Notes under the pieces: generated by a model
What the model saw: the letters and a program-made list of their open reading frames with translations, nothing else
Told to the model about the DNA's origin: nothing
Databases searched by the model: none
In this document: positions 1-64,000 of the stretch, piece by piece
Layout: every line of letters starts with the position of its first letter
Position numbering within the stretch: position 1 is the stretch's first letter
Assembly (NCBI GenBank): GCA_017551025.1
Contig: JAFZNG010000005.1
Span: 1-64,000 of the forward strand
DNA from: Paludibacteraceae bacterium
GTDB lineage: Bacteria > Bacteroidota > Bacteroidia > Bacteroidales > Paludibacteraceae
Length of the DNA stretch: 64,000 nucleotides
Direction of reading: 5' to 3'
Made by a program: the position numbers and the translations under genes

Positions 1-1
1 G

Positions 2-220
2 GTAGAGCGCTCGACCGAGCCCACCCAGAACGAGCTCGCAGCTCGTACCCGCTTCACCGCTGTACAGGCGGCAGTCAACACCCGTATGAAGAACCTCTCG
101 ACGATCGCAACTGATCGCGAAGCCTTCGAGGCCCAGAAGGATCTTGCCGGTGGTAAGAAAACCCTCAAGTCCTACTTGTGGAAGGTATGCGGCGACACCT
201 ACGACGCCCAGAACGGCTAA
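2..220 (+). CDS. 3' end of an unidentified protein (partial)
   Basis: The reading frame is open from the first bases and ends at TAA 218-220, giving the last 72 codons of a protein that begins outside the window. The visible part is rich in Thr, Ala and Lys, with a PTQNELAART segment near its start, a basic middle and the ending YDAQNG. The spacing of the Pro-Thr-Gln and Arg-Phe residues resembles small hypothetical proteins that are common in Bacteroidales, but I cannot assign a family. Codon use matches the following core genes, so it is a real gene. Its last codons lie inside a 7-base repeat array that supplies the stop codon. Confidence 0.7.
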   Translation, partial: VERSTEPTQNELAARTRFTAVQAAVNTRMKNLSTIATDREAFEAQKDLAGGKKTLKSYLWKVCGDTYDAQNG

Positions 221-260
221 TGGCTAAGTAACGGCTAAAGGCGAAAGGCTAGAGGCTAAT
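215..260 (+). repeat. 7-base tandem array, GGCTAAN family
   Basis: Six imperfect copies of a GGCTAAT-like heptamer (GGCTAAT, GGCTAAG, four extra bases, GGCTAAA, GGCGAAA, GGCTAGA, GGCTAAT). The first copy contains the TAA stop codon of the preceding gene. Related copies occur at 481-524 and 1205-1218 inside the next gene and at 50563-50599. Confidence 0.85.
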
Positions 261-262
261 GT

Positions 263-301
263 AAAAAAAACGCACATAAATTTGCATATGTGCGTTTTTT
301 T
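263..301 (+). terminator. Intrinsic terminator hairpin
   Basis: A perfect 13-bp stem (266-278 with 287-299) closes an 8-base loop. The stem is A-rich on its left and ends in a run of seven T, so it would terminate transcription of the preceding gene, and its symmetry makes it potentially bidirectional. The -33 box of the next promoter lies in its loop and right arm. Confidence 0.8.
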
Positions 302-312
302 GTGTAATTTTG
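281..312 (+). promoter_or_regulatory. Bacteroidota-type promoter of the CCA-adding enzyme gene
   Basis: TTTG at 281-284, 20 bases, then TAATTTTG at 305-312 match the Bacteroidota -33/-7 consensus. The start codon at 321 lies only eight bases after the -7 box, so the predicted mRNA has a leader of about four bases. The promoter overlaps the terminator at 263-301. Confidence 0.75.
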
Positions 313-320
313 CACGCTGA

Positions 321-1817
321 ATGAGGATTCACGACTCGAAAATAGACGATCCTGTTTTGCACCTTATCGGTGAGGAAGCAGATAAATTGGCACTCGACTG
401 CTACGTGATTGGCGGTTGGGTGCGCGACCTTATCCTCCACCGCCCGTGTACGGATATCGATATCGTCGTAGCCAGCCGGCAGGATGAGGCGAAAGGCGAA
501 AGGAAGGAGGCGAATGAGGTGAATGAGCCTCAGCGTTCCGGCATCGGTATTACCATCGCCGAAGCCGTCGCCCGTCGCTTGGGCAAGGGCGCCCATCTGT
601 CGGTCTTCAAGACCTACGGAACGGCGCAAGTAAAGAAAAAAGATTTGGAACTGGAATTCGTGGGCGCACGCCGCGAGAGTTACCGCCACGAAAGCCGCAA
701 TCCGATCGTAGAGGACGGTACGCTCCAAGAGGATCAGAACCGGCGGGACTTTACTATCAACGCCATGGCTATTTGCCTCAACCGTTCCCGGTACGGCGAA
801 CTGGTGGATCCCTTCGATGGAATCGGCGATTTGGAACGTTGTATCATCCGCACACCCCTCGACCCGGATATCACGTTTTCCGACGATCCGCTGCGCATGA
901 TGCGCGCCATTCGGTTCGCTACCCAACTGGGCTTCAACCTGGACGGCGAGACCTTTGATGCGATCGCTCGCAACCGAGAGCGTATTCATATCATCACGCG
1001 TGAACGTATCAACGAAGAGCTGCATAAGATCATGCTCAGCCGTCGCCCGTCCGAGGGCTGGCTGTTGCTGGATAAGACAGGCCTGCTGCCACTCATCTTC
1101 CCCGAACTGGCTGCCCTGAAAGGCGTAGAGACGGTGAATGGCCGCGGCCATAAGGACGTGTTCTACCATACACTCCAGGTGGTGGATAATGTAGCCATGC
1201 TACAGGCTAAAGGCGAAAGGTCGTCCAACTTATGGCTGCGTTGGGCGGCACTGCTGCACGATATCGGTAAGCCGCGCAGCAAGCAGTGGGATCCCGTAGC
1301 CGGTTGGACCTTCCGCAACCATAACTATATCGGCGCAAAGATGGTGCCTAAGATCTTCCGTAAGATGAAGTTGCCGCTCAACGAGAAGATGCAGTACGTC
1401 CAGAAGATGGTCGACCTGCATATGCGGCCGATTCATCTGATCGAGGACACGGTGACCGACTCGGCAGTGCGTCGTCTGCTATTCGAGGCGGGCGATGATA
1501 TCGAAGATCTGATGCTGCTCTGCGATGCGGATATAACGAGCCGCAACGAAGAGAAAGTGGCCCGGTTCCATCGGAATTATCAACTCGTTCGCGAGAAGAT
1601 GGTCGAGCTCGAAGAACGCGACCGTATCCGTAATTTCCAACCGCCTGTGCGTGGCGAGGAAATCATGCAACTGCTCCATCTGGAACCCTGCTCCACGGTG
1701 GGCGAACTCAAATCGGCTATCAAGGACGCTATCCTGGATGGCATTATTCCGAATGAATCCGAGGCCGCGAAGGCTTATTTGATGCAATTAGCACGCGAAA
1801 AAGGGCTGATTGCGTAA
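321..1817 (+). CDS. cca: CCA-adding tRNA nucleotidyltransferase with HD domain
   Basis: Adds or repairs the 3'-CCA of tRNAs in the cytoplasm; the window itself has one tRNA (Cys, 61493-61564) without an encoded CCA. The 498-residue protein shows the class II nucleotidyltransferase head with GGWVRD near residue 31 and the metal-binding Asp-Ile-Asp near 44, RRDFTINAM near 141, the helical RNA-binding body, and an HD phosphohydrolase motif (LLHDIGKPRS) near 310. ATG 321 follows a promoter directly. Two stretches, residues about 54-68 (Lys/Glu-rich) and 295-299 (QAKGE), are encoded by 7-base repeat arrays and look like loop insertions. Family membership is clear; CCA addition rather than poly(A) polymerase activity is inferred from the overall architecture. 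Confidence 0.93.
   Translation: MRIHDSKIDDPVLHLIGEEADKLALDCYVIGGWVRDLILHRPCTDIDIVVASRQDEAKGERKEANEVNEPQRSGIGITIAEAVARRLGKGAHLSVFKTYGTAQVKKKDLELEFVGARRESYRHESRNPIVEDGTLQEDQNRRDFTINAMAICLNRSRYGELVDPFDGIGDLERCIIRTPLDPDITFSDDPLRMMRAIRFATQLGFNLDGETFDAIARNRERIHIITRERINEELHKIMLSRRPSEGWLLLDKTGLLPLIFPELAALKGVETVNGRGHKDVFYHTLQVVDNVAMLQAKGERSSNLWLRWAALLHDIGKPRSKQWDPVAGWTFRNHNYIGAKMVPKIFRKMKLPLNEKMQYVQKMVDLHMRPIHLIEDTVTDSAVRRLLFEAGDDIEDLMLLCDADITSRNEEKVARFHRNYQLVREKMVELEERDRIRNFQPPVRGEEIMQLLHLEPCSTVGELKSAIKDAILDGIIPNESEAAKAYLMQLAREKGLIA
481..524 (+). repeat. 7-base array inside the CCA-adding enzyme gene
   Basis: About five units of the GGCGAAA/GGCTAAA family lie in frame and encode a Lys/Glu-rich segment between the nucleotidyltransferase metal site and the next conserved helix. 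They match the array just upstream of the gene at 215-260. Confidence 0.75.
1205..1218 (+). repeat. Two-copy 7-base array inside the CCA-adding enzyme gene
   Basis: GGCTAAA followed by GGCGAAA, the same family as at 215-260 and 481-524, just before the HD motif. Confidence 0.65.
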
Positions 1818-1832
1818 AAAATTCATTTTTTA

Positions 1833-1864
1833 TTTGCGTATATCATATTTTTTTTGTACCTTTG
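1833..1864 (+). promoter_or_regulatory. gyrB promoter
   Basis: TTTG 1833-1836, 20-base spacer, TACCTTTG 1857-1864. Transcription is expected to start near 1869, leaving a leader of about 80 bases before gyrB. Confidence 0.8.
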
Positions 1865-1873
1865 CGGTCGATT

Positions 1874-1912
1874 TATGTGCGCGCGCATACGGCGCGTTGT
1901 GCGCGTGCTATA
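1874..1912 (+). other. Alternating purine-pyrimidine, GC-rich gyrB leader
   Basis: Bases 1874-1890 alternate strictly between pyrimidine and purine (TATGTGCGCGCGCATAC), and the tract to 1912 continues with CG-rich alternating runs. It lies just after the predicted transcription start of gyrB. Such DNA can adopt the Z form under negative supercoiling, and the RNA could fold into short GC hairpins. Any regulatory role is inference. Confidence 0.5.
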
Positions 1913-1930
1913 GTATAAGGTAGAATATAA

Positions 1931-3960
<2,030 letters not shown>

Positions 3961-3961
<1 letters not shown>

Positions 3962-4491
3962 TGAAGATTGCAGTCTATTGTTCGGCAAAGGACGTGATTC
4001 CTGAGGAGTACTTAGCCCTCGGGGATCAACTGGGAGCCTGGATAGGTGCGCACGGCCATACCCTGGTGTATGGCGGTGCTACGGGCGGACTGATGACCCG
4101 CGTGAGCAATGCCGCCAAGACGGCCGGTGCCCACGTGATAGGTGTTATCCCGCCGCGTATCAAGGCCGCCGGACGACTGGCTGCGAACTGCGATGAGCTG
4201 ATCGAAGTGGCCAACATGGCGGAGCGTAAGCAACGCATGCGCGAACTGGCCGACTGCTTCATCTGTCTGCCCGGCAGTTACGGTACGCTGGACGAGATGA
4301 TGGACGTGCTGGCCAGCGGTACGGTAGGCGAACATCGTAAGCCGCTCTACGTACTTAACTACCAAGGCTTCTACAGCCACCTGCAGGCGCTCTCGGAACA
4401 TATGCGTTCCCTCGAGTTCCTGCCCAAAGAGGAACATTACAAACCATGCTATCTGGATAGCTTGGAAGAAATCTATAAAATGATCCAATAA
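3961..4491 (+). CDS. LOG family protein (nucleotide 5'-monophosphate nucleosidase type)
   Basis: The 176-residue protein matches the TIGR00730/LOG Rossmann family: an N-terminal beta strand IAVYCSAKD, GGATGGLM near residue 40, and the signature PGSYGTLDEMMDV near 103-115, which corresponds to the PGGxGTxxE motif with Ser for the second Gly. Members remove ribose phosphate from nucleotide monophosphates and some make cytokinins; in gut bacteria they are thought to act in nucleotide turnover. It starts at ATG 3961 overlapping the gyrB stop (TAATG). Substrate is not predictable from the sequence. Confidence 0.88.
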
Positions 4492-4504
4492 TACCATTTT
4501 TAGT

Positions 4505-5827
4505 ATGAATCTTTTCTTATCAAGACTTACCGGTCGTTTCTATTCTACCGAGAAAATGGAGCGCCGTATGATTGCTCAGGAGGAGCGTATCGCACGTTAC
4601 CGCCAGATCGAGCAGTCGCCTGAAATGAAAGAGTACCTTGAACTCAAGCAAGTCGTTGAGAGCAAGGAATTCCAGCAGAAGAAGTACAACTGGGTGAACA
4701 CGCAGTACAAGAAGACTTCTACCTACGAGACCATCAGTCAGTACAAGAAGCTCTTGCACGATAAGGAGTTGCAGCTTTACCTCGAGCTGGATGGCAGCCA
4801 GCGACTCAAGGAGTATCTGGAGTTCCGCCAGAGTCCGAACTATATCAAACTCCAGAGCAAGAAAGAGGTGCGCAACTCGCTCGAATTGAAACAGTGGGCC
4901 GAGTTCGAGAAGTCCAAAGACTTCAAGGCCTATATCCGTTACCGCAACTCGAAGACGCCCGAGCGCTTCCGCGCGCTCGTAGCCGAGGTGGCTACGCCGG
5001 AGTATAAGGAGCAGCATGCTTTCTGGTCCAACCCCAAGCGCTGGAAGACCACCGACGAGTACCAGCAGGAAGTGCGCTACAAACAACTGGCTGCCATGAC
5101 GGATATCCAGTACTTCTTCAAGGAGAACCGCAAGGAGATCGAGGAAATGGAGCGCTGGCAGGAGACCTTCAAGGATGAGTTTGAGTGGTTCCGCATCAAC
5201 GAGTCGGCTTGGAAGCCCGGCTTCGCGTACGAGAACCCGAAACTCAAGACCATCCACTCCTTTACCAACGAGCAGCAGGCCAACAACGGCGGTAAGAACG
5301 TCGGTACGATGGATGCCAAGCTCTGTTTGTTCACCAAGCAGGAGAAAGTGACCGCACCCGCATGGGACCCGAAGAAGGGATTTGTCAACAAAGACTTCGA
5401 CTATACCAGCGATATTATCCAGACGGCGGATAAGTTCCGTCAGAAGGAAGGCCTCTTCATGGTCAAGCTGCGCACCGAAGGCAATATCCATCATGCCGTA
5501 TGGCTCGGTTCGGGCAAGAAATTGCCGATGATCAGCCTCTTCCACTACAACGGAAAGCACATCACCGTTGGCAACTACAAGGAGCGCGGCTTCGACGGCA
5601 CCACCGTACGCGGTATCAAGCCTACCAAGTACTATATCTACTCGCTCCGCTGGACCGAACGCGAACTCATCTGGTATGTCAACAACGTAGAGGTATACCG
5701 TACGTCGTACAACCTGCCTAAGGAGCAGTTGTTCCTGGCTATCTCCTCGTTTATCGACGAGCAACAGCGCGCCATGGAGGGTTCGCTCAACGTAGCTTGG
5801 ATTCGCGTATTCCAGATGAAGAAATGA
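4505..5827 (+). CDS. Protein with helical repeats and a catalytically empty GH16-like domain
   Basis: The 440-residue protein has no signal peptide. Residues about 30-240 are highly charged and probably helical, with an irregular repeat built on a KEYLELKQ...SKEF pattern (EYLELKQ, EYLEFRQ, SLELKQ). Residues about 250-440 resemble the concanavalin-like fold of glycoside hydrolase family 16: the segment YSLRWTERELIWYVNNVEVYR matches the GH16 W-T-P-x-x-I-x-W-Y-V-D-G-x-E-V motif. Where active GH16 enzymes have ExDxxE this protein has LPMISLFHYNG, without acidic residues, so it should not hydrolyse sugar. A carbohydrate-binding or structural role is inference. Its 3' end overlaps kdsA by four bases (ATGA), so it belongs to the gyrB-kdsD operon. 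Confidence 0.7.
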   Translation: MNLFLSRLTGRFYSTEKMERRMIAQEERIARYRQIEQSPEMKEYLELKQVVESKEFQQKKYNWVNTQYKKTSTYETISQYKKLLHDKELQLYLELDGSQRLKEYLEFRQSPNYIKLQSKKEVRNSLELKQWAEFEKSKDFKAYIRYRNSKTPERFRALVAEVATPEYKEQHAFWSNPKRWKTTDEYQQEVRYKQLAAMTDIQYFFKENRKEIEEMERWQETFKDEFEWFRINESAWKPGFAYENPKLKTIHSFTNEQQANNGGKNVGTMDAKLCLFTKQEKVTAPAWDPKKGFVNKDFDYTSDIIQTADKFRQKEGLFMVKLRTEGNIHHAVWLGSGKKLPMISLFHYNGKHITVGNYKERGFDGTTVRGIKPTKYYIYSLRWTERELIWYVNNVEVYRTSYNLPKEQLFLAISSFIDEQQRAMEGSLNVAWIRVFQMKK

Positions 5828-6612
5828 AACCCCTCTTGCTCATAGCCGGACCGTGTGCCATCGAGCATCGCGACATCGTCATGCAGACCGCCGAGCGGCT
5901 CTGTGAGGTAAGTGCGCAACTGGGCATGACGCTCTACTTCAAGTCTTCGTTCGACAAGGCCAACCGCACCTCAGCTTCGGCCCGCGGCATCGGTATGGAC
6001 GAAGGCCTGAAGATCTTACAAGAGGTCAAGCAGCAGTTCCGGGTACCGATCCTTACCGACGTACATGAGTCCTGGCAGTGCGAACCGGTCGCCCAAGTGG
6101 CCGACGTGCTCCAGATACCGGCTTTCCTGAGCCGACAGACCGACCTGCTGCAGGCTGCTGCCCGTACCGGACGTATCGTGAATGTCAAGAAAGGCCAGTT
6201 CATGGCCCCGTGGGACATGCGCGGTGCGATCGACAAGATAGCCGCCGTGCGTGACGGACAGACCGATCGTATCTGGCTCACCGAACGCGGCTCCAGTTTC
6301 GGTTACGGCCGACTGGTGGTGGACATGACCTCGCTCGTAGAGATGCGCCGCTACGGATGTCCCGTTATCTTCGACGCCACTCATGCCGTGCAGCAACCAA
6401 GCAACGCTGCGGGCGTCACGGGCGGTAACCGCGAAATGGTGCCCTACCTGATGCGTGCTGCCCTGGCGGTAGGTGTCGACGGCCTGTTCCTGGAGGTGCA
6501 CCCGCGCCCCGAAGAGGCTATTTCCGATGCTGCCAACCAGGTACGCCTAAGCGACATAGAGCACATACTAACCCAGGCTAAACAGCTACACGAATTAGCG
6601 CAATCATTATGA
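5824..6612 (+). CDS. kdsA: 3-deoxy-8-phosphooctulonate (Kdo-8-P) synthase
   Basis: Condenses phosphoenolpyruvate with arabinose-5-phosphate to Kdo-8-phosphate, a step in lipopolysaccharide core synthesis. The TIM-barrel protein shows LIAGPCAIE at its start, SSFDKANRTS, the loop GQFMAPWDM, RGSSFGYG and FDATHAVQQP. Cys11 in GPCAIE corresponds to the metal-ligand Cys of the metal-dependent (Aquifex-type) class, so this is probably a class II enzyme. I chose ATG 5824 (262 aa), which overlaps the previous stop as ATGA and begins right at the first conserved strand; a longer frame from ATG 5797 would add nine residues and overlap the upstream gene by 31 bases. It is followed by kdsD, the gene for the preceding step. 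Confidence 0.95.
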   Translation: MKPLLLIAGPCAIEHRDIVMQTAERLCEVSAQLGMTLYFKSSFDKANRTSASARGIGMDEGLKILQEVKQQFRVPILTDVHESWQCEPVAQVADVLQIPAFLSRQTDLLQAAARTGRIVNVKKGQFMAPWDMRGAIDKIAAVRDGQTDRIWLTERGSSFGYGRLVVDMTSLVEMRRYGCPVIFDATHAVQQPSNAAGVTGGNREMVPYLMRAALAVGVDGLFLEVHPRPEEAISDAANQVRLSDIEHILTQAKQLHELAQSL

Positions 6613-7562
6613 TGCATAGCGAACGAGCCAAACAAATATTCAGCGACGAGATACACGAACTGCAACAACTCAGTCAGCAGATCGGCGAGAGCTTCGACCG
6701 CACCGTCGAGGCTATCTACGACTGCCGGGGCAAACTCGTCATCATGGGCATCGGTAAGACCGGTATTATCGGTCATAAGATAGCCTCCTCGCTGGCTTCT
6801 ACCGGTACGCCGGCTATCTTTATCAATGCCGCCGAGGCAGTACATGGCGACCTGGGTATGGTGTGCCGCGAGGATATCGTCATGCTGGTCAGCAACAGCG
6901 GTGAGACCAACGAGATACTCTCCGTCATCGACCCGCTGCGCAAGATAGGCTGCCGGCTGATAGCCATGACGGGCGATGAGCAGTCCCGACTGGCTAAGAG
7001 TTGCGATATCGTGCTCTCGATGCACGTAGATCGTGAGGCCTGCCCGCTGGGCTTGGCACCCACGACGAGCACTACAGCCACCTGCATGATGGGTGACGCA
7101 CTCGTGGTATGCCTCATGGAGAAGCGACGTTTTCGTGCGGAGAACTTCGCCGTCTATCATCCGGGCGGTGCCCTGGGCCGCAAACTGCTGGGCCGCGTCG
7201 GACAGCATATGCAGCAGTACGTACCACGCGTACAGACCACGACGCCGCTCCGCCAACTGGTGCTCGAGATGTCCAAAGGCCATATGGGTATGACCATGGT
7301 ATACGAGGGCGAGACCTGCCGGGGCATCATCACCGACGGCGATCTGCGTCGCGCCATAGAGCACAAGCCCCAACTGGACGTCCTCGTAGCCGCTGACATC
7401 ATGACGCCGAGCTACAAACGCATCCATCGTGACGCCCTCATGAGCGATGCACTCGAACTGATGGACAAGCACAACATTACGACCCTCGCCGTGACCGAGA
7501 CGGAGCAGTCCACGCCGATCATCGGCATCCTATCGATACACCATATTATCGACTTTAATTAA
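6609..7562 (+). CDS. kdsD: Arabinose-5-phosphate isomerase (SIS plus two CBS domains)
   Basis: Interconverts ribulose-5-phosphate and arabinose-5-phosphate, supplying the substrate of the KdsA encoded immediately upstream. In the 317-residue protein the SIS domain covers about residues 35-180 with GIGKTGIIGHKIASSL, SNSGETNEI and an ALGRKLL segment, followed by two CBS domains (about 205-315) with the GxxTDGDLRR hallmark. This is the KpsF/GutQ/KdsD layout. ATG 6609 overlaps the kdsA stop by four bases. KdsD is preferred over a gluconeogenic or capsule paralog because of the kdsA linkage. Confidence 0.92.
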   Translation: MMHSERAKQIFSDEIHELQQLSQQIGESFDRTVEAIYDCRGKLVIMGIGKTGIIGHKIASSLASTGTPAIFINAAEAVHGDLGMVCREDIVMLVSNSGETNEILSVIDPLRKIGCRLIAMTGDEQSRLAKSCDIVLSMHVDREACPLGLAPTTSTTATCMMGDALVVCLMEKRRFRAENFAVYHPGGALGRKLLGRVGQHMQQYVPRVQTTTPLRQLVLEMSKGHMGMTMVYEGETCRGIITDGDLRRAIEHKPQLDVLVAADIMTPSYKRIHRDALMSDALELMDKHNITTLAVTETEQSTPIIGILSIHHIIDFN

Positions 7563-7574
7563 CCCTCCTCATAT

Positions 7575-9269
7575 ATGGAACACACAATCACTGTTTATTG
7601 CAAGAATACACGCACCTACCACGAGGTGCCACGCGGAATTTCATTGATTGAACTCAAGGACCGCATCGGGGTCAAACTCAACTATCCCATCATCGCGGCC
7701 CATGTGAACTATAAGGTAGAGAGCCTCGACTTCCTGCTCTATAAACCCAAGGATGTCGAGTTTCTGGACGCCAGCAGTCCGAGCGGTATGCGTTGCTATG
7801 TGCGTACGCTCAACATGATTCTTTCCTGCGCCATCAGCGAACTCTACCCGCGTGCGGACCTGCGTATCGAGCATCCGATCTCCAAGGGCTACTACTGTAC
7901 GCTCCAGTGGCGTACCCCCAAGAACGGTGATCTGAATGCCGAGTCGGCACAACCGCAACTGACGCCCGAAATGGTAGAGACGATCAAGAATCGTATGCTG
8001 CAGATCGTGCGTGAGAACCGTATTATCCACGAGGAGGAGAAGCAGACCAAAGAGGTCATTAAGATGTTCGGCGCCCGTGCAGACGGCGAATCGACAATAT
8101 TCGAGACTCTGGGCAATCCCTACTGCCGCTATTTCCGTATGGGCGACTATATCGACTACTATACCAGCAGTACGATGCCCTCGACCGGCTATGTCAATAT
8201 CTTTGATTTGGAACCCTACCACGACGGTATGTTGCTGCGCATCCCCAACCGCAAGAACCCCGACTGCCTCGAGGATAAACTCGTACAGGATAATATGTTC
8301 CAGATCTTCTCGGAGTTCAGCGCTTGGAATAAACTGCTGCATATCAACAACGTAAGCGATTTCAATATCGCCTGCAAGAACAACCGTTCGTTCGAGATGA
8401 TCAAGTTGGCGGAGGCGCTCCACGAGAAGAAAGTGGCGCAGATTGCCGACCGCATCACCGAGAAGCAACCCAAGCTGATCTTCATCGCCGGTCCGTCGTC
8501 TTCGGGTAAGACTACGTTCTCCAAACGTCTGCAGATCCAGTTGATGGTCAACGGAATTCGCCCCGTAGTAATCTCGATGGACGACTACTTCGTCAATCGT
8601 GAGGATACGCCGCGTGACGAAAACGGTGATTGGGACTTTGAGAACGTAGAGGCCGTAGATCTGCCTTTCTTCCGCCAACAGATACACGACCTGCTGGATG
8701 GTAAGGAAGTGGAACTGCCGACCTTCTCGTTCGAAAAAGGTGCCCGTGTGTTTGAGGGCAATAAACTCAAGCTGGAGAAAGATAATGTGCTCCTCATCGA
8801 GGGATTGCATGCATTAAATCCGATTATCCTGCCCGATGTAGCACGAAATTTGACGTTCAAAATATATGTATCGGCATTGACCACCATCAATATCGACAAC
8901 CACAACTGGATTCCTACCACCGATATTCGTCTGCTGCGCCGTATCGTACGCGACTACAAGTATCGTGGTTACACCGCCCGCGAGACCATCGCTCGTTGCC
9001 CGAGTGTGCGCCGCGGTGAGGATAAGTGGATATACCCCTTCCAGGAGGAAGCCGACGTGATGTTCAACTCCGCCCTGCTCTTTGAGTTGGCCGTGCTGAA
9101 GCGTCATGCCGAACCGATACTGCAAGAGGTACCTAAGTACTGCGAGGAATATACCGAGGCGCACCGCCTGATCAAGTTCCTGCAGTATTTCGTACCGATA
9201 CCCGAGAAAGAGATTCCGCCGACGTCCCTGTTGCGTGAGTTCGTGGGTGGTAGTTCGTTCCATTATTAA
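7575..9269 (+). CDS. Nucleoside (uridine) kinase with threonyl-tRNA-synthetase-like N-terminus
   Basis: The 564-residue protein has a P-loop kinase domain with GPSSSGKTTFSKRL near residue 306, ISMDDYFVN near 333 and LIEGLHALNP near 410, typical of the uridine kinase/phosphoribulokinase family. The N-terminal 270 residues begin with a TGS-like ubiquitin fold and a segment related to the second additional domain of threonyl-tRNA synthetase. This combination is a known Bacteroidota and Firmicutes nucleoside kinase architecture. It would phosphorylate a nucleoside, probably uridine, with NTP. The gene starts 12 bases after kdsD and shares its stop/start TAATG with the next gene. Confidence 0.85.
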   Translation: MEHTITVYCKNTRTYHEVPRGISLIELKDRIGVKLNYPIIAAHVNYKVESLDFLLYKPKDVEFLDASSPSGMRCYVRTLNMILSCAISELYPRADLRIEHPISKGYYCTLQWRTPKNGDLNAESAQPQLTPEMVETIKNRMLQIVRENRIIHEEEKQTKEVIKMFGARADGESTIFETLGNPYCRYFRMGDYIDYYTSSTMPSTGYVNIFDLEPYHDGMLLRIPNRKNPDCLEDKLVQDNMFQIFSEFSAWNKLLHINNVSDFNIACKNNRSFEMIKLAEALHEKKVAQIADRITEKQPKLIFIAGPSSSGKTTFSKRLQIQLMVNGIRPVVISMDDYFVNREDTPRDENGDWDFENVEAVDLPFFRQQIHDLLDGKEVELPTFSFEKGARVFEGNKLKLEKDNVLLIEGLHALNPIILPDVARNLTFKIYVSALTTINIDNHNWIPTTDIRLLRRIVRDYKYRGYTARETIARCPSVRRGEDKWIYPFQEEADVMFNSALLFELAVLKRHAEPILQEVPKYCEEYTEAHRLIKFLQYFVPIPEKEIPPTSLLREFVGGSSFHY

Positions 9270-9856
9270 TGCGTATGAGAAAGATCTATTTATATACCTT
9301 GCTGGCATGCTGTGCCCTCGCGAGTATGCGACTCATGGCACAGGACACCTACCCGGTGCCAACCGAACCGATTACGGCACAACTGCTTACCGACAGTCTT
9401 GCCCAAGACTCGCTGATGCTGGATAGCCTGAAGAATAATATCTGGCGCGACATGCCCTTCGTGACGGTGCATCAACCGCGCTATATCCGTATCCTGGCAG
9501 AAGGTGGTTATGTAAAGACTACGCCCGGTAAGGTGCGCCGTAAGAAAATCGTCAGTGCCAACCCCGTAGGTTACCGACTGGAGATCTACCAGTCTAACGA
9601 CCAGCGTGTCGGTCAGGCCGAGGCCAACCGTATTCGCGCGACGCTGACGGGTAAGGTGACCGTACCTATCTACGTGCGTTTCTATACACCTTTCTGGCGT
9701 GTGCGTCTGGGCGACTTCCGTACCCTGGAAGAAGCCAACGACTACAAGCGCTCGTTTATCCAGCGCTTCCCGGGCATGGCTCGTCAGACCTACGTGGTGC
9801 GTGATCATATCAAGGCGGTGGTTATCCAACGCCCGAAAGAAAGAGAGGAGAGATAA
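9269..9856 (+). CDS. Exported SPOR-domain protein
   Basis: The 195 residues start with a signal peptide (basic MRMRK, a hydrophobic stretch, cleavage near Ala-Gln 25), then a short linker with repeated Asp-Ser-Leu, and a C-terminal SPOR domain (about residues 100-185: YRLEIYQSNDQ, VYIRF-like strand, WRVRLGDFRTLEEAN). SPOR domains bind denuded septal peptidoglycan, so the protein is expected in the periplasm at division sites. ATG 9269 overlaps the previous stop by one base. A nearby in-frame ATG at 9275 would shorten it by two residues. Confidence 0.85.
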   Translation: MRMRKIYLYTLLACCALASMRLMAQDTYPVPTEPITAQLLTDSLAQDSLMLDSLKNNIWRDMPFVTVHQPRYIRILAEGGYVKTTPGKVRRKKIVSANPVGYRLEIYQSNDQRVGQAEANRIRATLTGKVTVPIYVRFYTPFWRVRLGDFRTLEEANDYKRSFIQRFPGMARQTYVVRDHIKAVVIQRPKEREER

Positions 9857-9859
9857 ACC

Positions 9860-10444
9860 ATGGATCTACAGCAATTCAATCCCGACGACCGTCGTACGGC
9901 ACGTATCGCGGAGCATATTACCGCCCTGCTCAACGAGATAGGAGAAGACCCCTCGCGCGAGGGACTCGTGCGTACGCCCCACCGCGTGGGCAAGGCGATG
10001 CAGTATCTGTGCAAGGGCTACGGAGAAGATCCGGAGGCTATCTTGCGCTCCGCCTTGTTTGAGGAAGACTACCGCCAGATGGTCGTAGTCAAAGATATCG
10101 ATTTCTACAGCCTCTGTGAGCATCATATGTTGCCTTTCTTCGGTAAGGTGCATGTCGCATACATCCCCGACGGACGTATTACGGGCCTGAGCAAGATAGC
10201 CCGCGTAGTAGATGTCTTTGCGCGCCGTCTGCAGGTACAGGAACGACTGACCACCCAGATCAAGGATTGCATCCAGCAGACCTTGCACCCCCTGGGCGTC
10301 ATGGTCGTCATCGAAGCCGAACATCTATGCATGCAGATGCGGGGTGTGCAGAAACAGCACGCGATGACCGTCACGTCGGATTTCACCGGCGTGTTCAATC
10401 AGGCCAAGACCCGCGAGGAGTTCTTGCGACTCATCAAGGAATAA
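9860..10444 (+). CDS. folE: GTP cyclohydrolase I
   Basis: Converts GTP to 7,8-dihydroneopterin triphosphate, the first step of folate (and pterin/queuosine) synthesis. The 194-residue protein carries the type I signature: [11 protein letters not shown] near 33, the zinc-binding Cys-Glu-His-His near 85, [13 protein letters not shown] near 104 and the second zinc Cys in LCMQMRG near 155. Length is close to the usual 180-220. It begins three bases after the SPOR gene stop and ends six bases from the convergent porZ-like gene. No terminator is visible in that gap. Confidence 0.96.
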
Positions 10445-10449
10445 ACCTC

Positions 10450-13400
10450 CTAATGAATAAATAGGATTTTTACCACGGTGTGCGCACCGTTGGGTTCATT
10501 ACACAGAGCGGTATATACGCCGCTCTGTGCGCGTTTACCGTACTGATTATTACCGTCCCAGACAGCGATGCCGCCGTGGCTGCGCGTCTTGCAAACCAGG
10601 TTGCCCTGCTCGTCGATGATATTCACCGTCGTATTCTCCATCAGACCGGCTATGCTGATCACGCCACCATAGTTCTGCCGCACCGGATTAGGGAAGGCAT
10701 AGGCGTGCTCCAGCGTCTCTTGCGGAGCGGAGGCATCGCTGCGATAACTGGCAATACCGTTGGCCGTACCCACAAATACCTCTCCCGTATTCGGCATAAT
10801 AGCAATCGATTGGATATTATTGGACGGCAAGAGCGAGTTGTCGGTCGTAAAATGCGCCACGGTAATCGTATCATCCTCGATGAGATACAGACCCGAGTTC
10901 TCGGTGCCGATCCATATACGGTTGCCGCCATCGGGTACGATACAGTTGACTTTCTCGTTGCCCAGCAGGTAATCGCCCAAATTGGTGCCGTCGTTGCGCG
11001 GGATAACGATGCGGCGGCATGCATTCGAACTGAAGAAATCAATATCACTCGGGATCAACAGTATGCCCGCGGAGGTGCCTACCCACAGACGGTCTTGCGC
11101 ATCTTGTGCCACACACATAATATTGTTGGGCGTCAGGGTATTTCCGTTCTCCTGATCGATCCATGTGCTGCGTTTGATACAACGGTCGTCGCCGCTGTTC
11201 ATAGGCGTGCCGCCGTCGTCCAATAGGATGAGTCCCTGGGTCTGTCGCTGATCGATGATCCATTTCCGATTCGAATTGCGCTGGTCGATATAGATAGCCC
11301 CCGGTGTGTTCAGCTCGATAGCCGCTCCCTGACCGTATAGCTGCAGCGCCTTCCATTGTCCGTAGGGATTGCGCACATGCAGCGGTGCACCTATCGAGGT
11401 GGCGTTGAGCACCCATAGATTACCTGCGGCATCCATCGTAGCACCATCCGTACGCGTGAAATAGGTATTGCTCACCTGCGCGTTGACGCGACGCAGGGTA
11501 CTGTTCAGACTGTCGTAATGGTTCACCGCCTGATAGTCGCGGAACTCAAAGACGCCCGTACCGTACGTGGCTACAAAGAAGTGCCCGGGATCCTGTTCGT
11601 CTACGGCGAAACTAACCGCATCACGCATATCTACCGTTAGTTTCTGATAGGTCTCGTGCCAGGGGATACCGCGCCAGCCCGTGCCGTCATAGATACTCAG
11701 ATCGGCCAGGCGACCGTAGTTCTCTGCCCAACGACCACCGGGTGCGACATAGATACGGTCGTTGGCCGCAAAGAGCCGGTAACCGATATTATTGATGGGA
11801 CCTTCCGGTTGGTAGAACTGATCGCCTTCCGCACTCAGTCGTACCAGTCCGCGTCCCGAGACGGCCAGCCAGTACTGTCCCTCCGAATAGATAGCATCTT
11901 GGGGTTGGTAACTGCCGGTCAGACCACTCGTCTGGTCATCCTCTGCGAGTAGGAACAAGCCGTACCCTTCCTGATAAACCAACAACTGATGGTTGCTACT
12001 ATGCATCCATTGGGTAGGATGGGTCGTTATGGGGAGCCATCCGCCGTCTTGCAGACGGTAGAGCTGGTTTTGCTGGAGCAGGTAGATGCGGTCGTAGCAC
12101 GTAGCTACTTGCGGCGTACCCGTCTGCGGCAACCATCGGCGGTGCCATACAGAATAATCCTCCAGCGGGTCGTTTATGCTGGCTACGAACAGTTCGTCTG
12201 AGGTGAAGGCATACAGACTGTCTCCTAATACGGCCAGTTGCTCGATGGATACGTCCGAAGCATTCGAACCGATATAGTAGGTCTCTGCCACTTCAGCCTT
12301 GCGCATGTTAACGGCTATAATACCGAACGGCATACCCAGGTAGGTGTACTTGCCGCCTACGCAGACAGCCTGGATATCTACGGCCATCGAACTGGCTTTC
12401 ATCATTAGGTCGGGCATACTATGTACCGTACCGTCGTCCTCTAGTAGGTCGATACGGCCGTCGCTATAAGCGATCAGCAGTTGGTGCGTTGCTTTGTCAT
12501 ATGCTATATGTACGGCCGTCTCGCCGGTTAGTCCGTTGGTCTTGTTCCATACGGTGATGTCCTCCGTGGCACGATCTACCGAGAATACGCCTCCGTCGGC
12601 CAGTGCATAAATGGTCTCGCGGTTGCCGGCTACCTCTGTCGGGTTGGTGTAGGCATGATGGAGACGCCATTGCATCATCTGTCCTAGTTCGCGTCCCTCG
12701 TCATCGGTCTGCGTGGCGGGCAGTCCGTCGTCCGTACCCTTGGGGTCGTATTCTACCAGTCCGTCTCCCGTGCCGACAAATACATGCTCCGTGGAGGCGT
12801 CATAAGCCAGCGAAAGGATGGCATTCGACGACAAGGCCGTGTTGTCCGAAGTGTAATGCGCCACGAGCGTATCAGCCTCCGCGTTCAGTAGATACACGCC
12901 GTATCCCTGACTGCCGAGCCAGAGTCTGCCCTCCGCATCTTCCACCATGGCCTGGAATTGTTGCGAGCCAATAGGGTTCTCGCCATTCTCATCCACGATA
13001 TCGGGTTGTATGATGGCATCGGAGGTGAAGAAGTCAGTATCGGGATCTATATAGGCAGCTCCCTGACCGGTCATCAGCCACAGACGACCGTGACTGTCTT
13101 GCGTGATGCCCAGTATAGAGGAGGGCTTGAATGAATGGCCATGCTGGTTGGTCCACTCGTCGCGTACTACGGTGCGATCGTCCGAGGCATCGTAGGGCGT
13201 GCCGTTATCATCCATGAGGCATAGGCCTGTCGGCTTACGTGCACCGGCTATCCACTTCCGCTGCGGCCGGGTCTTGTCGATGACCAATCCTCCCGGTGTA
13301 GCCATGGCCCACTGTACATCGTTTGCCGTTAGCGCTATACCGTGCCACTCACCGGTGTTGTCCAAGCTGGCCAGCTGATAAGGTACAGTATGCGCCACGG

Positions 13401-14514
13401 TGAGCCATAGACGACCGTCTCCGTCATAGACGGCATTGTCCAGACGGGTGTAGTTGTCCGGATTGCTGGGGATGGCGGCATGAATCACACCGTTGGCCGA
13501 GGTGTGACTCAGAAGACTGTCGTCGCGGAACTCATACAATCCCGTACCGTAACTGGTAACAAAACAATGATGCGCATCGGCCGGATCTACGGCTACGTTG
13601 ACGAAATCCAGTACGTTTTTGCCCGTTCTGGCACGGATGGCATCGCTGGTGATATTCAACCAGTTCTGTCCGTCGTAGCGCATCAAGAAGCCGGGCGTGT
13701 TGTATTGCGTATCCCAGCGTCCACCGGGTACGACATAGAGCATGCCGTTGTAAGCCGTCATGCGATACGGCTTATTCTCCAGCGGACCTTGCGGCTTGTA
13801 GGTGAGTCGGTCGGTCTGGGTAAAACGCACGATACCCTCGGCATGACCTACATACCAGTGGTTGGTGGCATCCTGATAATGAATACCTTTCTCCTCGTCG
13901 CGGGCGATACGTCCCAGGGGCTCGTGCCGCCAGGTACGGTAATCCTCCAGCGGATCGCTCAGTCGGGCACAATAGAGGCTGTCATCGGTGAAAGCGTAGA
14001 TGCTGTCCGATTGAATGACGATATCCTTGACGGGTGTCTCCTGACCATCGGGGCGCAACCAGTAGGTATCTACGAGTTTCTGCTCGCGCAGATCCATGGT
14101 CTGAATACCATAATGCGTGGACAGATAAGCGGTGCGACCGTGAATAGTGATATTGTAGATGGTCTTGCGCTGGGTCATGTCCTTGTCGTAGAGCTCGCCG
14201 ACATACTTGACACCTCTTGCCGACAGGACGTCTATCTTGCCGTACTCATAGGCAATCAGGAGTTGCTCACCTGCCTCGTCGTACAGGATACACGTGATAT
14301 TGATGCCATGCAGTCCGGACTGACGGTTGTAAACGCGTATCTGCTCCGTCTGCTTGTCTACGCTAAATAGACTACCGTCCGAGACGGCATAGACACGTTC
14401 CGGTGCCATGGCAATCTGGATGACATTATTATACGCATAATGCGTGGTCCACCGCCCGGCGTGGGCGGTTGCAGTCAGCAGGAGTAGCAGCAGTATGTAA
14501 CGGAAGCGTCTCAC
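10450..14514 (-). CDS. PorZ-like two-component-regulator-propeller protein, internally duplicated, with C-terminal domain
   Basis: The 1354-residue secreted protein has a signal peptide (residues 1-20), two consecutive homologous halves (about 20-605 and 613-1255) and a C-terminal beta-sandwich (about 1265-1354, AFPNPVRQN to the end) of the type IX secretion kind. Each half has Reg_prop-like blades and paired landmarks in the same order: DGSLFSVDK / DGGVFSVDR, DPLEDYRTW / DPLEDYSVW, YVVPGGRW / YVAPGGRW, SYGTGLYEFRD / TYGTGVFEFRD, RPQRKWI / NSNRKWI, DSHGRLWL / DAQDRLWVG. PorZ of Porphyromonas is about 776 residues with two propellers and one such tail, so this looks like a doubled PorZ. It starts with GTG at 14514, overlapping the rdgB stop by four bases. 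A role in delivering anionic lipopolysaccharide to the sortase is known for PorZ and only inferred here. Confidence 0.8.
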   Translation of the reverse strand: MRRFRYILLLLLLTATAHAGRWTTHYAYNNVIQIAMAPERVYAVSDGSLFSVDKQTEQIRVYNRQSGLHGINITCILYDEAGEQLLIAYEYGKIDVLSARGVKYVGELYDKDMTQRKTIYNITIHGRTAYLSTHYGIQTMDLREQKLVDTYWLRPDGQETPVKDIVIQSDSIYAFTDDSLYCARLSDPLEDYRTWRHEPLGRIARDEEKGIHYQDATNHWYVGHAEGIVRFTQTDRLTYKPQGPLENKPYRMTAYNGMLYVVPGGRWDTQYNTPGFLMRYDGQNWLNITSDAIRARTGKNVLDFVNVAVDPADAHHCFVTSYGTGLYEFRDDSLLSHTSANGVIHAAIPSNPDNYTRLDNAVYDGDGRLWLTVAHTVPYQLASLDNTGEWHGIALTANDVQWAMATPGGLVIDKTRPQRKWIAGARKPTGLCLMDDNGTPYDASDDRTVVRDEWTNQHGHSFKPSSILGITQDSHGRLWLMTGQGAAYIDPDTDFFTSDAIIQPDIVDENGENPIGSQQFQAMVEDAEGRLWLGSQGYGVYLLNAEADTLVAHYTSDNTALSSNAILSLAYDASTEHVFVGTGDGLVEYDPKGTDDGLPATQTDDEGRELGQMMQWRLHHAYTNPTEVAGNRETIYALADGGVFSVDRATEDITVWNKTNGLTGETAVHIAYDKATHQLLIAYSDGRIDLLEDDGTVHSMPDLMMKASSMAVDIQAVCVGGKYTYLGMPFGIIAVNMRKAEVAETYYIGSNASDVSIEQLAVLGDSLYAFTSDELFVASINDPLEDYSVWHRRWLPQTGTPQVATCYDRIYLLQQNQLYRLQDGGWLPITTHPTQWMHSSNHQLLVYQEGYGLFLLAEDDQTSGLTGSYQPQDAIYSEGQYWLAVSGRGLVRLSAEGDQFYQPEGPINNIGYRLFAANDRIYVAPGGRWAENYGRLADLSIYDGTGWRGIPWHETYQKLTVDMRDAVSFAVDEQDPGHFFVATYGTGVFEFRDYQAVNHYDSLNSTLRRVNAQVSNTYFTRTDGATMDAAGNLWVLNATSIGAPLHVRNPYGQWKALQLYGQGAAIELNTPGAIYIDQRNSNRKWIIDQRQTQGLILLDDGGTPMNSGDDRCIKRSTWIDQENGNTLTPNNIMCVAQDAQDRLWVGTSAGILLIPSDIDFFSSNACRRIVIPRNDGTNLGDYLLGNEKVNCIVPDGGNRIWIGTENSGLYLIEDDTITVAHFTTDNSLLPSNNIQSIAIMPNTGEVFVGTANGIASYRSDASAPQETLEHAYAFPNPVRQNYGGVISIAGLMENTTVNIIDEQGNLVCKTRSHGGIAVWDGNNQYGKRAQSGVYTALCNEPNGAHTVVKILFIH

Positions 14515-15104
14515 GATACGTGTAAGATTCGTTTTAGTTCGCTCATGGCGCGAGCACGGTGACTGATAGCGTTCTTCAACTCGGCCGGCAGTTCGGCAAA
14601 GGTGCGGTCGTAGTCGTCAGGAATAAATACGGGGTCGTAACCGAACCCGCCGTTGCCGTATTCGCTGTCGGCAATCCATCCGCCTACTACGCCGCTCACC
14701 TGTTGCGTACGTCCGTCGGCCGTGATGAGCGTCACGACGGTGCGGAACTGCGCCTTGCGATTCGTCTCGCCTGCCAGTTCGTGGAGGGCTTTTTGCCGAT
14801 TGGCGGCGGCTTCTCCGGCCCAGCGGGCGGTATAGACACCCGGCTTACCGCCCAGCGCATCTATCTCCAGCCCCGTGTCATCGGCAAAGACGCCGTCTAT
14901 CGTATTCCATTGACCGCGAGCGCTCAGCCATTGGCTGATCGTCTCGGCTTTGATACGGCTGTTCTCGTCGAGCGTGGCGCCGGTCTCCTCGATCTCATCG
15001 GTATACCCCAGTTCCTCCAGACTGATAACGTCTATATCAGCCGGCAGAATATGACGTACTTCGTCTAATTTATGGGCATTATTTGTTGCAAAAACCAATT
15101 TCAT
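14511..15104 (-). CDS. rdgB: Non-canonical purine NTP pyrophosphatase (RdgB/HAM1)
   Basis: Hydrolyses ITP, dITP and XTP to monophosphates, keeping deaminated purines out of nucleic acids. The 197-residue protein starts with the family signature LVFATNNAHKLDEV, has ADDTGLEIDALGG near 70, the PGVYTARWAGE motif, and ends with SHRARAMSEL. I chose ATG 15104; a longer frame extends upstream to 15449 but runs through the promoter and the opposite gene. The -7 box ends four bases before the ATG, so the message may be leaderless. The gene overlaps the porZ-like gene by GTGA. Confidence 0.94.
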   Translation of the reverse strand: MKLVFATNNAHKLDEVRHILPADIDVISLEELGYTDEIEETGATLDENSRIKAETISQWLSARGQWNTIDGVFADDTGLEIDALGGKPGVYTARWAGEAAANRQKALHELAGETNRKAQFRTVVTLITADGRTQQVSGVVGGWIADSEYGNGGFGYDPVFIPDDYDRTFAELPAELKNAISHRARAMSELKRILHVS

Positions 15105-15108
15105 GCTG

Positions 15109-15140
15109 CAAAGATACAAAAGAATTTGCATATATGCAAA
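15109..15140 (-). promoter_or_regulatory. rdgB promoter (half of a divergent pair)
   Basis: On the minus strand TTTG (15137-15140), 20 bases, TATCTTTG (15109-15116). Its -33 box is the right end of the perfect 16-base palindrome TTTGCATATATGCAAA at 15125-15140. Confidence 0.75.
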
Positions 15141-15156
15141 ATTTTGTATAATTTTG
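15125..15156 (+). promoter_or_regulatory. DUF2147 gene promoter (half of a divergent pair)
   Basis: TTTG 15125-15128, 20 bases, TAATTTTG 15149-15156. The -33 box is the left end of the same palindrome used by the rdgB promoter, so the two promoters overlap by 16 bases. Confidence 0.75.
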
Positions 15157-15179
15157 TCAGCGAAATCAAAACAAATCGC

Positions 15180-15611
15180 ATGAAACGTATCGTATTTTTG
15201 GCGCTTATGCTCTGTTCGGCCCTTCTGGCATCGGCGCAAGTGAGCGAGATAGTAGGGCGCTGGAAGACCGTGGATGACCGCACGGGTAACAGTTATTCTA
15301 TCGTACTGATCTACCGCGGTGCGGACGGACTGTACTACGGCAAGATCGACCGCCTCTTGGTGGGTCCTCGCGATGCCGTATGCAAGGAGTGCACCGGTGC
15401 GGATAAGGACAAGCGACTCGAGGGACTGGTGTTCATTCGGGGTATGCACGAAGAAAAAGGAGAATTGCGCGGTGGCAAACTCCTTGATCCTGAGAGTGGT
15501 AAGTTTTACTATGGTAAAATCTACCTAAAGAACGGAAAACTCGTGCTACGAGGTTCGCTCGATCGAGCCGGTATACTTGGCCGCAGCCAGACTTGGTTAC
15601 GCGTCAAGTGA
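15180..15611 (+). CDS. Exported DUF2147 protein
   Basis: The 143-residue protein has a clear signal peptide (MKRIVFLALMLCSALLASA, cleavage near residue 19) and then the DUF2147 fold: EIVGRWKTVDD, a central VCKECTGADKDKRLEG segment with a Cys-x2-Cys pair, GGKLLDPESGKFYYGKI, and LVLRGSLDRAGILGRSQTW at the end. Members are small periplasmic or outer-membrane-associated proteins of unknown function. ATG 15180 is chosen because the signal peptide starts there and a promoter lies just upstream. Its end overlaps the convergent hit gene by 15 bases. Confidence 0.85.
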   Translation: MKRIVFLALMLCSALLASAQVSEIVGRWKTVDDRTGNSYSIVLIYRGADGLYYGKIDRLLVGPRDAVCKECTGADKDKRLEGLVFIRGMHEEKGELRGGKLLDPESGKFYYGKIYLKNGKLVLRGSLDRAGILGRSQTWLRVK

Positions 15612-16010
15612 TTCTACCGCCTCGGCAATCGAGTTGGCTATCATAGCCATCTCCTCGCTCTCGAGCGAAAGCTTGGGATTGGTGAAAAGCATGTCTTTCT
15701 CCGAATTCATCGGAACGAGATGGACATGCACATGATTCACCTCCATACCCAGTACGGCTACGCCGACACGCTTACAGCCTGTGGCCTCTTTCAGGCCGCG
15801 GGCTACTTTTTTAGCGAATACCATCAATCCGGCCAGCATGTCGTCGTCGAGGTCGAAGATATAGTCGGCCTCGGGTTCCGGCAGCTTGGGAATCACCAGA
15901 GTGTGGCCTTTCTGCAGCGGATTGATATCCAGGAAGGCGTAGTAGCGATCATCCTCAGCCACCTTGTAGCTGGGGATGTCACCGTTGATAATGCGTGTGA
16001 AAAGTGTCAT
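15597..16010 (-). CDS. HIT family nucleotide-binding hydrolase
   Basis: The 137-residue protein is a histidine-triad hydrolase of the Hint/HinT branch: an N-terminal FTRIINGDIPSYKVAED, DINPLQKGHTLVIPK near 28-42, and the catalytic triad His-x-His-x-His (HVHVHLVP) near 114. It would hydrolyse adenosine phosphoramidate-type bonds; the natural substrate is unknown. It follows greA by 12 bases on the same strand and overlaps the 3' end of the DUF2147 gene. Confidence 0.92.
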   Translation of the reverse strand: MTLFTRIINGDIPSYKVAEDDRYYAFLDINPLQKGHTLVIPKLPEPEADYIFDLDDDMLAGLMVFAKKVARGLKEATGCKRVGVAVLGMEVNHVHVHLVPMNSEKDMLFTNPKLSLESEEMAMIANSIAEAVESLDA

Positions 16011-16022
16011 AACGATTGACGA

Positions 16023-16493
16023 TTATAAGCTGATATCCAGGATTTCAAACTCCATAATACCGGCCGGTACCTGTACCTGAGCGGTCTCGCCTACGTGCTT
16101 ACCCATCAGTCCCTTGGCAATCGGGGTCGTCACGGCAATCTTGCCCTCGGCAATATTAGCCTCGCCCTCGGTTACCAACTGGTAGGTCTTCTCGGCACCC
16201 GTTTTCTTCACGCGCACGCGTACCTTAGTTAATATCTGTACCTCGTCGGTCGAAACGGAGTTGCGATCAATGATGCGCGCATCCATAATACGTCCTTTGA
16301 GTTGAGCAATCTTGCTTTCCAGCATGCCTTGCTCTTCTTTTGCAGCGTCGTACTCGGCGTTCTCACTCAAGTCGCCTTTGTCGCGTGCCTCCGCTATAGC
16401 GGCAATCACGCGCGGACGCTCTACAGCCTCCAGTCGCTGGAGCTCTTCTTTAAGTTTTTGCAGACCTTCTGCGGTCATGTAAGTTACTGCCAT
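16023..16493 (-). CDS. greA: Transcription elongation factor GreA
   Basis: Binds the RNA polymerase secondary channel and stimulates cleavage of backtracked transcripts. The 156 residues show the N-terminal coiled coil with the two acidic tip residues in GDLSENAEYDAAKE near 41-54, and the C-terminal FKBP-like domain (GKIAVTTPIAKGLMGKHVGE). Length is standard for GreA. The gene lies downstream of a 40-residue ORF and a leader with an attenuator-like hairpin, and upstream of hit in the same transcription unit. Confidence 0.95.
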   Translation of the reverse strand: MAVTYMTAEGLQKLKEELQRLEAVERPRVIAAIAEARDKGDLSENAEYDAAKEEQGMLESKIAQLKGRIMDARIIDRNSVSTDEVQILTKVRVRVKKTGAEKTYQLVTEGEANIAEGKIAVTTPIAKGLMGKHVGETAQVQVPAGIMEFEILDISL

Positions 16494-16520
16494 ATATTCT
16501 AATGTATTATATTTCGTCTG

Positions 16521-16643
16521 TTACCATTTACGTTGTAGTATCTCGGATGCAATCACGGCTTTGCGCACCTCATCAATGTCCTTTAGGTTGGGCATGCTGT
16601 CTACAACATTTTTGTTCGTTTTCTGTGTGTTATCGTTCATCAT
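16521..16643 (-). CDS. 40-residue conserved-looking small protein
   Basis: An open frame of 40 codons starts with ATG-ATG at 16643/16640 and stops at TAA 16523-16521. It is polar at first, followed by DSMPNLKDIDEVRKAVI and ASEILQRKW. The C-terminal pattern (D-x-VRKAxIxSEIL-x-RK-aromatic) is one I recall from small hypothetical proteins of Bacteroidales, which suggests a selected product. It sits between a leader hairpin and greA on the same strand. It has no signal peptide or membrane segment, and its function is unknown. Confidence 0.6.
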   Translation of the reverse strand: MMNDNTQKTNKNVVDSMPNLKDIDEVRKAVIASEILQRKW

Positions 16644-16690
16644 AACGAGCTGTTTTTTCGGTTAAGTATCCTAGTTTGCGTTTTTTTGCT

Positions 16691-16727
16691 TAAAAAGCAA
16701 TAGGAAACTTCACAGCCTCCTATTGCT
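16691..16727 (-). terminator. Attenuator-like hairpin in the greA operon leader
   Basis: A perfect 10-bp stem (16696-16705 with 16718-16727) with a 12-base loop is followed, reading on the minus strand, by five T. It lies about 40 bases after the predicted transcription start and before the first substantial ORF, so it would end or pause transcription of the operon. The left arm overlaps a six-codon ORF. Confidence 0.65.
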
Positions 16728-16730
16728 CAT
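16710..16730 (-). CDS. Possible six-residue leader peptide (MSNRRL)
   Basis: ATG at 16730 and TGA at 16712-16710 enclose Met-Ser-Asn-Arg-Arg-Leu. The coding region is the first arm and loop of the attenuator-like hairpin, so translating ribosomes would prevent its folding. Two adjacent AGG Arg codons could make stalling sensitive to arginyl-tRNA. Very short ORFs arise by chance, so this is tentative. Confidence 0.3.
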   Translation of the reverse strand: MSNRRL

Positions 16731-16771
16731 TTTAAACCTAAACCTTAACTATGAAAATTTATTTTCGAGTG

Positions 16772-16803
16772 CAAAGGTACGGCTTTTTTTTGATATACGC
16801 AAA
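16772..16803 (-). promoter_or_regulatory. greA operon promoter
   Basis: On the minus strand TTTG (16800-16803), 20 bases, TACCTTTG (16772-16779). Transcription should start near 16767, giving a leader of about 125 bases. The plus strand here also has TTTG at 16789-16792 but only a poor -7 box. Confidence 0.75.
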
Positions 16804-16889
16804 TTTTTGTGTGATTTTTGCGCTTTTTTATCGAAATAATTCGAAGAAAATTTACAAATATCAATTTTTCCACAAAAAACGACAATTTA

Positions 16890-16923
16890 TTATTGCCCGT
16901 TTGCAATAAAATCACTACCTTTG
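16890..16923 (+). promoter_or_regulatory. uxaB promoter with inverted repeat
   Basis: TACCTTTG at 16916-16923 is preceded at 20 bases by ATTG (16892-16895), a weak -33 box. An inverted repeat TTATTGC (16890-16896) / GCAATAA (16903-16909) overlaps the -33 box and the spacer, where a repressor or activator could bind. The region 16804-16890 is AT-rich and holds no gene. Confidence 0.55.
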
Positions 16924-16974
16924 CAACGTGAAATAATGCGCGAATAATATTAATCTTTCAAATACAGCATTTTT

Positions 16975-18459
16975 ATGAAAAAAGCACTCAACAAGCAGAC
17001 TGCGCCTAAGAGCGTGATGCCTGAGAAAATCATTCAGTTCGGTGAGGGTAACTTCCTGCGCGCCTTTGTAGATTGGATCGTATGGAACATGAACGCCAAG
17101 ACCAATTTCAACGGTTCGGTAGCTGTTGTGCAACCTATCGAGCGCGGTATGGTAGATTGGTTGAACGGCCAGGACTGCCTTTATCATGTCAACCTCCAGG
17201 GTCGTCTGGACGGCAAGGCTGTCAACTCGCTGGAGCGTATCGACGTTATCTCGCGTGCGCTGAACCCTTACAGCCAGAATGCAGCCTTCATGGCGCTGGC
17301 TGATCAGCCCGAGATTCGTTTCGTGATCTCTAATACCACCGAGGCCGGTATTACCTTCGATCCTTCGTGTAAGTTCACCGACGCACCCGCTTCGGCTTAC
17401 CCCGGCAAACTGGTGCAACTGCTCTTCCGTCGTTATAAGACCTTCAACGGTTGCCCGAGCAAGGGTCTGATCTTCATGCCCTGCGAACTCATCTTCCTCA
17501 ATGGCCACCACCTCAAGGATTGCATCCGCAAGTATATCGAGCTCTGGAAGGACGATTTCGGAGCAGATTACGAGGGCTTCAAGGAGTGGTTTGAGAAGTA
17601 CAACTACGTTTGCGCTACGCTCGTAGACCGTATCGTGCCGGGCTTCCCGCGCAAGGATATCGCTGAGATCCAGGAGAAAGTGGGCTATGCCGACAACCTG
17701 GTGGTTCAGGCCGAGATCTTCCATCTCTGGGTAATCGAGAAGCCGGAGAATATGTCGATTGCCGAACTCGAGGCTGAGTTCCCCGCAAACAAAGCCGGCT
17801 TGAACGTGCTGATCGCCGAATCCGAGAAACCGTACCACGAGCGCAAGGTGACCTTGCTCAACGGCCCGCATACCGTACTGAGCCCCGTAACCTATCTGAG
17901 CGGCGTGAACATCGTTCGCGATGCCTGCAACCATGAGGTACTTGGCAAATACATCCATAAGGTCATGTTCGAGGAGTTACTCGAGACGCTCAACCTGCCG
18001 AAGGATGAACTGAAGGCTTACGGCGAGAGTGTGCTGGAGCGTTTCAACAACCCGTACGTAGACCACGCCGTTACGTCGATCATGCTCAACTCCTTCCCGA
18101 AATTCGAGACACGCGACCTGCCGGGTCTGAAGACTTATCTCGAGCGCAAGGGCGAACTGCCGAAGGGTCTGGTACTCGGTCTCGCGGCTATCATCACCTA
18201 CTACAAGGGTGGTACGCGTGCCGATGGTGCACCTATCGAGCCGAACGATGCTCAAGAGATCATGGACCTGCTGAAGCAACTCTGGGCTACCGGCGACCTA
18301 AAGAAAGTAGCAGAGGGCGTTCTCGGTGCTACGGACGTTATCTGGAAAGAGAGCAAAGAGGATCTGAATAAGATCCCGGGTCTCACCGCGATGGTTGAGG
18401 GCTTCTTGAAAGACATCCAAGAGAAGGGTATGCTCGAGACGGTTAAGACGATTTTATAA
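16975..18459 (+). CDS. uxaB: Tagaturonate reductase (altronate oxidoreductase)
   Basis: Reduces D-tagaturonate to D-altronate with NADH, in the galacturonate branch of pectin breakdown. The 494-residue protein belongs to the mannitol dehydrogenase family: an N-terminal Rossmann entry QFGEGNFLRAFVDW near 22-35 and the catalytic Lys-x5-Asn-Gly-x-His pattern (KVTLLNGPHT near 290). It is followed 49 bases later by uxaA, the next enzyme, with an 8-base repeat array between them. No Shine-Dalgarno is visible. Confidence 0.92.
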   Translation: MKKALNKQTAPKSVMPEKIIQFGEGNFLRAFVDWIVWNMNAKTNFNGSVAVVQPIERGMVDWLNGQDCLYHVNLQGRLDGKAVNSLERIDVISRALNPYSQNAAFMALADQPEIRFVISNTTEAGITFDPSCKFTDAPASAYPGKLVQLLFRRYKTFNGCPSKGLIFMPCELIFLNGHHLKDCIRKYIELWKDDFGADYEGFKEWFEKYNYVCATLVDRIVPGFPRKDIAEIQEKVGYADNLVVQAEIFHLWVIEKPENMSIAELEAEFPANKAGLNVLIAESEKPYHERKVTLLNGPHTVLSPVTYLSGVNIVRDACNHEVLGKYIHKVMFEELLETLNLPKDELKAYGESVLERFNNPYVDHAVTSIMLNSFPKFETRDLPGLKTYLERKGELPKGLVLGLAAIITYYKGGTRADGAPIEPNDAQEIMDLLKQLWATGDLKKVAEGVLGATDVIWKESKEDLNKIPGLTAMVEGFLKDIQEKGMLETVKTIL

Positions 18460-18464
18460 TCCTT

Positions 18465-18498
18465 CGTAATTACGTCATTGCGTCATTACGTCATTACG
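18465..18498 (+). repeat. 8-base tandem array, CGTCATTA family
   Basis: Four units (CGTAATTA, CGTCATTG, CGTCATTA, CGTCATTA) plus CG fill the gap between the uxaB stop and uxaA start. The same family fills the junctions at 26362-26395 and 41500-41535 and occurs inside the RNase R-like gene at 58785-58816. Confidence 0.9.
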
Positions 18499-18508
18499 AA
18501 AATCACTT

Positions 18509-19990
18509 ATGACATCAGTTCTGAAAATCAATCCTGCCGACAACGTGGTTGTAGCTATACAGCCGCAGTCGGCAGGTGCCGTTATAGAAGTAGACGGCAA
18601 GCAAATCACTGTGCTCGAAGATGTGCCCGCAGGCCATAAGATCGCTATCTGCGACCTGGCTGAGGGTGAGAACGTCATCAAGTACGGCTTCCCGATAGGT
18701 CATGCCCGCGAGGCCAAGAAAGCGGGTTCGTGGATGAACGAGAATAATATCAAGACCAATCTGGCGGGGCTGCTCGAATACGAGTACCATCCCCGCGAGG
18801 TGGTGCTCAGTATCCCCGACGAGAAGCGCACCTTCATGGGCTATCGCCGTAAGGACGGACAGGTAGGTATCCGCAACGAGGTGTGGATTATCCCGACCGT
18901 CGGTTGCGTCAACGGTATTATCCAGAAATGTGCCGAACAACTGCGCCGTGAGACGGGTGCAGAGAATATCTTCGCCTTCCCGCACAACTACGGCTGTTCC
19001 CAGTTGGGCGACGACCATGAGAATACCAAGAAGATCCTGCGTGACATGATTCATCACCCGAATGCGGGTGCGATCCTCGTGGTAGGCCTGGGTTGCGAGA
19101 ACAACCAGCCGGATGTCTTCCGCGAGTACTGCGGCGAGATCGACGAGGACCGTGTGAAGTTTGTCGTAGCGCAGAAGATCGAGGGCGATGAGGTAGCCTA
19201 CTGCATGCCTATCCTGCGCGAACTCTACGCGAAGACCCAGCAGGACGAGCGTGTTGAGGTGCCCGTGAGCGAACTGCGCGTAGGCCTCAAGTGCGGTGGA
19301 TCCGATGGTTTCAGTGGTATTACAGCCAATCCGCTGCTCGGTTGCCTGAGCGACTGGCTCGTAGCGCAAGGCGGCACGACCGTACTGACCGAGGTACCGG
19401 AGATGTTCGGTGCCGAGACCATCCTCATGGACCGTTGTGCAGACAAAGCCCTCTTCGACAAGACCGTCTCGCTCATCAACGACTTCAAGGATTACTTCCT
19501 CAGTCATGGTGAACCTGTAGGCGAGAACCCGAGTCCGGGCAATAAAGCCGGCGGTATCTCTACGCTCGAGGACAAAGCGCTGGGTTGCACCCAGAAATGC
19601 GGCAAGTCGCTCGTACGCGGCGTGATGGCCTATGGCGAACGACTGGAGCAGAAGGGACTCAATCTCTTGTCTGCACCGGGCAACGACCTTGTTGCATCTA
19701 CGGCCTTGGCCTCTTGCGGTTGTCATATGGTGCTGTTTACCACCGGTCGCGGCACGCCGTTCGGTACCTACGTGCCGACCATGAAGATCTCCACGAACAC
19801 CGGTCTGTATGAGCGTAAGCCAAAATGGATCGATTTCAACGCCGGCGTGATTGCCGACGGCGAACCGATGGATGAGGTGGCACGTCGCTTTGCGGACTTC
19901 GTGCTGGAGGTCGCTAACGGACGAGAAGTCAACAACGAGAAGAACGGCTATCACGAAATAGCCATCTTCAAGAATGGCGTCACCTTATAA
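18509..19990 (+). CDS. uxaA: Altronate dehydratase
   Basis: Dehydrates D-altronate to 2-keto-3-deoxygluconate, downstream of UxaB. The 493 residues combine an N-terminal SAF domain (about 1-90, AICDLAEGENVIKYG) and the long C-terminal altronate/galactarate dehydratase domain, with GYRRKDGQVGIRNEVWI, AFPHNYGCSQLG, LKCGGSDGFSGITANP and FTTGRGTPFG. These carry the conserved Cys/His residues for an Fe-type site. The single-protein form (SAF plus large domain) is the usual one in Bacteroidota. A hairpin terminator follows at 20007-20040, so uxaB-uxaA form a two-gene unit. Confidence 0.93.
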   Translation: MTSVLKINPADNVVVAIQPQSAGAVIEVDGKQITVLEDVPAGHKIAICDLAEGENVIKYGFPIGHAREAKKAGSWMNENNIKTNLAGLLEYEYHPREVVLSIPDEKRTFMGYRRKDGQVGIRNEVWIIPTVGCVNGIIQKCAEQLRRETGAENIFAFPHNYGCSQLGDDHENTKKILRDMIHHPNAGAILVVGLGCENNQPDVFREYCGEIDEDRVKFVVAQKIEGDEVAYCMPILRELYAKTQQDERVEVPVSELRVGLKCGGSDGFSGITANPLLGCLSDWLVAQGGTTVLTEVPEMFGAETILMDRCADKALFDKTVSLINDFKDYFLSHGEPVGENPSPGNKAGGISTLEDKALGCTQKCGKSLVRGVMAYGERLEQKGLNLLSAPGNDLVASTALASCGCHMVLFTTGRGTPFGTYVPTMKISTNTGLYERKPKWIDFNAGVIADGEPMDEVARRFADFVLEVANGREVNNEKNGYHEIAIFKNGVTL

Positions 19991-20006
19991 TATTGACGCA
20001 CATACC

Positions 20007-20040
20007 CACACGCACGAGAGCCATCTTGTGCGTGTGTTGT
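20007..20040 (+). terminator. uxaBA terminator hairpin
   Basis: Perfect 9-bp stem CACACGCAC (20007-20015) / GTGCGTGTG (20028-20036), 12-base loop, followed by TTGTTTT. It lies 17 bases after the uxaA stop and overlaps the probable start codons of comF. Confidence 0.7.
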
Positions 20041-20723
20041 TTTCCGAGTTGGGCCGCAGTCTGCTGTCGGTTCTCATGCCATCGCGTTGTGCGATATGCG
20101 GCGGGTATGTCGACGAGGGCTGTATCTGCCCCCGGTGTATGGCATCCCTGCCTCGCACCGAACAGGCACGGCTGCGTCAGAACAGCACCGAGCAACTCTT
20201 CCTCGATCTGCCTCACGTCGTTTCGGCGGCATCTTTCCTGTTTTACCAGCACGACTCCTTGCTACGCCGGGCTGTGCACCAGATGAAATACGCCAGCCGA
20301 CCGGAGGTGGGGTATGAATTGGCGCGCCAGGCAGCACGGGAGTTTATGGCGGATGAGTTTTTCTACGGGGTGGATGTGATCGTGCCCGTACCGCTTCATC
20401 CCAGGCGTTTTCGCCAGCGCGGCTACAACCAGTCCGAGTGGATCGCCCGCGGACTAAGCGACGAGACGGGCATACCGATGGATACGGAACATTTATTGCG
20501 GGCGGTGGATAATCCCAAGCAGGCCATGCTGCATGCCGACGAACGTAACCGCAACGTGGAGGCTGTTTTCTGCGTCTCTCACCCAGAGGAACTCTACCAT
20601 AAACATATCCTGCTCGTGGACGATATTATTACTACCGGAGCCACGATTCGGTCGTGTCTTCGGACGATGTCTGCCTTCCGGGGAAGCTGTTTTAGCGTCT
20701 TCTCACTCGGAAAAGCACGATAA
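20028..20723 (+). CDS. comF: ComF family phosphoribosyltransferase
   Basis: ComF proteins are linked to DNA uptake and recombination of foreign DNA; the exact reaction is unknown. The protein has an N-terminal zinc finger (two Cys-x2-Cys pairs in CAICGGYVDEGCICPRC), then a PRTase domain with PVPLHPRRFRQRGYNQSE and the PRPP-binding loop ILLVDDIITTGAT near the end. The start is uncertain: ATG 19974 would give 249 residues but overlaps uxaA and reads through a terminator, while GTG 20028 or GTG 20034 puts the start about 12-14 residues before the first Cys-containing strand, as in homologs. I use GTG 20028. A DNA uptake role is inference from the family name only. Confidence 0.85.
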   Translation: MRVLFSELGRSLLSVLMPSRCAICGGYVDEGCICPRCMASLPRTEQARLRQNSTEQLFLDLPHVVSAASFLFYQHDSLLRRAVHQMKYASRPEVGYELARQAAREFMADEFFYGVDVIVPVPLHPRRFRQRGYNQSEWIARGLSDETGIPMDTEHLLRAVDNPKQAMLHADERNRNVEAVFCVSHPEELYHKHILLVDDIITTGATIRSCLRTMSAFRGSCFSVFSLGKAR

Positions 20724-20725
20724 AA

Positions 20726-20757
20726 TTTGCGTATGTCACAAAAAAGCAGTAACTTTG
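20726..20757 (+). promoter_or_regulatory. nadB promoter
   Basis: TTTG 20726-20729, 20 bases, TAACTTTG 20750-20757. The spacer (CGTATGTCACAAAAAAGCAG) resembles the conserved spacer seen at other promoters of the window. Confidence 0.75.
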
Positions 20758-20789
20758 CAGCGGATTTGGCGGGAGACCGCCCTGGAAGT

Positions 20790-22391
20790 ATGATTCGTAA
20801 GTATGATTTTCTGATTATCGGCGGAGGAGTAGCCGGTATGAGTTATGCGCTTCAGATTGCGCGTACAGAGCGTTATCGTATCGCGCTTTGCTGTAAGACC
20901 ACCCTCGAGGAGGCAAATACGGCGAAGGCGCAAGGAGGCATTGCTTCAGTTACTAATTTGGCGGTGGATGATTTCGACAAGCACATCCACGATACCATGG
21001 TTGCCGGCGACTGGCTGAGCGACCCGCAGGCAGTAGAGCAGGTGGTGCGTAATGCGCCGCAGGCGATTCGTGAACTGGTAGCCTGGGGAGTGAACTTTGA
21101 TAAGAAAGAGGACGGTTCGTTTGACCTCCACCGCGAGGGTGGCCACTCCGAGTTCCGTATCCTGCACCATGCCGATGATACGGGTGCGGAGATCCAGCGC
21201 GGACTGATGGAGGCGGTGCGCCGTAATCCGTATATCGACGTACTGGAGAATCATTTCGCCGTAGAGATCATCACCCAGCACCATCTGGGCATGCGCGTGA
21301 CGCGTCGTACGCCGGATATCGAGTGCTACGGTGCCTACGTGCTCAATCCCGAGACGGGTAAGATCGATACCTTCCTGAGCCGCGTGACCCTGATGGCTAC
21401 CGGCGGAACGGGGGCGGTATATGCTACGACTACCAATCCTGAGATCGCTACCGGTGACGGTATTGCGATGGTTTATCGTGCCAAGGGCATGGTCAAGGAT
21501 ATGGAATTTGTACAATTCCATCCTACCTCGCTCTTCAATCCCCAGGAGACCCATCCGGCCTACCTGATTACCGAAGCTATGCGCGGTTACGGTGGTATTT
21601 TGCGCCTGCCTAACGGCGAGGAGTTCATGCAGAAATACGATCCGCGTCTATCGCTCGCGCCGCGAGATATCGTCGCTCGCGCCATCGACAACGAGATGAA
21701 GATCCATGCCATCGACCATGTATGCCTGGACGTGACGCATAAGGATCCCGAGGAGACTAAGCATCATTTCCCGAATATCTACGCCAAGTGCCTGAGCATC
21801 GGTATCGATATTACCAAGGAGTATATCCCCGTAGCACCCTGTGCGCATTATATGTGCGGCGGTATCAAGGTGGATCTGGACGGTCAGTCGTCTATCCATC
21901 GGTTGTATGCCGTTGGCGAGTGCTCCTGCACAGGCCTGCACGGCGGCAACCGACTGGCCAGCAACTCGCTCATCGAGGCAGTCGTTTATGCCGACGCGGC
22001 GGCTCGTCATAGCCTGAGCGTCGTGGATAAGTATGATTGGAACGAGGCCGTGCCGGAGTGGAACGACGAGGGTACGCTCAGCAACGAAGAACGCGTACTC
22101 ATCGCTCAGGACGTACGTGAGGTGGGCCAGATTATGTCTACCTACGTAGGTATTGTGCGTAGCGATTTGCGTCTGCGCCGCGCCTGGGAACGTCTGGACT
22201 TGCTCTACGAGGAGACCGAGGATCTGTTCAAACGCGTGAAAGCTACGCGCGATATATGCGAACTAAGAAACATGATCAATGTCGGTTACCTGATTACGCG
22301 CCAGGCTATGGAGCGCAAGGAGAGTCGCGGCCTGCATTACTCGATCGATTACCCGAAGCAGGAATCCGACCACCCGCAAGAAGTTTGGTAA
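20790..22391 (+). CDS. nadB: L-aspartate oxidase
   Basis: Oxidises L-aspartate to iminoaspartate, the first step of de novo NAD synthesis, with FAD; fumarate can accept the electrons anaerobically. The 533-residue protein has the N-terminal dinucleotide-binding motif DFLIIGGGVAGM, TAKAQGGIASV near 50, HREGGHSEFRILHHADDTG near 120, and CAHYMCGGIKVDLDGQ plus GLHGGNRLASNSLIE near 350-395, all hallmarks of the NadB/SdhA flavoprotein family. ATG 20790 is chosen because the FAD motif begins a few residues later and the promoter lies upstream; longer frames would start inside the promoter. It is followed directly by an NlpC/P60 gene. Confidence 0.94.
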   Translation: MIRKYDFLIIGGGVAGMSYALQIARTERYRIALCCKTTLEEANTAKAQGGIASVTNLAVDDFDKHIHDTMVAGDWLSDPQAVEQVVRNAPQAIRELVAWGVNFDKKEDGSFDLHREGGHSEFRILHHADDTGAEIQRGLMEAVRRNPYIDVLENHFAVEIITQHHLGMRVTRRTPDIECYGAYVLNPETGKIDTFLSRVTLMATGGTGAVYATTTNPEIATGDGIAMVYRAKGMVKDMEFVQFHPTSLFNPQETHPAYLITEAMRGYGGILRLPNGEEFMQKYDPRLSLAPRDIVARAIDNEMKIHAIDHVCLDVTHKDPEETKHHFPNIYAKCLSIGIDITKEYIPVAPCAHYMCGGIKVDLDGQSSIHRLYAVGECSCTGLHGGNRLASNSLIEAVVYADAAARHSLSVVDKYDWNEAVPEWNDEGTLSNEERVLIAQDVREVGQIMSTYVGIVRSDLRLRRAWERLDLLYEETEDLFKRVKATRDICELRNMINVGYLITRQAMERKESRGLHYSIDYPKQESDHPQEVW

Positions 22392-23201
22392 ATGCCGAAG
22401 GCTATCATCTTACATAGTATCGTGCCGATGCGCAGCGAGGCATCGGAGGCGGCGGAGCAATTGACCCAATTGCTCTTCGGAGAGACTTGTACTATCTTGG
22501 AGGAAAAGCCTCGATGGAAACGCGTTAAGTCGGATCTGGACGGTCAGACGGGTTGGGTGGACTTTAAGATGATCAGCCCGATGAGTTCGGTGGAATATGC
22601 CGCGTATCATCCTCGCTGGCAGTCAGCGGAGGCTAAGGTGGGTTTTCCCGTAGCCTTTGCCATGAGTGCGAATAACGGCCAGACGATTCCGCTTACTATG
22701 GGTACGCGCCTGCCCGGTTATAAGGACGGCGAGTTTGAGGTGCTGGGTGTGAAGTTTCGTATCCAGCCGGAGATGGTCGTCATAAAGCCGCTGGCCTTAA
22801 CGCCCGAGAACCTCATGCAGGTAACGCGTTTTCTGCTCAACGTACCGTATCTATGGGGCGGCAAGAGTGCGCTGGGTATGGATTGCAGCGGATTTACGCA
22901 GATTGTACATTCGCTCTTTGGTCACAACCTGCTGCGTAATGCGCGTGAGCAGATTACCCAGGGACGTAAGATCAGTTCACTCCGTTCGGTGAAACCGGGT
23001 GATTTGGCTTTCTTTGATCATGGCGACGGACGAATTACGCATGTAGGCCTCTTGCTCGACTCGGAGCGCGTCATGCATTGCTCGGGTCGCATTAAGATAG
23101 AAAGAATCGACCAATCCGGCATATGGTCTGTCGAATTGGCCGATGCTTCTCAGCCGGAGGGGGTATTGACCCATCAGCTGGTGGGTATTCGCCGTTATTA
23201 G
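22392..23201 (+). CDS. Cytoplasmic NlpC/P60 peptidase with SH3 domain
   Basis: The 269-residue protein has an N-terminal SH3-like domain (about 1-65, VKSDLDGQTGWVDFKM), a second SH3-like part, and a C-terminal NlpC/P60 domain with the catalytic Cys in GMDCSGF near 161 and the catalytic His in RITHVGLLL near 216. It has no signal peptide. The layout matches the YkfC-type gamma-D-glutamyl-diamino-acid endopeptidases that degrade murein peptides in recycling; cytoplasmic recycling is inferred. Its start codon directly follows the nadB stop, and it overlaps the convergent zinc-ribbon gene by four bases. Confidence 0.88.
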   Translation: MPKAIILHSIVPMRSEASEAAEQLTQLLFGETCTILEEKPRWKRVKSDLDGQTGWVDFKMISPMSSVEYAAYHPRWQSAEAKVGFPVAFAMSANNGQTIPLTMGTRLPGYKDGEFEVLGVKFRIQPEMVVIKPLALTPENLMQVTRFLLNVPYLWGGKSALGMDCSGFTQIVHSLFGHNLLRNAREQITQGRKISSLRSVKPGDLAFFDHGDGRITHVGLLLDSERVMHCSGRIKIERIDQSGIWSVELADASQPEGVLTHQLVGIRRY

Positions 23202-23959
23202 TCTTTGCGACGGCTCTTGCTGTCGATTTCCGGATCTACCAGGATACGTCCGCAGAATTCACAAACGATGATTTTCTTGCGCAGACGGATATCTACCTGA
23301 CGCTGTGCAGGTATCTTGCTGTGGCAACCGCCGCAGCTGTCGCGTTCTACCTTTACGACGGCCAGTCCGTTGCGGGCATTCTTACGGATGCGCTTGAAGG
23401 CGGTCAGCAGGCGCTCGTCGATATGACGCTCCAGTTCGGCGGAACGAACCATCAGGGCCTCGGTGTCCGACTTGGTCTCAGCGAGAATAGTGTCGAGCTC
23501 GTTGCGTTTCTGCTCTAGGTCAACGGTCTTCTCCTCGATATCCGTTACGGTTTTTGCCTTGTCCTCACGGCGTGCCTCGAGGTCAGCCGAGAGTTGCTTC
23601 ATCTTCTTCTGGCAGAGCTCGATATCCAGTTGCTGGTACTCGATCTCCTTGTTCAGGTTGTCGAATTCGCGGTTGTTACGCACTTCTTTCTGCTGCTCCT
23701 CATAACGCGAGATGCTGGCCAGGGCGTTCTCCGAACGTACGCGGTAGTCCGACATACGCACTTCCATGTCCTTGATCTCGGCTTCGATGTTCTGCAGACG
23801 GGTACGCAGACCTTCGATCTCGTCACCCATATCTTTTACTTCCTGGGGCAGTTCGCCGGCCAGGGTGCGCAACTCGTCGATGCGCGAATCTACTTTCTGC
23901 AACTCATTGAGGGTCTTCAGTTTTTCCTCAACGGTCAATTCTTTTTCTTGTCTTGCCAT
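23198..23959 (-). CDS. Coiled-coil protein with C4 zinc ribbon (CdsZ type)
   Basis: Residues about 10-180 of this 253-residue protein are a long charged coiled coil. The C-terminus carries a C4 zinc ribbon with Cys-Gly-Gly-Cys-His and, 20 residues later, Cys-Glu-Phe-Cys (near 207 and 231). It lies next to nif3, a pairing conserved in many bacteria, and is co-transcribed downstream of it. Family members are annotated as nucleic-acid binding, but evidence is thin. No signal peptide is seen, so it is cytoplasmic. Confidence 0.88.
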   Translation of the reverse strand: MARQEKELTVEEKLKTLNELQKVDSRIDELRTLAGELPQEVKDMGDEIEGLRTRLQNIEAEIKDMEVRMSDYRVRSENALASISRYEEQQKEVRNNREFDNLNKEIEYQQLDIELCQKKMKQLSADLEARREDKAKTVTDIEEKTVDLEQKRNELDTILAETKSDTEALMVRSAELERHIDERLLTAFKRIRKNARNGLAVVKVERDSCGGCHSKIPAQRQVDIRLRKKIIVCEFCGRILVDPEIDSKSRRKD

Positions 23960-23969
23960 ACTATATAAT

Positions 23970-24004
23970 AATTTTTAATTTTCAATTTTTAATTTTTAAT
24001 TTTG
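23970..24004 (-). repeat. 7-base tandem array, AATTTTT family
   Basis: Five units on the plus strand: AATTTTT, AATTTTC, AATTTTT, AATTTTT, AATTTTG. It lies between nif3 and the zinc-ribbon gene and codes for the last residues (KIKN) and stop of Nif3. The same family is found at 43263-43283 and 61417-61444. Confidence 0.88.
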
Positions 24005-24762
24005 ATGGGCGATTCGTCCGCTTCGCTGATGACGCATCGGATGCCCAACGGCTCCAACAGTTCGCGGAACAGGTCGCGGGTGAAGTGCTCGGATGTCCAG
24101 TGGTCGATATCCAGGAGTAGGATCCGCCGGTCGGCGGCCTGGAACTCGTGGTACTTACAGTCGGCGGTCAGGTAGGCGTCAGCACCTTGGGCGATGGCGT
24201 CCTCGATAAATTCAGCACCTGCGCCGCCGCATACGGCAATGCGTTGTACCGTATCTTTCTGTCCGCAGCAGTACCGTATCCATGGAGCCTGCATACCGTC
24301 TTTGATGAGCCGGAGCAGTTCGTCCGCGGTGATGGGTTGCGGCAGATCGCCTATGACGCCCAGGCCGTAGCCCTCGCCGCTCTCGTGCAGGATCCGGTAG
24401 TCGGTAAGGCCGATACGCTCGGCGATACGTCCGCTTACGCCGTGGAGATAACTGTCCATGGCCGTATGGCTCGAGTAGATGGCGATGCCGTGGCGGATGG
24501 CGCGTTCTACGCAGCGTGCCTGAGGCGACTGCCCGCAGACTTGTCTGAGTCCGTGGAAGAGGAGCGGGTGATGGGAGATGATGAGTTGGCAATCCTTGGC
24601 AATAGCTTCATCGACAACAGATTCTGTTACGTCTGTTGTCAGCAGGACGGCCCGTACGTCCGATCCTGGATCACCCACCTGCATTCCCGAGTTGTCCCAA
24701 TTCTCCTGGTAACTCAAGGGAGCTACAGATTCTATGCTATTAATGATGGCTCTGAGGAGCAC
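23989..24762 (-). CDS. Nif3-like dinuclear metal center hexameric protein
   Basis: The 257-residue protein belongs to the Nif3/YqfO (DUF34) family, recently linked to GTP cyclohydrolase-like or metal-chaperone roles but without an agreed function. It shows PLSYQENWDNSGMQVG near 17-32, ISHHPLLFHG with two metal His near 63, SSHTAMDSYLHGVSG near 97, CGGAGAEFIEDA near 173 and, at the C-terminus, DIDHWTSEHF. I use the GTG start at 24762, which gives the usual N-terminus. Its last residues (KIKN) and stop codon come from a repeat array. Confidence 0.9.
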   Translation of the reverse strand: MLLRAIINSIESVAPLSYQENWDNSGMQVGDPGSDVRAVLLTTDVTESVVDEAIAKDCQLIISHHPLLFHGLRQVCGQSPQARCVERAIRHGIAIYSSHTAMDSYLHGVSGRIAERIGLTDYRILHESGEGYGLGVIGDLPQPITADELLRLIKDGMQAPWIRYCCGQKDTVQRIAVCGGAGAEFIEDAIAQGADAYLTADCKYHEFQAADRRILLLDIDHWTSEHFTRDLFRELLEPLGIRCVISEADESPIKIKN

Positions 24763-24767
24763 TTGTT

Positions 24768-24795
24768 AGCTATCAGCTATCAGCTTTCAGCAGTC
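24768..24795 (-). repeat. 7-base tandem array, AGCTATC family
   Basis: Four units on the plus strand (AGCTATC, AGCTATC, AGCTTTC, AGCAGTC). It covers the last codons and stop of the DUF5606 gene and reaches five bases from the nif3 start. Related arrays occur at 46867-46901 and 55424-55451. Confidence 0.88.
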
Positions 24796-25196
24796 GGTTC
24801 TTCTTCGTCGCTAAAGTCGGTAATACCTGCGTTGATGAGGATGTTATACCATTGGATGAGTTTGCGAATATCGCTCGGATATACGCGGTCTTGGTCCCAA
24901 TTGGGCAGCACCTCGTCAAACCATGCGCAGAGCGTCTTGTTGTCAGCTTTCTTGGGGTCGAAGCCTACGGGTTTGAGGGCTTCTTTCTTGCCGGCTGCGG
25001 TCAGTACGTCGCCGAGTCGGGCGTCCTCGCCGTTGGTGAACATAGATATCTCGCCGAGCGAAACGATTTTGTCGCGGGCGTAAGTCGGCATACGTTTGCC
25101 GTCCACAAGCGATTCTACGATAAGCATGTTCGAGCCGCGGCTCACTAATTTATACAGTCCCGGTTTGCCGGTGATAGCGAGGATATTTTTCAGCAT
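24780..25196 (-). CDS. DUF5606 protein
   Basis: The 138-residue cytoplasmic protein is typical of Bacteroidota: LKNILAITGKPGLYKLVSRG at the start, then LIVESLVDGKRMPTYA, VSLGEISMFT, and VYPSDIRKLIQWYNIL near 105. The C-terminus is acidic and its last residues (TAES) come from a repeat array. I chose ATG 25196, which fits the family start; a longer frame to 25238 would run past the transcription start. The function is unknown. It probably heads the transcript DUF5606-nif3-zinc ribbon. Confidence 0.85.
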   Translation of the reverse strand: MLKNILAITGKPGLYKLVSRGSNMLIVESLVDGKRMPTYARDKIVSLGEISMFTNGEDARLGDVLTAAGKKEALKPVGFDPKKADNKTLCAWFDEVLPNWDQDRVYPSDIRKLIQWYNILINAGITDFSDEEEPTAES

Positions 25197-25235
25197 AATG
25201 CGTCGATAATTTTGTCTTTTTCTCAAATTTGCGTG

Positions 25236-25267
25236 CAAAAGTACTACTTTTTTTGGATATATGCAAC
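25236..25267 (-). promoter_or_regulatory. Promoter of the DUF5606-nif3 unit (divergent pair)
   Basis: Minus strand: GTTG (25264-25267), 20 bases, TACTTTTG (25236-25243). It overlaps the plus-strand promoter at 25252-25283. Confidence 0.65.
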
Positions 25268-25283
25268 TTTTTTTGTAATTTTG
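25252..25283 (+). promoter_or_regulatory. Promoter of the CNNM protein gene (divergent pair)
   Basis: TTTG 25252-25255, 20 bases, TAATTTTG 25276-25283. The start codon at 25301 follows after 17 bases. Confidence 0.75.
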
Positions 25284-25300
25284 TACCCGATTTTGAAATT

Positions 25301-26359
25301 ATGGGACTACTTTTAGTATTTTTATTGGGTGCGATGGCCATCAGCTTCCTGTGCAGTGTGCTGGAATCGGTGCTGATGACGACTACCTACAGTTATATCA
25401 ATCTGCGTATGGAGGAGGGGTATGCTCCGGCTACCCTGATGAAGCAGTATAAGGACGAGACGGGTCGCCCTTTGGCGGCTATTTTGTCGCTGAATACGAT
25501 TGCGAATACGATTGGTGCGGCCGGCGTAGGTATGCAGGCTACGGAGGTGTTTGGCGAGGTATGGTTCGGCCTGGTCTCGGCGGTGACGACCCTGCTGATC
25601 CTCATTTTCGCAGAGATTATCCCAAAGACGATCGGTACGACTTGGTGGAAGTCGCTCATGGGCTTTACGGCACGCACGATACGTGCGCTAATCGTTATAT
25701 TGTATCCGTTCGTACTCTTGGTGGAACTCATTACGCGTATCTTCCCGAGCCGTGAGGACGACCCGACGGTTTCGCGCGAAGAGGTGCTGGCGATGGTGAA
25801 TGTTGGTGAGGAAGAAGGTGTCGTGGATGAGGATGAGAATAAGATTTTCTCCAATCTCATGCGGCTCGACTCGATTCATGCCTACGACGTGATGACGCCG
25901 CGCGTGGTGGCGAAGATTGCGCCGGAGAATATGACGCTTCGTGCATATTACGACAACGATGAATACGACCATTTCTCGCGTATTCCGCTCTATAACCCCA
26001 CTTCGCCGGAGTATATTACGGGTTATGTACTGCGTAACGATGCACTGGAGGAACTGACCGAAGATCATTTCCGCAAGACCCTCGGCGGTATCAAGCGTCC
26101 CTTGCCTTCGTTTGACCAGGACATGACGCTCGGCACGATCTTCGATTCGATGCTCAAGCAGAAGAGCCAGATCGCGCAGATCATTGACGAGTACGGTATG
26201 TTTGTAGGTATTCTGACGCTCGAGGATATTATCGAGACCATCTTCGGACTGGAGATTATCGACGAGAGCGATACGGTTATCGACATGCAGCAGTATGCCC
26301 GCGACCGCTGGGAGCAACGCCAGAAGAAGTACAAGAAGCTGACTCCCAAGGAAAACTAG
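25301..26359 (+). CDS. CNNM/CBS-domain membrane protein (magnesium/cobalt transporter-like)
   Basis: The 352-residue inner-membrane protein has the CNNM (DUF21) domain with about four hydrophobic helices (residues 1-150, LLVFLLGAMAISFLCSVLES, EIIPKTIGTTW near 106) and a CBS pair (about 190-325, YDVMTPR, GILTLEDIIETIFG). It ends without the CorC_HlyC domain of longer relatives. It belongs with hemolysin-III-like or GldE-like proteins and may move or sense divalent cations; this is inference from the family. ATG 25301 sits at the start of the first helix, just after the promoter. Confidence 0.87.
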   Translation: MGLLLVFLLGAMAISFLCSVLESVLMTTTYSYINLRMEEGYAPATLMKQYKDETGRPLAAILSLNTIANTIGAAGVGMQATEVFGEVWFGLVSAVTTLLILIFAEIIPKTIGTTWWKSLMGFTARTIRALIVILYPFVLLVELITRIFPSREDDPTVSREEVLAMVNVGEEEGVVDEDENKIFSNLMRLDSIHAYDVMTPRVVAKIAPENMTLRAYYDNDEYDHFSRIPLYNPTSPEYITGYVLRNDALEELTEDHFRKTLGGIKRPLPSFDQDMTLGTIFDSMLKQKSQIAQIIDEYGMFVGILTLEDIIETIFGLEIIDESDTVIDMQQYARDRWEQRQKKYKKLTPKEN

Positions 26360-26361
26360 TT

Positions 26362-26395
26362 CGTCATTACGTCATTACGTCATGACGTCATTACG
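26362..26395 (+). repeat. 8-base tandem array, CGTCATTA family
   Basis: CGTCATTA, CGTCATTA, CGTCATGA, CGTCATTA plus CG, filling the junction between the CNNM gene stop and the smpB start at 26401. The array ends CGAAAAA directly before the ATG. Confidence 0.92.
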
Positions 26396-26400
26396 AAAAA

Positions 26401-26868
26401 ATGAAATTAAAATCCGACATTAAAATATTGAATAAACGTGCTCGCTTCGAGTATATCATTCTCGACGAGTATACGGCGGGTATCCAGCTCTACGGCACGG
26501 AGATCAAGTCGATTCGTGAGGGGAAGGCTTCGCTCGTGGATAGTTATTGTACTTTCCAGGGCGATGAACTCTTTGTGCGCGAGATGCATATTGCCGAGTA
26601 CCGTTTCGGCAGTTATGCAAACCATGAGGCGAAGCGTTCACGTAAGTTGCTACTTACCCGCCGCGAGCTGCGTAAACTGGATCGCGCTACCCGCGAGACG
26701 GGCAAGACGATTATCCCGCTCGAACTGTTTATCAACGAGCGAGGCCTGGCCAAACTGCGTATCGCTCTCTGCCAGGGTAAGCATGCCTACGACAAGCGCG
26801 ACTCGCTCCGCGAGGCGGATGACCGTCGTGAACTGGCGCAAGCGCTTAAGGCTGCTCGGATGCGATAA
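26401..26868 (+). CDS. smpB: SsrA-binding protein SmpB
   Basis: Binds tmRNA and delivers it to stalled ribosomes. The 155-residue protein shows [24 protein letters not shown] near 10-33, [26 protein letters not shown] near 75 and the C-terminal tail [22 protein letters not shown] that folds in the decoding centre. Length is standard. No ssrA gene was seen in the window. It starts directly after a CGTCATTA array and its 3' end overlaps the convergent sirtuin gene by 23 bases. Confidence 0.95.
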
Positions 26869-27547
26869 GTTGCTCTACGAGCGCTGGGACACCCTGCGTA
26901 GCCGGCTTACGGATATGCGTGATGCGATCTCTGTAAGGACCGAACTCGGGCATGCCCGGATCTACAAACCATATTTTTGCCTCCGGCTTGGCGTACTGAA
27001 GTAAGGACGCAGCCGGATAGACATTCAGACTGGTGCCGACAACAATGAGTATGTCGGCCTGTGCTGCTATGGCGCATGCTTCGGAGAAATAGGGTACGCC
27101 CTCGCCGAAGAAGACGATGTACGGTCTTAGCAGACTTCCGTCGGGATGCCGGTCGCCGTAATGCTGTTCCCATCCCTCGAGCGGAACGGTGGCGACTTCG
27201 TCGATGGAGGAACGCAGTTTGGTGATTTCACCATGGAGGTGAACCACGTTGGTACTGCCGGCCCGTTCATGCAGGTCGTCGATGTTCTGTGTGATGACGC
27301 GGGTGTCGGGGAATACCTGTTGCAACTTAGCGATCGCTTGATGGGCAGCATTCGGTTTTGCGGCCAGCGCATCGCGGCGACGTGCGTTGTAGAAATCGAC
27401 GCACAATTGGGGATTACGTAGCCAGGCCTCGTGGGTGCAGACATCTTCGATGCGGTATTGCTCCCATAGTCCGTCTGCGTCTCTGAATGTGCCGAGTCCG
27501 CTTTCTGCACTAACGCCGGCACCGGTGAAAACAACAATCCGTTTCAT
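26846..27547 (-). CDS. SIR2 family NAD-dependent protein deacylase
   Basis: Removes acyl groups from protein lysines using NAD. The 233-residue protein has [15 protein letters not shown] near 9, [12 protein letters not shown] near 95, the catalytic His in VVHLHGEI near 112, and [13 protein letters not shown] near 187. The Tyr-x-x-Arg pair (FYNARRR near 53-59) is the hallmark of class III enzymes that prefer succinyl or malonyl groups (CobB/SIRT5). The zinc-binding Cys quartet seems to be missing, as in many class III members. ATG 27547 is chosen at the first strand ([11 protein letters not shown]). It is divergent from the RhuM gene. Confidence 0.9.
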
Positions 27548-27567
27548 AGTATTCTGATTTTCCGCTG

Positions 27568-27599
27568 CAAAGTTACACAAAAATGCGCATATACGCAAG
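27568..27599 (-). promoter_or_regulatory. Sirtuin gene promoter
   Basis: Minus strand: CTTG (27596-27599), 20 bases, TAACTTTG (27568-27575). The -33 box differs by one base from consensus. Confidence 0.6.
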
Positions 27600-27625
27600 A
27601 AGAGATGTTATTTTTTGCATAAATT

Positions 27626-27657
27626 CTTGCAAATTTGAAAAATTTGTAGTACCTTTG
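27626..27657 (+). promoter_or_regulatory. rhuM-doc promoter
   Basis: CTTG 27626-27629, 20 bases, TACCTTTG 27650-27657. The region between it and the sirtuin promoter is AT-rich and holds no gene. Confidence 0.65.
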
Positions 27658-27697
27658 CAGCGGAAAATTTTGTAGAAGAGAAAAATTTAGGAGAGAG

Positions 27698-28705
27698 ATG
27701 AGCGAAGAGTTAAATAGAGGAGAGATAATCATCTACCGTGCGGAGGATAATACCGTGCAGTTGGATGTACGAATGGAGAATGAGACCGTGTGGCTGACAG
27801 CGTCACAAATGGCCGTGCTGTTTGGCCGTGATGTAAAAACCATACGTAAGCACATCAACAATGCATTACGTGAAGAGTTGGCAGGAGAGTTGGTAGGCGC
27901 AAATTTTGCGTCCACCAAGAAATATGGTCGTCGAGATGGCTTCTCACAAACCAAAGAAGTAATGTACTATAACCTGGAGATGGTGACTTCTGTTGGTTTT
28001 AGAGTGAAGAGCAATAGAGGCGTGCAATTCCGGAAATGGGCGAATAAAGTCCTGAAAGACTACCTTATCAAAGGCTTTGCCATCAATGATAAGATACGTC
28101 GAGAGCAGTTGTCGGACTTGAGGCAGTTGGTGCAGATTGTTGGACGGACGGTGCAGAGTAAGGCGATAGAGAGTTCAGATGAGACGCAAGCAATATTTAA
28201 TGTAGTAGTGGATTATGCGTACGCTTTGGATACGCTGGATAACTACGACTACGAGCGGCTGACCGTCAAAGAGACGACGCCGGATGCATGCTTCCGTGCA
28301 ACCTACGAGAACGCAATGCAGACGATAGGTGCGTTGCGGGAGAAATTTGGAGGGAGCACGTTGTTCGGGAACGAGAAAGATGATTCGTTCAAGAGTAGCA
28401 TAGGGCAGATCTATCAGACGTTTGGCGGTGCGGACTTGTATCCGAGTGTGGAAGAGAAAGCGGCGATGCTGCTGTACTTGGTTACGAAGAACCATTCGTT
28501 TTCGGATGGGAATAAGCGAATCGCGGCAACATTGTTCTTGTGGTTCCTAAATAACAATGGCATCTTGTATCGCGAGGACGGGACGAAGCGGATAGCCGAT
28601 AACACACTGGTGGCGTTGACGCTGATGATTGCTGAGAGCCGGACGGAGGAGAAAGATACGATGGTGAAAGTGGTAGTGAGTTTGATAAATCAGGAGAATA
28701 GGTAA
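27698..28705 (+). CDS. RhuM family protein with C-terminal Fic/Doc domain
   Basis: The 335-residue protein joins an N-terminal RhuM-type domain (residues about 1-190: VWLTASQMAVLFGRDVKTIRKH resembling a winged helix, GRRDGFSQTKEVMYYNLEM) to a Fic/Doc domain with the catalytic loop HSFSDGNKRIAA near residue 267. The Lys after Gly-Asn is as in Doc, a kinase of EF-Tu, rather than the Gly of AMP-transferring Fic enzymes, so kinase-like chemistry is possible. A Shine-Dalgarno-like GGAGAGAG lies five bases before ATG, unusual here. RhuM proteins are commonly carried on mobile or defence islands; a toxin role is inference. No antitoxin ORF is seen beside it. Confidence 0.85.
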   Translation: MSEELNRGEIIIYRAEDNTVQLDVRMENETVWLTASQMAVLFGRDVKTIRKHINNALREELAGELVGANFASTKKYGRRDGFSQTKEVMYYNLEMVTSVGFRVKSNRGVQFRKWANKVLKDYLIKGFAINDKIRREQLSDLRQLVQIVGRTVQSKAIESSDETQAIFNVVVDYAYALDTLDNYDYERLTVKETTPDACFRATYENAMQTIGALREKFGGSTLFGNEKDDSFKSSIGQIYQTFGGADLYPSVEEKAAMLLYLVTKNHSFSDGNKRIAATLFLWFLNNNGILYREDGTKRIADNTLVALTLMIAESRTEEKDTMVKVVVSLINQENR

Positions 28706-28713
28706 AAAGAAGG

Positions 28714-28740
28714 TGGCAAAGTTGACAAAGTGACAAAGTT
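28714..28740 (+). repeat. Short array around GACAAAGTT
   Basis: GGCAAAGTT, GACAAAGT, GACAAAGTT: three 8-9 base units right after the RhuM-Doc stop. Confidence 0.65.
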
Positions 28741-28809
28741 TTGGCAAGATATAAGAGATTGAAATAGAGTAGGTTAAAAGGGAGTTTGCCACTTTGCCAT
28801 TGGAAACAG

Positions 28810-28865
28810 AAAGTGTCAAAGTGTCAAAGTGCCACAGGAAAGTCTCAAAGTCCCAAAGTCTCACT
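28810..28865 (+). repeat. 8-base array around GTCTCAAA
   Basis: Units GTGTCAAA, GTGTCAAA, then GTGCCACAGGAAA, GTCTCAAA, GTCCCAAA, GTCTCACT, in an 8-base rhythm broken once by a longer unit. Confidence 0.75.
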
Positions 28866-29085
28866 GAGATTTTTGAAAGGAGAGAGGGGTTTTGGGTGCT
28901 TGATGTAGGCTTGTTCTTAGGGTATTCCCTCGAATATTGTCTAGGATACCCACGAGAATGACAGGAAGTTGACAGGATATTGACCCGGGAATAGAAGGAA
29001 TCGGAGAAGAAAAATGTAAATGATGATTAATATTAATGGCGATTAACATTTTGTAAAAAAAAGAGAAAAATATAGGAGAGATACT

Positions 29086-29538
29086 ATGTATAACGGAAAA
29101 GTTGTTGTTTACACAAGTGGAACGTTTGATATGTTCCATAGTAATCACCTTAAGATGATTCGCTATGCCAGAGGGCTTGGCGATACATTGATTGTAGGTG
29201 TTTCCACGGATGAGTTGGTTGCTTCTTATAAGCGTCCTCCGATCATTCCATTTGAGGAACGTTTGGCAATTATAGAGGCATTAAAATATCCAGACATTGT
29301 GATTCCACAGCACACATTGGATCATACAGAGATTGTGAAAAAGCTGAATATTGATGTATTTGTGGTTGGTGATGACTGGACAGGAAAATATGATTATTTG
29401 CGTGATTTAGGAGTAACGGTCTTTTACTTTCCCTATGGGAAGGGTGTATCTACTACACAAATCAAGAAAGAGATTATTGCCAATTACGAAGAAATAAAAG
29501 GCAAGATAGATCACCAACCAAATCCTGATGTGAAATGA
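29086..29538 (+). CDS. Glycerol-3-phosphate cytidylyltransferase-like protein
   Basis: Would activate glycerol phosphate (or a related polyol phosphate) as CDP-glycerol for surface polymers. The 150-residue protein has the nucleotidyltransferase entry GTFDMFHSNHLKMIRYA near residue 12, DTLIVGVSTDEL near 32 and, near the end, YFPYGKGVSTTQIKKEI (the TSTT-like motif). The HxGH motif reads His-Ser-Asn-His, with Asn for Gly. Unlike the core genes it is AT-rich and has an AGGAG before ATG. It overlaps the following SDR gene by four bases. Confidence 0.85.
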   Translation: MYNGKVVVYTSGTFDMFHSNHLKMIRYARGLGDTLIVGVSTDELVASYKRPPIIPFEERLAIIEALKYPDIVIPQHTLDHTEIVKKLNIDVFVVGDDWTGKYDYLRDLGVTVFYFPYGKGVSTTQIKKEIIANYEEIKGKIDHQPNPDVK

Positions 29539-30254
29539 AAAATGCCATTGTAACAGGAGGCACGAAGGGTATCGGATTAGAGGTCGCTAAAATGTTATTG
29601 CGCGAAGGATATTTCGTGACAGTAACTTATGCGCATGACCACGAAGCTGTAGAAAATTGTCAAGCCGCATTACGCGCGGAAGGTGAGGCTTTTGAGATCA
29701 TCCGTGCAGACCAAAGCGACCCACAGGCTATAAAAGAGTTTGTGCAAGAGATGCGTAAAAAAGGGCATGTAGATTGTCTGGTGCTCAATGCCGGTACTAC
29801 GCATCGTGCAGGATTGTTAGGTACAAGCGATGAGGATTGGAATCGGGTGATGCAGGTAAATGTGAATGCTCCTATGGCAATGCTCCGCGACCTATATGAT
29901 GTGATTCCTTCCGGTTCTCGCATTGTGTTTATGGGCTCGATGATGGGCGTGTTGCCGCATAGTGTGTCATTGAGTTACGGTGTGACGAAAGCAGCAGTCA
30001 TCGCCTTGGCAAAGAATTTGGTGAAAGAGTTTGATGGAACAGAAACAACTGTTAATGTGATTGTTCCGGGCTTTGTGGAAACAGGGTGGCAGAAGAATAA
30101 ACCGGAAGAGATTCGTAATAATATATGTGCAAAGACGGCATTGAAGCGCTTTGCCAAACCGGAAGAGATTGCTGATGCGGTACGTTTTTGCCTTAATAAC
30201 GCGTTTTTGAACGGAAGTGTGATAGAAGTAAGTGGGGGGTATAATTATAGGTAG
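29535..30254 (+). CDS. Short-chain dehydrogenase/reductase
   Basis: The 239-residue protein is a classical SDR: TGGTKGIGLEVA near 8-19 for NAD(P), LNAGTTHRAG near 90, the catalytic Tyr-x3-Lys in YGVTKAA near 155 and a preceding Ser. Its four-base overlap with the cytidylyltransferase gene suggests coupled work on the same sugar or polyol, as in CDP-ribitol synthesis where a reductase and a cytidylyltransferase cooperate. The exact substrate is not visible. It resembles FabG-type 3-oxoacyl reductases in sequence, but context favours polymer synthesis. Confidence 0.8.
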   Translation: MKNAIVTGGTKGIGLEVAKMLLREGYFVTVTYAHDHEAVENCQAALRAEGEAFEIIRADQSDPQAIKEFVQEMRKKGHVDCLVLNAGTTHRAGLLGTSDEDWNRVMQVNVNAPMAMLRDLYDVIPSGSRIVFMGSMMGVLPHSVSLSYGVTKAAVIALAKNLVKEFDGTETTVNVIVPGFVETGWQKNKPEEIRNNICAKTALKRFAKPEEIADAVRFCLNNAFLNGSVIEVSGGYNYR

Positions 30255-30260
30255 TTATAG

Positions 30261-31448
30261 ATGAAAGTGATTAAGTTTATTACATATATCCTTTGTTACC
30301 TCTTTTATCCGCTATCTTATTTAGTGCCGAGGACAAAAGAGATACTTGTTTTCGGCTCATTCAAAGGAGCATTCAATGATAATAGCAAATATCTGTTCCT
30401 TTATGCAAATGAGAACAAGGCAAATATAAGGCCTATTTGGATATCTACGTGTCGGAAAACTGTCGCATATATTCGTCACTTAGGATTTGAAACATATTGG
30501 GTCGCATCTCCTCTTGGTTTTTGGTATGCTCTGCGTGGAAAATATTGGTTTGTAAATTCGTATACGTCAGATATACTATTTTGTCTGAGTGGAGGTGCAA
30601 AGATAATCAACCTATGGCATGGTCTTCCGTGGAAATGTATAGAGTTTGGCATAAAGAAAGGGACGTTGGCAAAGCGTTATTCACGTGAAGACAAATGGGA
30701 TGTATTCTTCCATCCTGCGTGTTTTATGCGTCCGGATTATGTGCTATCTGGAGGGGAAATGATAACAGGTATTTTTGCTTATTCTTTTAGAATAGACAAA
30801 TTATGCTGCTTACCATACGGGTATCCTCGGAACATTTTGCTTACCAAACCAAAGGAGAGTGTGCTAGCGCATATTGAGCGCTATGAATCAAATGCCACCG
30901 CGGCATTAACGAAGAAGATGGCACAATACAAATTAGTATATATATACATGCCCACATGGCGCGATTCACAAAAGGATCTCTTTGCGAAGGGTATAGATTT
31001 AGAGGCATTGAATAAGGAGATGCAAGAGCAAAAGGCTTTAGCAATCCTGAAACCACATCCAAATACAGCAAAGCCAGAGCATGCTGATTTTACAAATTTG
31101 GTTTTTATGGATAGTACTACGGACGTATATTCTATTTTGCCCCTTACAGATGTGCTAATTACAGATTACTCTTCTGTAATGTTTGATTATCCGCTGATGC
31201 ATGGTAAGGGTATGATTTTGTACCAATACGATTATGAAGAATACATAGCTGAACGCGAGTTTAATTTTCCGTTAGAAGGAAATATAATTGGACGAAAAGT
31301 GACATCATTCGATGAACTATGTGAGACAATAAGAAAGAAGAACTTTATTCTGTCTGAAAAAGAAAGAGAAGGATTTATCCGAAAATTTTGGGGCGAGACT
31401 ATGAAGTTGAATTCATGTGAAGAAATATTGAAGAAAGTTATATGCTGA
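30261..31448 (+). CDS. CDP-glycerol glycerophosphotransferase family protein
   Basis: Transfers polyol-phosphate units from a CDP-activated donor to a surface glycan. The 395-residue protein has an N-terminal hydrophobic patch (IKFITYILCYLFYPLSYLV), the NLWHGLPWKCIEFG motif near 117, YMPTWRDSQ near 230, ILKPHP near 258 and ITDYSSVMFDYPL near 294, all hallmarks of the TagB/TagF-type family. It follows the SDR gene by six bases and overlaps the next gene by seven. In a Gram-negative context it would decorate or build capsule or O-antigen; this is inferred. Confidence 0.87.
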   Translation: MKVIKFITYILCYLFYPLSYLVPRTKEILVFGSFKGAFNDNSKYLFLYANENKANIRPIWISTCRKTVAYIRHLGFETYWVASPLGFWYALRGKYWFVNSYTSDILFCLSGGAKIINLWHGLPWKCIEFGIKKGTLAKRYSREDKWDVFFHPACFMRPDYVLSGGEMITGIFAYSFRIDKLCCLPYGYPRNILLTKPKESVLAHIERYESNATAALTKKMAQYKLVYIYMPTWRDSQKDLFAKGIDLEALNKEMQEQKALAILKPHPNTAKPEHADFTNLVFMDSTTDVYSILPLTDVLITDYSSVMFDYPLMHGKGMILYQYDYEEYIAEREFNFPLEGNIIGRKVTSFDELCETIRKKNFILSEKEREGFIRKFWGETMKLNSCEEILKKVIC

Positions 31449-32344
31449 AACGTTTGCATCAAATAGGGTTGTTGCCGGCGTGGTATAAGCTGAAGAATCT
31501 GCTTGTGCCGGATAGTGAGGTGGTGAGTATTGTGTCCCGTAACGGTGCATATGAATATTTATTGCGGTATAAATATGCATGTCAGAAACAGAGAGAAACA
31601 GAAACCCTAAAGCCAATAAAAGAATCGAAGTACGTTTGGGTGTGTTGGTTTCAAGGAATAGAAAATGCGCCTCTTTTAGTGCAGCGATGTGTAGATAGTA
31701 TTAAACGAAATAATGCGGATAAAGAAACTATCCTATTGACGGAGAATAATATGGGGCAATATGTGGATTTTCCAGACTATATTCTACAAAAATATAGGGC
31801 AGGGAAAATGACACGCACACATTTTTCGGATATTCTTCGGCTACATCTTTTGAGTCGTTATGGAGGTGTTTGGATTGATAGTACAATACTTATGACAGAA
31901 CATTTGCCTAAGTATATTTTGGATAGTCCTTTGTTTATATACCAAACACCGAGTGTCATTGGGCACGTTTGCTGTGCAACTGGTTTTATGGCATCGTGTG
32001 CGCATCATCCAATCATTGAAGATACATTAGCTATTATTAACGAATATTGGAAATACGAAAATAAGTTGATTTCCTATAGTGTTATTCACCTGGCTATTAC
32101 GATGGCAGTTAATAGTAGCGAAGCGAATATGCGAATGTGGAAAGAGATGCCGTTGTATTATTATGCCGACTGTGAAAAATTGAGGATACAGCTTAATGCT
32201 CCATATGAAGCAACTACATGGCAAGAGATGTGTCAGATTTCCGCCATTCATAAGTTGACTTATAAGTTCGCTGAATATGGTATTGACATAAATAAGAAGG
32301 GCACATTCTATGATGTGTTAATCAATGCAAACAAAGATGGATGA
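31442..32344 (+). CDS. Capsular polysaccharide glycosyltransferase (GT32-like)
   Basis: The 300-residue protein resembles the capsular polysaccharide synthesis/GT32-like family: VWVCWFQGIENAPLLVQRCVDSI near 61, LTENNMGQYVDFPDYI near 100, and DILRLHLLSRYGGVWIDST near 138-156, where the Asp carries the metal-binding role of the DXD motif. It is AT-rich and lies between the CDP-glycerol transferase and an acyltransferase remnant. It probably adds a hexose or uronate to the surface glycan; donor and acceptor are unknown. Confidence 0.82.
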   Translation: MLKRLHQIGLLPAWYKLKNLLVPDSEVVSIVSRNGAYEYLLRYKYACQKQRETETLKPIKESKYVWVCWFQGIENAPLLVQRCVDSIKRNNADKETILLTENNMGQYVDFPDYILQKYRAGKMTRTHFSDILRLHLLSRYGGVWIDSTILMTEHLPKYILDSPLFIYQTPSVIGHVCCATGFMASCAHHPIIEDTLAIINEYWKYENKLISYSVIHLAITMAVNSSEANMRMWKEMPLYYYADCEKLRIQLNAPYEATTWQEMCQISAIHKLTYKFAEYGIDINKKGTFYDVLINANKDG

Positions 32345-32362
32345 AACAGAGAATTGCACACT

Positions 32363-32581
32363 ATGTTACCATGGATTGGACGTAATACGATGCCATTTCT
32401 ATGTACTCATGCCTTAGTGTATGAGGCTATGCACATATTGGTATATCCCCATTTTTCCATCTCTGCGCACTTAATGTTGTTTATTGACTGGATATGTATA
32501 TTTATAGTTTGTGGGGGACTTACTTTTATATATCAAAATAGGTATTTCTATTGGATTTTTGGAGAAAAGAAATCATGCTAA
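32363..32581 (+). pseudogene. Remnant of a membrane acyltransferase (C-terminal part)
   Basis: An open frame of 72 codons (from ATG 32363; a TTG at 32354 would add three) encodes WIGRNTMPFLCTHALV, then two hydrophobic helices. The start resembles the last helices of acyltransferase-3 family (OafA-like) proteins, which have about 330 residues; the N-terminal four-fifths are absent. It is AT-rich like the genes before it and overlaps the GT2 gene by seven bases. It is probably a non-functional leftover of a deleted gene. Confidence 0.6.
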
Positions 32582-33486
32582 CCGTAATCATTTGTACATA
32601 TAATCGGGCGAAGTATATCGGGGCTTTGTTGGAAAGCATTGCAGCCAATGATTTGGATAAGAAGGCGTACGAGGTAGTGCTCGTGGATAACAACTGCACG
32701 GATAATACGCGAGAGATATGCGAAGCTTTTGCATCGGCGCATAAAGATGTGCAGTTCCGCTACGCAGTAGAGCCCGAGCAGGGACTCTCTGCCGCGCGAA
32801 ATAAAGGTATCCGCGAGGCAAAAGGCGATCTAATCGTATATGTAGATGATGACGCACTAGTGGATCCGCATTACTTGCGTGATTACGTAGAATGGTTTGC
32901 TGCGCATCCTCAGACTATGGCATGCGGCGGACCGATCGAACCGCTCTACGAGACCGAAGAGCCAAAATGGATGACACCCTATACAAAAGCATTGCTCACG
33001 GCATGGATGAACTATGGTGATAAGGTGCGCGAATATCCGAAGGGCCGCTATCCCGGAGGTGGTAATGCCGCTTATCGCAAAGAGGTATTCGACAAAGTCG
33101 GATTGTTTAATACAGCGCTTGGTCGTAAAGGTGGTAACCTGATGGGCTCGGAGGAGAAAGATATATTCGATAAGATGCATGCACAAGGTATGCAGGTATT
33201 ATATCTACCGACGCCTATTTTGCACCATTGTATTCCTCAAACTAAACTCGAGAAAGATTATTTTGACCGTTTGACACTCCAAATAGGTATTAGCGAGCGG
33301 CAACGTACACTAGCGATAGGTAAGGCGAAATACTTCAAACGACTATTCTCGGAATTCATCAAATGGTGCGGCACGCTCGCACTAATGGGGCTATATACAA
33401 TTAGTTTCCACCCCATGAAAGGATGGAAACTAATTCTATTCCGTCGTAACGTAACACGCGGTTTACTCGGCCTTGCTCGGCAATAG
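32575..33486 (+). CDS. Family 2 glycosyltransferase
   Basis: The 303-residue GT2 protein starts with MLTVIICTYNRAKYIGALL, has DNNCTDNT near 40, YVDDDALVDP near 88-97 (the DXD metal site), GGGNAAYRKEVF near 163 and a C-terminal hydrophobic segment around residues 270-285. It adds a sugar to a surface glycan. Base composition returns to that of the core genes, so it may predate the AT-rich cassette. I chose ATG 32575; a frame from 32551 adds eight residues. Its 3' end overlaps the convergent YfhO gene by 24 bases. Confidence 0.88.
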   Translation: MLTVIICTYNRAKYIGALLESIAANDLDKKAYEVVLVDNNCTDNTREICEAFASAHKDVQFRYAVEPEQGLSAARNKGIREAKGDLIVYVDDDALVDPHYLRDYVEWFAAHPQTMACGGPIEPLYETEEPKWMTPYTKALLTAWMNYGDKVREYPKGRYPGGGNAAYRKEVFDKVGLFNTALGRKGGNLMGSEEKDIFDKMHAQGMQVLYLPTPILHHCIPQTKLEKDYFDRLTLQIGISERQRTLAIGKAKYFKRLFSEFIKWCGTLALMGLYTISFHPMKGWKLILFRRNVTRGLLGLARQ

Positions 33487-34440
33487 TCGACACCAAAGCG
33501 GCCACGTTATCGAGCCGAGTGCGATGAGTAACAGGAGTATGGCGCATGCCATGCTCCATTTGTCTATTGTCAATGCGCCCGGCACAAATTCCATGCGGAT
33601 GGTATGTTCGCCTGCCGGAATAACAGCTGCTCGGAGAATATAGTCGGCACGGCCGATAGAAGCCTCCTGGTCATCGATATACAAGTGCCATCCTTCCGGG
33701 AAGTATACCTCGGAGAAGACAGCGACACGATTGCTGGCGCAGTTAGAAGTGTATTGAAGTTTATTGGGTTTATACTCGGTCAATTCAATCCGATCGGTAC
33801 TATCCGGCTTAGTGTCGCACGTTAGCACTTCGCGGAAACGCTCATCAGCCACAGCCGTCTTATGCAGGTCAACCGTGTTGAGTGCTGCACTTTCATCATC
33901 CGGCGTAGGCACAAATTGCACATTGTCTACAAACCATGCATTGCCCATAGCGTACGGGTTCTTGACAGGCATTGCTTCGCCGCTCTGGGTAGATACTATT
34001 GCATAGCGCATATTCAGCATATTCAGCACAGGGAAGTCGGCTCCCTGTTTCTCGTCCGGCATCGTAAAGCCGTTGGTGCGGAAGATGGTCTGGTAGAGCG
34101 GATTCATCTCCGGTACGATATGCGCCTCGATGAGATCTTGATAGCGACGCAGTTTGGCCGCATGATAACCTCCGATCGAGTGGAGACGATAGCTGGTACG
34201 CGAGTCGTTGAAGGTGCTGGTCGTGAGATTGAGTACACGATAGTCAAGCGTCGTATCTTGTAGAATCTCCTCTTCGTATGGCTGGATAGCGAAGTAGTTG
34301 TCGCTTTCGCGAGCGGAGACGAAGGCGTTGTCGCCGAAGAAACGCTTGTCAACGGGAAGCATGTCTAACAGTATTAATGCTGCCAAACCAGCATATAATA
34401 CTGTATTTGTGATTTGTGATTTGTGATTTGATTTTTCCAG
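33463..34440 (-). pseudogene. YfhO family membrane protein, C-terminal part (out of frame)
   Basis: About 326 codons without a stop encode the extracytoplasmic C-terminal domain of a YfhO-like protein: a transmembrane helix NTVLYAGLAALILLDMLPV, VDKRFFGDNAF, RVLNLTTSTFNDSRTSY, a beta-rich body, GWHLYIDDQEA and a final helix near residue 300. The frame is one base off from the N-terminal part at 34374-35999, and the switch coincides with three 7-base repeats at 34406-34426. As the sequence stands no full-length protein is made. One more repeat copy, or two fewer, would join the two parts. Confidence 0.8.
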
Positions 34441-35999
34441 GCGAACCAATAGGTAAGGACGAAGCCGAGAGCGACGAAGAGCAGCGAGCGCCAAGCATCG
34501 GCTTTGACCATGGCTACACGTTCGTCCATGATGGCGCGGCGCAACCAGTCGGGCACCTTGGTGGTCCATTGCTCGTCGTAGGTGCTGGTCATGTCGAAGC
34601 CACCGGCAAAGAGGGCTGCATACAGACACAGCGCCATCGTGATACCGCTGGCAATGAGCAGACTGATACGCAATTTCTTCCATTCTACTTCACCGGATGC
34701 GATACGCTGCAGGCCCATGAAGGCGAGAAGTGGCATGGTGATTTCCGCTACAACGAGGATGGACTCCACGGCGCGGAACTTATTGTACATCGGGAAGTAG
34801 TTGAAGAACAGTTCGGTGAGCCACATGAAGTTCTTACCCCACGCCAGCAGGATAGACATAATCGTGGCAAAAAGTAGCGCCCATTTATACGGTCCGGGCA
34901 CAATTAGCAGTGCTAAGATAAACAAGAAGCAGACGATAGCTCCTACATATACCGGTCCGCTGGTAAAGGCTTTCTCGCCATGATACGTAGGTACTTGCTT
35001 GCAGAACTGCTCCGCATCGCGCTTGGCGACGCCCTGCTTGCGCATGGCGCGGCAGAGTTGCGAGTCCTTGCCTACATTATAACCGCTGGCACCGCCTTCC
35101 CAGTTCGGGATGAGCAGCGTCATCGTCTCGGCCTTGCCATAACTCCAATCGGTAGCATATTTGAGATCGAGACCGACTTGAGAGGTCGAAGTTGTATCAT
35201 TGGCGGTCAGTTCGGAGTGCCCGCCACGCATAGTCTCCTTGAGGTAGGAGTTATTCATATCCCACCAGCTGTACTTCGTCGCGAATAGCAGAACCCCGCA
35301 GACAACGAGAATGCCAATCCCGATTCCTAAATCCTTGAAGCGTTTCTCGCGGATATGAATATACAGTTCGGCACAAGCCATGACGCCTATAAGCATAGCC
35401 ATGTAATAGGTCATTTGGGGATGCAACGTAATGCCGATAAAGCCATATACGAGCATTAGAGGTACGCCAAGCCAATATCGGCGGCGCATGATCGCATAGA
35501 ATCCGCCGATGACGGGACCGAGCATGCTGAGCGCAGCCGCTTTGGTCATATGACCGGCGGGAATGATGAGGAAGAAATAGCTACTCAGTCCAATCGCCAG
35601 TGCTCCTACTAGGCTCAACCACGGGCTGATGCCAAAACATAGCAGCATCAGGAAAAATCCGCAGAAATAGGCAAAGATCAGTCCAATGGCTGCGGTGCCT
35701 TCGGAGAATCCCAGACGGGTGAAGTTTTCCAGCGTACTGCGCATCTCGCCCGAAGGAAGAGAACCGGTAATTTGGAAGGTAGGCATACCACTGAACTGTG
35801 AGTTCGTCCACCATGTTGTCTCGCCCGTCTGTTGGTGGTAGGTCCTGGCTTCATTGGCTGAGCCGAGCCAGTTGCTGACGTCTCCAGCCGCGAGCACTTT
35901 GCCGTGGAGCATCGGACTGCAATAGAGCAGCGCTATACCAATAAAGACCACAAAAGCCACTAAGAAGGGCAGAATCTTTTTCCAATCAAATGATTTCAT
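34374..35999 (-). CDS. YfhO family membrane protein, N-terminal part (frame-shifted)
   Basis: The 541 codons encode most of the transmembrane portion of a YfhO-like protein: about ten or more hydrophobic helices, the conserved periplasmic loops GKVLAAGDVSNWLGSA and WWTNSQFSGMPTFQITG near residue 55-78, and MLIGVMACAELYIHI. The reading frame runs out with ITNHKSQIQYYMLVWQH encoded by a repeat array and the bases after it. YfhO-type proteins are large polytopic proteins of glycan or lipoteichoic-acid glycosylation. The gene follows merR by 25 bases on the same strand. Confidence 0.85.
   Translation of the reverse strand: MKSFDWKKILPFLVAFVVFIGIALLYCSPMLHGKVLAAGDVSNWLGSANEARTYHQQTGETTWWTNSQFSGMPTFQITGSLPSGEMRSTLENFTRLGFSEGTAAIGLIFAYFCGFFLMLLCFGISPWLSLVGALAIGLSSYFFLIIPAGHMTKAAALSMLGPVIGGFYAIMRRRYWLGVPLMLVYGFIGITLHPQMTYYMAMLIGVMACAELYIHIREKRFKDLGIGIGILVVCGVLLFATKYSWWDMNNSYLKETMRGGHSELTANDTTSTSQVGLDLKYATDWSYGKAETMTLLIPNWEGGASGYNVGKDSQLCRAMRKQGVAKRDAEQFCKQVPTYHGEKAFTSGPVYVGAIVCFLFILALLIVPGPYKWALLFATIMSILLAWGKNFMWLTELFFNYFPMYNKFRAVESILVVAEITMPLLAFMGLQRIASGEVEWKKLRISLLIASGITMALCLYAALFAGGFDMTSTYDEQWTTKVPDWLRRAIMDERVAMVKADAWRSLLFVALGFVLTYWFAWKNQITNHKSQIQYYMLVWQH
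34406..34433 (-). repeat. 7-base tandem array at the YfhO frameshift
   Basis: Three perfect copies of TTTGTGA on the plus strand (34406-34426; AATCACA phase on the coding strand) followed by a degenerate TTTGATT. The array lies in the loop between two transmembrane helices of the YfhO protein. Each unit shifts the reading frame by one base. Confidence 0.9.
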
Positions 36000-36024
36000 A
36001 TCTGTGTTTTCGTTTTTTGCAGGA

Positions 36025-36348
36025 TTATATATACGATCTGATGTCCACCAGTTCCTGGCGGATGCGCTGGAGAATATCGGTGGCGCGGATGCGGACGTCT
36101 ACCTGACGGCCGTCGTTGCGCAGTTCGCGTCGGATAGCTTCGATACGGGTAATCTTCAGTTCGTCGCGTATATAGCGGACACGCTTGAGAAACTCGATAT
36201 CCTCGGTAGTATAGTAGCGGTTACCGTGACCGTCTTTGCGTGGATTGAGTTGTTCGAATTGTTCTTCCCAATACCGCAAAGTAGGATAGGGGAGACCGGT
36301 TATCTCGGCCGCCTCCTTGATAGAATAATATATCTTAGATTCACTCAT
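36025..36348 (-). CDS. MerR family transcriptional regulator
   Basis: The 107-residue protein has an N-terminal winged helix (YYSIKEAAEITGLPYPTLRYWEEQF near 7-31, then NRYYTTEDIEFLKRVRYI) and a short helical tail, without a metal-sensing domain. Such minimal MerR proteins are common in Bacteroidota and often act locally. It overlaps the lytic transglycosylase gene by four bases (36345-36348) and leads into the YfhO gene. Target and signal are unknown. Confidence 0.9.
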   Translation of the reverse strand: MSESKIYYSIKEAAEITGLPYPTLRYWEEQFEQLNPRKDGHGNRYYTTEDIEFLKRVRYIRDELKITRIEAIRRELRNDGRQVDVRIRATDILQRIRQELVDIRSYI

Positions 36349-37247
36349 TGTTGTGCAACGGTTTCTTCCTTTGTCTCGTCTGCCTCGGCTGCTTCAGCGG
36401 CATGCTTGCGCATGAAGCGTGCCTTGCCTTGCGGCAGACAGATAATATTGTCGCGACCGGCGGGAGTGACGCCCTGTAAGTACTGCGGATTCATCATGCG
36501 GATGGTCTCTACGGGCGTACCGGTAGTGCGGGCTATCTGCTGGAAGTTGAGGCGACGGGTGGTATGGATCGTATCTGCCGCCGCAGGCAGGTTATCGATC
36601 GTGGCGGGCTGGATATTATAGGCGTCAGCATATTCCAGCACGTAGTTGTAGGCAATGAAGATAGGCATGTAGATGCGCGTCTGCTTGGGCAGGTAGGGAT
36701 AGATCGCCCAGAACGACTTCTTGCCTCCCGCGGCCTTGATAGCACCGCGTATAGTACCCGAACCGCAGTTATACGCAGCGATAACGATGGCCCAGTCTCC
36801 GTACATGCCGTACAACCGCTTAAGCAGTTTGGCTGCGGCTTCGGTAGCGCGATAGGTGTCGAGTCGGTCATCGACATATGCGTTGCGCTGCAGTCCGAAG
36901 GCCTTACCCGATTCGGGCATGAATTGCCACAGTCCGGCAGCGCCGCGTGGCGAGACGACCTGCGGGTTGAGCTTCGACTCCACGAGCGTCAGGTACTTCA
37001 GCTCGGTCGGCAGTCCGTTGTCGCGGAAGATCTGCTCGATGATCGGGAAATAGTATAGCGACAATCCCCGCACACGACTCACCATACCCGGTGCCTTCAG
37101 GTAACGATCTACGTAGGTTTGTACCTCCTGATTGTACTGCATCGGTACGGTCCGCTGCATTTGCTTGATGCGTTGCTTGACGGTCTCGTTGGGCGAAACC
37201 GACAGACTGAGCATCAGGGCGACGAGTATGAATGCGAGTCGTTTCAT
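36345..37247 (-). CDS. MltD-like membrane-bound lytic transglycosylase
   Basis: Cleaves peptidoglycan glycan strands to 1,6-anhydro ends. The 300-residue protein has a signal peptide (MKRLAFILVALMLSLSVSP), then the SLT domain with the catalytic Glu in LVESKLNPQVVSPRGAAGLWQFMP near 88-111, and AAYNCGSGTIRGAI near 158. A C-terminal LysM-like segment follows (about 225-275) and the tail is acidic. The neighbouring genes DUF5683, parB and parA are a conserved Bacteroidota set. It overlaps both neighbours by four bases. Confidence 0.9.
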   Translation of the reverse strand: MKRLAFILVALMLSLSVSPNETVKQRIKQMQRTVPMQYNQEVQTYVDRYLKAPGMVSRVRGLSLYYFPIIEQIFRDNGLPTELKYLTLVESKLNPQVVSPRGAAGLWQFMPESGKAFGLQRNAYVDDRLDTYRATEAAAKLLKRLYGMYGDWAIVIAAYNCGSGTIRGAIKAAGGKKSFWAIYPYLPKQTRIYMPIFIAYNYVLEYADAYNIQPATIDNLPAAADTIHTTRRLNFQQIARTTGTPVETIRMMNPQYLQGVTPAGRDNIICLPQGKARFMRKHAAEAAEADETKEETVAQQ

Positions 37248-37930
37248 TTTAGGGTAATAGCTAATTTCATTTCGGCCGTACGTTGGGTGTAGGGGTCGAA
37301 ATAGATTTGGGGTTGTATATCCAGCGACAGTTCTTCGGATATGTCAAAGTCGAAGAGCTGGGCATCTACATAGGCATCTACCAGCGAGAGGGCATATATC
37401 GCCACCGTAGCTACAATCGACAGGTCGCGATAACGGCGATAGACGTTCTGGCGATTCTTGAGCGTATTGATATACGTGCTCACGCCACCCATACGGTCGA
37501 TCGTATAGCCCTCGGGCAGCAAGGCGATATACGACTTGGAGGCATCCGTGGAGACGGTGCCGTTCACGTTGTCGATATATAGATCCTTATAGGCCGCCTT
37601 ATAGCCGGTATAGCGTCCGTTGGTCCAAGAGATAGCGTAGCCGCATCCCATGAATGCACCATACACGATAGGAAGTTTCCAATAGGAGCGGTTGTATATC
37701 TGACCCAGGCCGGGGACGATAGCCCCGAGCCAAACAGCCCGCATCGCATCGGGTTTGCGGTTGAGATCGATCATATAGCGGTACTCCGGTTCGGCTCCGT
37801 CTGTAGGCCGCACGACAGTCGTATCCGGCTGGTAATAGACCGTGTCGGTTGGGACAATAGTATCCCGTACTGCAGCGGCTTGCAGCCACAGCGGCATTAG
37901 GAGTAGCACTATGATAAGCAATCGTTTCAA
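37244..37930 (-). CDS. DUF5683 membrane protein
   Basis: The 228-residue protein starts with a signal-like segment (MKRLLIIVLLLMPLWLQAAA) and has the DUF5683 core DAMRAVWLGAIVPGLGQIYNRSYWKLPIVYGAFMG, where the glycine-rich helix and YNRSYWKLP are characteristic. A further hydrophobic segment near residue 175 precedes a beta-rich end. It is a Bacteroidota-specific cell-envelope protein of unknown role and, as here, is usually linked to parA-parB and mltD. It overlaps parB by four bases. Confidence 0.87.
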   Translation of the reverse strand: MKRLLIIVLLLMPLWLQAAAVRDTIVPTDTVYYQPDTTVVRPTDGAEPEYRYMIDLNRKPDAMRAVWLGAIVPGLGQIYNRSYWKLPIVYGAFMGCGYAISWTNGRYTGYKAAYKDLYIDNVNGTVSTDASKSYIALLPEGYTIDRMGGVSTYINTLKNRQNVYRRYRDLSIVATVAIYALSLVDAYVDAQLFDFDISEELSLDIQPQIYFDPYTQRTAEMKLAITLK

Positions 37931-38760
37931 CGCAGTTGGTCGATCAGTTGGTTTAGTTCGTCCGCATTGCGGAAGGGGATGATGACCTTGCCTTCCTTTA
38001 CTTGTACGCGTCGGCCGAGCAGTTGGCTCAGCGTGTTCTGCTCCTCGGGATAAGGATTGGCCTGGGCCTTGGCATTGGCTTTTGCCTTGGGCTGGTCGGT
38101 CTCCTGGGCGAGTTGCTCAACGCGTCGCACCGACATACCCTCGCGCAAGATGCGCTGGTAGAGCGCCAATTGCTCCTCTGCCGACTTAGCGCCCAGGATA
38201 GCACGGGCGTGACCCATCTCGATGCGCTTCTCCTTCAGACCCATCTGGATCTCAGCGGGCAGTTTCAGAAGGCGCAGGTAGTTGGCCACCGTAGCGCGCT
38301 TCTTGCCCACGCGCTCTGCCATACGTTCTTGGGTCAACTGGTAGTCGTCCATCAAGCGCTGGTAGGCCAGGGCAATCTCGATCGCATCGAGGTCCTCACG
38401 CTGGATATTCTCGATGAGAGCCATTTCCATGACCTGTTCGTCTTTCGCAGTACGAATATACGCCGGAATAGCATTCAGTCCGGCCAGCTTAGCCGCGCGG
38501 AAACGACGCTCGCCGGCGATAATCATATACGTATCATCCTCGTTCTTGCGCAGCGTAATAGGCGATATGACGCCATGCTCGCGGATCGAGTCGGCCAGTT
38601 CCTGAAGCGCCTCTTCGTTGAAGTTGCGACGCGGCTGGTCAGGGTTGGCGATGATCTTCGAGAGTTCTACCTCGGAGATCGAACTGCCTCCGCGGGTCTC
38701 GATATGCGTGGTATCGATGAGTGCATCGAGTCCACGCCCAAGTCCGGTTACTTTCTTCAT
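37927..38760 (-). CDS. parB: Chromosome partitioning protein ParB
   Basis: CTP-dependent clamp that loads at parS and spreads on the chromosome. In the 277-residue protein the ParB/Srx domain has NPDQPRRNFNEEALQELADSIREHG near 37-61 and MIIAGERRFRAAKLAGL near 78 (the GERRxRA motif), followed by the helix-turn-helix KRATVANYLRLLKLP near 154 and a C-terminal dimerisation region. A short N-terminal GLGRGLDALID is the ParA-contact peptide. It follows parA, with a 7-base repeat array between stop and start. Confidence 0.94.
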   Translation of the reverse strand: MKKVTGLGRGLDALIDTTHIETRGGSSISEVELSKIIANPDQPRRNFNEEALQELADSIREHGVISPITLRKNEDDTYMIIAGERRFRAAKLAGLNAIPAYIRTAKDEQVMEMALIENIQREDLDAIEIALAYQRLMDDYQLTQERMAERVGKKRATVANYLRLLKLPAEIQMGLKEKRIEMGHARAILGAKSAEEQLALYQRILREGMSVRRVEQLAQETDQPKAKANAKAQANPYPEEQNTLSQLLGRRVQVKEGKVIIPFRNADELNQLIDQLR

Positions 38761-38766
38761 TTCAGT

Positions 38767-38811
38767 CTTTTATCTTTTGTCTTTCTACTTTCGACTTTCT
38801 ACTTTCGACTA
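38767..38811 (-). repeat. 7-base tandem array between parA and parB
   Basis: On the plus strand CTTTTAT, CTTTTGT, CTTTCTA, CTTTCGA, CTTTCTA, CTTTCGA, then CTA. The last triplet is the TAG stop of parA on the minus strand, and the array runs to six bases from the parB ATG. Confidence 0.9.
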
Positions 38812-39570
38812 TTGTCTCTTAATCAATTCTTTGGCCAGCGCCGCATAGTTCTTAGCGCCCTTACTGCTGGGATCGTACTCCATAATCGACAGGCCGTGGG
38901 ACGGTGCCTCCGATAGACGCACGTTGCGCGATATAACGGTGTTGAACACCAGGTCGCCGAAGTGGCGCTTCACCTCCTCCAGGACTTGATTGCTCAATCG
39001 CAGACGATTGTCATACATCGTGAGCAGGAAACCCTCGATCTGGAGCGACGGATTGAGTTGCGACTTGATGATCTTGATCGTGTTGAGCAGTTTAGCAATA
39101 CCCTCCAGAGCGAAGAACTCGCACTGTACGGGGATGATGACGCTATCGCTGGCTGTCAGGGCATTGACGGTCAGCAGACCGAGCGACGGACTGCAGTCGA
39201 TCAGGATATAATCGTACTCGCTGCGTAGATGCGAGAGGATCGTCTTCAGAACCGTCTCGCGGTGCTCGATATTGAGCATCTCGATCTCGGCACCCACCAG
39301 GTCAATATGGCTGGGGATGATATCCAGTCGCTTCACCGAAGTGCTGCGCACAGCCATGTGCGGGTCGATGCCGTTGATCAAGCACTCGTAGATAGTATGG
39401 TTGAGTTGCTCGATATCGATACCCAGACCCGAAGAGGCGTTAGCCTGCGGATCGGCATCGATTAGCAGTACGCGTTGACCCTGTTGCGCCAGGGCTGCGG
39501 CCAAGTTGATCGAGGTGGTCGTCTTACCTACGCCACCCTTCTGATTGGCAAGTGAAATGATTTTACTCAT
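38809..39570 (-). CDS. parA: Chromosome partitioning ATPase ParA (Soj)
   Basis: Walker-type ATPase that moves ParB-bound origins. The 253-residue protein has the deviant Walker A KGGVGKTTTSINLA near 11, DADPQANASSGL near 40, DYILIDCSPSLGLLTVNAL near 115 and the P-loop-adjacent EVKRHFGDLVFNTVI near 198. It is the small chromosomal type without an N-terminal DNA-binding extension. Its start overlaps the GT9 gene stop by eight bases and parB follows. Confidence 0.95.
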   Translation of the reverse strand: MSKIISLANQKGGVGKTTTSINLAAALAQQGQRVLLIDADPQANASSGLGIDIEQLNHTIYECLINGIDPHMAVRSTSVKRLDIIPSHIDLVGAEIEMLNIEHRETVLKTILSHLRSEYDYILIDCSPSLGLLTVNALTASDSVIIPVQCEFFALEGIAKLLNTIKIIKSQLNPSLQIEGFLLTMYDNRLRLSNQVLEEVKRHFGDLVFNTVISRNVRLSEAPSHGLSIMEYDPSSKGAKNYAALAKELIKRQ

Positions 39571-40564
39571 AGATATGTTGTATAATTTGTTTTGCGGTTA
39601 TTTGTTTGCATGCGTAGTTGAGGAAGCGGCAGTGGTTGGTGCCGTGCATCGTACACGGTCGGCAAGCCAGTTCGTTGTGCTGGATAATGTCCTCAGGCCG
39701 TTGTTTCCAGCCCATGAAGCCCAGTTTGGGGTGCGTGCCGCACCATATACTCACGGCGCGCAGGCCCACCAGTGAACTCAAGTGCTGGTTAGCCGAGTCC
39801 ATACATATCATATAATCCAACTGACGCATCAGTTCCAGTTCTTCGCCCAGGCGCAGTCGGCCGGCTACGCTCTCTACCTGCTTATGTAGCCCTGCCCACT
39901 GGCTGAGCATTTCGCACTCCACCTCGCCGGCGCCGAACAGGAAGATCCGTGTGTTAGGCCGCTCGGCCAGTCGCAGGATGAGCTGCTTCGTGACGCGGTA
40001 GGGCAGCATATTAGATGCTGATTTGGCAAAGGGTGCTACACCTATCCATTGGCCTTTCCGCTCACCATAGAGTTCGTTGACCCGAGTGCGGGCGGTGCGG
40101 TTGACCGCCAAGGCCTCGAACTCGGTATCCGTCTCCAGTCCCGCCCGGAGGAATACATCGCGGTAGCGGTCAAACTCCGTAGGAAGGGCGTCATGGTACT
40201 TCGCCCCGACGAAGGTCAACCAGCGTTTGTGCCAACGGCCGTAATGCACGGCATGAATATGCGCTCCATGCATGCGGAGGTAGAGCCGAAGCACACGTGT
40301 ATTCAGGCGGTCCTGTAGGTCGATCACCTCGCGTATGTTAAGCCGGCGCAACTGGTGCATGAGCCGAACGAGATCGAGGCGTTGCCGGTAGTCGGCCTGG
40401 ACGTATTCTACGTTCTTAAGCCCGTAGAACATGTCATGGAGGTCCTTCTTGGCCACGACGACGAAACGGTCGTCGGGATAGCGTCGCGAGAGCGAAGCGA
40501 TCACCGGTACGGTCATGGCTACATTGCCAAGCGTCTCGAGTCGTATGATAAGAAAAGTCCTCAT
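39563..40564 (-). CDS. Glycosyltransferase family 9 (heptosyltransferase-like)
   Basis: Transfers heptose or a similar sugar to the lipopolysaccharide core. The 333-residue GT-B protein begins TFLIIRLETLGNVAMTVPVIASL, the family's first strand and loop, and has GVAPFAKSASNMLP near 170 (donor loop), RQLDYMICMDSANQHLSSLVGLRAVSIWCGTHP near 245-278, and a Cys-rich end (ACRPCTMHGTNHCRFLNYACKQI). The Cys pairs are typical of the Bacteroidota subgroup. It lies between DUF4861 and parA. Confidence 0.9.
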   Translation of the reverse strand: MRTFLIIRLETLGNVAMTVPVIASLSRRYPDDRFVVVAKKDLHDMFYGLKNVEYVQADYRQRLDLVRLMHQLRRLNIREVIDLQDRLNTRVLRLYLRMHGAHIHAVHYGRWHKRWLTFVGAKYHDALPTEFDRYRDVFLRAGLETDTEFEALAVNRTARTRVNELYGERKGQWIGVAPFAKSASNMLPYRVTKQLILRLAERPNTRIFLFGAGEVECEMLSQWAGLHKQVESVAGRLRLGEELELMRQLDYMICMDSANQHLSSLVGLRAVSIWCGTHPKLGFMGWKQRPEDIIQHNELACRPCTMHGTNHCRFLNYACKQITAKQIIQHIYE

Positions 40565-40575
40565 GTACGAAGTCC

Positions 40576-41493
40576 TTATTTAATATTTGCTGCCACCTCG
40601 GCGATGAATTGTTCCCAGTCCATGTCGGTCTCGTAGGCATGGCGACCGTCACTCCATCTACTCCAGCATGCGCCGAAATAGTAAGTGAAGGTAGTTCCTA
40701 TCTGATACGGAGCAACCAGCACAACGGTATTGTCGTAAACCATGGGGCGTTTGGCTGCCGTGTCGGGCACATAGACCGCTATGTAACTGCGGCCCTGGGA
40801 GGTAGAACCGTTGTACTCGCGGTTCATCTCGGCCGCTGTCTTGTCGGAGAGGGCGTCCTCGCAATAGGTGAGCGTGCGCGTCTCATCGTTGTAGCCGCAT
40901 CGATCCAGATTATCGTGGAGGAAGATGCCGCCACCCAGTTGCAGTTCGGGCAGCGAGTCGCTACCGACGTAACTGAGGACTACCTCCGCTTTGTTCATCG
41001 GCGTGCCGGCCTGCGCGGTGATCGTGATCTGCTCGTGCAGGATATGTCCGGCTACGGGAACGCTGTCGTATTCGAGTCGGAAGGTCAGTCGCTCCTGGTC
41101 CTGGTAGAGGATCTCGTAGCGTGAATAGGGACCGGCAATCCAGAGCTGATCCTCCGCTATGATAGCCAGTCCGCCGCAACCTGTGGTATGGCCCACCTTA
41201 TAGCAGTCCAGCCCCTTGCCATAGTTGATATGATACGGCAGTCCGAGTTCTGTCTCGCGATAGTAGAACGTATCTACAATCAGTTCTGGCGAGGCTTTGA
41301 GCCACAGGTCTACACCGTTGGACGGGTTCTCCGGAGCCAGTGCCGGACCGTACATACGGAAGGCGGCGTACTCGTTCTCCCAGGCGAAGTCGTCCTTGCG
41401 CTCCGGCACAAAACGGCCGAATACGCGCTGCCCCTCCGGCGCACAAGCTGCGAGAGCAAGAAACATCAAAAGAAAAAATGTGTATTTTTTCAT
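40576..41493 (-). CDS. DUF4861 lipoprotein
   Basis: The 305-residue protein has a lipoprotein signal peptide (FFLLMFLALAAC, Cys near residue 18), so it is anchored to a membrane. The body is beta-rich, with NPSNGVDLWLKASPE near 56, YHINYGKGLDCYKVGHTTGCGGLAI near 88-112 and an MDWEQF ending; this is the DUF4861 family seen in uronate (pectin) utilisation loci, often beside kduI. Its start lies seven bases after a CGTCATTA array that separates it from kduD. Enzymatic function is unproven. Confidence 0.8.
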   Translation of the reverse strand: MKKYTFFLLMFLALAACAPEGQRVFGRFVPERKDDFAWENEYAAFRMYGPALAPENPSNGVDLWLKASPELIVDTFYYRETELGLPYHINYGKGLDCYKVGHTTGCGGLAIIAEDQLWIAGPYSRYEILYQDQERLTFRLEYDSVPVAGHILHEQITITAQAGTPMNKAEVVLSYVGSDSLPELQLGGGIFLHDNLDRCGYNDETRTLTYCEDALSDKTAAEMNREYNGSTSQGRSYIAVYVPDTAAKRPMVYDNTVVLVAPYQIGTTFTYYFGACWSRWSDGRHAYETDMDWEQFIAEVAANIK

Positions 41494-41499
41494 ATTCTT

Positions 41500-41535
41500 C
41501 GTAATGACGTAATGACGTAATGACGTAATGACGAC
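41500..41535 (-). repeat. 8-base tandem array, CGTCATTA family (minus strand)
   Basis: Four perfect units of CGTAATGA on the plus strand (TCATTACG on the coding strand) plus CGACG. It fills the gap between the kduD stop and the DUF4861 start and ends TTACGAAGAAT just before the ATG, as in the smpB array. Confidence 0.92.
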
Positions 41536-41540
41536 GTTTT

Positions 41541-42344
41541 TTATTTAGGTTGCCGACCAATATAAGCCAGTATGCCGCCATCGACGTATATGATCTGTCC
41601 GTTCACAGCATCCGAGGCATGCGAGGCCAGGAATACGGCCGTACCACCCAATTCATCGGGGTTGAGCCAACGGCCCGCAGGGGTCTTGGCGCAGATAAAT
41701 GCATCGAAGGGATGACGGCTTCCGTCCGCTTGCGGCTCGCGCAGCGGAGCGGTCTGTGGCGTGGCAATATAGCCCGGACCGAGGCCGTTACACTGGATAT
41801 TATACTCGCCGTACTCGGAGCAGATATTACGCGTCAGCATCTTCAGTCCGCCCTTGGCAGCCGCATAAGCCGAGACGGTCTCGCGTCCCAGTTCGGACAT
41901 CATCGAGCAGATATTGATGATCTTGCCCTCGCGGCGCTCCATCATTTCCGGCAGCACCGCCGCGCTGACGATATACGGGGCTACCAGGTCGATGTCAATA
42001 ACCTGCTGGAACTCCTCGCGCTTCATCTCGTGCATCGGGATGCGCTTGATAATACCGGCGTTGTTGACCAGGATATGAATAGGACCAACCTCACGGTGGA
42101 TCTGCTCCACCAGTGCCTTGACAGCCACTTCATCGGTCACGTCGCATACATAGCCGTGGGCATTCATAATACCCTCGGCGCGATACGCCTCCATGGCTTT
42201 GTCGATCGCCTCTTGGCTACGGGCGTTGAAGATAATATGGTCTGCACCCGCCTCGGCAAACGCTTTGGCGATAGCAAAACCGATTCCGTAGCAACCACCT
42301 GTCACCCAGGCATTCTTGCCCTCCAAAGAGAATAATTTAAGCAT
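41541..42344 (-). CDS. kduD: 2-dehydro-3-deoxy-D-gluconate 5-dehydrogenase (KduD)
   Basis: Oxidoreductase interconverting 2,5-diketo-3-deoxygluconate and 2-keto-3-deoxygluconate in uronate catabolism. The 267-residue SDR shows NAWVTGGCYGIGFAIAKAF near 10-28, NNAGIIKRIPMHEMKREEFQQVIDIDL near 90, the catalytic Tyr-x3-Lys in SAYAAAKGGLKML near 158, and NPDELGGTAVFLASHASDAVNGQIIYVDGG near 228-257. The IKRIPMHE segment is typical of KduD. It is preceded by kduI. Confidence 0.92.
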   Translation of the reverse strand: MLKLFSLEGKNAWVTGGCYGIGFAIAKAFAEAGADHIIFNARSQEAIDKAMEAYRAEGIMNAHGYVCDVTDEVAVKALVEQIHREVGPIHILVNNAGIIKRIPMHEMKREEFQQVIDIDLVAPYIVSAAVLPEMMERREGKIINICSMMSELGRETVSAYAAAKGGLKMLTRNICSEYGEYNIQCNGLGPGYIATPQTAPLREPQADGSRHPFDAFICAKTPAGRWLNPDELGGTAVFLASHASDAVNGQIIYVDGGILAYIGRQPK

Positions 42345-42358
42345 GATAAGCTGTAAAT

Positions 42359-42402
42359 CTTTAGTTATTCTTTAGTTATTCTTTGGTTATTCTTTAGTAA
42401 TT
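42359..42402 (-). repeat. 11-base tandem array between kduI and kduD
   Basis: Four units on the plus strand: CTTTAGTTATT, CTTTAGTTATT, CTTTGGTTATT, CTTTAGTAATT. The array fills the gap between the kduI stop and the kduD start. Confidence 0.92.
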
Positions 42403-42408
42403 CACCTT

Positions 42409-43251
42409 CTATTTAAGGTCTGTTATTAGACTGAAGTCCTGGTCGCCGTAATCCAGGTTCTCACCACCCATACCCCAGATAAAGGTGTAGTTGTGGGTAG
42501 CGGCAGCCGAGTGGATCGACCACTCCGGCGACAGTACGGCCTGGTTACCGCGCATCCAAATATGGCGCGTCTCTTGTACTTCGCCCATGAAGTGGCAAAC
42601 AGCCTGGTCTTCGGGCACTTCAAAGTAGAAATACGCCTCCATGCGGCGGCTGTGTACGTGGGCCGGCATGGTGTTCCATACGCTACCGGTGTTGAGTTCG
42701 GTCATACCCATCTGGAGTTGGCAGGTCGGCAGTACCTGGTTGACGAGCATCTTGTTGATGTCCCGTTCGTTGCTCATCTCGAGGCTACCCATATGCGCTA
42801 CAACGGCATCGGCCTTCGTCACCTTCTTGTTGGGATACGTACAGTGAGCAGTCGTGGAGTTGAAGTAGAACAGAGCTGGCTTATTCGCATCCAGACTCTC
42901 GAAACGCACCTCGCGGTCACCGCGACCCAGGTATAGCGCTTCCTTATAGTCCAACTCATATACCTCATCGCCGGCTATGACGCGTCCTTTGCCGCCGACA
43001 TTAAAGATACCTATCTCGCGGCGGGTGAGGAAATACGGTGCACGCAGCGGGTCGATGGCTTCCAACAACAGCGATTCCTGAATGGGCATGGCACCGCCTA
43101 CAATCATGCGGTCGTACATCGAATAGACCATATTCACTTCGTCTGCCGCAAAGAGCTTTTCAATCAGGAAATCCTGACGCAGACGGCTCGTGTCATACTG
43201 CTTGGCATCCGTAGGGTTGGACGCATAGCGTACTTCATAATTTGTTTTCAT
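42409..43251 (-). CDS. kduI: 4-deoxy-L-threo-5-hexosulose-uronate ketol-isomerase (KduI)
   Basis: Isomerises 5-keto-4-deoxyuronate from unsaturated pectin fragments. The 280-residue cupin protein has VRYASNPTDAKQYDTSRLRQDF near 7, MVYSMYDRMIVGGAMP near 40, and the zinc-binding residues in MPAHVHSRRMEAYFYFEVPEDQ near 193 (two His, one Glu) with a fourth His in WSIHSAAATHNY near 243. Length is typical. It supplies KduD, and both feed 2-keto-3-deoxygluconate, also the product of UxaA at 18.5 kb. Confidence 0.94.
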   Translation of the reverse strand: MKTNYEVRYASNPTDAKQYDTSRLRQDFLIEKLFAADEVNMVYSMYDRMIVGGAMPIQESLLLEAIDPLRAPYFLTRREIGIFNVGGKGRVIAGDEVYELDYKEALYLGRGDREVRFESLDANKPALFYFNSTTAHCTYPNKKVTKADAVVAHMGSLEMSNERDINKMLVNQVLPTCQLQMGMTELNTGSVWNTMPAHVHSRRMEAYFYFEVPEDQAVCHFMGEVQETRHIWMRGNQAVLSPEWSIHSAAATHNYTFIWGMGGENLDYGDQDFSLITDLK

Positions 43252-43260
43252 TATATATGC

Positions 43261-43980
43261 TTAATTTTTAATTTTTACTTTTGGATTCTTAACTTGCTTA
43301 TTCAGCGGCCACAACCATCCGAGATTGATGCTTACGTCCAGCGGGTTGGCCCGCGAGAAGTAGTCCCCGGGCTGCGTACCGTAGATACTGCCGAGGCTGT
43401 AATTAGCGCGCAGTTCCAACTGGTAGAGGCCGGCTTTTTGTGTCCGCACATAGAAACCGAGTCCGGCAGCCAGTCCCCAGTCGAAGCGGCTGTTGAGCGA
43501 CTGGTACTGCTTCGACGCTGCAGCGGAAAGCGGTGTGCCGCTGTAGGTATCTGCTATGCAGAAACCGATTTGCGGACCCAGGTTGAGGAATCCGCGCACG
43601 CTACGTTGCTGCGGAAAATAGAGGTGCATGAGGAAAGGCAGTTCCAGGTAATGGAGGTGGCGCTCGTAAGTGCCCGTCGAGGCGTCATGTTCACGCCAAC
43701 CTCGGTGCATGTAATTGAGCTCGACCTGCAGTCCGCACACCTTATGTCCGGCATAGCGGAAGACCAGTCCGCCGTCACCGCCCAGCAGGACGCCGTTGGT
43801 GAACGGGTTGTTCATGTAGGATACCGTCGGACTGTAGAGCACCGTAGAGGCTTGTACACCGCCTTGCACACCGATATACATCTCCGGTGCACGCAGCATA
43901 GGCTGCGCCATAGAAGGAACTATGATTGCTCCGCTCAGCGAGCAAAGAACCAGAATAAGTATGTACTTTTTCAAATTCAT
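43261..43980 (-). CDS. Outer-membrane beta-barrel protein (porin/PorT family)
   Basis: The 239-residue protein has a signal peptide (ILILVLCSLSGAIIV, cleavage near 25) and alternating beta strands of an OMP_b-brl_2 type barrel, with GLQVELNYMHRGW near 82 and HYLELPFLMHLYF near 109, common landmarks in Bacteroidota PorT-family barrels. It ends with KVKIKN from a repeat array rather than with an aromatic C-terminal residue. It overlaps the LysM gene by four bases. Whether it is the PorT of type IX secretion cannot be decided from sequence. Confidence 0.8.
   Translation of the reverse strand: MNLKKYILILVLCSLSGAIIVPSMAQPMLRAPEMYIGVQGGVQASTVLYSPTVSYMNNPFTNGVLLGGDGGLVFRYAGHKVCGLQVELNYMHRGWREHDASTGTYERHLHYLELPFLMHLYFPQQRSVRGFLNLGPQIGFCIADTYSGTPLSAAASKQYQSLNSRFDWGLAAGLGFYVRTQKAGLYQLELRANYSLGSIYGTQPGDYFSRANPLDVSINLGWLWPLNKQVKNPKVKIKN
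43263..43283 (-). repeat. 7-base array, AATTTTT family
   Basis: AATTTTT, AATTTTT, ACTTTTG on the plus strand. It encodes the last residues KIKN of the barrel protein and part of the stop codon, as at 23970-24004. Confidence 0.75.
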
Positions 43981-45260
43981 TCCGTGCGTAGTACCTCGAT
44001 ATGCGAGTTGATCATCGCGCCGCCTTCGGCATAGGGCTCGAAGTCGATATCCGACTGCGCCCCGTGGTAACGTTTGCCGATGAGCATGCCTATCAGTTTG
44101 CGCGTTACGTCATAGCCCAGCAAGTCGTAGCGGGGATAGATGACTGCATGGCGGATATTGAAATACTTATCCCAGGCTTCATCGTAGGCCGTGAGGTCCG
44201 CTTCTTGCTCCGTTACAAAGGTGGAAGTATAGATGAGCGGCACGTTGATTTGCTCCTTGAGCCACGAGAAGACACCATATAATGCCATCTTGTGCGTAGG
44301 GTGGAGTGCCTCAATCTTGGCTACATACGCACGATTGCGCTGGAAGCGGCTGGTGGGGAAGAATACAATGTTCTCCGCCCCCGTACGCAGAGCGTATACT
44401 AAGGAGTCGTGCAGCACGGCATGGCTGGCGATCGAGGTACAACTAAGTCCGTTCTCAAGGATTGCATCACGCATAGCATGCGTCTCAGCGTCCATCGTAG
44501 AATCCTCGATGAAGACGCAGTTGAGTTTCTGATCGGCCGACAGCAAGTATTCGACGACGGCTTTGCGTTCTTGCTCCGGCGTAGAATTATACTGCATGAG
44601 ATAAGGGTTGTCGCCCAAGCGTGAGGCATTGTTGGTCACGGGTAAGATGGTTGGTATGCGGTTCTCCTTGATCCACGGACTGAGCAACTCGATTTGCTCA
44701 GGGTAGAACGGACCGATGATACCATGCGTGCCATAGAGCGAACTGTCGCGCAGCAAGGCGGCAACAGCTACGGTGTCGGTCTTGCTGTTGTGGACATAGA
44801 GGTCGATATAGAGCGAGTCTTTCTGCGGGGTTTCGTAGAGCGCCATAATGATACCGCGGTAGAACTCAATAAGTCGTTCCTCCTGGGCATTCGGGGCATC
44901 GTTGCCTACGTGGAAAGGCATGATCACATCCAGCCTGTAGTGGGGCAGCAGGGCGATGATCGAGTCGAGGTTCTCGCCATCCATCTCGCGCGGTGCACCG
45001 GCTACGGGGATGCGCAGAATCTCGTCTTCTTGCGGTCCGCGTTCACGCAGTTGGGGGTTCCAGGCGATAATGTCGTCCTGGTTGACATTGAAGATTTTGC
45101 TGATGCGGTAGAGACCTACGCTTTTCTCCACCTGGTAGCGATATACCAGATAGCCGTTGACACGTTCGGTCGGGTAGTTGAGTGTCTGCGCCAACATGGT
45201 GACAGTCAGGCTCAAAAGCATCATCAGTGTAATCAATCGTTGCTTCATACGATATGTCAT
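43977..45260 (-). CDS. LysM and periplasmic-binding-protein-like protein
   Basis: The 427-residue exported protein has a signal peptide (RLITLMMLLSLTVTMLAQ), a LysM domain about residues 38-85 (YRYQVEKSVGLYRISKIFNVNQDDIIAWNPQL), then a type 1 periplasmic-binding fold (about 105-420, similar to the Leu/Ile/Val-binding protein) with PYLMQYNSTPEQE and FIEDSTMDAETHA. The LysM should bind peptidoglycan. I kept ATG 45260 because it overlaps the gldG-like stop as ATGA; the internal Met at residue 5 is an alternative. Ligand unknown. Confidence 0.82.
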   Translation of the reverse strand: MTYRMKQRLITLMMLLSLTVTMLAQTLNYPTERVNGYLVYRYQVEKSVGLYRISKIFNVNQDDIIAWNPQLRERGPQEDEILRIPVAGAPREMDGENLDSIIALLPHYRLDVIMPFHVGNDAPNAQEERLIEFYRGIIMALYETPQKDSLYIDLYVHNSKTDTVAVAALLRDSSLYGTHGIIGPFYPEQIELLSPWIKENRIPTILPVTNNASRLGDNPYLMQYNSTPEQERKAVVEYLLSADQKLNCVFIEDSTMDAETHAMRDAILENGLSCTSIASHAVLHDSLVYALRTGAENIVFFPTSRFQRNRAYVAKIEALHPTHKMALYGVFSWLKEQINVPLIYTSTFVTEQEADLTAYDEAWDKYFNIRHAVIYPRYDLLGYDVTRKLIGMLIGKRYHGAQSDIDFEPYAEGGAMINSHIEVLRTE

Positions 45261-46885
45261 TTATGGGTATATTTACGTTTTCGGCTCAGCATGACCGTGA
45301 GTCCCACCAGTGCCAGCAGGGCTATCGGCACAATGGTGCTGACGGCCTGGATGGCGGACAGTTGGGCATATGAGCGTTTCTGGTTGAGCAGGTGGAGATC
45401 CACTTTCTTCTGGCGCAAGGCTATCAGTCCCTCGTCATCGGCCAGGTAAAGCACGGCATTCGTGAGGAAGTCACGGTTGCCGAACTGCATGCCGGAGTAG
45501 CGGTCATAGCCGACGGGCAGGGCTTGTCCCTGTTCCAGGTCGTTGCGAATGATACTACCCGAGGCTACAATGATCTGACGCGTGTCGAGACTCTGCTCGC
45601 GCTGCGACTGTTGGGTGCGAATGCTATCCGGTCGCATACGGTGGGCAAATATCGACGGGAACTCGCCCTGCAATGCCACAGCTACCGGGATATACTGGTA
45701 GCGGAAGGTGCTCATGTCGGGATTCATGTCGCCCAGATCAACTTCGGCAGGCGTCGGAATAACGCGGCTGGCAGTGGAAGTAGCGAGCAGTATCTCCTTG
45801 CGGATACCGTCCTCGCCGCCTACGGCCTCAATAGGCGAGGCAAAAGAACAAGAGACTTGCGTCACGTTCTTGGTGACGGGCGACTCCTGCGAGGTCAATA
45901 ATAGCGGTGCGTAGTACCACGGCATCGGTTGCAGGTTGGTCTGCTGCGGGTCTTGGGATACGTTGACCGGTATAGGCAGGCACTGTACGTCTTGCAGCAG
46001 TGCCGGCTGGATACGTACGCCATAACGGAAGAGCATATCCGAGAGGTTGAGATCGAGCGGCAAGACGGGCGTAAAGCCGTTCTTGCTGAGCACTTCATCG
46101 GAGAAGACAACGCCATTGAGCACCCACAGGATACGTCCACCCTGCATCAGGTATTGGTCCAGACAATATTTGTCTTCCTCCGAGAAACGTGTCTGCGGGT
46201 CGGCGATGATGAGTACACGGTAGGCATTGAGCGCCTCGGGCTGGTTGCCGATACGTCCGCGGTCGACCTGAAAATGGCGGCTCAGTTGCTGCGTAATATC
46301 CGCTACACGCTGTTCCGACAACTCCTGATGACCTTCGATGAAGGCGATCTTCGGTGTCTCGGTGCGCATCAGTTCGCTGATGGCTTCTACAAGCGTATAT
46401 TCCAGATTCTCGATGCTGACATTCAGGTTTTCCTCACCCGACAATTGCCGATTGTTGTTAAGCAGCGGCACAACGGTAAAGCGTCCATTGTAGGATACTT
46501 TGGCATAGGGATAGACCGGTGTCTGAGCCGTCTTGCCGTTGCGTTGGCGTTCGTGGACAATCGTTGGTTGCATACCGTCGGGCAACTTATCGTGCTCGCT
46601 ATCGAAGGTATGGCTTTTAATAGCGGCATATACGCGGAACTCGTCGAGCGTCTCTTCGGTAGCGTTGCGCAACTTGCGGAAACCGGCATTCAGATCGCCG
46701 TCCAAATAGACCGTCACCTCCACGGGCTCCTCCAGCGAACCGAGCAACTGCTTGGTCTGCCGTCCGAGTGTGTAATGGCGGTCGTCGGTCATGTCTACGC
46801 GTACTACAAATACGCGTGCCATCACCGTGGCGACTACCATCAGTACCACTACAACCGCCCATATGTACTTTTCAGCTTTCAGCAT
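45257..46885 (-). CDS. GldG-like ABC-type gliding auxiliary protein
   Basis: The 542-residue protein has an N-terminal helix (IWAVVVVLMVVATVMA), a large extracytoplasmic part and a C-terminal helix near 520 (STIVPIALLALVGLTVML). Motifs YLDGDLNAGFRKLRNATEETLDEF and IEGHQELSEQRVADITQQL match the GldG/DUF4350-like family of ABC transporter auxiliary proteins. Its partner GldF is not adjacent. The first residues MLKAEK are encoded by a repeat array that reaches back to the surA stop. It overlaps the LysM gene by four bases. Confidence 0.82.
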   Translation of the reverse strand: MLKAEKYIWAVVVVLMVVATVMARVFVVRVDMTDDRHYTLGRQTKQLLGSLEEPVEVTVYLDGDLNAGFRKLRNATEETLDEFRVYAAIKSHTFDSEHDKLPDGMQPTIVHERQRNGKTAQTPVYPYAKVSYNGRFTVVPLLNNNRQLSGEENLNVSIENLEYTLVEAISELMRTETPKIAFIEGHQELSEQRVADITQQLSRHFQVDRGRIGNQPEALNAYRVLIIADPQTRFSEEDKYCLDQYLMQGGRILWVLNGVVFSDEVLSKNGFTPVLPLDLNLSDMLFRYGVRIQPALLQDVQCLPIPVNVSQDPQQTNLQPMPWYYAPLLLTSQESPVTKNVTQVSCSFASPIEAVGGEDGIRKEILLATSTASRVIPTPAEVDLGDMNPDMSTFRYQYIPVAVALQGEFPSIFAHRMRPDSIRTQQSQREQSLDTRQIIVASGSIIRNDLEQGQALPVGYDRYSGMQFGNRDFLTNAVLYLADDEGLIALRQKKVDLHLLNQKRSYAQLSAIQAVSTIVPIALLALVGLTVMLSRKRKYTHK

Positions 46886-46901
46886 TCAGCTTTTAGCTTA
46901 T
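46867..46901 (-). repeat. 7-base array between surA and gldG-like gene
   Basis: AGCTTTC, AGCATTC, AGCTTTT, AGCTTAT on the plus strand. It contains the start codon of the gldG-like gene (ATG at 46885) and touches the surA stop at 46898. Confidence 0.88.
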
Positions 46902-48640
46902 TTCTTTATTTCGTTGAATACCGCTTGGTCTACAACTACTTCGTATTTCTCGCGCAACTGCTTGATCCATAGTTGCTCCAGGTAGTCCTGATAGTCGGTG
47001 GTCACGCGACCGCGTTCATCGGAATAATGCTGCGGTGCCTTGAGCGTACGACCTACGCAGAAGACGTAAGGCCACTCTTCGGTCTCGGGCTGCGGCGCTT
47101 TCTTATCCTTGAAGCCAAGACGGTCTACTACCTTGTTCTGGCCTTTTGCCCAAAGACCGTGGTTGTACTTCACGAAGGTCTGACCGTCGATATTGATACG
47201 CTGGTTGACATAACTCTCGATAGAGTCAGGGTTGGAGCGGATGATCGACTTCATGGCGCGCATCGTATTCTTGTCTTTGCAGTATACGACATAACCTTTG
47301 TAGCGACTTTCGGTCCACTGGTAGCGGTCGCGGTGCGCCTGGAAATATTCTTCCAAACCGGCGGTGTCCTTAGCAGCCTTATCCCATACCTCGCGCAGCG
47401 ATACTTCGAACAGCAGGATGCCGTCATGGTACTCGCGAACGAGGTTGGCGAACTCGGGATATTTCTCCTCCAGGTGGCTGTCGGCGTAGGCTTTTACGTC
47501 CTCATCGCTCATGTCAGCAGGCAGGTTGTACTCGGCACGGGTGCGACGTACAAAGGCCTTGTCGGTCTCCTGCATACGCTCATCACGCTGTACATTACGA
47601 GCCACCATGGTACGGATGCTATCGAGCGGTTGGATAGGACGGCGATCGTAGAGCTTGATGATGTGCCATCCGTAATCGCTGGTAAAAGGTGCACTCAGCT
47701 GACCGGGCTGCATCGAGAAGGCGGTTTGCTCAAACTGCGGTACCATCATGCCGTGGCCGAACCAACCAAGGTCACCTCCGCGTGCGGCCGAACCGCGATC
47801 ATCGGATAGACGACGGGCTATTTCTTCGAATTCACCGCCGCGGAGCAACTCACCGTAAATAGAGTCGATCTGTACTTTCATGACAGCCTTAATCGAGTCG
47901 TTGCCACGCGGCACCATCTTCATGACATGCGCGGCATGGACTTCCTCGTGGGGGCGTTCCTCTTCTACGAGAGCTATGTGCAGACCGTAGGCGGTGCGGA
48001 AGATAGGCGTGATGTCACCCACGTTGGTGGTATAGACAGCCTCCTCAAAACTGAAGACATACCGGAAAGGTGTGATCCAGCCGAGTTCACCGCCATTGTC
48101 CTGGACGCTGGGGTCGGTAGAGAGCTGACGAGCCAAGTCCTCGAAGAGTTTGGCACGTTTCTGCCCCTTGACTTTAAGCAATTGCTTGCGGGCTTTTTCG
48201 AGTTGCGTACGTGCAGCACGTTCTGCCGAATCGGAAGCCGTTGCCGGGCACTGGATAGCGATATGCGAAGCGCGGCGGTCGCGACTCATGCGGCTGTAGC
48301 TGAGCTCGATCATGCTGTCGAGCGCCTGCTCGTCCTGCAGGTACTTCGGCGTAGCCTGTGCACGATAGCCGGCCAGTTCCTTCAGGAAGGCGGCGGTGGT
48401 GTCGATGCCTTGCGCTTTCGCCTCGGCCACTTTAAGTTTGAAATTAATGAATAGATCCAGGTACTCGTCCATGGTCTTTTGGTCCAAGGTGGTCTCCTGG
48501 TTGTTCTTCTGATAGATGTAAAGGAACTCGGATGCCATAATGGGTTCGCCATTGATGGTCATTAGTACTTTGTCCTCCTGTGCCATGGCTACGGTAGTCA
48601 TACCGATCAGCACGGCAATACTCAAGAAAAATCGTTTCAT
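46898..48640 (-). CDS. Periplasmic peptidyl-prolyl isomerase, SurA type
   Basis: Outer-membrane protein chaperone. The 580-residue protein has a signal peptide (FFLSIAVLIGMTTVAMAQ), an N-terminal helical region (NGEPIMASEFLYIYQKN) and two parvulin domains: one about residues 130-235 (ELGWITPFRYVFSFEEAVYT, IFRTAYGLHIALVE) and a second about 245-345 (GDLGWFGHGMMVPQFEQTAFSM, TSDYGWHIIKLYDRR), then a helical C-terminal part. It is the SurA/PrsA layout. It begins a long minus-strand run of envelope genes. Confidence 0.9.
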   Translation of the reverse strand: MKRFFLSIAVLIGMTTVAMAQEDKVLMTINGEPIMASEFLYIYQKNNQETTLDQKTMDEYLDLFINFKLKVAEAKAQGIDTTAAFLKELAGYRAQATPKYLQDEQALDSMIELSYSRMSRDRRASHIAIQCPATASDSAERAARTQLEKARKQLLKVKGQKRAKLFEDLARQLSTDPSVQDNGGELGWITPFRYVFSFEEAVYTTNVGDITPIFRTAYGLHIALVEEERPHEEVHAAHVMKMVPRGNDSIKAVMKVQIDSIYGELLRGGEFEEIARRLSDDRGSAARGGDLGWFGHGMMVPQFEQTAFSMQPGQLSAPFTSDYGWHIIKLYDRRPIQPLDSIRTMVARNVQRDERMQETDKAFVRRTRAEYNLPADMSDEDVKAYADSHLEEKYPEFANLVREYHDGILLFEVSLREVWDKAAKDTAGLEEYFQAHRDRYQWTESRYKGYVVYCKDKNTMRAMKSIIRSNPDSIESYVNQRINIDGQTFVKYNHGLWAKGQNKVVDRLGFKDKKAPQPETEEWPYVFCVGRTLKAPQHYSDERGRVTTDYQDYLEQLWIKQLREKYEVVVDQAVFNEIKK

Positions 48641-48665
48641 TATCTATAAATTATATGTTTTTTTG

Positions 48666-48681
48666 TTTGTATACATACAAA
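48666..48681. promoter_or_regulatory. Inverted repeat in the surA leader
   Basis: TTTGTAT, two bases, ATACAAA: a 7+7 inverted repeat just downstream of the predicted surA transcription start. It could be an operator or a small hairpin. Confidence 0.35.
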
Positions 48682-48689
48682 ATATCGCG

Positions 48690-48721
48690 CAAAGGTACGT
48701 TTTTTTTTTGATATACGCAAT
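48690..48721 (-). promoter_or_regulatory. surA operon promoter (divergent pair)
   Basis: Minus strand: ATTG (48718-48721), 20 bases, TACCTTTG (48690-48697). It overlaps the plus-strand promoter at 48707-48737. Confidence 0.65.
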
Positions 48722-48737
48722 TTTTTTTGTAATTTTG
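48707..48737 (+). promoter_or_regulatory. DHH phosphoesterase gene promoter (divergent pair)
   Basis: TTTG 48707-48710, 19 bases, TAATTTTG 48730-48737. A leader of about 85 bases follows before the ATG at 48826. Confidence 0.72.
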
Positions 48738-48825
48738 CAGCGAAAATTGCAGATAATCGTTCCCAAGGGGATAAGAATATTGAAACAATCGCATAGTAAA
48801 TCCGAATTTTGATAGAACAAAAACC

Positions 48826-49917
48826 ATGCAAAACGACTTCTTTCCATCCGAAAAACTGACGGTCATACGTGATTTGTTGGCCGAGGCAAAGCATATTGTA
48901 ATCCTGACCCACATGTCGCCCGACGGCGATGCTATGGGCTCGGCGCTGGGTATGCAGCACTACCTGAGTGGTCTATATTCAATCAGTGAGTGCAACGAAC
49001 GGTCTGTTCGTGTCATTGTGCCGAATACCTATCCCGATTTTCTGGCGTGGATGCCGGGCGCAGAACAGGTCTTGATTTACGACGAGCATACAGAGGATGC
49101 AGACCGATTAATCCGGGAAGCGGATTTGATTATTTGTACCGATTTCAACGAGCCGAAACGTATCGGTCTGGCGGGAGAGCGAATGCTGGAGAATGCGTGC
49201 AAGAAGATCGTGATTGATCATCATATCCTCTGTCGATCGGACGCGGATTGGCATGCGCAGACGGTGCTGCTTTCCTATCCGGAGAGTCCCTCTGCCAGCG
49301 AGTTGGTCTATCGGCTGATTCGTAGCCTCGGCGGCACGCTCGATCTGTCGGCTGCTACCGCTATTTATACCGGTATGATGACCGATACGGGCAATTTCTC
49401 CTTCAACTCCAATCACCCGGAGATGTACGAGATACTGGCGGACTTGGTGCGCGTGGGCGTAGATAAGGATGCCGTCTATAACGCCGTGTTTAATGCCCAC
49501 ACGGCGGATCGTATGCGTCTGGTAGGCTATTGTTTGTACCGTAAGATGCGTATCCTGCCGGAACGACATGCGGCACTTATCTGCCTTAGTCGCAAGGAAC
49601 TGTATCGCTTTCGTTTCCAGAAAGGCGATGCCGAGGGCATCGTGAATATGCCCTTGCAGATCAAGGACGTATATTACTCCTGCTTTATGCGTGAAGATAA
49701 AATAGAACCGCACGAGCGCGAGCGTGCGGGCGAAGCCAAGACCAAGGTTAAGATTTCGTTCCGTTCCCAGGGTGACCGTCCGGTGAATGGCTTTGCGCAT
49801 GACTGGTTCGCCGGAGGTGGTCATGCGAATGCGGCAGGGGGTGAATTCTTCGGTTCGGTGGATGAGGCGGCTGCCTGTTTTATGTCGCATTATTTAGATT
49901 ACTTCAACGAGGAATAA
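48826..49917 (+). CDS. DHH family phosphoesterase (NrnA-like oligoribonuclease/pAp phosphatase)
   Basis: The 363-residue protein has the DHH domain with ILTHMSPDGDAMGSALG near 24-40, ICTDFNEP near 103, the VIDHHI signature near 126 and TGMMTDTGNFSF near 183. The C-terminal DHHA1 domain ends with the GGGHANAAGGEF motif near 330. The family degrades short RNA oligonucleotides and 3',5'-pAp. No membrane segment is seen. The gene has its own promoter and is followed by rpmH, which has another. Confidence 0.9.
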   Translation: MQNDFFPSEKLTVIRDLLAEAKHIVILTHMSPDGDAMGSALGMQHYLSGLYSISECNERSVRVIVPNTYPDFLAWMPGAEQVLIYDEHTEDADRLIREADLIICTDFNEPKRIGLAGERMLENACKKIVIDHHILCRSDADWHAQTVLLSYPESPSASELVYRLIRSLGGTLDLSAATAIYTGMMTDTGNFSFNSNHPEMYEILADLVRVGVDKDAVYNAVFNAHTADRMRLVGYCLYRKMRILPERHAALICLSRKELYRFRFQKGDAEGIVNMPLQIKDVYYSCFMREDKIEPHERERAGEAKTKVKISFRSQGDRPVNGFAHDWFAGGGHANAAGGEFFGSVDEAAACFMSHYLDYFNEE

Positions 49918-49979
49918 TGCCATAAATGCGTCCTAAATCCCATAAAAATCGCAGAAAATAGAAAAAAATAGCAAAAAAA

Positions 49980-50011
49980 TTTGTGTATATCAAAAAAAAG
50001 CAGTAATTTTG
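49980..50011 (+). promoter_or_regulatory. rpmH promoter
   Basis: TTTG 49980-49983, 20 bases, TAATTTTG 50004-50011. The spacer TGTATATCAAAAAAAAGCAG is nearly identical to those of both tRNA promoters. Confidence 0.8.
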
Positions 50012-50068
50012 CACGCTTTTTTCGCTAAACCAGTCTTCGAGAGAAGGCATAAACAAGTATAAAGAACA

Positions 50069-50227
50069 ATGAAACGTACATTTCAACCCTCGCAGCGCAA
50101 GCGTCGCAACAAACACGGCTTCTTAGAGCGCATGGCTACCGCTAACGGTCGTCGCGTACTGGCTGCTCGTCGTGCTAAAGGACGTAAGAAGCTGACCGTT
50201 GCTGACGAAGGTCGCCACAAATTTTAA
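50069..50227 (+). CDS. rpmH: Large-subunit ribosomal protein bL34
   Basis: The 52-codon gene encodes [22 protein letters not shown]..., a textbook L34: Lys/Arg-rich, binding 23S rRNA near the exit of domain III. The tail [10 protein letters not shown] is longer than in enterobacteria (46 residues). Its stop overlaps the rbfA start by one base, so the ribosomal protein and the ribosome maturation factor are translated from one message. The usual neighbour rnpA is absent. Confidence 0.97.
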
Positions 50228-50568
50228 TGGAGTCAACTAGACAACACAAGATCGCTCGCCTGATCCAGAAGGACATGAGCGACATTCTATTGCGTTACGC
50301 GCGCACGCTTCACGGAACTCTAATCTCCGTAAGCGAGGTGCGCGTATCGCCTGATTTATCTATGGCGCATATCTATCTCTCTGTCTTCCCGCAAAACAAG
50401 GTGGCTGAGACGATGGCACTCATAGATGAAAACCGTCATCGTTTCCGCGGTGAACTCGGTACACTCGAGCGTCACCAGTTGCGCATTATTCCCGAAATCG
50501 TCTTCCATCTCGATGAGACTATCGATCGTATGGAACGTATCGACGAACTTTTGAGGCAGGATCGCTAA
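50227..50568 (+). CDS. rbfA: Ribosome-binding factor A
   Basis: Small-subunit maturation factor that helps process the 5' end of 16S rRNA. The 113-residue protein has the KH-like fold signature: RIQKD-type start (IARLIQKDMSDILLRYAR), VSEVRVSPDLSMAHIYLSVFP near 36-56 and PEIVFHLDETIDRMERIDELL at the end. Its start overlaps the rpmH stop and its stop codon lies in a GGCTAAT-family repeat. Confidence 0.94.
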   Translation: MESTRQHKIARLIQKDMSDILLRYARTLHGTLISVSEVRVSPDLSMAHIYLSVFPQNKVAETMALIDENRHRFRGELGTLERHQLRIIPEIVFHLDETIDRMERIDELLRQDR

Positions 50569-50599
50569 CCGCTAGAAAGGCTCATGGCTAATGGCTCGA
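50563..50599 (+). repeat. 7-base array, GGCTAAN family, at the rbfA-permease junction
   Basis: CGCTAAC, CGCTAGA, two bases, GGCTCAT, GGCTAAT, GGCTCGA. The first unit contains the rbfA stop and the last two contain the ATG of the next gene, so the array bridges the whole junction. Confidence 0.85.
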
Positions 50600-51814
50600 T
50601 TGGAACTGCATATAGCCTGGCGGTACCTCTTTTCCAAAAAAGGACATAACGCTATTAATATTATCTCCGGTGTCAGTGCCGGGGCTGTTGCTGTCGTTGC
50701 CGCTGCGATGATATGCGTACTGTCGGTCATGAACGGCTTTGGTAGTGTCATAGAGCAGATGTTTTCTCAATTCGATCCGCAACTGCAGGTCGTAGCCCAT
50801 GAAGGCAAGACGTTTCGCACCGATGCCGAACCGATCCGACAGTTGCGTCAGCATGAGACGGTGGCGTATGTGTCAGAGGTCGTGGAGAATACGGCTATGC
50901 TGCGCTACGGCGACAAGCAAACACCCGCCCGGCTTATGGGGGTGGATTCGCTCTTTGCTCGTGCTACACATATCGATTCTATCCTCACTGAGGGCGCGTT
51001 TTGCGTTCGGGACGAGGGCGGTTTCGAGCGATGCGTGCTCGGTCGCGGACTTGCGCAGACCTTAGGGGTGGGGGCGCATTTTGTAGAACCGCTTTATATC
51101 TATGCGCCTAAGCGCACAGGACGTATCAACCTGATGCGACCCGATAAGAGTTTAAGGCGCGAGCATGCTTTCATGGCCGGTACGTTTGCTGTCAACCAGA
51201 TTCAGTATGACGATCACGTGATGCTTGTCTCGCTTCCGCTCGTTCGCCGACTCTATGAGTATGACAGTCTGACGGTTACGTCGCTCAACCTAAGTCTCGT
51301 GCCCGAAGTCTCTGTGCCCGCGGCCCAGCGCCAAATCCAGAAGCTGTTGGGGGATCGATATGTTGTGCGTAACCGCTATGAACAGCAGGAAGACTTCTTC
51401 CGTATGTTCGGCGTGGAAAAACTACTCACCGCTCTGCTGCTGGTGTTTATCCTGCTGGTAGCCAGCTTTAATATCATCTCGTCGCTCACTATGCTCATGC
51501 TCGACAAGCGTGAGGATATTCGTATATTGAACAACCTGGGTGCTACGCCCACGCAGATACGTCGTACCTTCCTGCTTGAGGGCTGGCTGATTAGTATTCT
51601 GGGCGTTATTCTGGGTGTGATCCTCGGTGTAACCGTCTGTCTGCTCCAGCAACATTACGGCTTTCTTAAGCTCGGTTCGGGTAACGACTATGTGCTGACT
51701 GCCTATCCTGTTTTGCTCCAATGGACGGATGTGCTGTTTGTTATTGCTGTGGTGCTGTTGCTCGGATTCCTGGCTGCTTGGTATCCGGTGAGGAAGTTAA
51801 GAGTTAATAGTTGA
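50591..51814 (+). CDS. FtsX-like ABC permease (LolC/LolE type)
   Basis: The 407-residue inner-membrane protein has an N-terminal helix (AINIISGVSAGAVAVVAAAMICVLSV near 22-47), a periplasmic MacB-like domain, and three C-terminal helices with SSLTMLMLDKREDIRILNNLGATPTQIRRTFLLEG near 300-335. This is the lipoprotein-releasing LolC/E layout; the ATPase LolD is not adjacent. It would move lipoproteins out of the inner membrane. Its first residues come from a repeat array, and its last five (LRVNS) from another. Confidence 0.9.
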   Translation: MARLELHIAWRYLFSKKGHNAINIISGVSAGAVAVVAAAMICVLSVMNGFGSVIEQMFSQFDPQLQVVAHEGKTFRTDAEPIRQLRQHETVAYVSEVVENTAMLRYGDKQTPARLMGVDSLFARATHIDSILTEGAFCVRDEGGFERCVLGRGLAQTLGVGAHFVEPLYIYAPKRTGRINLMRPDKSLRREHAFMAGTFAVNQIQYDDHVMLVSLPLVRRLYEYDSLTVTSLNLSLVPEVSVPAAQRQIQKLLGDRYVVRNRYEQQEDFFRMFGVEKLLTALLLVFILLVASFNIISSLTMLMLDKREDIRILNNLGATPTQIRRTFLLEGWLISILGVILGVILGVTVCLLQQHYGFLKLGSGNDYVLTAYPVLLQWTDVLFVIAVVLLLGFLAAWYPVRKLRVNS

Positions 51815-51835
51815 AAGTTAAAAGTTAAAAGAAGT
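51794..51835 (+). repeat. 7-base array, AAGTTAA family
   Basis: AAGTTAA, GAGTTAA, TAGTTGA, AAGTTAA, AAGTTAA, AAGAAGT. It encodes the last residues and TGA stop of the permease and runs to six bases from the GTG of the lipoprotein gene. Confidence 0.9.
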
Positions 51836-51841
51836 CGTCTA

Positions 51842-52375
51842 GTGGAAAGTAAGAAGTCTATAGTAACTATCGTAGTTTTGGCTGTTATGTTAATGATGAC
51901 GGCTTGCCATCCGAATAGTCCGACGCCGCGACCTGTGGTGACAAAGGAATACCGGGAGGCATATCTTACTCGGCATGGACATTGTTACGATTCCATCGAG
52001 GCTTCAGTGCTCTCACTCGATCTCTATTCCGAGGTCCTGACACTCGACTCCGTGCATCGTATGCAGGGTACGGGATATAATCTCTATGTGTCTGATATCT
52101 TTGTGGAGGATTCTTTGCTTACTGTCGGAACCTATACGGCGGATTCGGTCGCTCAGCGCTTTACCTTTCTGCCGGGACGCGACTTTGAAGGTATGCCTAC
52201 TGGCGCATACCTGCTCTATGTGAACGACGGTAAATTGGAGAGTATTCAACTCGTGGACTCCGGCTATTTTGTAGTGCGCGATACACTCGATGGAATCGTG
52301 GATATCTCGCTGCACCTCTATTATGGTAGTACTACCTACGAAGCCCATTACCAAGGACCTCTAATGCTAAACTAA
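51842..52375 (+). CDS. DUF4738-type lipoprotein
   Basis: The 177-residue protein has a lipoprotein signal (IVVLAVMLMMTAC, Cys near residue 22) followed by a Pro-rich linker and a beta-rich body (SVHRMQGTGYNLYVSDIFVED, GAYLLYVNDGKLESIQLVDSGYF). It resembles small DUF4738 lipoproteins of Bacteroidales; the match is from memory of the pattern. The start is GTG 51842, preceded by a repeat array. It is separated from xerD by one base. Function unknown. Confidence 0.7.
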   Translation: MESKKSIVTIVVLAVMLMMTACHPNSPTPRPVVTKEYREAYLTRHGHCYDSIEASVLSLDLYSEVLTLDSVHRMQGTGYNLYVSDIFVEDSLLTVGTYTADSVAQRFTFLPGRDFEGMPTGAYLLYVNDGKLESIQLVDSGYFVVRDTLDGIVDISLHLYYGSTTYEAHYQGPLMLN

Positions 52376-52376
52376 G

Positions 52377-53273
52377 ATGCCGGACATCCGTCGCGAATAT
52401 ACGATGTATCTGAAGATGGAACGGGGACTCTCCGAGAATACCGTTCAGGCTTACTTGCGCGACTTGGATAAACTCTTCTCCTATTTCAACGCTAAGGAAA
52501 TTGAACCTGTGCACGCTACGCTAGATGACTTGCGCAGTTTTGTTCAAGCCTGCTTTACGACGGACTCCAATAGCCGTACGCAGGCACGCGTCATCGCCGG
52601 TATACGTTCCTTCTACCGTTTTTTGCTGTATCACAATTATCTCGATCAGGATCCTTCCGAACTGCTGGAAGGACCGCGCAAAGAACTGCACTTACCTCAG
52701 GTGTTATCCGTCGAAGAAATCGACCGATTGGTTGCTGCTATTGATATGAGCAGTCATGAGGGGCATCGCAATCGTGCTATGCTCGAGGTGCTATATGGTA
52801 GCGGTTTGCGCGTGAGCGAATTGGTCAATCTTAAGCTGAGCAATATATATGCCGACGAGCACTACATGCTCATCGAGGGTAAGGGTAGTAAGCAGCGTCT
52901 GGTGCCGCTCTCGCCAGAATCGGAGGTGTGGCTCAGCTATTGGTATCGGGAACGTGCTACATGGGCCATTCGTCCCGGCGCGGAGGATTATGTCTTTCTC
53001 AACCGTCGCGGTGCACCCCTGACACGCGTTATGGTCTTTACGATTATCAAGCGCCTGTGCGCACAAGCAGGCATTCAAAAGACGATATCTCCGCATACGC
53101 TGCGCCACTCCTTTGCTACCCATATGCTCCAGAATGGCGCTGATCTGCGTATTATCCAGCAGTTGCTCGGACATGAGGACATTACGACAACGGAAATATA
53201 CACGCATGTTGAGGTGCAGGACCTGCGCCGCGCCATTTTACAGTATCATCCCGCAAATCAAAGAGAAAGATGA
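52377..53273 (+). CDS. xerD: Tyrosine recombinase XerD
   Basis: Resolves chromosome dimers at dif with a partner recombinase. The 298-residue protein has the N-terminal SAM-like domain (YLKMERGLSENTVQAYLRDLDKL) and the catalytic domain with Arg in GSGLRVSELVNL near 143, Lys in IEGKGSKQRLVPL near 165, HTLRHSFATHML near 240 (His-x2-Arg), and His and Tyr in LLGHEDITTTEIYTH near 264-276. Lack of flanking repeats and an operon position argue for the housekeeping recombinase, not an integrase. Confidence 0.93.
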   Translation: MPDIRREYTMYLKMERGLSENTVQAYLRDLDKLFSYFNAKEIEPVHATLDDLRSFVQACFTTDSNSRTQARVIAGIRSFYRFLLYHNYLDQDPSELLEGPRKELHLPQVLSVEEIDRLVAAIDMSSHEGHRNRAMLEVLYGSGLRVSELVNLKLSNIYADEHYMLIEGKGSKQRLVPLSPESEVWLSYWYRERATWAIRPGAEDYVFLNRRGAPLTRVMVFTIIKRLCAQAGIQKTISPHTLRHSFATHMLQNGADLRIIQQLLGHEDITTTEIYTHVEVQDLRRAILQYHPANQRER

Positions 53274-55606
53274 ATCGTAAAGCAATATTGTTTCTGTTGC
53301 TGCTGAACGCTATGATGTGTTCGGCTGTAGAGACAATATTGGTGGGTGAGGTGTATTCCGAACTGACGGGTGCTCCTATCGGTGGGGTGAATGTGCATTT
53401 TCGCGGTACGAAGATAGGTACAGCCACCGATGAAACCGGCACATTTGTGCTCCGCGTGGATCTCCGCCAGAAGATGCAACTCGTCTTCTCAGCTGTGGGC
53501 TATCATACCCAGCGCTATGAGATCGAACCAGGCACGATGGCCGGTATACAAGTGGTGATGAAGGAAAAGGTATCGATGCTGGAAGAGGTGCTGGCTATTC
53601 CGGGCGAGAATCCCGCACTGCCGCTACTACAGCGTATCCGCCAGGCACGAGAGCAGAATGATAGAACCCTCTTGCCGGAAACAGCCACCGCGCATCGTAC
53701 GCGTGAACTCTATATCTCGCATATTCGTCGCCGCCAGCTGAATAAAGCTTTCTGGCGCGGCATGGAGGCCGGTATGTTGATGCAAGCAGATAGTACGTAT
53801 CTCTTGCCTCTCTATCGTGAGACGCAGGCTTTCCAACTCACCGGTACGCATATGCAACCGGTCGGAGACCCGCATTGCCAGGCACTCATACTAAGCGAGA
53901 CCGATTATTCGGCTTTATTGTCGATACAGGGTAACCTGAATTTCTATGCTACGACGATATCTCTGTTAGACCATCCTTTCGTATCGCCTCTCGCTGCCAA
54001 CGGCGGTACCTACTATAAGTACTATTTAGCCGATTCTATCGAGGCCGTGACGGGTAAACAATATATCTTGCATTTCCGTACACGCAATCCCTATTACGCT
54101 ACGTTTGACGGTTCGCTAACCGTAGATTCCGCCAGCTGTGCTATCCTGGAACTGGAGGCAGCCGTTCCTGCTCAGACCAACGTGAACTACCTGAGCAATC
54201 TGCGTATCCGTCAGTCGTTTAATCCGGATCGCACGTTGCGCGAGGAGCGTATCTCTACCTTGCTGGACTTTGCCGTAAAGACGGATTCTTCACATGTCTT
54301 TCCTACGGTATTGATCGAGCATAGCCTGGTAGCGCAAGAAAAGGCTGCTACCGCAACTGCTACAATGCAACCGGCAGACGCTCTGCCAAGCGATACGCTT
54401 TCCTCTCCGATGGATTCCTTGCTACAGACTCCGTTGGTTCGTACGGCTACGTGGTTTGCTACGATTGCTATGACCGGATATATACCTACCGGTATGTGCG
54501 TGGATTTCGGTCATGTGCAGGAGATTCTTCAGGTCAACGAGCAGGAAGGCGTTCATCTGGGACTGCCCTTCCGCACCAACGAGAAACTCTGGCGCAATGT
54601 GTCGCTCGAAGCGGCGGTAGGGTATGGATGGCGCGACCGTCGCGTGAAGGGTCTCGGTCGCGTGAGTTGGCAGTTGCCTACCGCACGCCGTAATATCTTG
54701 CGGCTGGAGTATCAGGATCATTATGTATGGACCGAAGTGGACGATTTCTCGCGACTGATGCGTGAGAATAGTGCGGGTCTGCGACTCATGGATTTTACGT
54801 CCTATGCCTTCGAGGCCTTGCATCGCGATACCTTCTGTGTGAATACCGCCTTGCGCCAGCGCCAGGCACAACTGCACTGGGAGGCTGACTGGACGGATAT
54901 CCTGGAGACTCAGACTTATGTACGTGTCGGTTGGATGCCCGACTATCGCTACGAGTCGCTCAACGTGATTGCCCGTTTTGGTTGGGACGAGCAGAAACAC
55001 GACGGTTATTTCCGTCGCCGCTATAGTTATAGTAGTCGTTATCCTGTGCTGTACCTGGGTGGTGAAGTCGGTTCGTATGCGTATTCCGACGCGAGTAGTT
55101 ATCGCCTATATGCTCATCTGCGCATGATGCTTACCCAGCATGCCTCGCTTGGTATGGGCGGTACGCTCAACTACGCGCTGCAGGCGGGTTGGATCTTCGG
55201 CCAAGTGCCTGCACCGATGCTGTGGCAGGCGGCTGGCAACCAGGGCTATGCGTACGATCCCTACCGCTTCACGCTGCTTCATAACGGCGAACTGCAAGCC
55301 GACCGCTACGTGGCGCTACATGCTGAGTGGAACGGTCAGGGTGTGCTCTTTAACCTGATCCCGGGCGTACGTTACTTGCGGTTGCGCGAACTGGTAGAGG
55401 CGAAGGTAGCCTATGGCTATTGTAGCTATCAGCCTTCAGTCGTCAGCATGCAGCCGCATCAGGTGTATGCGGAAGTAGGCGTAGGTATCGGTAATATCCT
55501 GCGGGTATGTGATCTGTATTCCGTATGGCGACTGACACCCAATTTGCGGGCCGAAGCACCGAACCCCGTTTGGGCGATGCGCTTCCGAATCCATCTGGGA
55601 TTATAG
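53270..55606 (+). CDS. DUF5686 outer-membrane protein with carboxypeptidase-regulatory-like domain
   Basis: The 778-residue protein has a signal peptide (KAILFLLLLNAMMCSAV), an N-terminal CarboxypepD_reg-like domain (VGEVYSELTGAPIGGVNVHFRGTKIGTATDE near 25-55), an alpha/beta middle (KEKVSMLEEVLAIPGENPALPLLQRI near 105) and a large beta-barrel-like C-terminal part (Tyr/Arg alternating strands). This is the DUF5686 family of Bacteroidota, related to outer-membrane transporters without a TonB plug. It overlaps xerD by four bases (ATGA). A repeat array lies within its C-terminal coding part at 55424-55451. Confidence 0.83.
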   Translation: MNRKAILFLLLLNAMMCSAVETILVGEVYSELTGAPIGGVNVHFRGTKIGTATDETGTFVLRVDLRQKMQLVFSAVGYHTQRYEIEPGTMAGIQVVMKEKVSMLEEVLAIPGENPALPLLQRIRQAREQNDRTLLPETATAHRTRELYISHIRRRQLNKAFWRGMEAGMLMQADSTYLLPLYRETQAFQLTGTHMQPVGDPHCQALILSETDYSALLSIQGNLNFYATTISLLDHPFVSPLAANGGTYYKYYLADSIEAVTGKQYILHFRTRNPYYATFDGSLTVDSASCAILELEAAVPAQTNVNYLSNLRIRQSFNPDRTLREERISTLLDFAVKTDSSHVFPTVLIEHSLVAQEKAATATATMQPADALPSDTLSSPMDSLLQTPLVRTATWFATIAMTGYIPTGMCVDFGHVQEILQVNEQEGVHLGLPFRTNEKLWRNVSLEAAVGYGWRDRRVKGLGRVSWQLPTARRNILRLEYQDHYVWTEVDDFSRLMRENSAGLRLMDFTSYAFEALHRDTFCVNTALRQRQAQLHWEADWTDILETQTYVRVGWMPDYRYESLNVIARFGWDEQKHDGYFRRRYSYSSRYPVLYLGGEVGSYAYSDASSYRLYAHLRMMLTQHASLGMGGTLNYALQAGWIFGQVPAPMLWQAAGNQGYAYDPYRFTLLHNGELQADRYVALHAEWNGQGVLFNLIPGVRYLRLRELVEAKVAYGYCSYQPSVVSMQPHQVYAEVGVGIGNILRVCDLYSVWRLTPNLRAEAPNPVWAMRFRIHLGL
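55424..55451 (+). repeat. 7-base array inside the DUF5686 gene
   Basis: AGCTATC, AGCCTTC, AGTCGTC, AGCATGC: four degenerate units of the AGCTTTC family, encoding SYQPSVVSMQ. Confidence 0.55.
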
Positions 55607-55607
55607 C

Positions 55608-55650
55608 AAACGAAAAGAGCACTCCGTTGAAGGAGCGCTCTTTTTCGTTT
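55608..55650. terminator. Bidirectional terminator between DUF5686 gene and glgP
   Basis: AAACGAAAAGAGC (55608-55620) pairs with GCTCTTTTTCGTTT (55637-55650), one bulged base, with an inner CTCC/GGAG stem. A-rich left and T-rich right arms let it act for both converging genes. Confidence 0.9.
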
Positions 55651-55668
55651 CTGCCGAATTCATCGGGC

Positions 55669-58230
55669 TTAGAGCCAACGAACATAGCAGAAGTCCATGC
55701 GGTGGGGCAGTAGGTCGTTCTTCGGATACATACGCAGTCCGAACTTCATACCGCCGGCATAGTTAAGTTTGTATTGCGTCTCGAAGAAGAGATGCGAACC
55801 TTCTACCTTGGTTAACTCCAGTTGCTGGGGTTTGCCGTAGAGCTTGTCGTTGTTGTGGGTAGAAGTGCGGATAGCTACCAGCTCTACACCGATACCGGTG
55901 TCGTTGAGACCCTTGGTGTCCAGTTCTACGCGTACCGTGCCCTTGTCACCTACGTTCAGGTTGTTCAGGTCGGGGTAACTGAAGTCTACCAACTGGATCT
56001 CGTCCCAGTGCTCGACCATATTCTCTTTCCATGCTGCAATCTCACGGGCTACCTTGTAGTTGTTCTTAGCCAGCAGGGCGTGACGTTTCTGCAGTTTGTT
56101 GTAGAAACGATCGAAATAGTCGTCCATCATGCGCTTCATGGTAAAGCGCGGCGTGATCTTGGTCACCGAGTTCTTGATGGTCTGGATCCACTGCGGCGAG
56201 TAGCCCTTGGCATTCTTGGCGTAATACATCGGGATGATCTCGTTCTCCAACATTTGGTAGATGGTAGCAGCATCGAGCTGATCCTGGTGAGCTTGGTTCT
56301 CGTAGGTACGCTTCTCGGTGAGTGCCCATCCGGCGCCCTCTACGTAACCTTCGTACCACCAACCGTCCTTTACGGAGAAGTTCAATACACCGTTCATCTG
56401 GGCCTTTTCACCGGAAGTACCGGAAGCCTCGAGCGGACGGGTCGGGGTATTCAGCCAGATATCTACACCCGAGATGAGGCGCTTAGCCAGCGACATGTCG
56501 TAGTTCTCAAGGAAGATGATCTTACCCAGGAATTGCGGCATACGGCTGATCTCGATGATGCGCTTGATGAGTCCTTGTCCACCACCGTCAGCAGGGTGTG
56601 CCTTACCGGTGAAGAGGAACTGAACGGGGTAGTTTGGGTTGTTAACCAGTTTGTCCAAACGCTCCAGGTCGGTGAAGAGCAGGTGGGCACGCTTATAGGT
56701 CGCAAAACGACGACCGAAACCGATGATGAGGTTGTTGGGGTTCATCTCGTTCAATGCACGAACGATACGTGCGGGATCACCCTGTGTTTTCATCCAGTCC
56801 TCGCGGAACTTAGCCTTGATATAATCAATCAGGCGCTGCTTCAGACCCATACGGATCTTCCAGATCTCATCGGCCGGAATATTGTTGAAGTTGCTCCACA
56901 TTTCCAGGTTCGACTGGTCTGCGGTCCATCCTTCGGGGAAGTACTTGTCGTAAACAGCTTTCCATTCGCTGGCAGCCCATGTAGGCATATGTACACCGTT
57001 GGTGACGTACGATACGTGCAACTCTTCGGGGAAGTAACCCGGCCATACGGGCGAGAACATCTTCTTCGATACTTCGCCATGGAGCAGCGATACACCGTTG
57101 GCTTCCTGGCAGGTGTTGAGTGCAAATACAGACATTGAGAACTTCTCGTTGTTGTCATCCGGGTTGCTGCGACCCATACCGATGAGGTCGTTCCACTCGA
57201 TACCGAGTTTCTCAGCGTAGCTGCTCATGTACTTGTAGAACAAACCTTCTTCAAAGTAGTCGTGACCGGCCGGTACCGGCGTATGGCAGGTATAGAGGCC
57301 GCTGGCACGAACCACTTCCTTGGCTTCGTTGAAGCTGAGGCCTTCCTCCTGCACGAGATCAACGAGACGCTGCAGACCCATCAGGGCGGCGTGACCCTCG
57401 TTGCAGTGGTATACATCCTTCTTGATACCCAGTTTCTTGAGGGCAAGGACACCACCGATACCCAGCAGGATCTCCTGCTTGATACGGTTTTCCCAGTCGC
57501 CACCGTAAAGCTGGTGGGTAATCTGACGATCCCACTCCGAGTTGAGGTCGTTGTCGGTATCCAGCAAGTAGAGGTCCATACGACCTACGGCTACTTTCCA
57601 CAGATATGCGTGTACAAAGCGGTCGGGGTAGGGAACATCCACTACCATCGGCGTGCCGTCTTCGTTCTTTACCTGCGTCAGGGGCAGGTTGCTGAAGTTT
57701 TGTGCCTCATAATTGGCAATCTGCTGTCCCTCGGGTGAGAGTGTCTGGGTGAAATAACCGTAACGGTAGAGGAAACCGATAGCCGTCATGTCTACGTTGC
57801 AGTCGCTGGCTTCTTTCAGGTAGTCACCGGCCAGGATGCCGAGACCACCGGAGTAGATCTTAACGACCTGGGTCAGTCCGTACTCCATCGAGAAATAAGC
57901 GATGCTGGGTTTCTTCGGGTCCTTAGGCTCGTCCATATAAGCGCGGAACTCGGCATATACCTTGTCCAGCTTCTTCATGAAGGTCTTGTTCTCGCTCAAC
58001 TCTTGCATCTTGTCGTAGCTAAGAATGTTGAGCAACATGATAGGATTCGATTGGGCGCGATGCCACTCGTCGATATCAATACCGCGGAAAAGCTCCTTTG
58101 CGTCATGGTTCCATACCCACCAGAGGTTGTATGCCAACTCCTGTAACTTATTCAGGTTCTCGGGCAAGTTGGCATGTACGTTCGCCTCTTTCCAGACGGC
58201 TTGATTGACGTTACTTACTCTTACTTTCAT
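55669..58230 (-). CDS. glgP: Alpha-glucan (glycogen) phosphorylase, GT35
   Basis: Releases glucose-1-phosphate from alpha-1,4-glucans with pyridoxal phosphate. The 853-residue protein is the short-tail bacterial/archaeal type: an N-terminal [18 protein letters not shown] near 37-54, [32 protein letters not shown] near 110, [15 protein letters not shown] near 285 and the PLP lysine region [30 protein letters not shown] near 618. Regulated by its own divergent promoter shared with the RNase R-like gene. No other glycogen gene is in the window. Confidence 0.94.
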
Positions 58231-58276
58231 ATATATAAAATTAATGATTTATGTTCGTAAATACGAAATGCGGGTG

Positions 58277-58308
58277 CAAAGGTACAACTTTTTTTTGATA
58301 TATGCAAA
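58277..58308 (-). promoter_or_regulatory. glgP promoter (divergent pair)
   Basis: Minus strand: TTTG (58305-58308), 20 bases, TACCTTTG (58277-58284). It overlaps the plus promoter at 58294-58324; the shared core is TTTGATATATGCAAA. Confidence 0.8.
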
Positions 58309-58324
58309 ATTTTTTGTACCTTTG
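58294..58324 (+). promoter_or_regulatory. RNase R-like gene promoter (divergent pair)
   Basis: TTTG 58294-58297, 19 bases, TACCTTTG 58317-58324, 30 bases before the ATG at 58355. Confidence 0.8.
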
Positions 58325-58354
58325 TGCCGTTTTGTAAAATGAGGTTGTAAAACG

Positions 58355-59695
58355 ATGTTTGATACAGCGGAAATTATGCGGCGTCGCGATATGCGCGATG
58401 TATTTACGTTCACCATCGATCCGGCGGACGCCAAAGATTTTGATGATGCGCTCTCGTTTGCGGTGCTGGATGCGTCCAATTACCAAGTCGGCGTGCATAT
58501 CGCCGACGTGACGCATTATGTCAAGCCGGGCAGTAAGATTGATAACGAAGCCTACGAACGAGGTACCAGTACCTACCTGGTGGATCGCGTTATCCCGATG
58601 CTACCGGAAGAATTGTGCAACGACCTATGCTCTTTGCGTCCGCACGAGGATAAACTCTGTATGTCGGTGATTTTTACTATCGACGGCGAGGCACGCGTGC
58701 TAAAACACAAGATTTGCCGCACCGTTATTCGCTCGGATGCCCGCCTTAATTACGATGAGGCGCAGGCTATTATCGAGGGCGGTCGTTATGACGTAATAAC
58801 GTCATGTCGTCATGATGAGTTAGAAACCGCCATCACAACCTTAAATGCCCTGGCGCAGAAACTTCGCGCTGAGAGAATGGCTAAAGGAGCCCTTGCTGTG
58901 GAGCAGGACGAGATGAAGTTTCGGCTCGATGAAACCGGGCATCCAATAGAGATTTACTTCGAGCATCCGAACGAGGCCCACCACCTTATCGAGGAGTTTA
59001 TGCTGCTCGCCAATCGCACGATCGCTGAGGCGGTAGGCAGTCGTCCGTTTGTCTATCGCGTACATGATAAACCGAATGAGGAGAAATTGGCAGATTTGGC
59101 CGATTTCAAGCGGCGCATGGGCGACAAGGCGCTACCGAATGTCGTGGAGATGCTGACTATCCGCGCCATGGCCAAAGCAGTCTATTCTACCAAGAATATC
59201 GGGCATTACGGATTGCGTTTTGACTACTATACCCATTTTACCTCACCGATCCGTCGGTATCCCGACATGATTGTACATCGTCTGGTGAGCAAATATATCC
59301 TGACAGGCAAGGGCGATACGTGGCCAACGGAGATACTGGAGAATATGTGTGTCCACTTGAGCGAGATGGAGCAGGAAGCCCAGCAGGCGGAACGCGAATC
59401 GGTCAAACTGTTCCAAACGCTCTGGATGACCGACCATCTAGGAGAAGAGTTCGACGGCCATGTGTCTGGCGTGACGGAATTCGGTATGTTTGTGCAACTC
59501 GATACCTCGCGTTGTGAGGGGATGGTGCATGTCTCGGAGATCTGCAAAGGCGATTATATGATGCTCGACGAGAAGAACTACCGCTTGATTGCCGCTGAGT
59601 CCGGCAAAACCTATACGATGGGCGATGCGGTACGAGTACGTGTGGTTCGCGCCGATGTACAGAAAGGGCAGATCGATTTTGAATTAGTCGTCTAG
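58355..59695 (+). CDS. Short RNase R/RNase II family exoribonuclease (RNB plus S1 only)
   Basis: 3'-5' exoribonuclease family. The 446 residues start at the RNB domain (DVFTFTIDPADAKDFDDALSF near 13-33, with the catalytic Asp cluster), VGVHIADVTHYV near 45, the RNB core with HFTSPIRRYPDMIVHRL near 295 (TSPIRRY/D motif), and end in an S1 domain (FDGHVSGVTEFGMFVQL near 370, GMVHVSEI). RNase R is normally about 700-800 residues; the roughly 230-residue N-terminal cold-shock domains are missing. The promoter at 58294-58324, only 30 bases upstream, indicates this short form is what is expressed. An 8-base array lies within it. Confidence 0.88.
   Translation: MFDTAEIMRRRDMRDVFTFTIDPADAKDFDDALSFAVLDASNYQVGVHIADVTHYVKPGSKIDNEAYERGTSTYLVDRVIPMLPEELCNDLCSLRPHEDKLCMSVIFTIDGEARVLKHKICRTVIRSDARLNYDEAQAIIEGGRYDVITSCRHDELETAITTLNALAQKLRAERMAKGALAVEQDEMKFRLDETGHPIEIYFEHPNEAHHLIEEFMLLANRTIAEAVGSRPFVYRVHDKPNEEKLADLADFKRRMGDKALPNVVEMLTIRAMAKAVYSTKNIGHYGLRFDYYTHFTSPIRRYPDMIVHRLVSKYILTGKGDTWPTEILENMCVHLSEMEQEAQQAERESVKLFQTLWMTDHLGEEFDGHVSGVTEFGMFVQLDTSRCEGMVHVSEICKGDYMMLDEKNYRLIAAESGKTYTMGDAVRVRVVRADVQKGQIDFELVV
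58785..58816 (+). repeat. 8-base array inside the RNase R-like gene
   Basis: CGTTATGA, CGTAATAA, CGTCATGT, CGTCATGA: four degenerate units of the CGTCATTA family, encoding about RYDVITSCRHD in a loop of the RNB domain. Confidence 0.75.
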
Positions 59696-59713
59696 TTGAG
59701 CGTTGTAAAAAAA

Positions 59714-59755
59714 ACAAAGGGGCACCATTCGGTGTCCTTTTGCCCCCATTTTTAA
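59714..59755 (+). terminator. Terminator of the RNase R-like gene
   Basis: AAAGG..CACC (59716-59726) pairs with GGTG.CCTTT (59731-59740) around an ATTC loop; an alternative outer pairing GGGGCA/TGCCCC is followed by ATTTTT. It lies 18 bases after the stop codon. Confidence 0.65.
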
Positions 59756-59786
59756 ACTTATGAAAAAAACTTTCTTCTTTGTCTCT

Positions 59787-59861
<75 letters not shown>

Positions 59862-59890
59862 ATATAACACGCTTCTTACGAAACGGACTG

Positions 59891-59922
59891 CAAAAGTACT
59901 GCTTTTTTTTGATATGTGCAAA
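59891..59922 (-). promoter_or_regulatory. Promoter of tRNA-Met
   Basis: Minus strand: TTTG (59919-59922), 20 bases, TACTTTTG (59891-59898), about 25 bases before the tRNA. The spacer is CACATATCAAAAAAAAGCAG. Confidence 0.8.
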
Positions 59923-59970
59923 TTTTTTCGTGAAAAAAGATATTTTTTCCGCGAAATCTGCAATATTTTG

Positions 59971-61413
59971 TTAGCCAACACTGCCTTCTAGGGTTACTTG
60001 CAGTAGTTTTTGGGCTTCTACGGCAAACTCCATCGGCAGCTTATCCATCACCTCTTTGGCATAGCCGTTGACGATGAGTCCGACGGCGTCTTCGGTAGAT
60101 ATTCCGCGTTGTCGGCAATAGAAGAGCTGGTCTTCGTTGATCTTGCTGGTCGTGGCCTCATGCTCTACGGTAGCGGTAGGATTCATGATCTGCATATCCG
60201 GGAAGGTATGTGCACCGCATTTATCGCCTAGTAGCAGCGAGTCGCACGAACTGTAGTTGCGGGCGTTCTCTGCACCGCGCCCCATACGTACCAGGCCGCG
60301 GTAGGCGTTTTGGCTCAGACCGGCGGAGATGCCTTTACTGATAATACGCGAGCGCGTGTTGCGTCCGATATGTATCATCTTGGTGCCGGTATCGGCCTGC
60401 TGATGGTTGTTGGTGACGGCAACGGAGTAGAATTCGGCAGAGGAATTGTCGCCACGCAAGATACAAGATGGATATTTCCACGTGATGGCGCTGCCGGTTT
60501 CTACTTGGGTCCAACTTAGGCGGGCATTCTCGTGAGTGATGCCGCGCTTGGTGACAAAGTTATAGATACCGCCGCGTCCGTCCTTATCGCCCGGGTACCA
60601 GTTTTGGACGGTAGAATATTTCACCTCTGCATCGCGATTTACTACGATTTCAACGATGGCAGCGTGCAATTGGTTCTCGTCGCGCATCGGAGCGGTGCAG
60701 CCCTCCAGATAACTCAGGTAAGCACCTTCGTCGGCGATGAGCAGCGTGCGTTCGAATTGGCCGGTTTTACCGGCGTTGATGCGGAAGTAGGTGCTCAGTT
60801 CCATCGGGCAACGAACGCCCTTGGGGATATAGACGAACGATCCGTCGGAGAAGACGGCTGAGTTGAGAGCGGCGTAGAAGTTGTCGCTGGGCGGAACGAC
60901 CGAGCCTAAGTACTGACGCACCAGATCCGGATGCTCGCGTACAGCTTCGCTGATCGAGCAGAAGATAATGCCTTTCTCGGCCAGGGTCTCGCGGAAGGTA
61001 GTCTTCACCGATACCGAGTCCATGACGGCATCTACTGCCATGTTGCCCATTAGGGCCTCGCGCTCCTCGAGCGGAATACCGAGTTTGTCGAAAGTCTTTA
61101 GGATTTCGGGGTCGATTTCCGGATTCTGGCTATCGGCTGTTGGCTGTTGGCTGCGAGGGGCAGCATAGTAGGAAATAGACTGGAAATCGATAGGCGGTAT
61201 ATCGAGGTGTGCCCACGTTGGAATCGGCATGTTCTGCCATTTACGGAAGGCTTTGAGTCGGAACTCCAACAGCCATTCGGGTTCTTGCTTCTTATGGGAG
61301 ATGAGCCGGATAACGTCCTCGTTGAGGCCTACGGGAATAATGTCGGTCTCCACGTTGGTCGTGAAACCGTATTTGTATTCCTGCGAAGTGATATCTTGGA
61401 TTAACGTATCCAA
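59971..61413 (-). CDS. sufB: Fe-S cluster assembly scaffold SufB
   Basis: Scaffold of the SUF system. The 480-residue protein has [27 protein letters not shown] near 13, [25 protein letters not shown] near 150, [19 protein letters not shown] near 197, [29 protein letters not shown] near 300 and the C-terminal [16 protein letters not shown] near 432. The C-terminal Cys and Arg are those of the assembly site. It starts at TTG 61413, right beside an AATTAAA array. SufC and SufD are not adjacent. Residues about 90-102 come from a repeat array. Confidence 0.92.
61128..61155 (-). repeat. 7-base array inside sufB
   Basis: GGCTATC, GGCTGTT, GGCTGTT, GGCTGCG on the plus strand. On the coding strand it gives the low-complexity segment SQQPTADSQ near residue 90-98 of SufB. 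Confidence 0.75.
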
Positions 61414-61416
61414 TTG

Positions 61417-61444
61417 AATTAAAAATTAAAAATTAAAAATTCAA
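61417..61444 (-). repeat. 7-base array, AATTAAA family, before sufB
   Basis: AATTAAA three times, then AATTCAA on the plus strand, between the tRNA-Cys terminator and the sufB start at 61413. It is the reverse complement of the AATTTTT family at 23970-24004. Confidence 0.88.
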
Positions 61445-61450
61445 AATGTT

Positions 61451-61490
61451 TCAAAAATTAAGAGCCGCCCCTGTGGCAGGGACGGCTCTT
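61451..61490 (-). terminator. Terminator after tRNA-Cys
   Basis: A 14-bp stem with one mismatch (61460-61473 with 61477-61490) and a 3-base loop is followed on the minus strand by AATTTTTG. It separates the tRNA from sufB, although readthrough could supply sufB, which has no other clear promoter. Confidence 0.85.
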
Positions 61491-61492
61491 TG

Positions 61493-61564
61493 AGGCCGGT
61501 AGCGGAGTCAAACCGCTCTATACGGTTTTGCAGACCGCCGACTAAATCGCTCATCCAACCGGCC
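61493..61564 (-). tRNA. tRNA-Cys (anticodon GCA) with unusual elbow
   Basis: Minus-strand cloverleaf of 72 bases: acceptor GGCCGGT/ACCGGCC, anticodon arm GCGGT-CTGCAAA-ACCGT, and the discriminator U73 expected for Cys. No CCA is encoded. The D loop lacks the usual GG pair and the T loop reads TTTGACT, with U where C56 is invariant, so the standard G19-C56 tertiary pair cannot form. A promoter lies at 61607-61638. Confidence 0.88.
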
Positions 61565-61606
61565 AAATCGCGTTCGGCAATCTTGCGCAGATCTCGAAAG
61601 CGGGTG

Positions 61607-61638
61607 CAAAAGTACTGCTTTTTTTTGATATACGCAAA
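61607..61638 (-). promoter_or_regulatory. Promoter of tRNA-Cys
   Basis: Minus strand: TTTG (61635-61638), 20 bases, TACTTTTG (61607-61614). The spacer CGTATATCAAAAAAAAGCAG nearly matches that of tRNA-Met. Confidence 0.8.
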
Positions 61639-61695
61639 TAAAAGTGCATTTTTTTTGAAAAATATTGTCAAAATGTTGTTAAAAAGTGTTTTTTA

Positions 61696-61727
61696 TTTGC
61701 ATAAATGGGAAATTTGTTGTATCTTTG
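61696..61727 (+). promoter_or_regulatory. Promoter of the secreted MAM-like protein gene
   Basis: TTTG 61696-61699, 20 bases, TATCTTTG 61720-61727. A leader of about 75 bases follows. Confidence 0.75.
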
Positions 61728-61805
61728 TGCCGGATTTTACGTTTGTGCGCGTATAAGCGTACATATCTTGTTTAGGATATACTAATAAAACAATAGCATC
61801 AGTCT

Positions 61806-64000
61806 ATGAAGAAATTTCTACTTGTATTGTTAGCGACCATTTCGGTGGCAGCAATGAGTCTCAAGGCGCAGACTATCGTTATCGACGAGGGCTTTGAGAA
61901 CGGAATTCAAGACAGCGTTTGGACGCAAGATTACGTTGCCGGTCACACGCCGTGGGCGGTAGAGGACGTATCGGACGGCCTGCAGTACCCTGCTACGGTA
62001 AAGCAAGGTACGAAGCGTGCTTACCTGCGTAACACCACGGGTGAGACCCAGGGTTACAAGACGCGTCTTGTCAGTAAGATAATGGACCTCAGTCCGCGTA
62101 AGGTTTATCAGCCGGAGTTGTCGTTCTGGTATGCCAACCCCAAATGGGCGGCTGACCGCGACACGCTGCGTGTGCTGTATCGTACCGGTCCTAATGCCCG
62201 GTGGAAACAGTTGGCAGAGTACAGTACGGCCATGGCTACCTGGCAAAAGGTGACGATGGAGTTGCCTGAGGTAGGTCCGACGTATCAGATCGCCTTTGAG
62301 GGTAGTGATAACCTGGGTCGTGGTATCGTGTTGGATAGCGTGAAGGTGCGTTCGGCGCCCGAGTGTACCGTGCCGCGTGGCATCATGGCCAGCAACAAGG
62401 GCTCGAATCGCGTCAATATTGCGTGGTCGGCCAGTTGGGATGCAGTGCAGTTTGAGTTGATTGTCAGCAAGGATACAATCAATCCGTACGAGATTACGGA
62501 AGAGGTGGAGGCTGCGCTGGCTTTCCATGGACTGGTTAGCGGTTTCCAGCAGAACTATGACCTTACGCTCGAGGCGGGCGAAGCGTATTATGTATATGTT
62601 CGCTCGATATGCGAGAACGAGATCAGTCTATGGAGCCATGAGGAGCAGGAAGGACTGCCTTACCGTTTCCGTGTGCGTACTACCAAGCAGGTGCCGTACA
62701 CAGAGCGTTTTGCGTATCCGAAGACCCAGAGTCAGGATCCTGATTGGACTTGGGTGAATAATGTTAGTGCTACAGCCTTGACGCCTTGGGTGAACTCGAA
62801 GGTGACCAGTAAGACGGAGTTGGCTAAGTACTCGAATGATACCACTTCGGCGGCTATCTTCTCGGGTCTGAATAGCAGCAATAAAGTTGTAGTTGGTGCG
62901 CCTATCGCCGGTGGCAAGTATGCGTATATGGCTACGCCGGCCTTGGCCGATACCTTGAATCCGGACTTCGCGCTGAACAAGTGTCAGGTGCATTTCTGGA
63001 GTACGGTATTTACGTATGTAGGTCGTCAGTACGGCCGTGGACTGATTGTGGGTGTGATGGACGACCCGGATGATATTACGACCTTTACGCCGATTGATAC
63101 GGTGACTGTCTGGGGCAACAAGGCCTTCCAGGAGAATATCGTAGAGCTCTCGTCCTATACCGGAACGGGTGCGTATATCGGTTTTGTAAGTGATTTCGAC
63201 CGTCAGAACCTCTTCTATATCGATAATGTGTCGATCGAGTATATCCCGGATGTACAGAAGGTGACCAAGATCAGCGTCAATCCGCGTGATACCTTTGCTA
63301 CGATCAGTTGGGAAGGTAATGCGGCCGCCTATAACGTGCTGATCACGAATGCGGAGGTTGATCCGGCCAACCCGGATCCGGAAGCTGTTGTTGATCAGGC
63401 GCTGGTGACGACCAACAGTTATCGTACCGATTCGCTGGAGGCATACCATGGATGGAACAACCATCCGTACTATGTCTATGTACAGGCGGTAGGTGCAGAC
63501 TGGAGTTATCGTTATCCGTTCGTGACACTCGATACGATGAGTACGGTGCCTTATACCTTGGACTTTGAGTTGAAGATCAAGCGTATCAATCTCTTTGGTA
63601 ACGATTCCAAGTATCCGTCGCTCACGACGACCAATAAGTTTAAGGGCAGTCAGTGTCTGTATATGGACAAGGTAGCCGGAACGGATGCGTGGTTTACGTT
63701 GCCGATGGTAGAGGACCTGGATAGTGTACAGGTGAAATTCTACCTGAGTGGCGGTTCCGGTACGAACACCTATAAGAAAGCGCATGCTACGCTCGGCGTG
63801 ATGACCAACCCGATGGATATTAATACCTTCCAGAAAGTGTCGAGCTTCACGCTGACGGCCGACGGTTATACCATGTGCTACGCCAACTTCAAGAACTATA
63901 AAGGTCCGAAGGACGGAGTGATAGCGATTGTATGGGATGATGTACGCGGTATGGCGGAGAATACGATCAACTATATCGATGAGTTGAAAGTAGAGCATGT
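61806..64000 (+). CDS. Large secreted protein with choice-of-anchor J (MAM-like) and fibronectin-like domains (5' part)
   Basis: The frame starts at ATG 61806 and is still open at the window edge (over 730 codons). A signal peptide (KKFLLVLLATISVAAMSLKA) leads to a MAM/choice-of-anchor J domain (IDEGFENGIQDSVW, ELSFWYANPKW, GIVLDSVKV), a fibronectin type III-like domain (VNIAWSASWDAVQFELIVSKD), a second pair of such domains (VHFWSTVFTYVGRQ, FYIDNVSIEYI, TISWEGNAAAYNVLIT) and the start of a third. Such beta-domain chains are typical of cell-surface or type IX secreted proteins of Bacteroidota, whose sorting tail would lie beyond the window. Confidence 0.85.
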   Translation, partial: MKKFLLVLLATISVAAMSLKAQTIVIDEGFENGIQDSVWTQDYVAGHTPWAVEDVSDGLQYPATVKQGTKRAYLRNTTGETQGYKTRLVSKIMDLSPRKVYQPELSFWYANPKWAADRDTLRVLYRTGPNARWKQLAEYSTAMATWQKVTMELPEVGPTYQIAFEGSDNLGRGIVLDSVKVRSAPECTVPRGIMASNKGSNRVNIAWSASWDAVQFELIVSKDTINPYEITEEVEAALAFHGLVSGFQQNYDLTLEAGEAYYVYVRSICENEISLWSHEEQEGLPYRFRVRTTKQVPYTERFAYPKTQSQDPDWTWVNNVSATALTPWVNSKVTSKTELAKYSNDTTSAAIFSGLNSSNKVVVGAPIAGGKYAYMATPALADTLNPDFALNKCQVHFWSTVFTYVGRQYGRGLIVGVMDDPDDITTFTPIDTVTVWGNKAFQENIVELSSYTGTGAYIGFVSDFDRQNLFYIDNVSIEYIPDVQKVTKISVNPRDTFATISWEGNAAAYNVLITNAEVDPANPDPEAVVDQALVTTNSYRTDSLEAYHGWNNHPYYVYVQAVGADWSYRYPFVTLDTMSTVPYTLDFELKIKRINLFGNDSKYPSLTTTNKFKGSQCLYMDKVAGTDAWFTLPMVEDLDSVQVKFYLSGGSGTNTYKKAHATLGVMTNPMDINTFQKVSSFTLTADGYTMCYANFKNYKGPKDGVIAIVWDDVRGMAENTINYIDELKVEH

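Follow-up and report, generated by a model that had tools for sequence, protein, structure and literature searches.

Seven-base tandem arrays that pass in frame through protein loops in a Paludibacteraceae lineage, and a probable slippage frameshift in a YfhO-like gene

A gene for a YfhO-like membrane protein is split at a perfect 7-base tandem array, and the reading that we consider probable is that a lineage-specific burst of such arrays enters protein loops in frame and that the YfhO break is a recent slippage frameshift. We directly observed the anatomy of the break, the in-frame state of most arrays inside genes, their density across the genus and the turnover of their units. The window, that is, the whole stretch of 64,000 nucleotides that was analyzed, belongs to a genome assembled as 36 contigs totalling 1.94 Mb. 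The named relatives matched by the N-terminal part of the protein are Paludibacteraceae or Bacteroidales MAGs, several of which come from the gut of sheep, goats, cattle or yaks, and the window comes from an uncultured bacterium, probably of the ruminant gut.

Anatomy of the split YfhO-like gene

The initial annotation had placed the two halves of this gene in different frames, with the shift at a 7-base array, and both the sequence and TRF bear this out. It had counted three copies at 34406-34426; the repeat is indeed perfect at 7 bases, but it extends slightly further, as the following list of features shows.

34440..35999, minus strand: N-terminal part of a YfhO-like multi-pass membrane protein, 520 residues before the loop
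33463..34425, minus strand: C-terminal part of the YfhO-like protein in a different frame, with the post-loop helix, a soluble stretch and the final helix
34405..34430, minus strand: perfect 7-base tandem array at the frame break, 3.7 copies, 26 bp (TRF)
34360..34362, minus strand: first C-frame ATG beyond the N-part stop, 11 bases past that stop, a candidate restart

TRF gives the unit as ATTTGTG, which is AATCACA on the minus (sense) strand. The frame of the N part (34374-35999, minus) continues past the loop and ends with TAA at 34374-34376; the homologous stretch of the C part covers about 33466-34425 (minus), and the C frame is open upstream to about 34690. Of ~860 residues, the final ~320 are encoded out of frame, and the arithmetic offered earlier, by which a gain of one copy or a loss of two rejoins the frames, is correct. 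Further inactivating mutations had been named as a sign against a switchable gene, and when additional stops were sought in both halves, none was found. Hydrophobic stretches flank the loop, with Kyte-Doolittle maxima of 1.4 and 2.1, which agrees with the proposed position of the break in a loop between transmembrane helices. At 26 bp the array is short, ranking 18 among 149 exact arrays of the own-genome sample, and it is not due to chance. For the window copy, pN was 0.14-0.24 and pS 0.67-0.81 in both halves, which look to be under constraint; with pS this close to saturation, a break of moderate age would stay hidden and only an old break is excluded.

The YfhO label itself is weak. Two intact relatives score 28.7 bits against Pfam PF09586 (YfhO), just above the cut-off of 28.5, over only ~75 C-terminal positions (~755-830 of 835); the C part of the window copy reached 25.6 bits, below the cut-off, and its N part had no match at E<=1. 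In Gram-positives, YfhO (PF09586) has been connected with the glycosylation of lipoteichoic acid (Bacillus and Listeria have been studied), a polymer that, to our knowledge, Bacteroidales would not be expected to produce. What the present protein has in common with Gram-positive YfhO is the C-terminal Pfam match; the difference is that so few positions align. The adjoining genes (30261-33486: glycosyltransferase, capsule-type, glycerophosphotransferase) only suggest an envelope glycan role.

Homologues and turnover of the loop

The N part matched in 93 of the 101 genomes searched, its own included. We took 70 loci (30 from the first search, among them the own copy, and 40 fetched after) and placed both halves in 69, leaving out L029, which ends before the loop; each species is represented by one genome. 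The alignment with intact homologues, a check proposed in the initial annotation, put the N and C matches in the same frame in 67 of these 69. The two others are the window copy and L050 (G004); the frame of L050 is shifted by a deletion upstream of the loop, and its array shares a frame with the helix on each side. L050 is a second broken YfhO copy in the genus, whether real or an assembly fault. The C part of L007 (G074), one of the 67 in-frame homologues, contains a stretch of N, and we rejected an apparent additional break in G074 (L007/L148), which is that stretch.

A heptamer array occupies the loop in 17 of the 69 homologues, a count made up of 15 of 68 scored loops with at least 11/14 matches at lag 7, plus L028 (10/14) and L050 (recognized by eye). 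Of the 16 besides the window, 15 are in frame and the sixteenth is L050, broken upstream. At lags 3-12 other than 7, L020 alone reached the threshold, at 8, and the remaining loops had no comparable array; these include the loop of the closest homologue, L003 (79% identity over the N part), in which no heptamer array was found. The units vary by species, with AATCACA, CTAAACA, AGGCGAA, CCAATCT, TCAAATC, ATCACCG and AGCCAAT types. On a protein tree built without the loop, array presence required 13 changes by parsimony, 9 of them forced by well-supported branches, and it was weakly clustered (40 of 500 shuffles were equally low). Judged from these comparisons of sequence, arrays appear and vanish in the YfhO loop, which is a hot spot. 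The loops of L039 and L044 carry a different insert, of CCC/GGG-rich DNA that looks palindromic and is nearer to Rickettsia-type elements.

Between the closely related L034 and L050, identity is 63% in the loop window versus 88-93% alongside, and another patch (the seventh to ninth hundred bases of the gene) also falls to 66-81%; the loop was thus replaced locally in a gene that is mosaic elsewhere too. So recombination patches, besides repeat turnover, shape the YfhO-like gene. Other close YfhO pairs are also patchy (e.g., 66-81% next to 90-97%), as if species had swapped short stretches.

Heptamer arrays across the genome and the genus

At a threshold of at least 10 matched offsets, the window contains 8 exact period-7 arrays versus 0 in each of 20 dinucleotide shuffles. 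The first 408 kb of the genome, scored at a threshold of at least 12 matched offsets, hold 43 exact arrays at period 7 versus 0-7 at each other period from 2 to 13, with 16 at period 14 and 21 at period 21, both multiples of 7. When degenerate arrays (17/21 matches) were counted in 772,452 bases (40% of the own genome), 162 were found at period 7, and none in 5 whole-stretch and 3 local shuffles of the same 772 kb; periods 5, 6, 8, 9, 10 and 11 gave 0, 2, 23, 20, 3 and 5 arrays, respectively. If the 40% sample is representative, the genome holds about 400 arrays. The density was 210/Mb in the own genome and 95/Mb in the same genus (790 kb from 28 species, 18-60 kb each; range 0-450/Mb), compared to 2.9/Mb in other Bacteroidales, the last figure being one array in 344 kb from 19 genomes, one of them of the same family.

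The units recur between loci. With A/T-only units left out, the pair coincidence was 0.034 versus 0.001 for random heptamers, and for 16 of the 58 genus arrays the unit is found in array form in the own genome as well, against 4.2% for random heptamers. An 18-base AATCACA pattern was present in 36 of 101 genus genomes and a CTCAACT pattern in 26 of 101; at order level, a 22-base AATCACA pattern was present in 1 of 149 genomes, namely the own genome, a count that is not directly comparable with that for the 18-base pattern since the pattern lengths differ. Reversed versions of the 18-base AATCACA and the CTCAACT patterns were set aside as controls because they are not neutral, one being a different heptamer family of the genus and the other a rotation of its own unit.

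Further heptamer arrays of the window lie at a gene boundary, within a gene and between genes.

23966..24007, minus strand: AATTAAA-type heptamer array at a gene boundary, with stops within the array
61126..61155, minus strand: in-frame heptamer array in a SufB/SufD-family gene (59974-61413), preceding the Pfam domains; SufB is our interpretation
61417..61441, no strand assigned: intergenic AATTAAA-type heptamer array, 4 bp past the 5' end of the SufB-type gene

In A/T-type arrays, a TAA that recurs in the unit is kept between genes, and within genes that codon is altered. AATTAAA-type arrays were seen only a few bases from the ends of called genes at L072:13667, L073:11140, L076:8626, L077:2176, L088:4627 and, in the window, 23984 and 61417; they often occupy the intergenic gap, as if they were a spacer or transcript-end element. 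Other periods were also noted. Period 8 is the second most frequent of those tested in the own genome, and 8-base tandem arrays (CGTCATTA / CGTAATGA / CGTCATGA) lie in the window at 18465-18498, 26362-26395, 41500-41533 and 58784-58815. Period-11 arrays reach 39/Mb in the genus sample (L119, L131 and L138 among others) versus 6.5/Mb in the own genome. At L084:11-77, a 67-bp GTATGGT array stands close to the contig start. Long heptamer arrays may halt assembly and are perhaps under-counted.

In-frame arrays inside core genes

The own sample yielded 38 in-frame rows, which correspond to 37 arrays, one array having been counted on both strands. Eighteen of the 37 sit in ten proteins with Pfam matches.

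DXS: 4 in-frame arrays
RlmN-type methyltransferase: 2 in-frame arrays
Class I tRNA synthetase of the I/L/M/V group, interpreted as IleRS: 2 in-frame arrays
Glutamyl/glutaminyl tRNA synthetase, interpreted as GltX: 2 in-frame arrays
MutS: 1 in-frame array
Mur ligase-alanine racemase fusion: 2 in-frame arrays
UvrA: 1 in-frame array
Ribosome-binding-type GTPase: 1 in-frame array
Glycogen synthase: 2 in-frame arrays
Mfd-type helicase: 1 in-frame array

One more in-frame array is that of the SufB/SufD-family gene of the window, and the other 18 were assigned by open frame and codon usage only, from rough gene calling. We followed DXS, present in 59 of 61 genomes, through four loops in 30 aligned copies (own included): 37 of the 120 loop-by-species cells reached at least 11/14 at lag 7 (5, 17, 7 and 8 of 30 per loop), 6 cells reached the threshold at another period only (8 or 9), and no stop was found in the loops of the 30 copies. 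The unit at one site differs between species. The DXS loops of L233, L235, L237 and L240 contain a different insert (peptide like SPTLPSREGG), which looks palindromic and is nearer to Rickettsia-type elements. On/off switching of tRNA synthetases, DXS, MutS or UvrA would presumably be lethal or crippling.

Arrays that break the frame

Out of frame were 2 of the 39 intragenic arrays detected, those of YfhO and of an aminotransferase, in a scan that depends on coding signal to either side of the array and may overlook cases. Three rows had been classed as open shifts, these two and L079, which reads as a gene boundary; L079 17350 and L091 3376 were rejected as array-linked shifts, the printed peptides putting the array at a gene boundary. 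The other 46 not-in-frame rows (28 + 15 + 3) are read as probable gene boundaries, since a stop lies within the array. The second broken gene encodes a class I/II aminotransferase, interrupted at a heptamer array at L078:7511-7555.

L078:7466-8197 and L078:7012-7563, minus strand: the two pieces of the aminotransferase, broken at the array

Against PF00155, the N piece covers positions 2-197 and the C piece, in the other frame, 207-361. The aminotransferase has matches in 59 of 101 genomes (E<=1e-50), among which the own copy alone is short, at 263 aa versus 382-441 in the 58 others. When 30 copies of the loop were compared, the heptamer array was found in the own copy only and was missing from the 29 relatives, and the own loop measures 40 nt versus 18 in most.

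A split-gene control against relatives covered 39 position clusters, crudely defined, and YfhO was the sole split. An all-against-all split-gene comparison, judged by the count of supporting queries, returned many two-query splits, which resemble antisense ORFs across gene boundaries; this comparison is blind to the aminotransferase, for which the sampled relative stretches yielded no usable homologue.

Discussion

How arrays could enter genes and occasionally break one

On the reading that we prefer, a lineage-specific burst with a slippage frameshift in YfhO, arrays would probably arise and turn over fast through slippage or template switching in steps of 7 nt, and they would survive between genes and at variable loops within genes, where an insert should be cheap. 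As 7 cannot be divided by 3, each array runs through all frames and, by the genetic code, yields an identical seven-residue repeat peptide from any entry frame; a stop-free strand is therefore a tolerable linker in any register, provided that the net length preserves the downstream frame. Given such a linker and this rule of net length, purifying selection would retain the frame of arrays in needed genes, and breaks would be rare and confined to dispensable genes. In YfhO, the array would have changed copy number and put the C-terminal third out of frame, making the window copy a probable loss-of-function (OFF) allele. The break would be recent, since both halves still seem constrained, and the frameshift could in principle revert.

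It is the tandem structure only that points to slippage, and local slippage alone does not predict that G/C-containing units coincide between loci 34 times as often as random heptamers; copying between loci or a sequence-dependent origin seems needed. We therefore also put forward, as a tentative and rather doubtful proposal, a process at work in the genus that writes 7-base arrays from a limited set of shared units into new sites, core-gene loops included, without a classical transposase. A candidate agent of such a process would be a polymerase with a 7-nt stutter, combined with template switching.

Alternative explanations for the YfhO break

The initial annotation had read the gene as a candidate phase-variable locus, a contingency locus in which frequent copy-number flips switch an envelope protein, with the assembled allele OFF. 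Part of that argument stands: the break falls on a perfect coding repeat whose copy number sets the frame, the homologues are intact in a single frame, no other stop is present, and the same genome holds a second array-linked frameshift, in the aminotransferase. A heptamer case is moreover known from H. influenzae hmw1A (excerpted text of PMC8262952). Against phase variation, 15 of the 16 other loop arrays preserve the frame, with the break of the remaining gene lying outside its array, like arrays pass in frame through core genes, and the array is short. The repeat unit is not conserved, and the relatives do not retain a repeat tract at the locus as those of a contingency locus would (17 of 69 have one, with differing units). 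A dedicated contingency locus is thus unsupported; on the loop comparison and the genome sample, we rejected a dedicated switch as the main reading and regard phase variation as unlikely. The two out-of-frame arrays could still be OFF alleles of a flipping population, of which we see one assembled genome.

We also consider it improbable that the true array is in frame and that the assembly or its consensus has the copy number wrong. The assembly is fragmented (36 contigs), the contig of L084 begins with its 67-bp heptamer array, so that arrays can hamper assembly, and one apparent YfhO break in a relative was a run of N. However, an array of 26 bp would fit well within reads of ordinary length, although the read type of this assembly may differ; no split gene besides YfhO was found among the 39 crude position clusters; and the aminotransferase break coincides with an array that is missing from 29 relatives. 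Very unlikely, in our view, is that the two halves are made separately, by a restart at the ATG at 34362 or by slippage of the ribosome along the repeat, and function together in split form; a protein split in this way could nevertheless be active. The C-frame ATG 11 bases past the N-part stop and the seeming constraint on the C part fit such an arrangement, but a restart would lose the post-loop helix seen in homologues, and the loop DNA varies by lineage, so that a conserved slippery signal is absent. We retain the slippage frameshift within a burst of arrays as the probable explanation.

Relation to known repeat systems

Heptameric simple sequence repeats go by the label STRR. Such repeats are known from Calothrix, Nostoc, Xanthomonas (GGGAATC), Beggiatoaceae (TAACTGA) and a few Bacteroidetes, and the present arrays resemble those described in the accessible portions of these reports in being short, 7-base, numerous per genome and often intergenic (PMC4692102, PMC4679880). 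Like them, they exceed other periods and shuffles at period 7, and their units recur at unrelated places. Compared with these portions of the two reports, they differ in that dozens of units occur in one genome and many arrays lie in frame mid-enzyme, in core enzymes; in a Beggiatoaceae genome, 24 repeat sets were located in or overlapping 25 ORFs, mostly at protein ends, according to the same portion of one report (PMC4679880). Heptamer over-representation in many bacteria has been on record for years, and the part of the source at hand offers only a guess at its cause, namely that the 7-base step mirrors the DNA held by the polymerase (PMC4692102).

Our arrays are also like Rickettsia palindromic elements (RPE), as far as the excerpt of PMC10969869 describes them, in being repeated DNA that stands in frame in unrelated genes and is tolerated in the protein; they are missing from some orthologues, and both YfhO and DXS have orthologues with and without them. 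Unlike RPE, which in that excerpt are ~150 bp long and form defined families with a conserved peptide (PMC10969869), they are tandem heptamers of roughly 28-45 bp and varied sequence, and a palindromic, conserved element of ~150 bp was not seen in the heptamer arrays. With hmw1A they share the 7-base tandem structure, and there expression depends on the number of copies; in the excerpted account, hmw1A has one unit in the promoter region, with 13-24 copies in constructs, whereas here 3.7 copies of a variable unit lie in a coding loop (PMC8262952).

In the open-licence literature searched, we found no description of in-frame, many-unit heptamer arrays within the central parts of core enzymes, whether genus-wide or in the Bacteroidales. 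The arrays are heptamer simple repeats, a known kind, with in-ORF inserts as in Rickettsia.

Implications for the lineage

Where an assembled genome shows a gene broken at a short repeat, phase variation does not necessarily follow. Since the load varies between species (0-450/Mb) and is near zero in 344 kb from 19 other genomes, its cause can be mapped by genome comparison, and orthologous loops with different heptamers constitute a natural record of the tolerance of proteins to inserts. If the proposed array-writing process is real, it would have remodelled dozens of conserved proteins and broken an occasional gene, and the YfhO-like gene of the window would be one such broken site.
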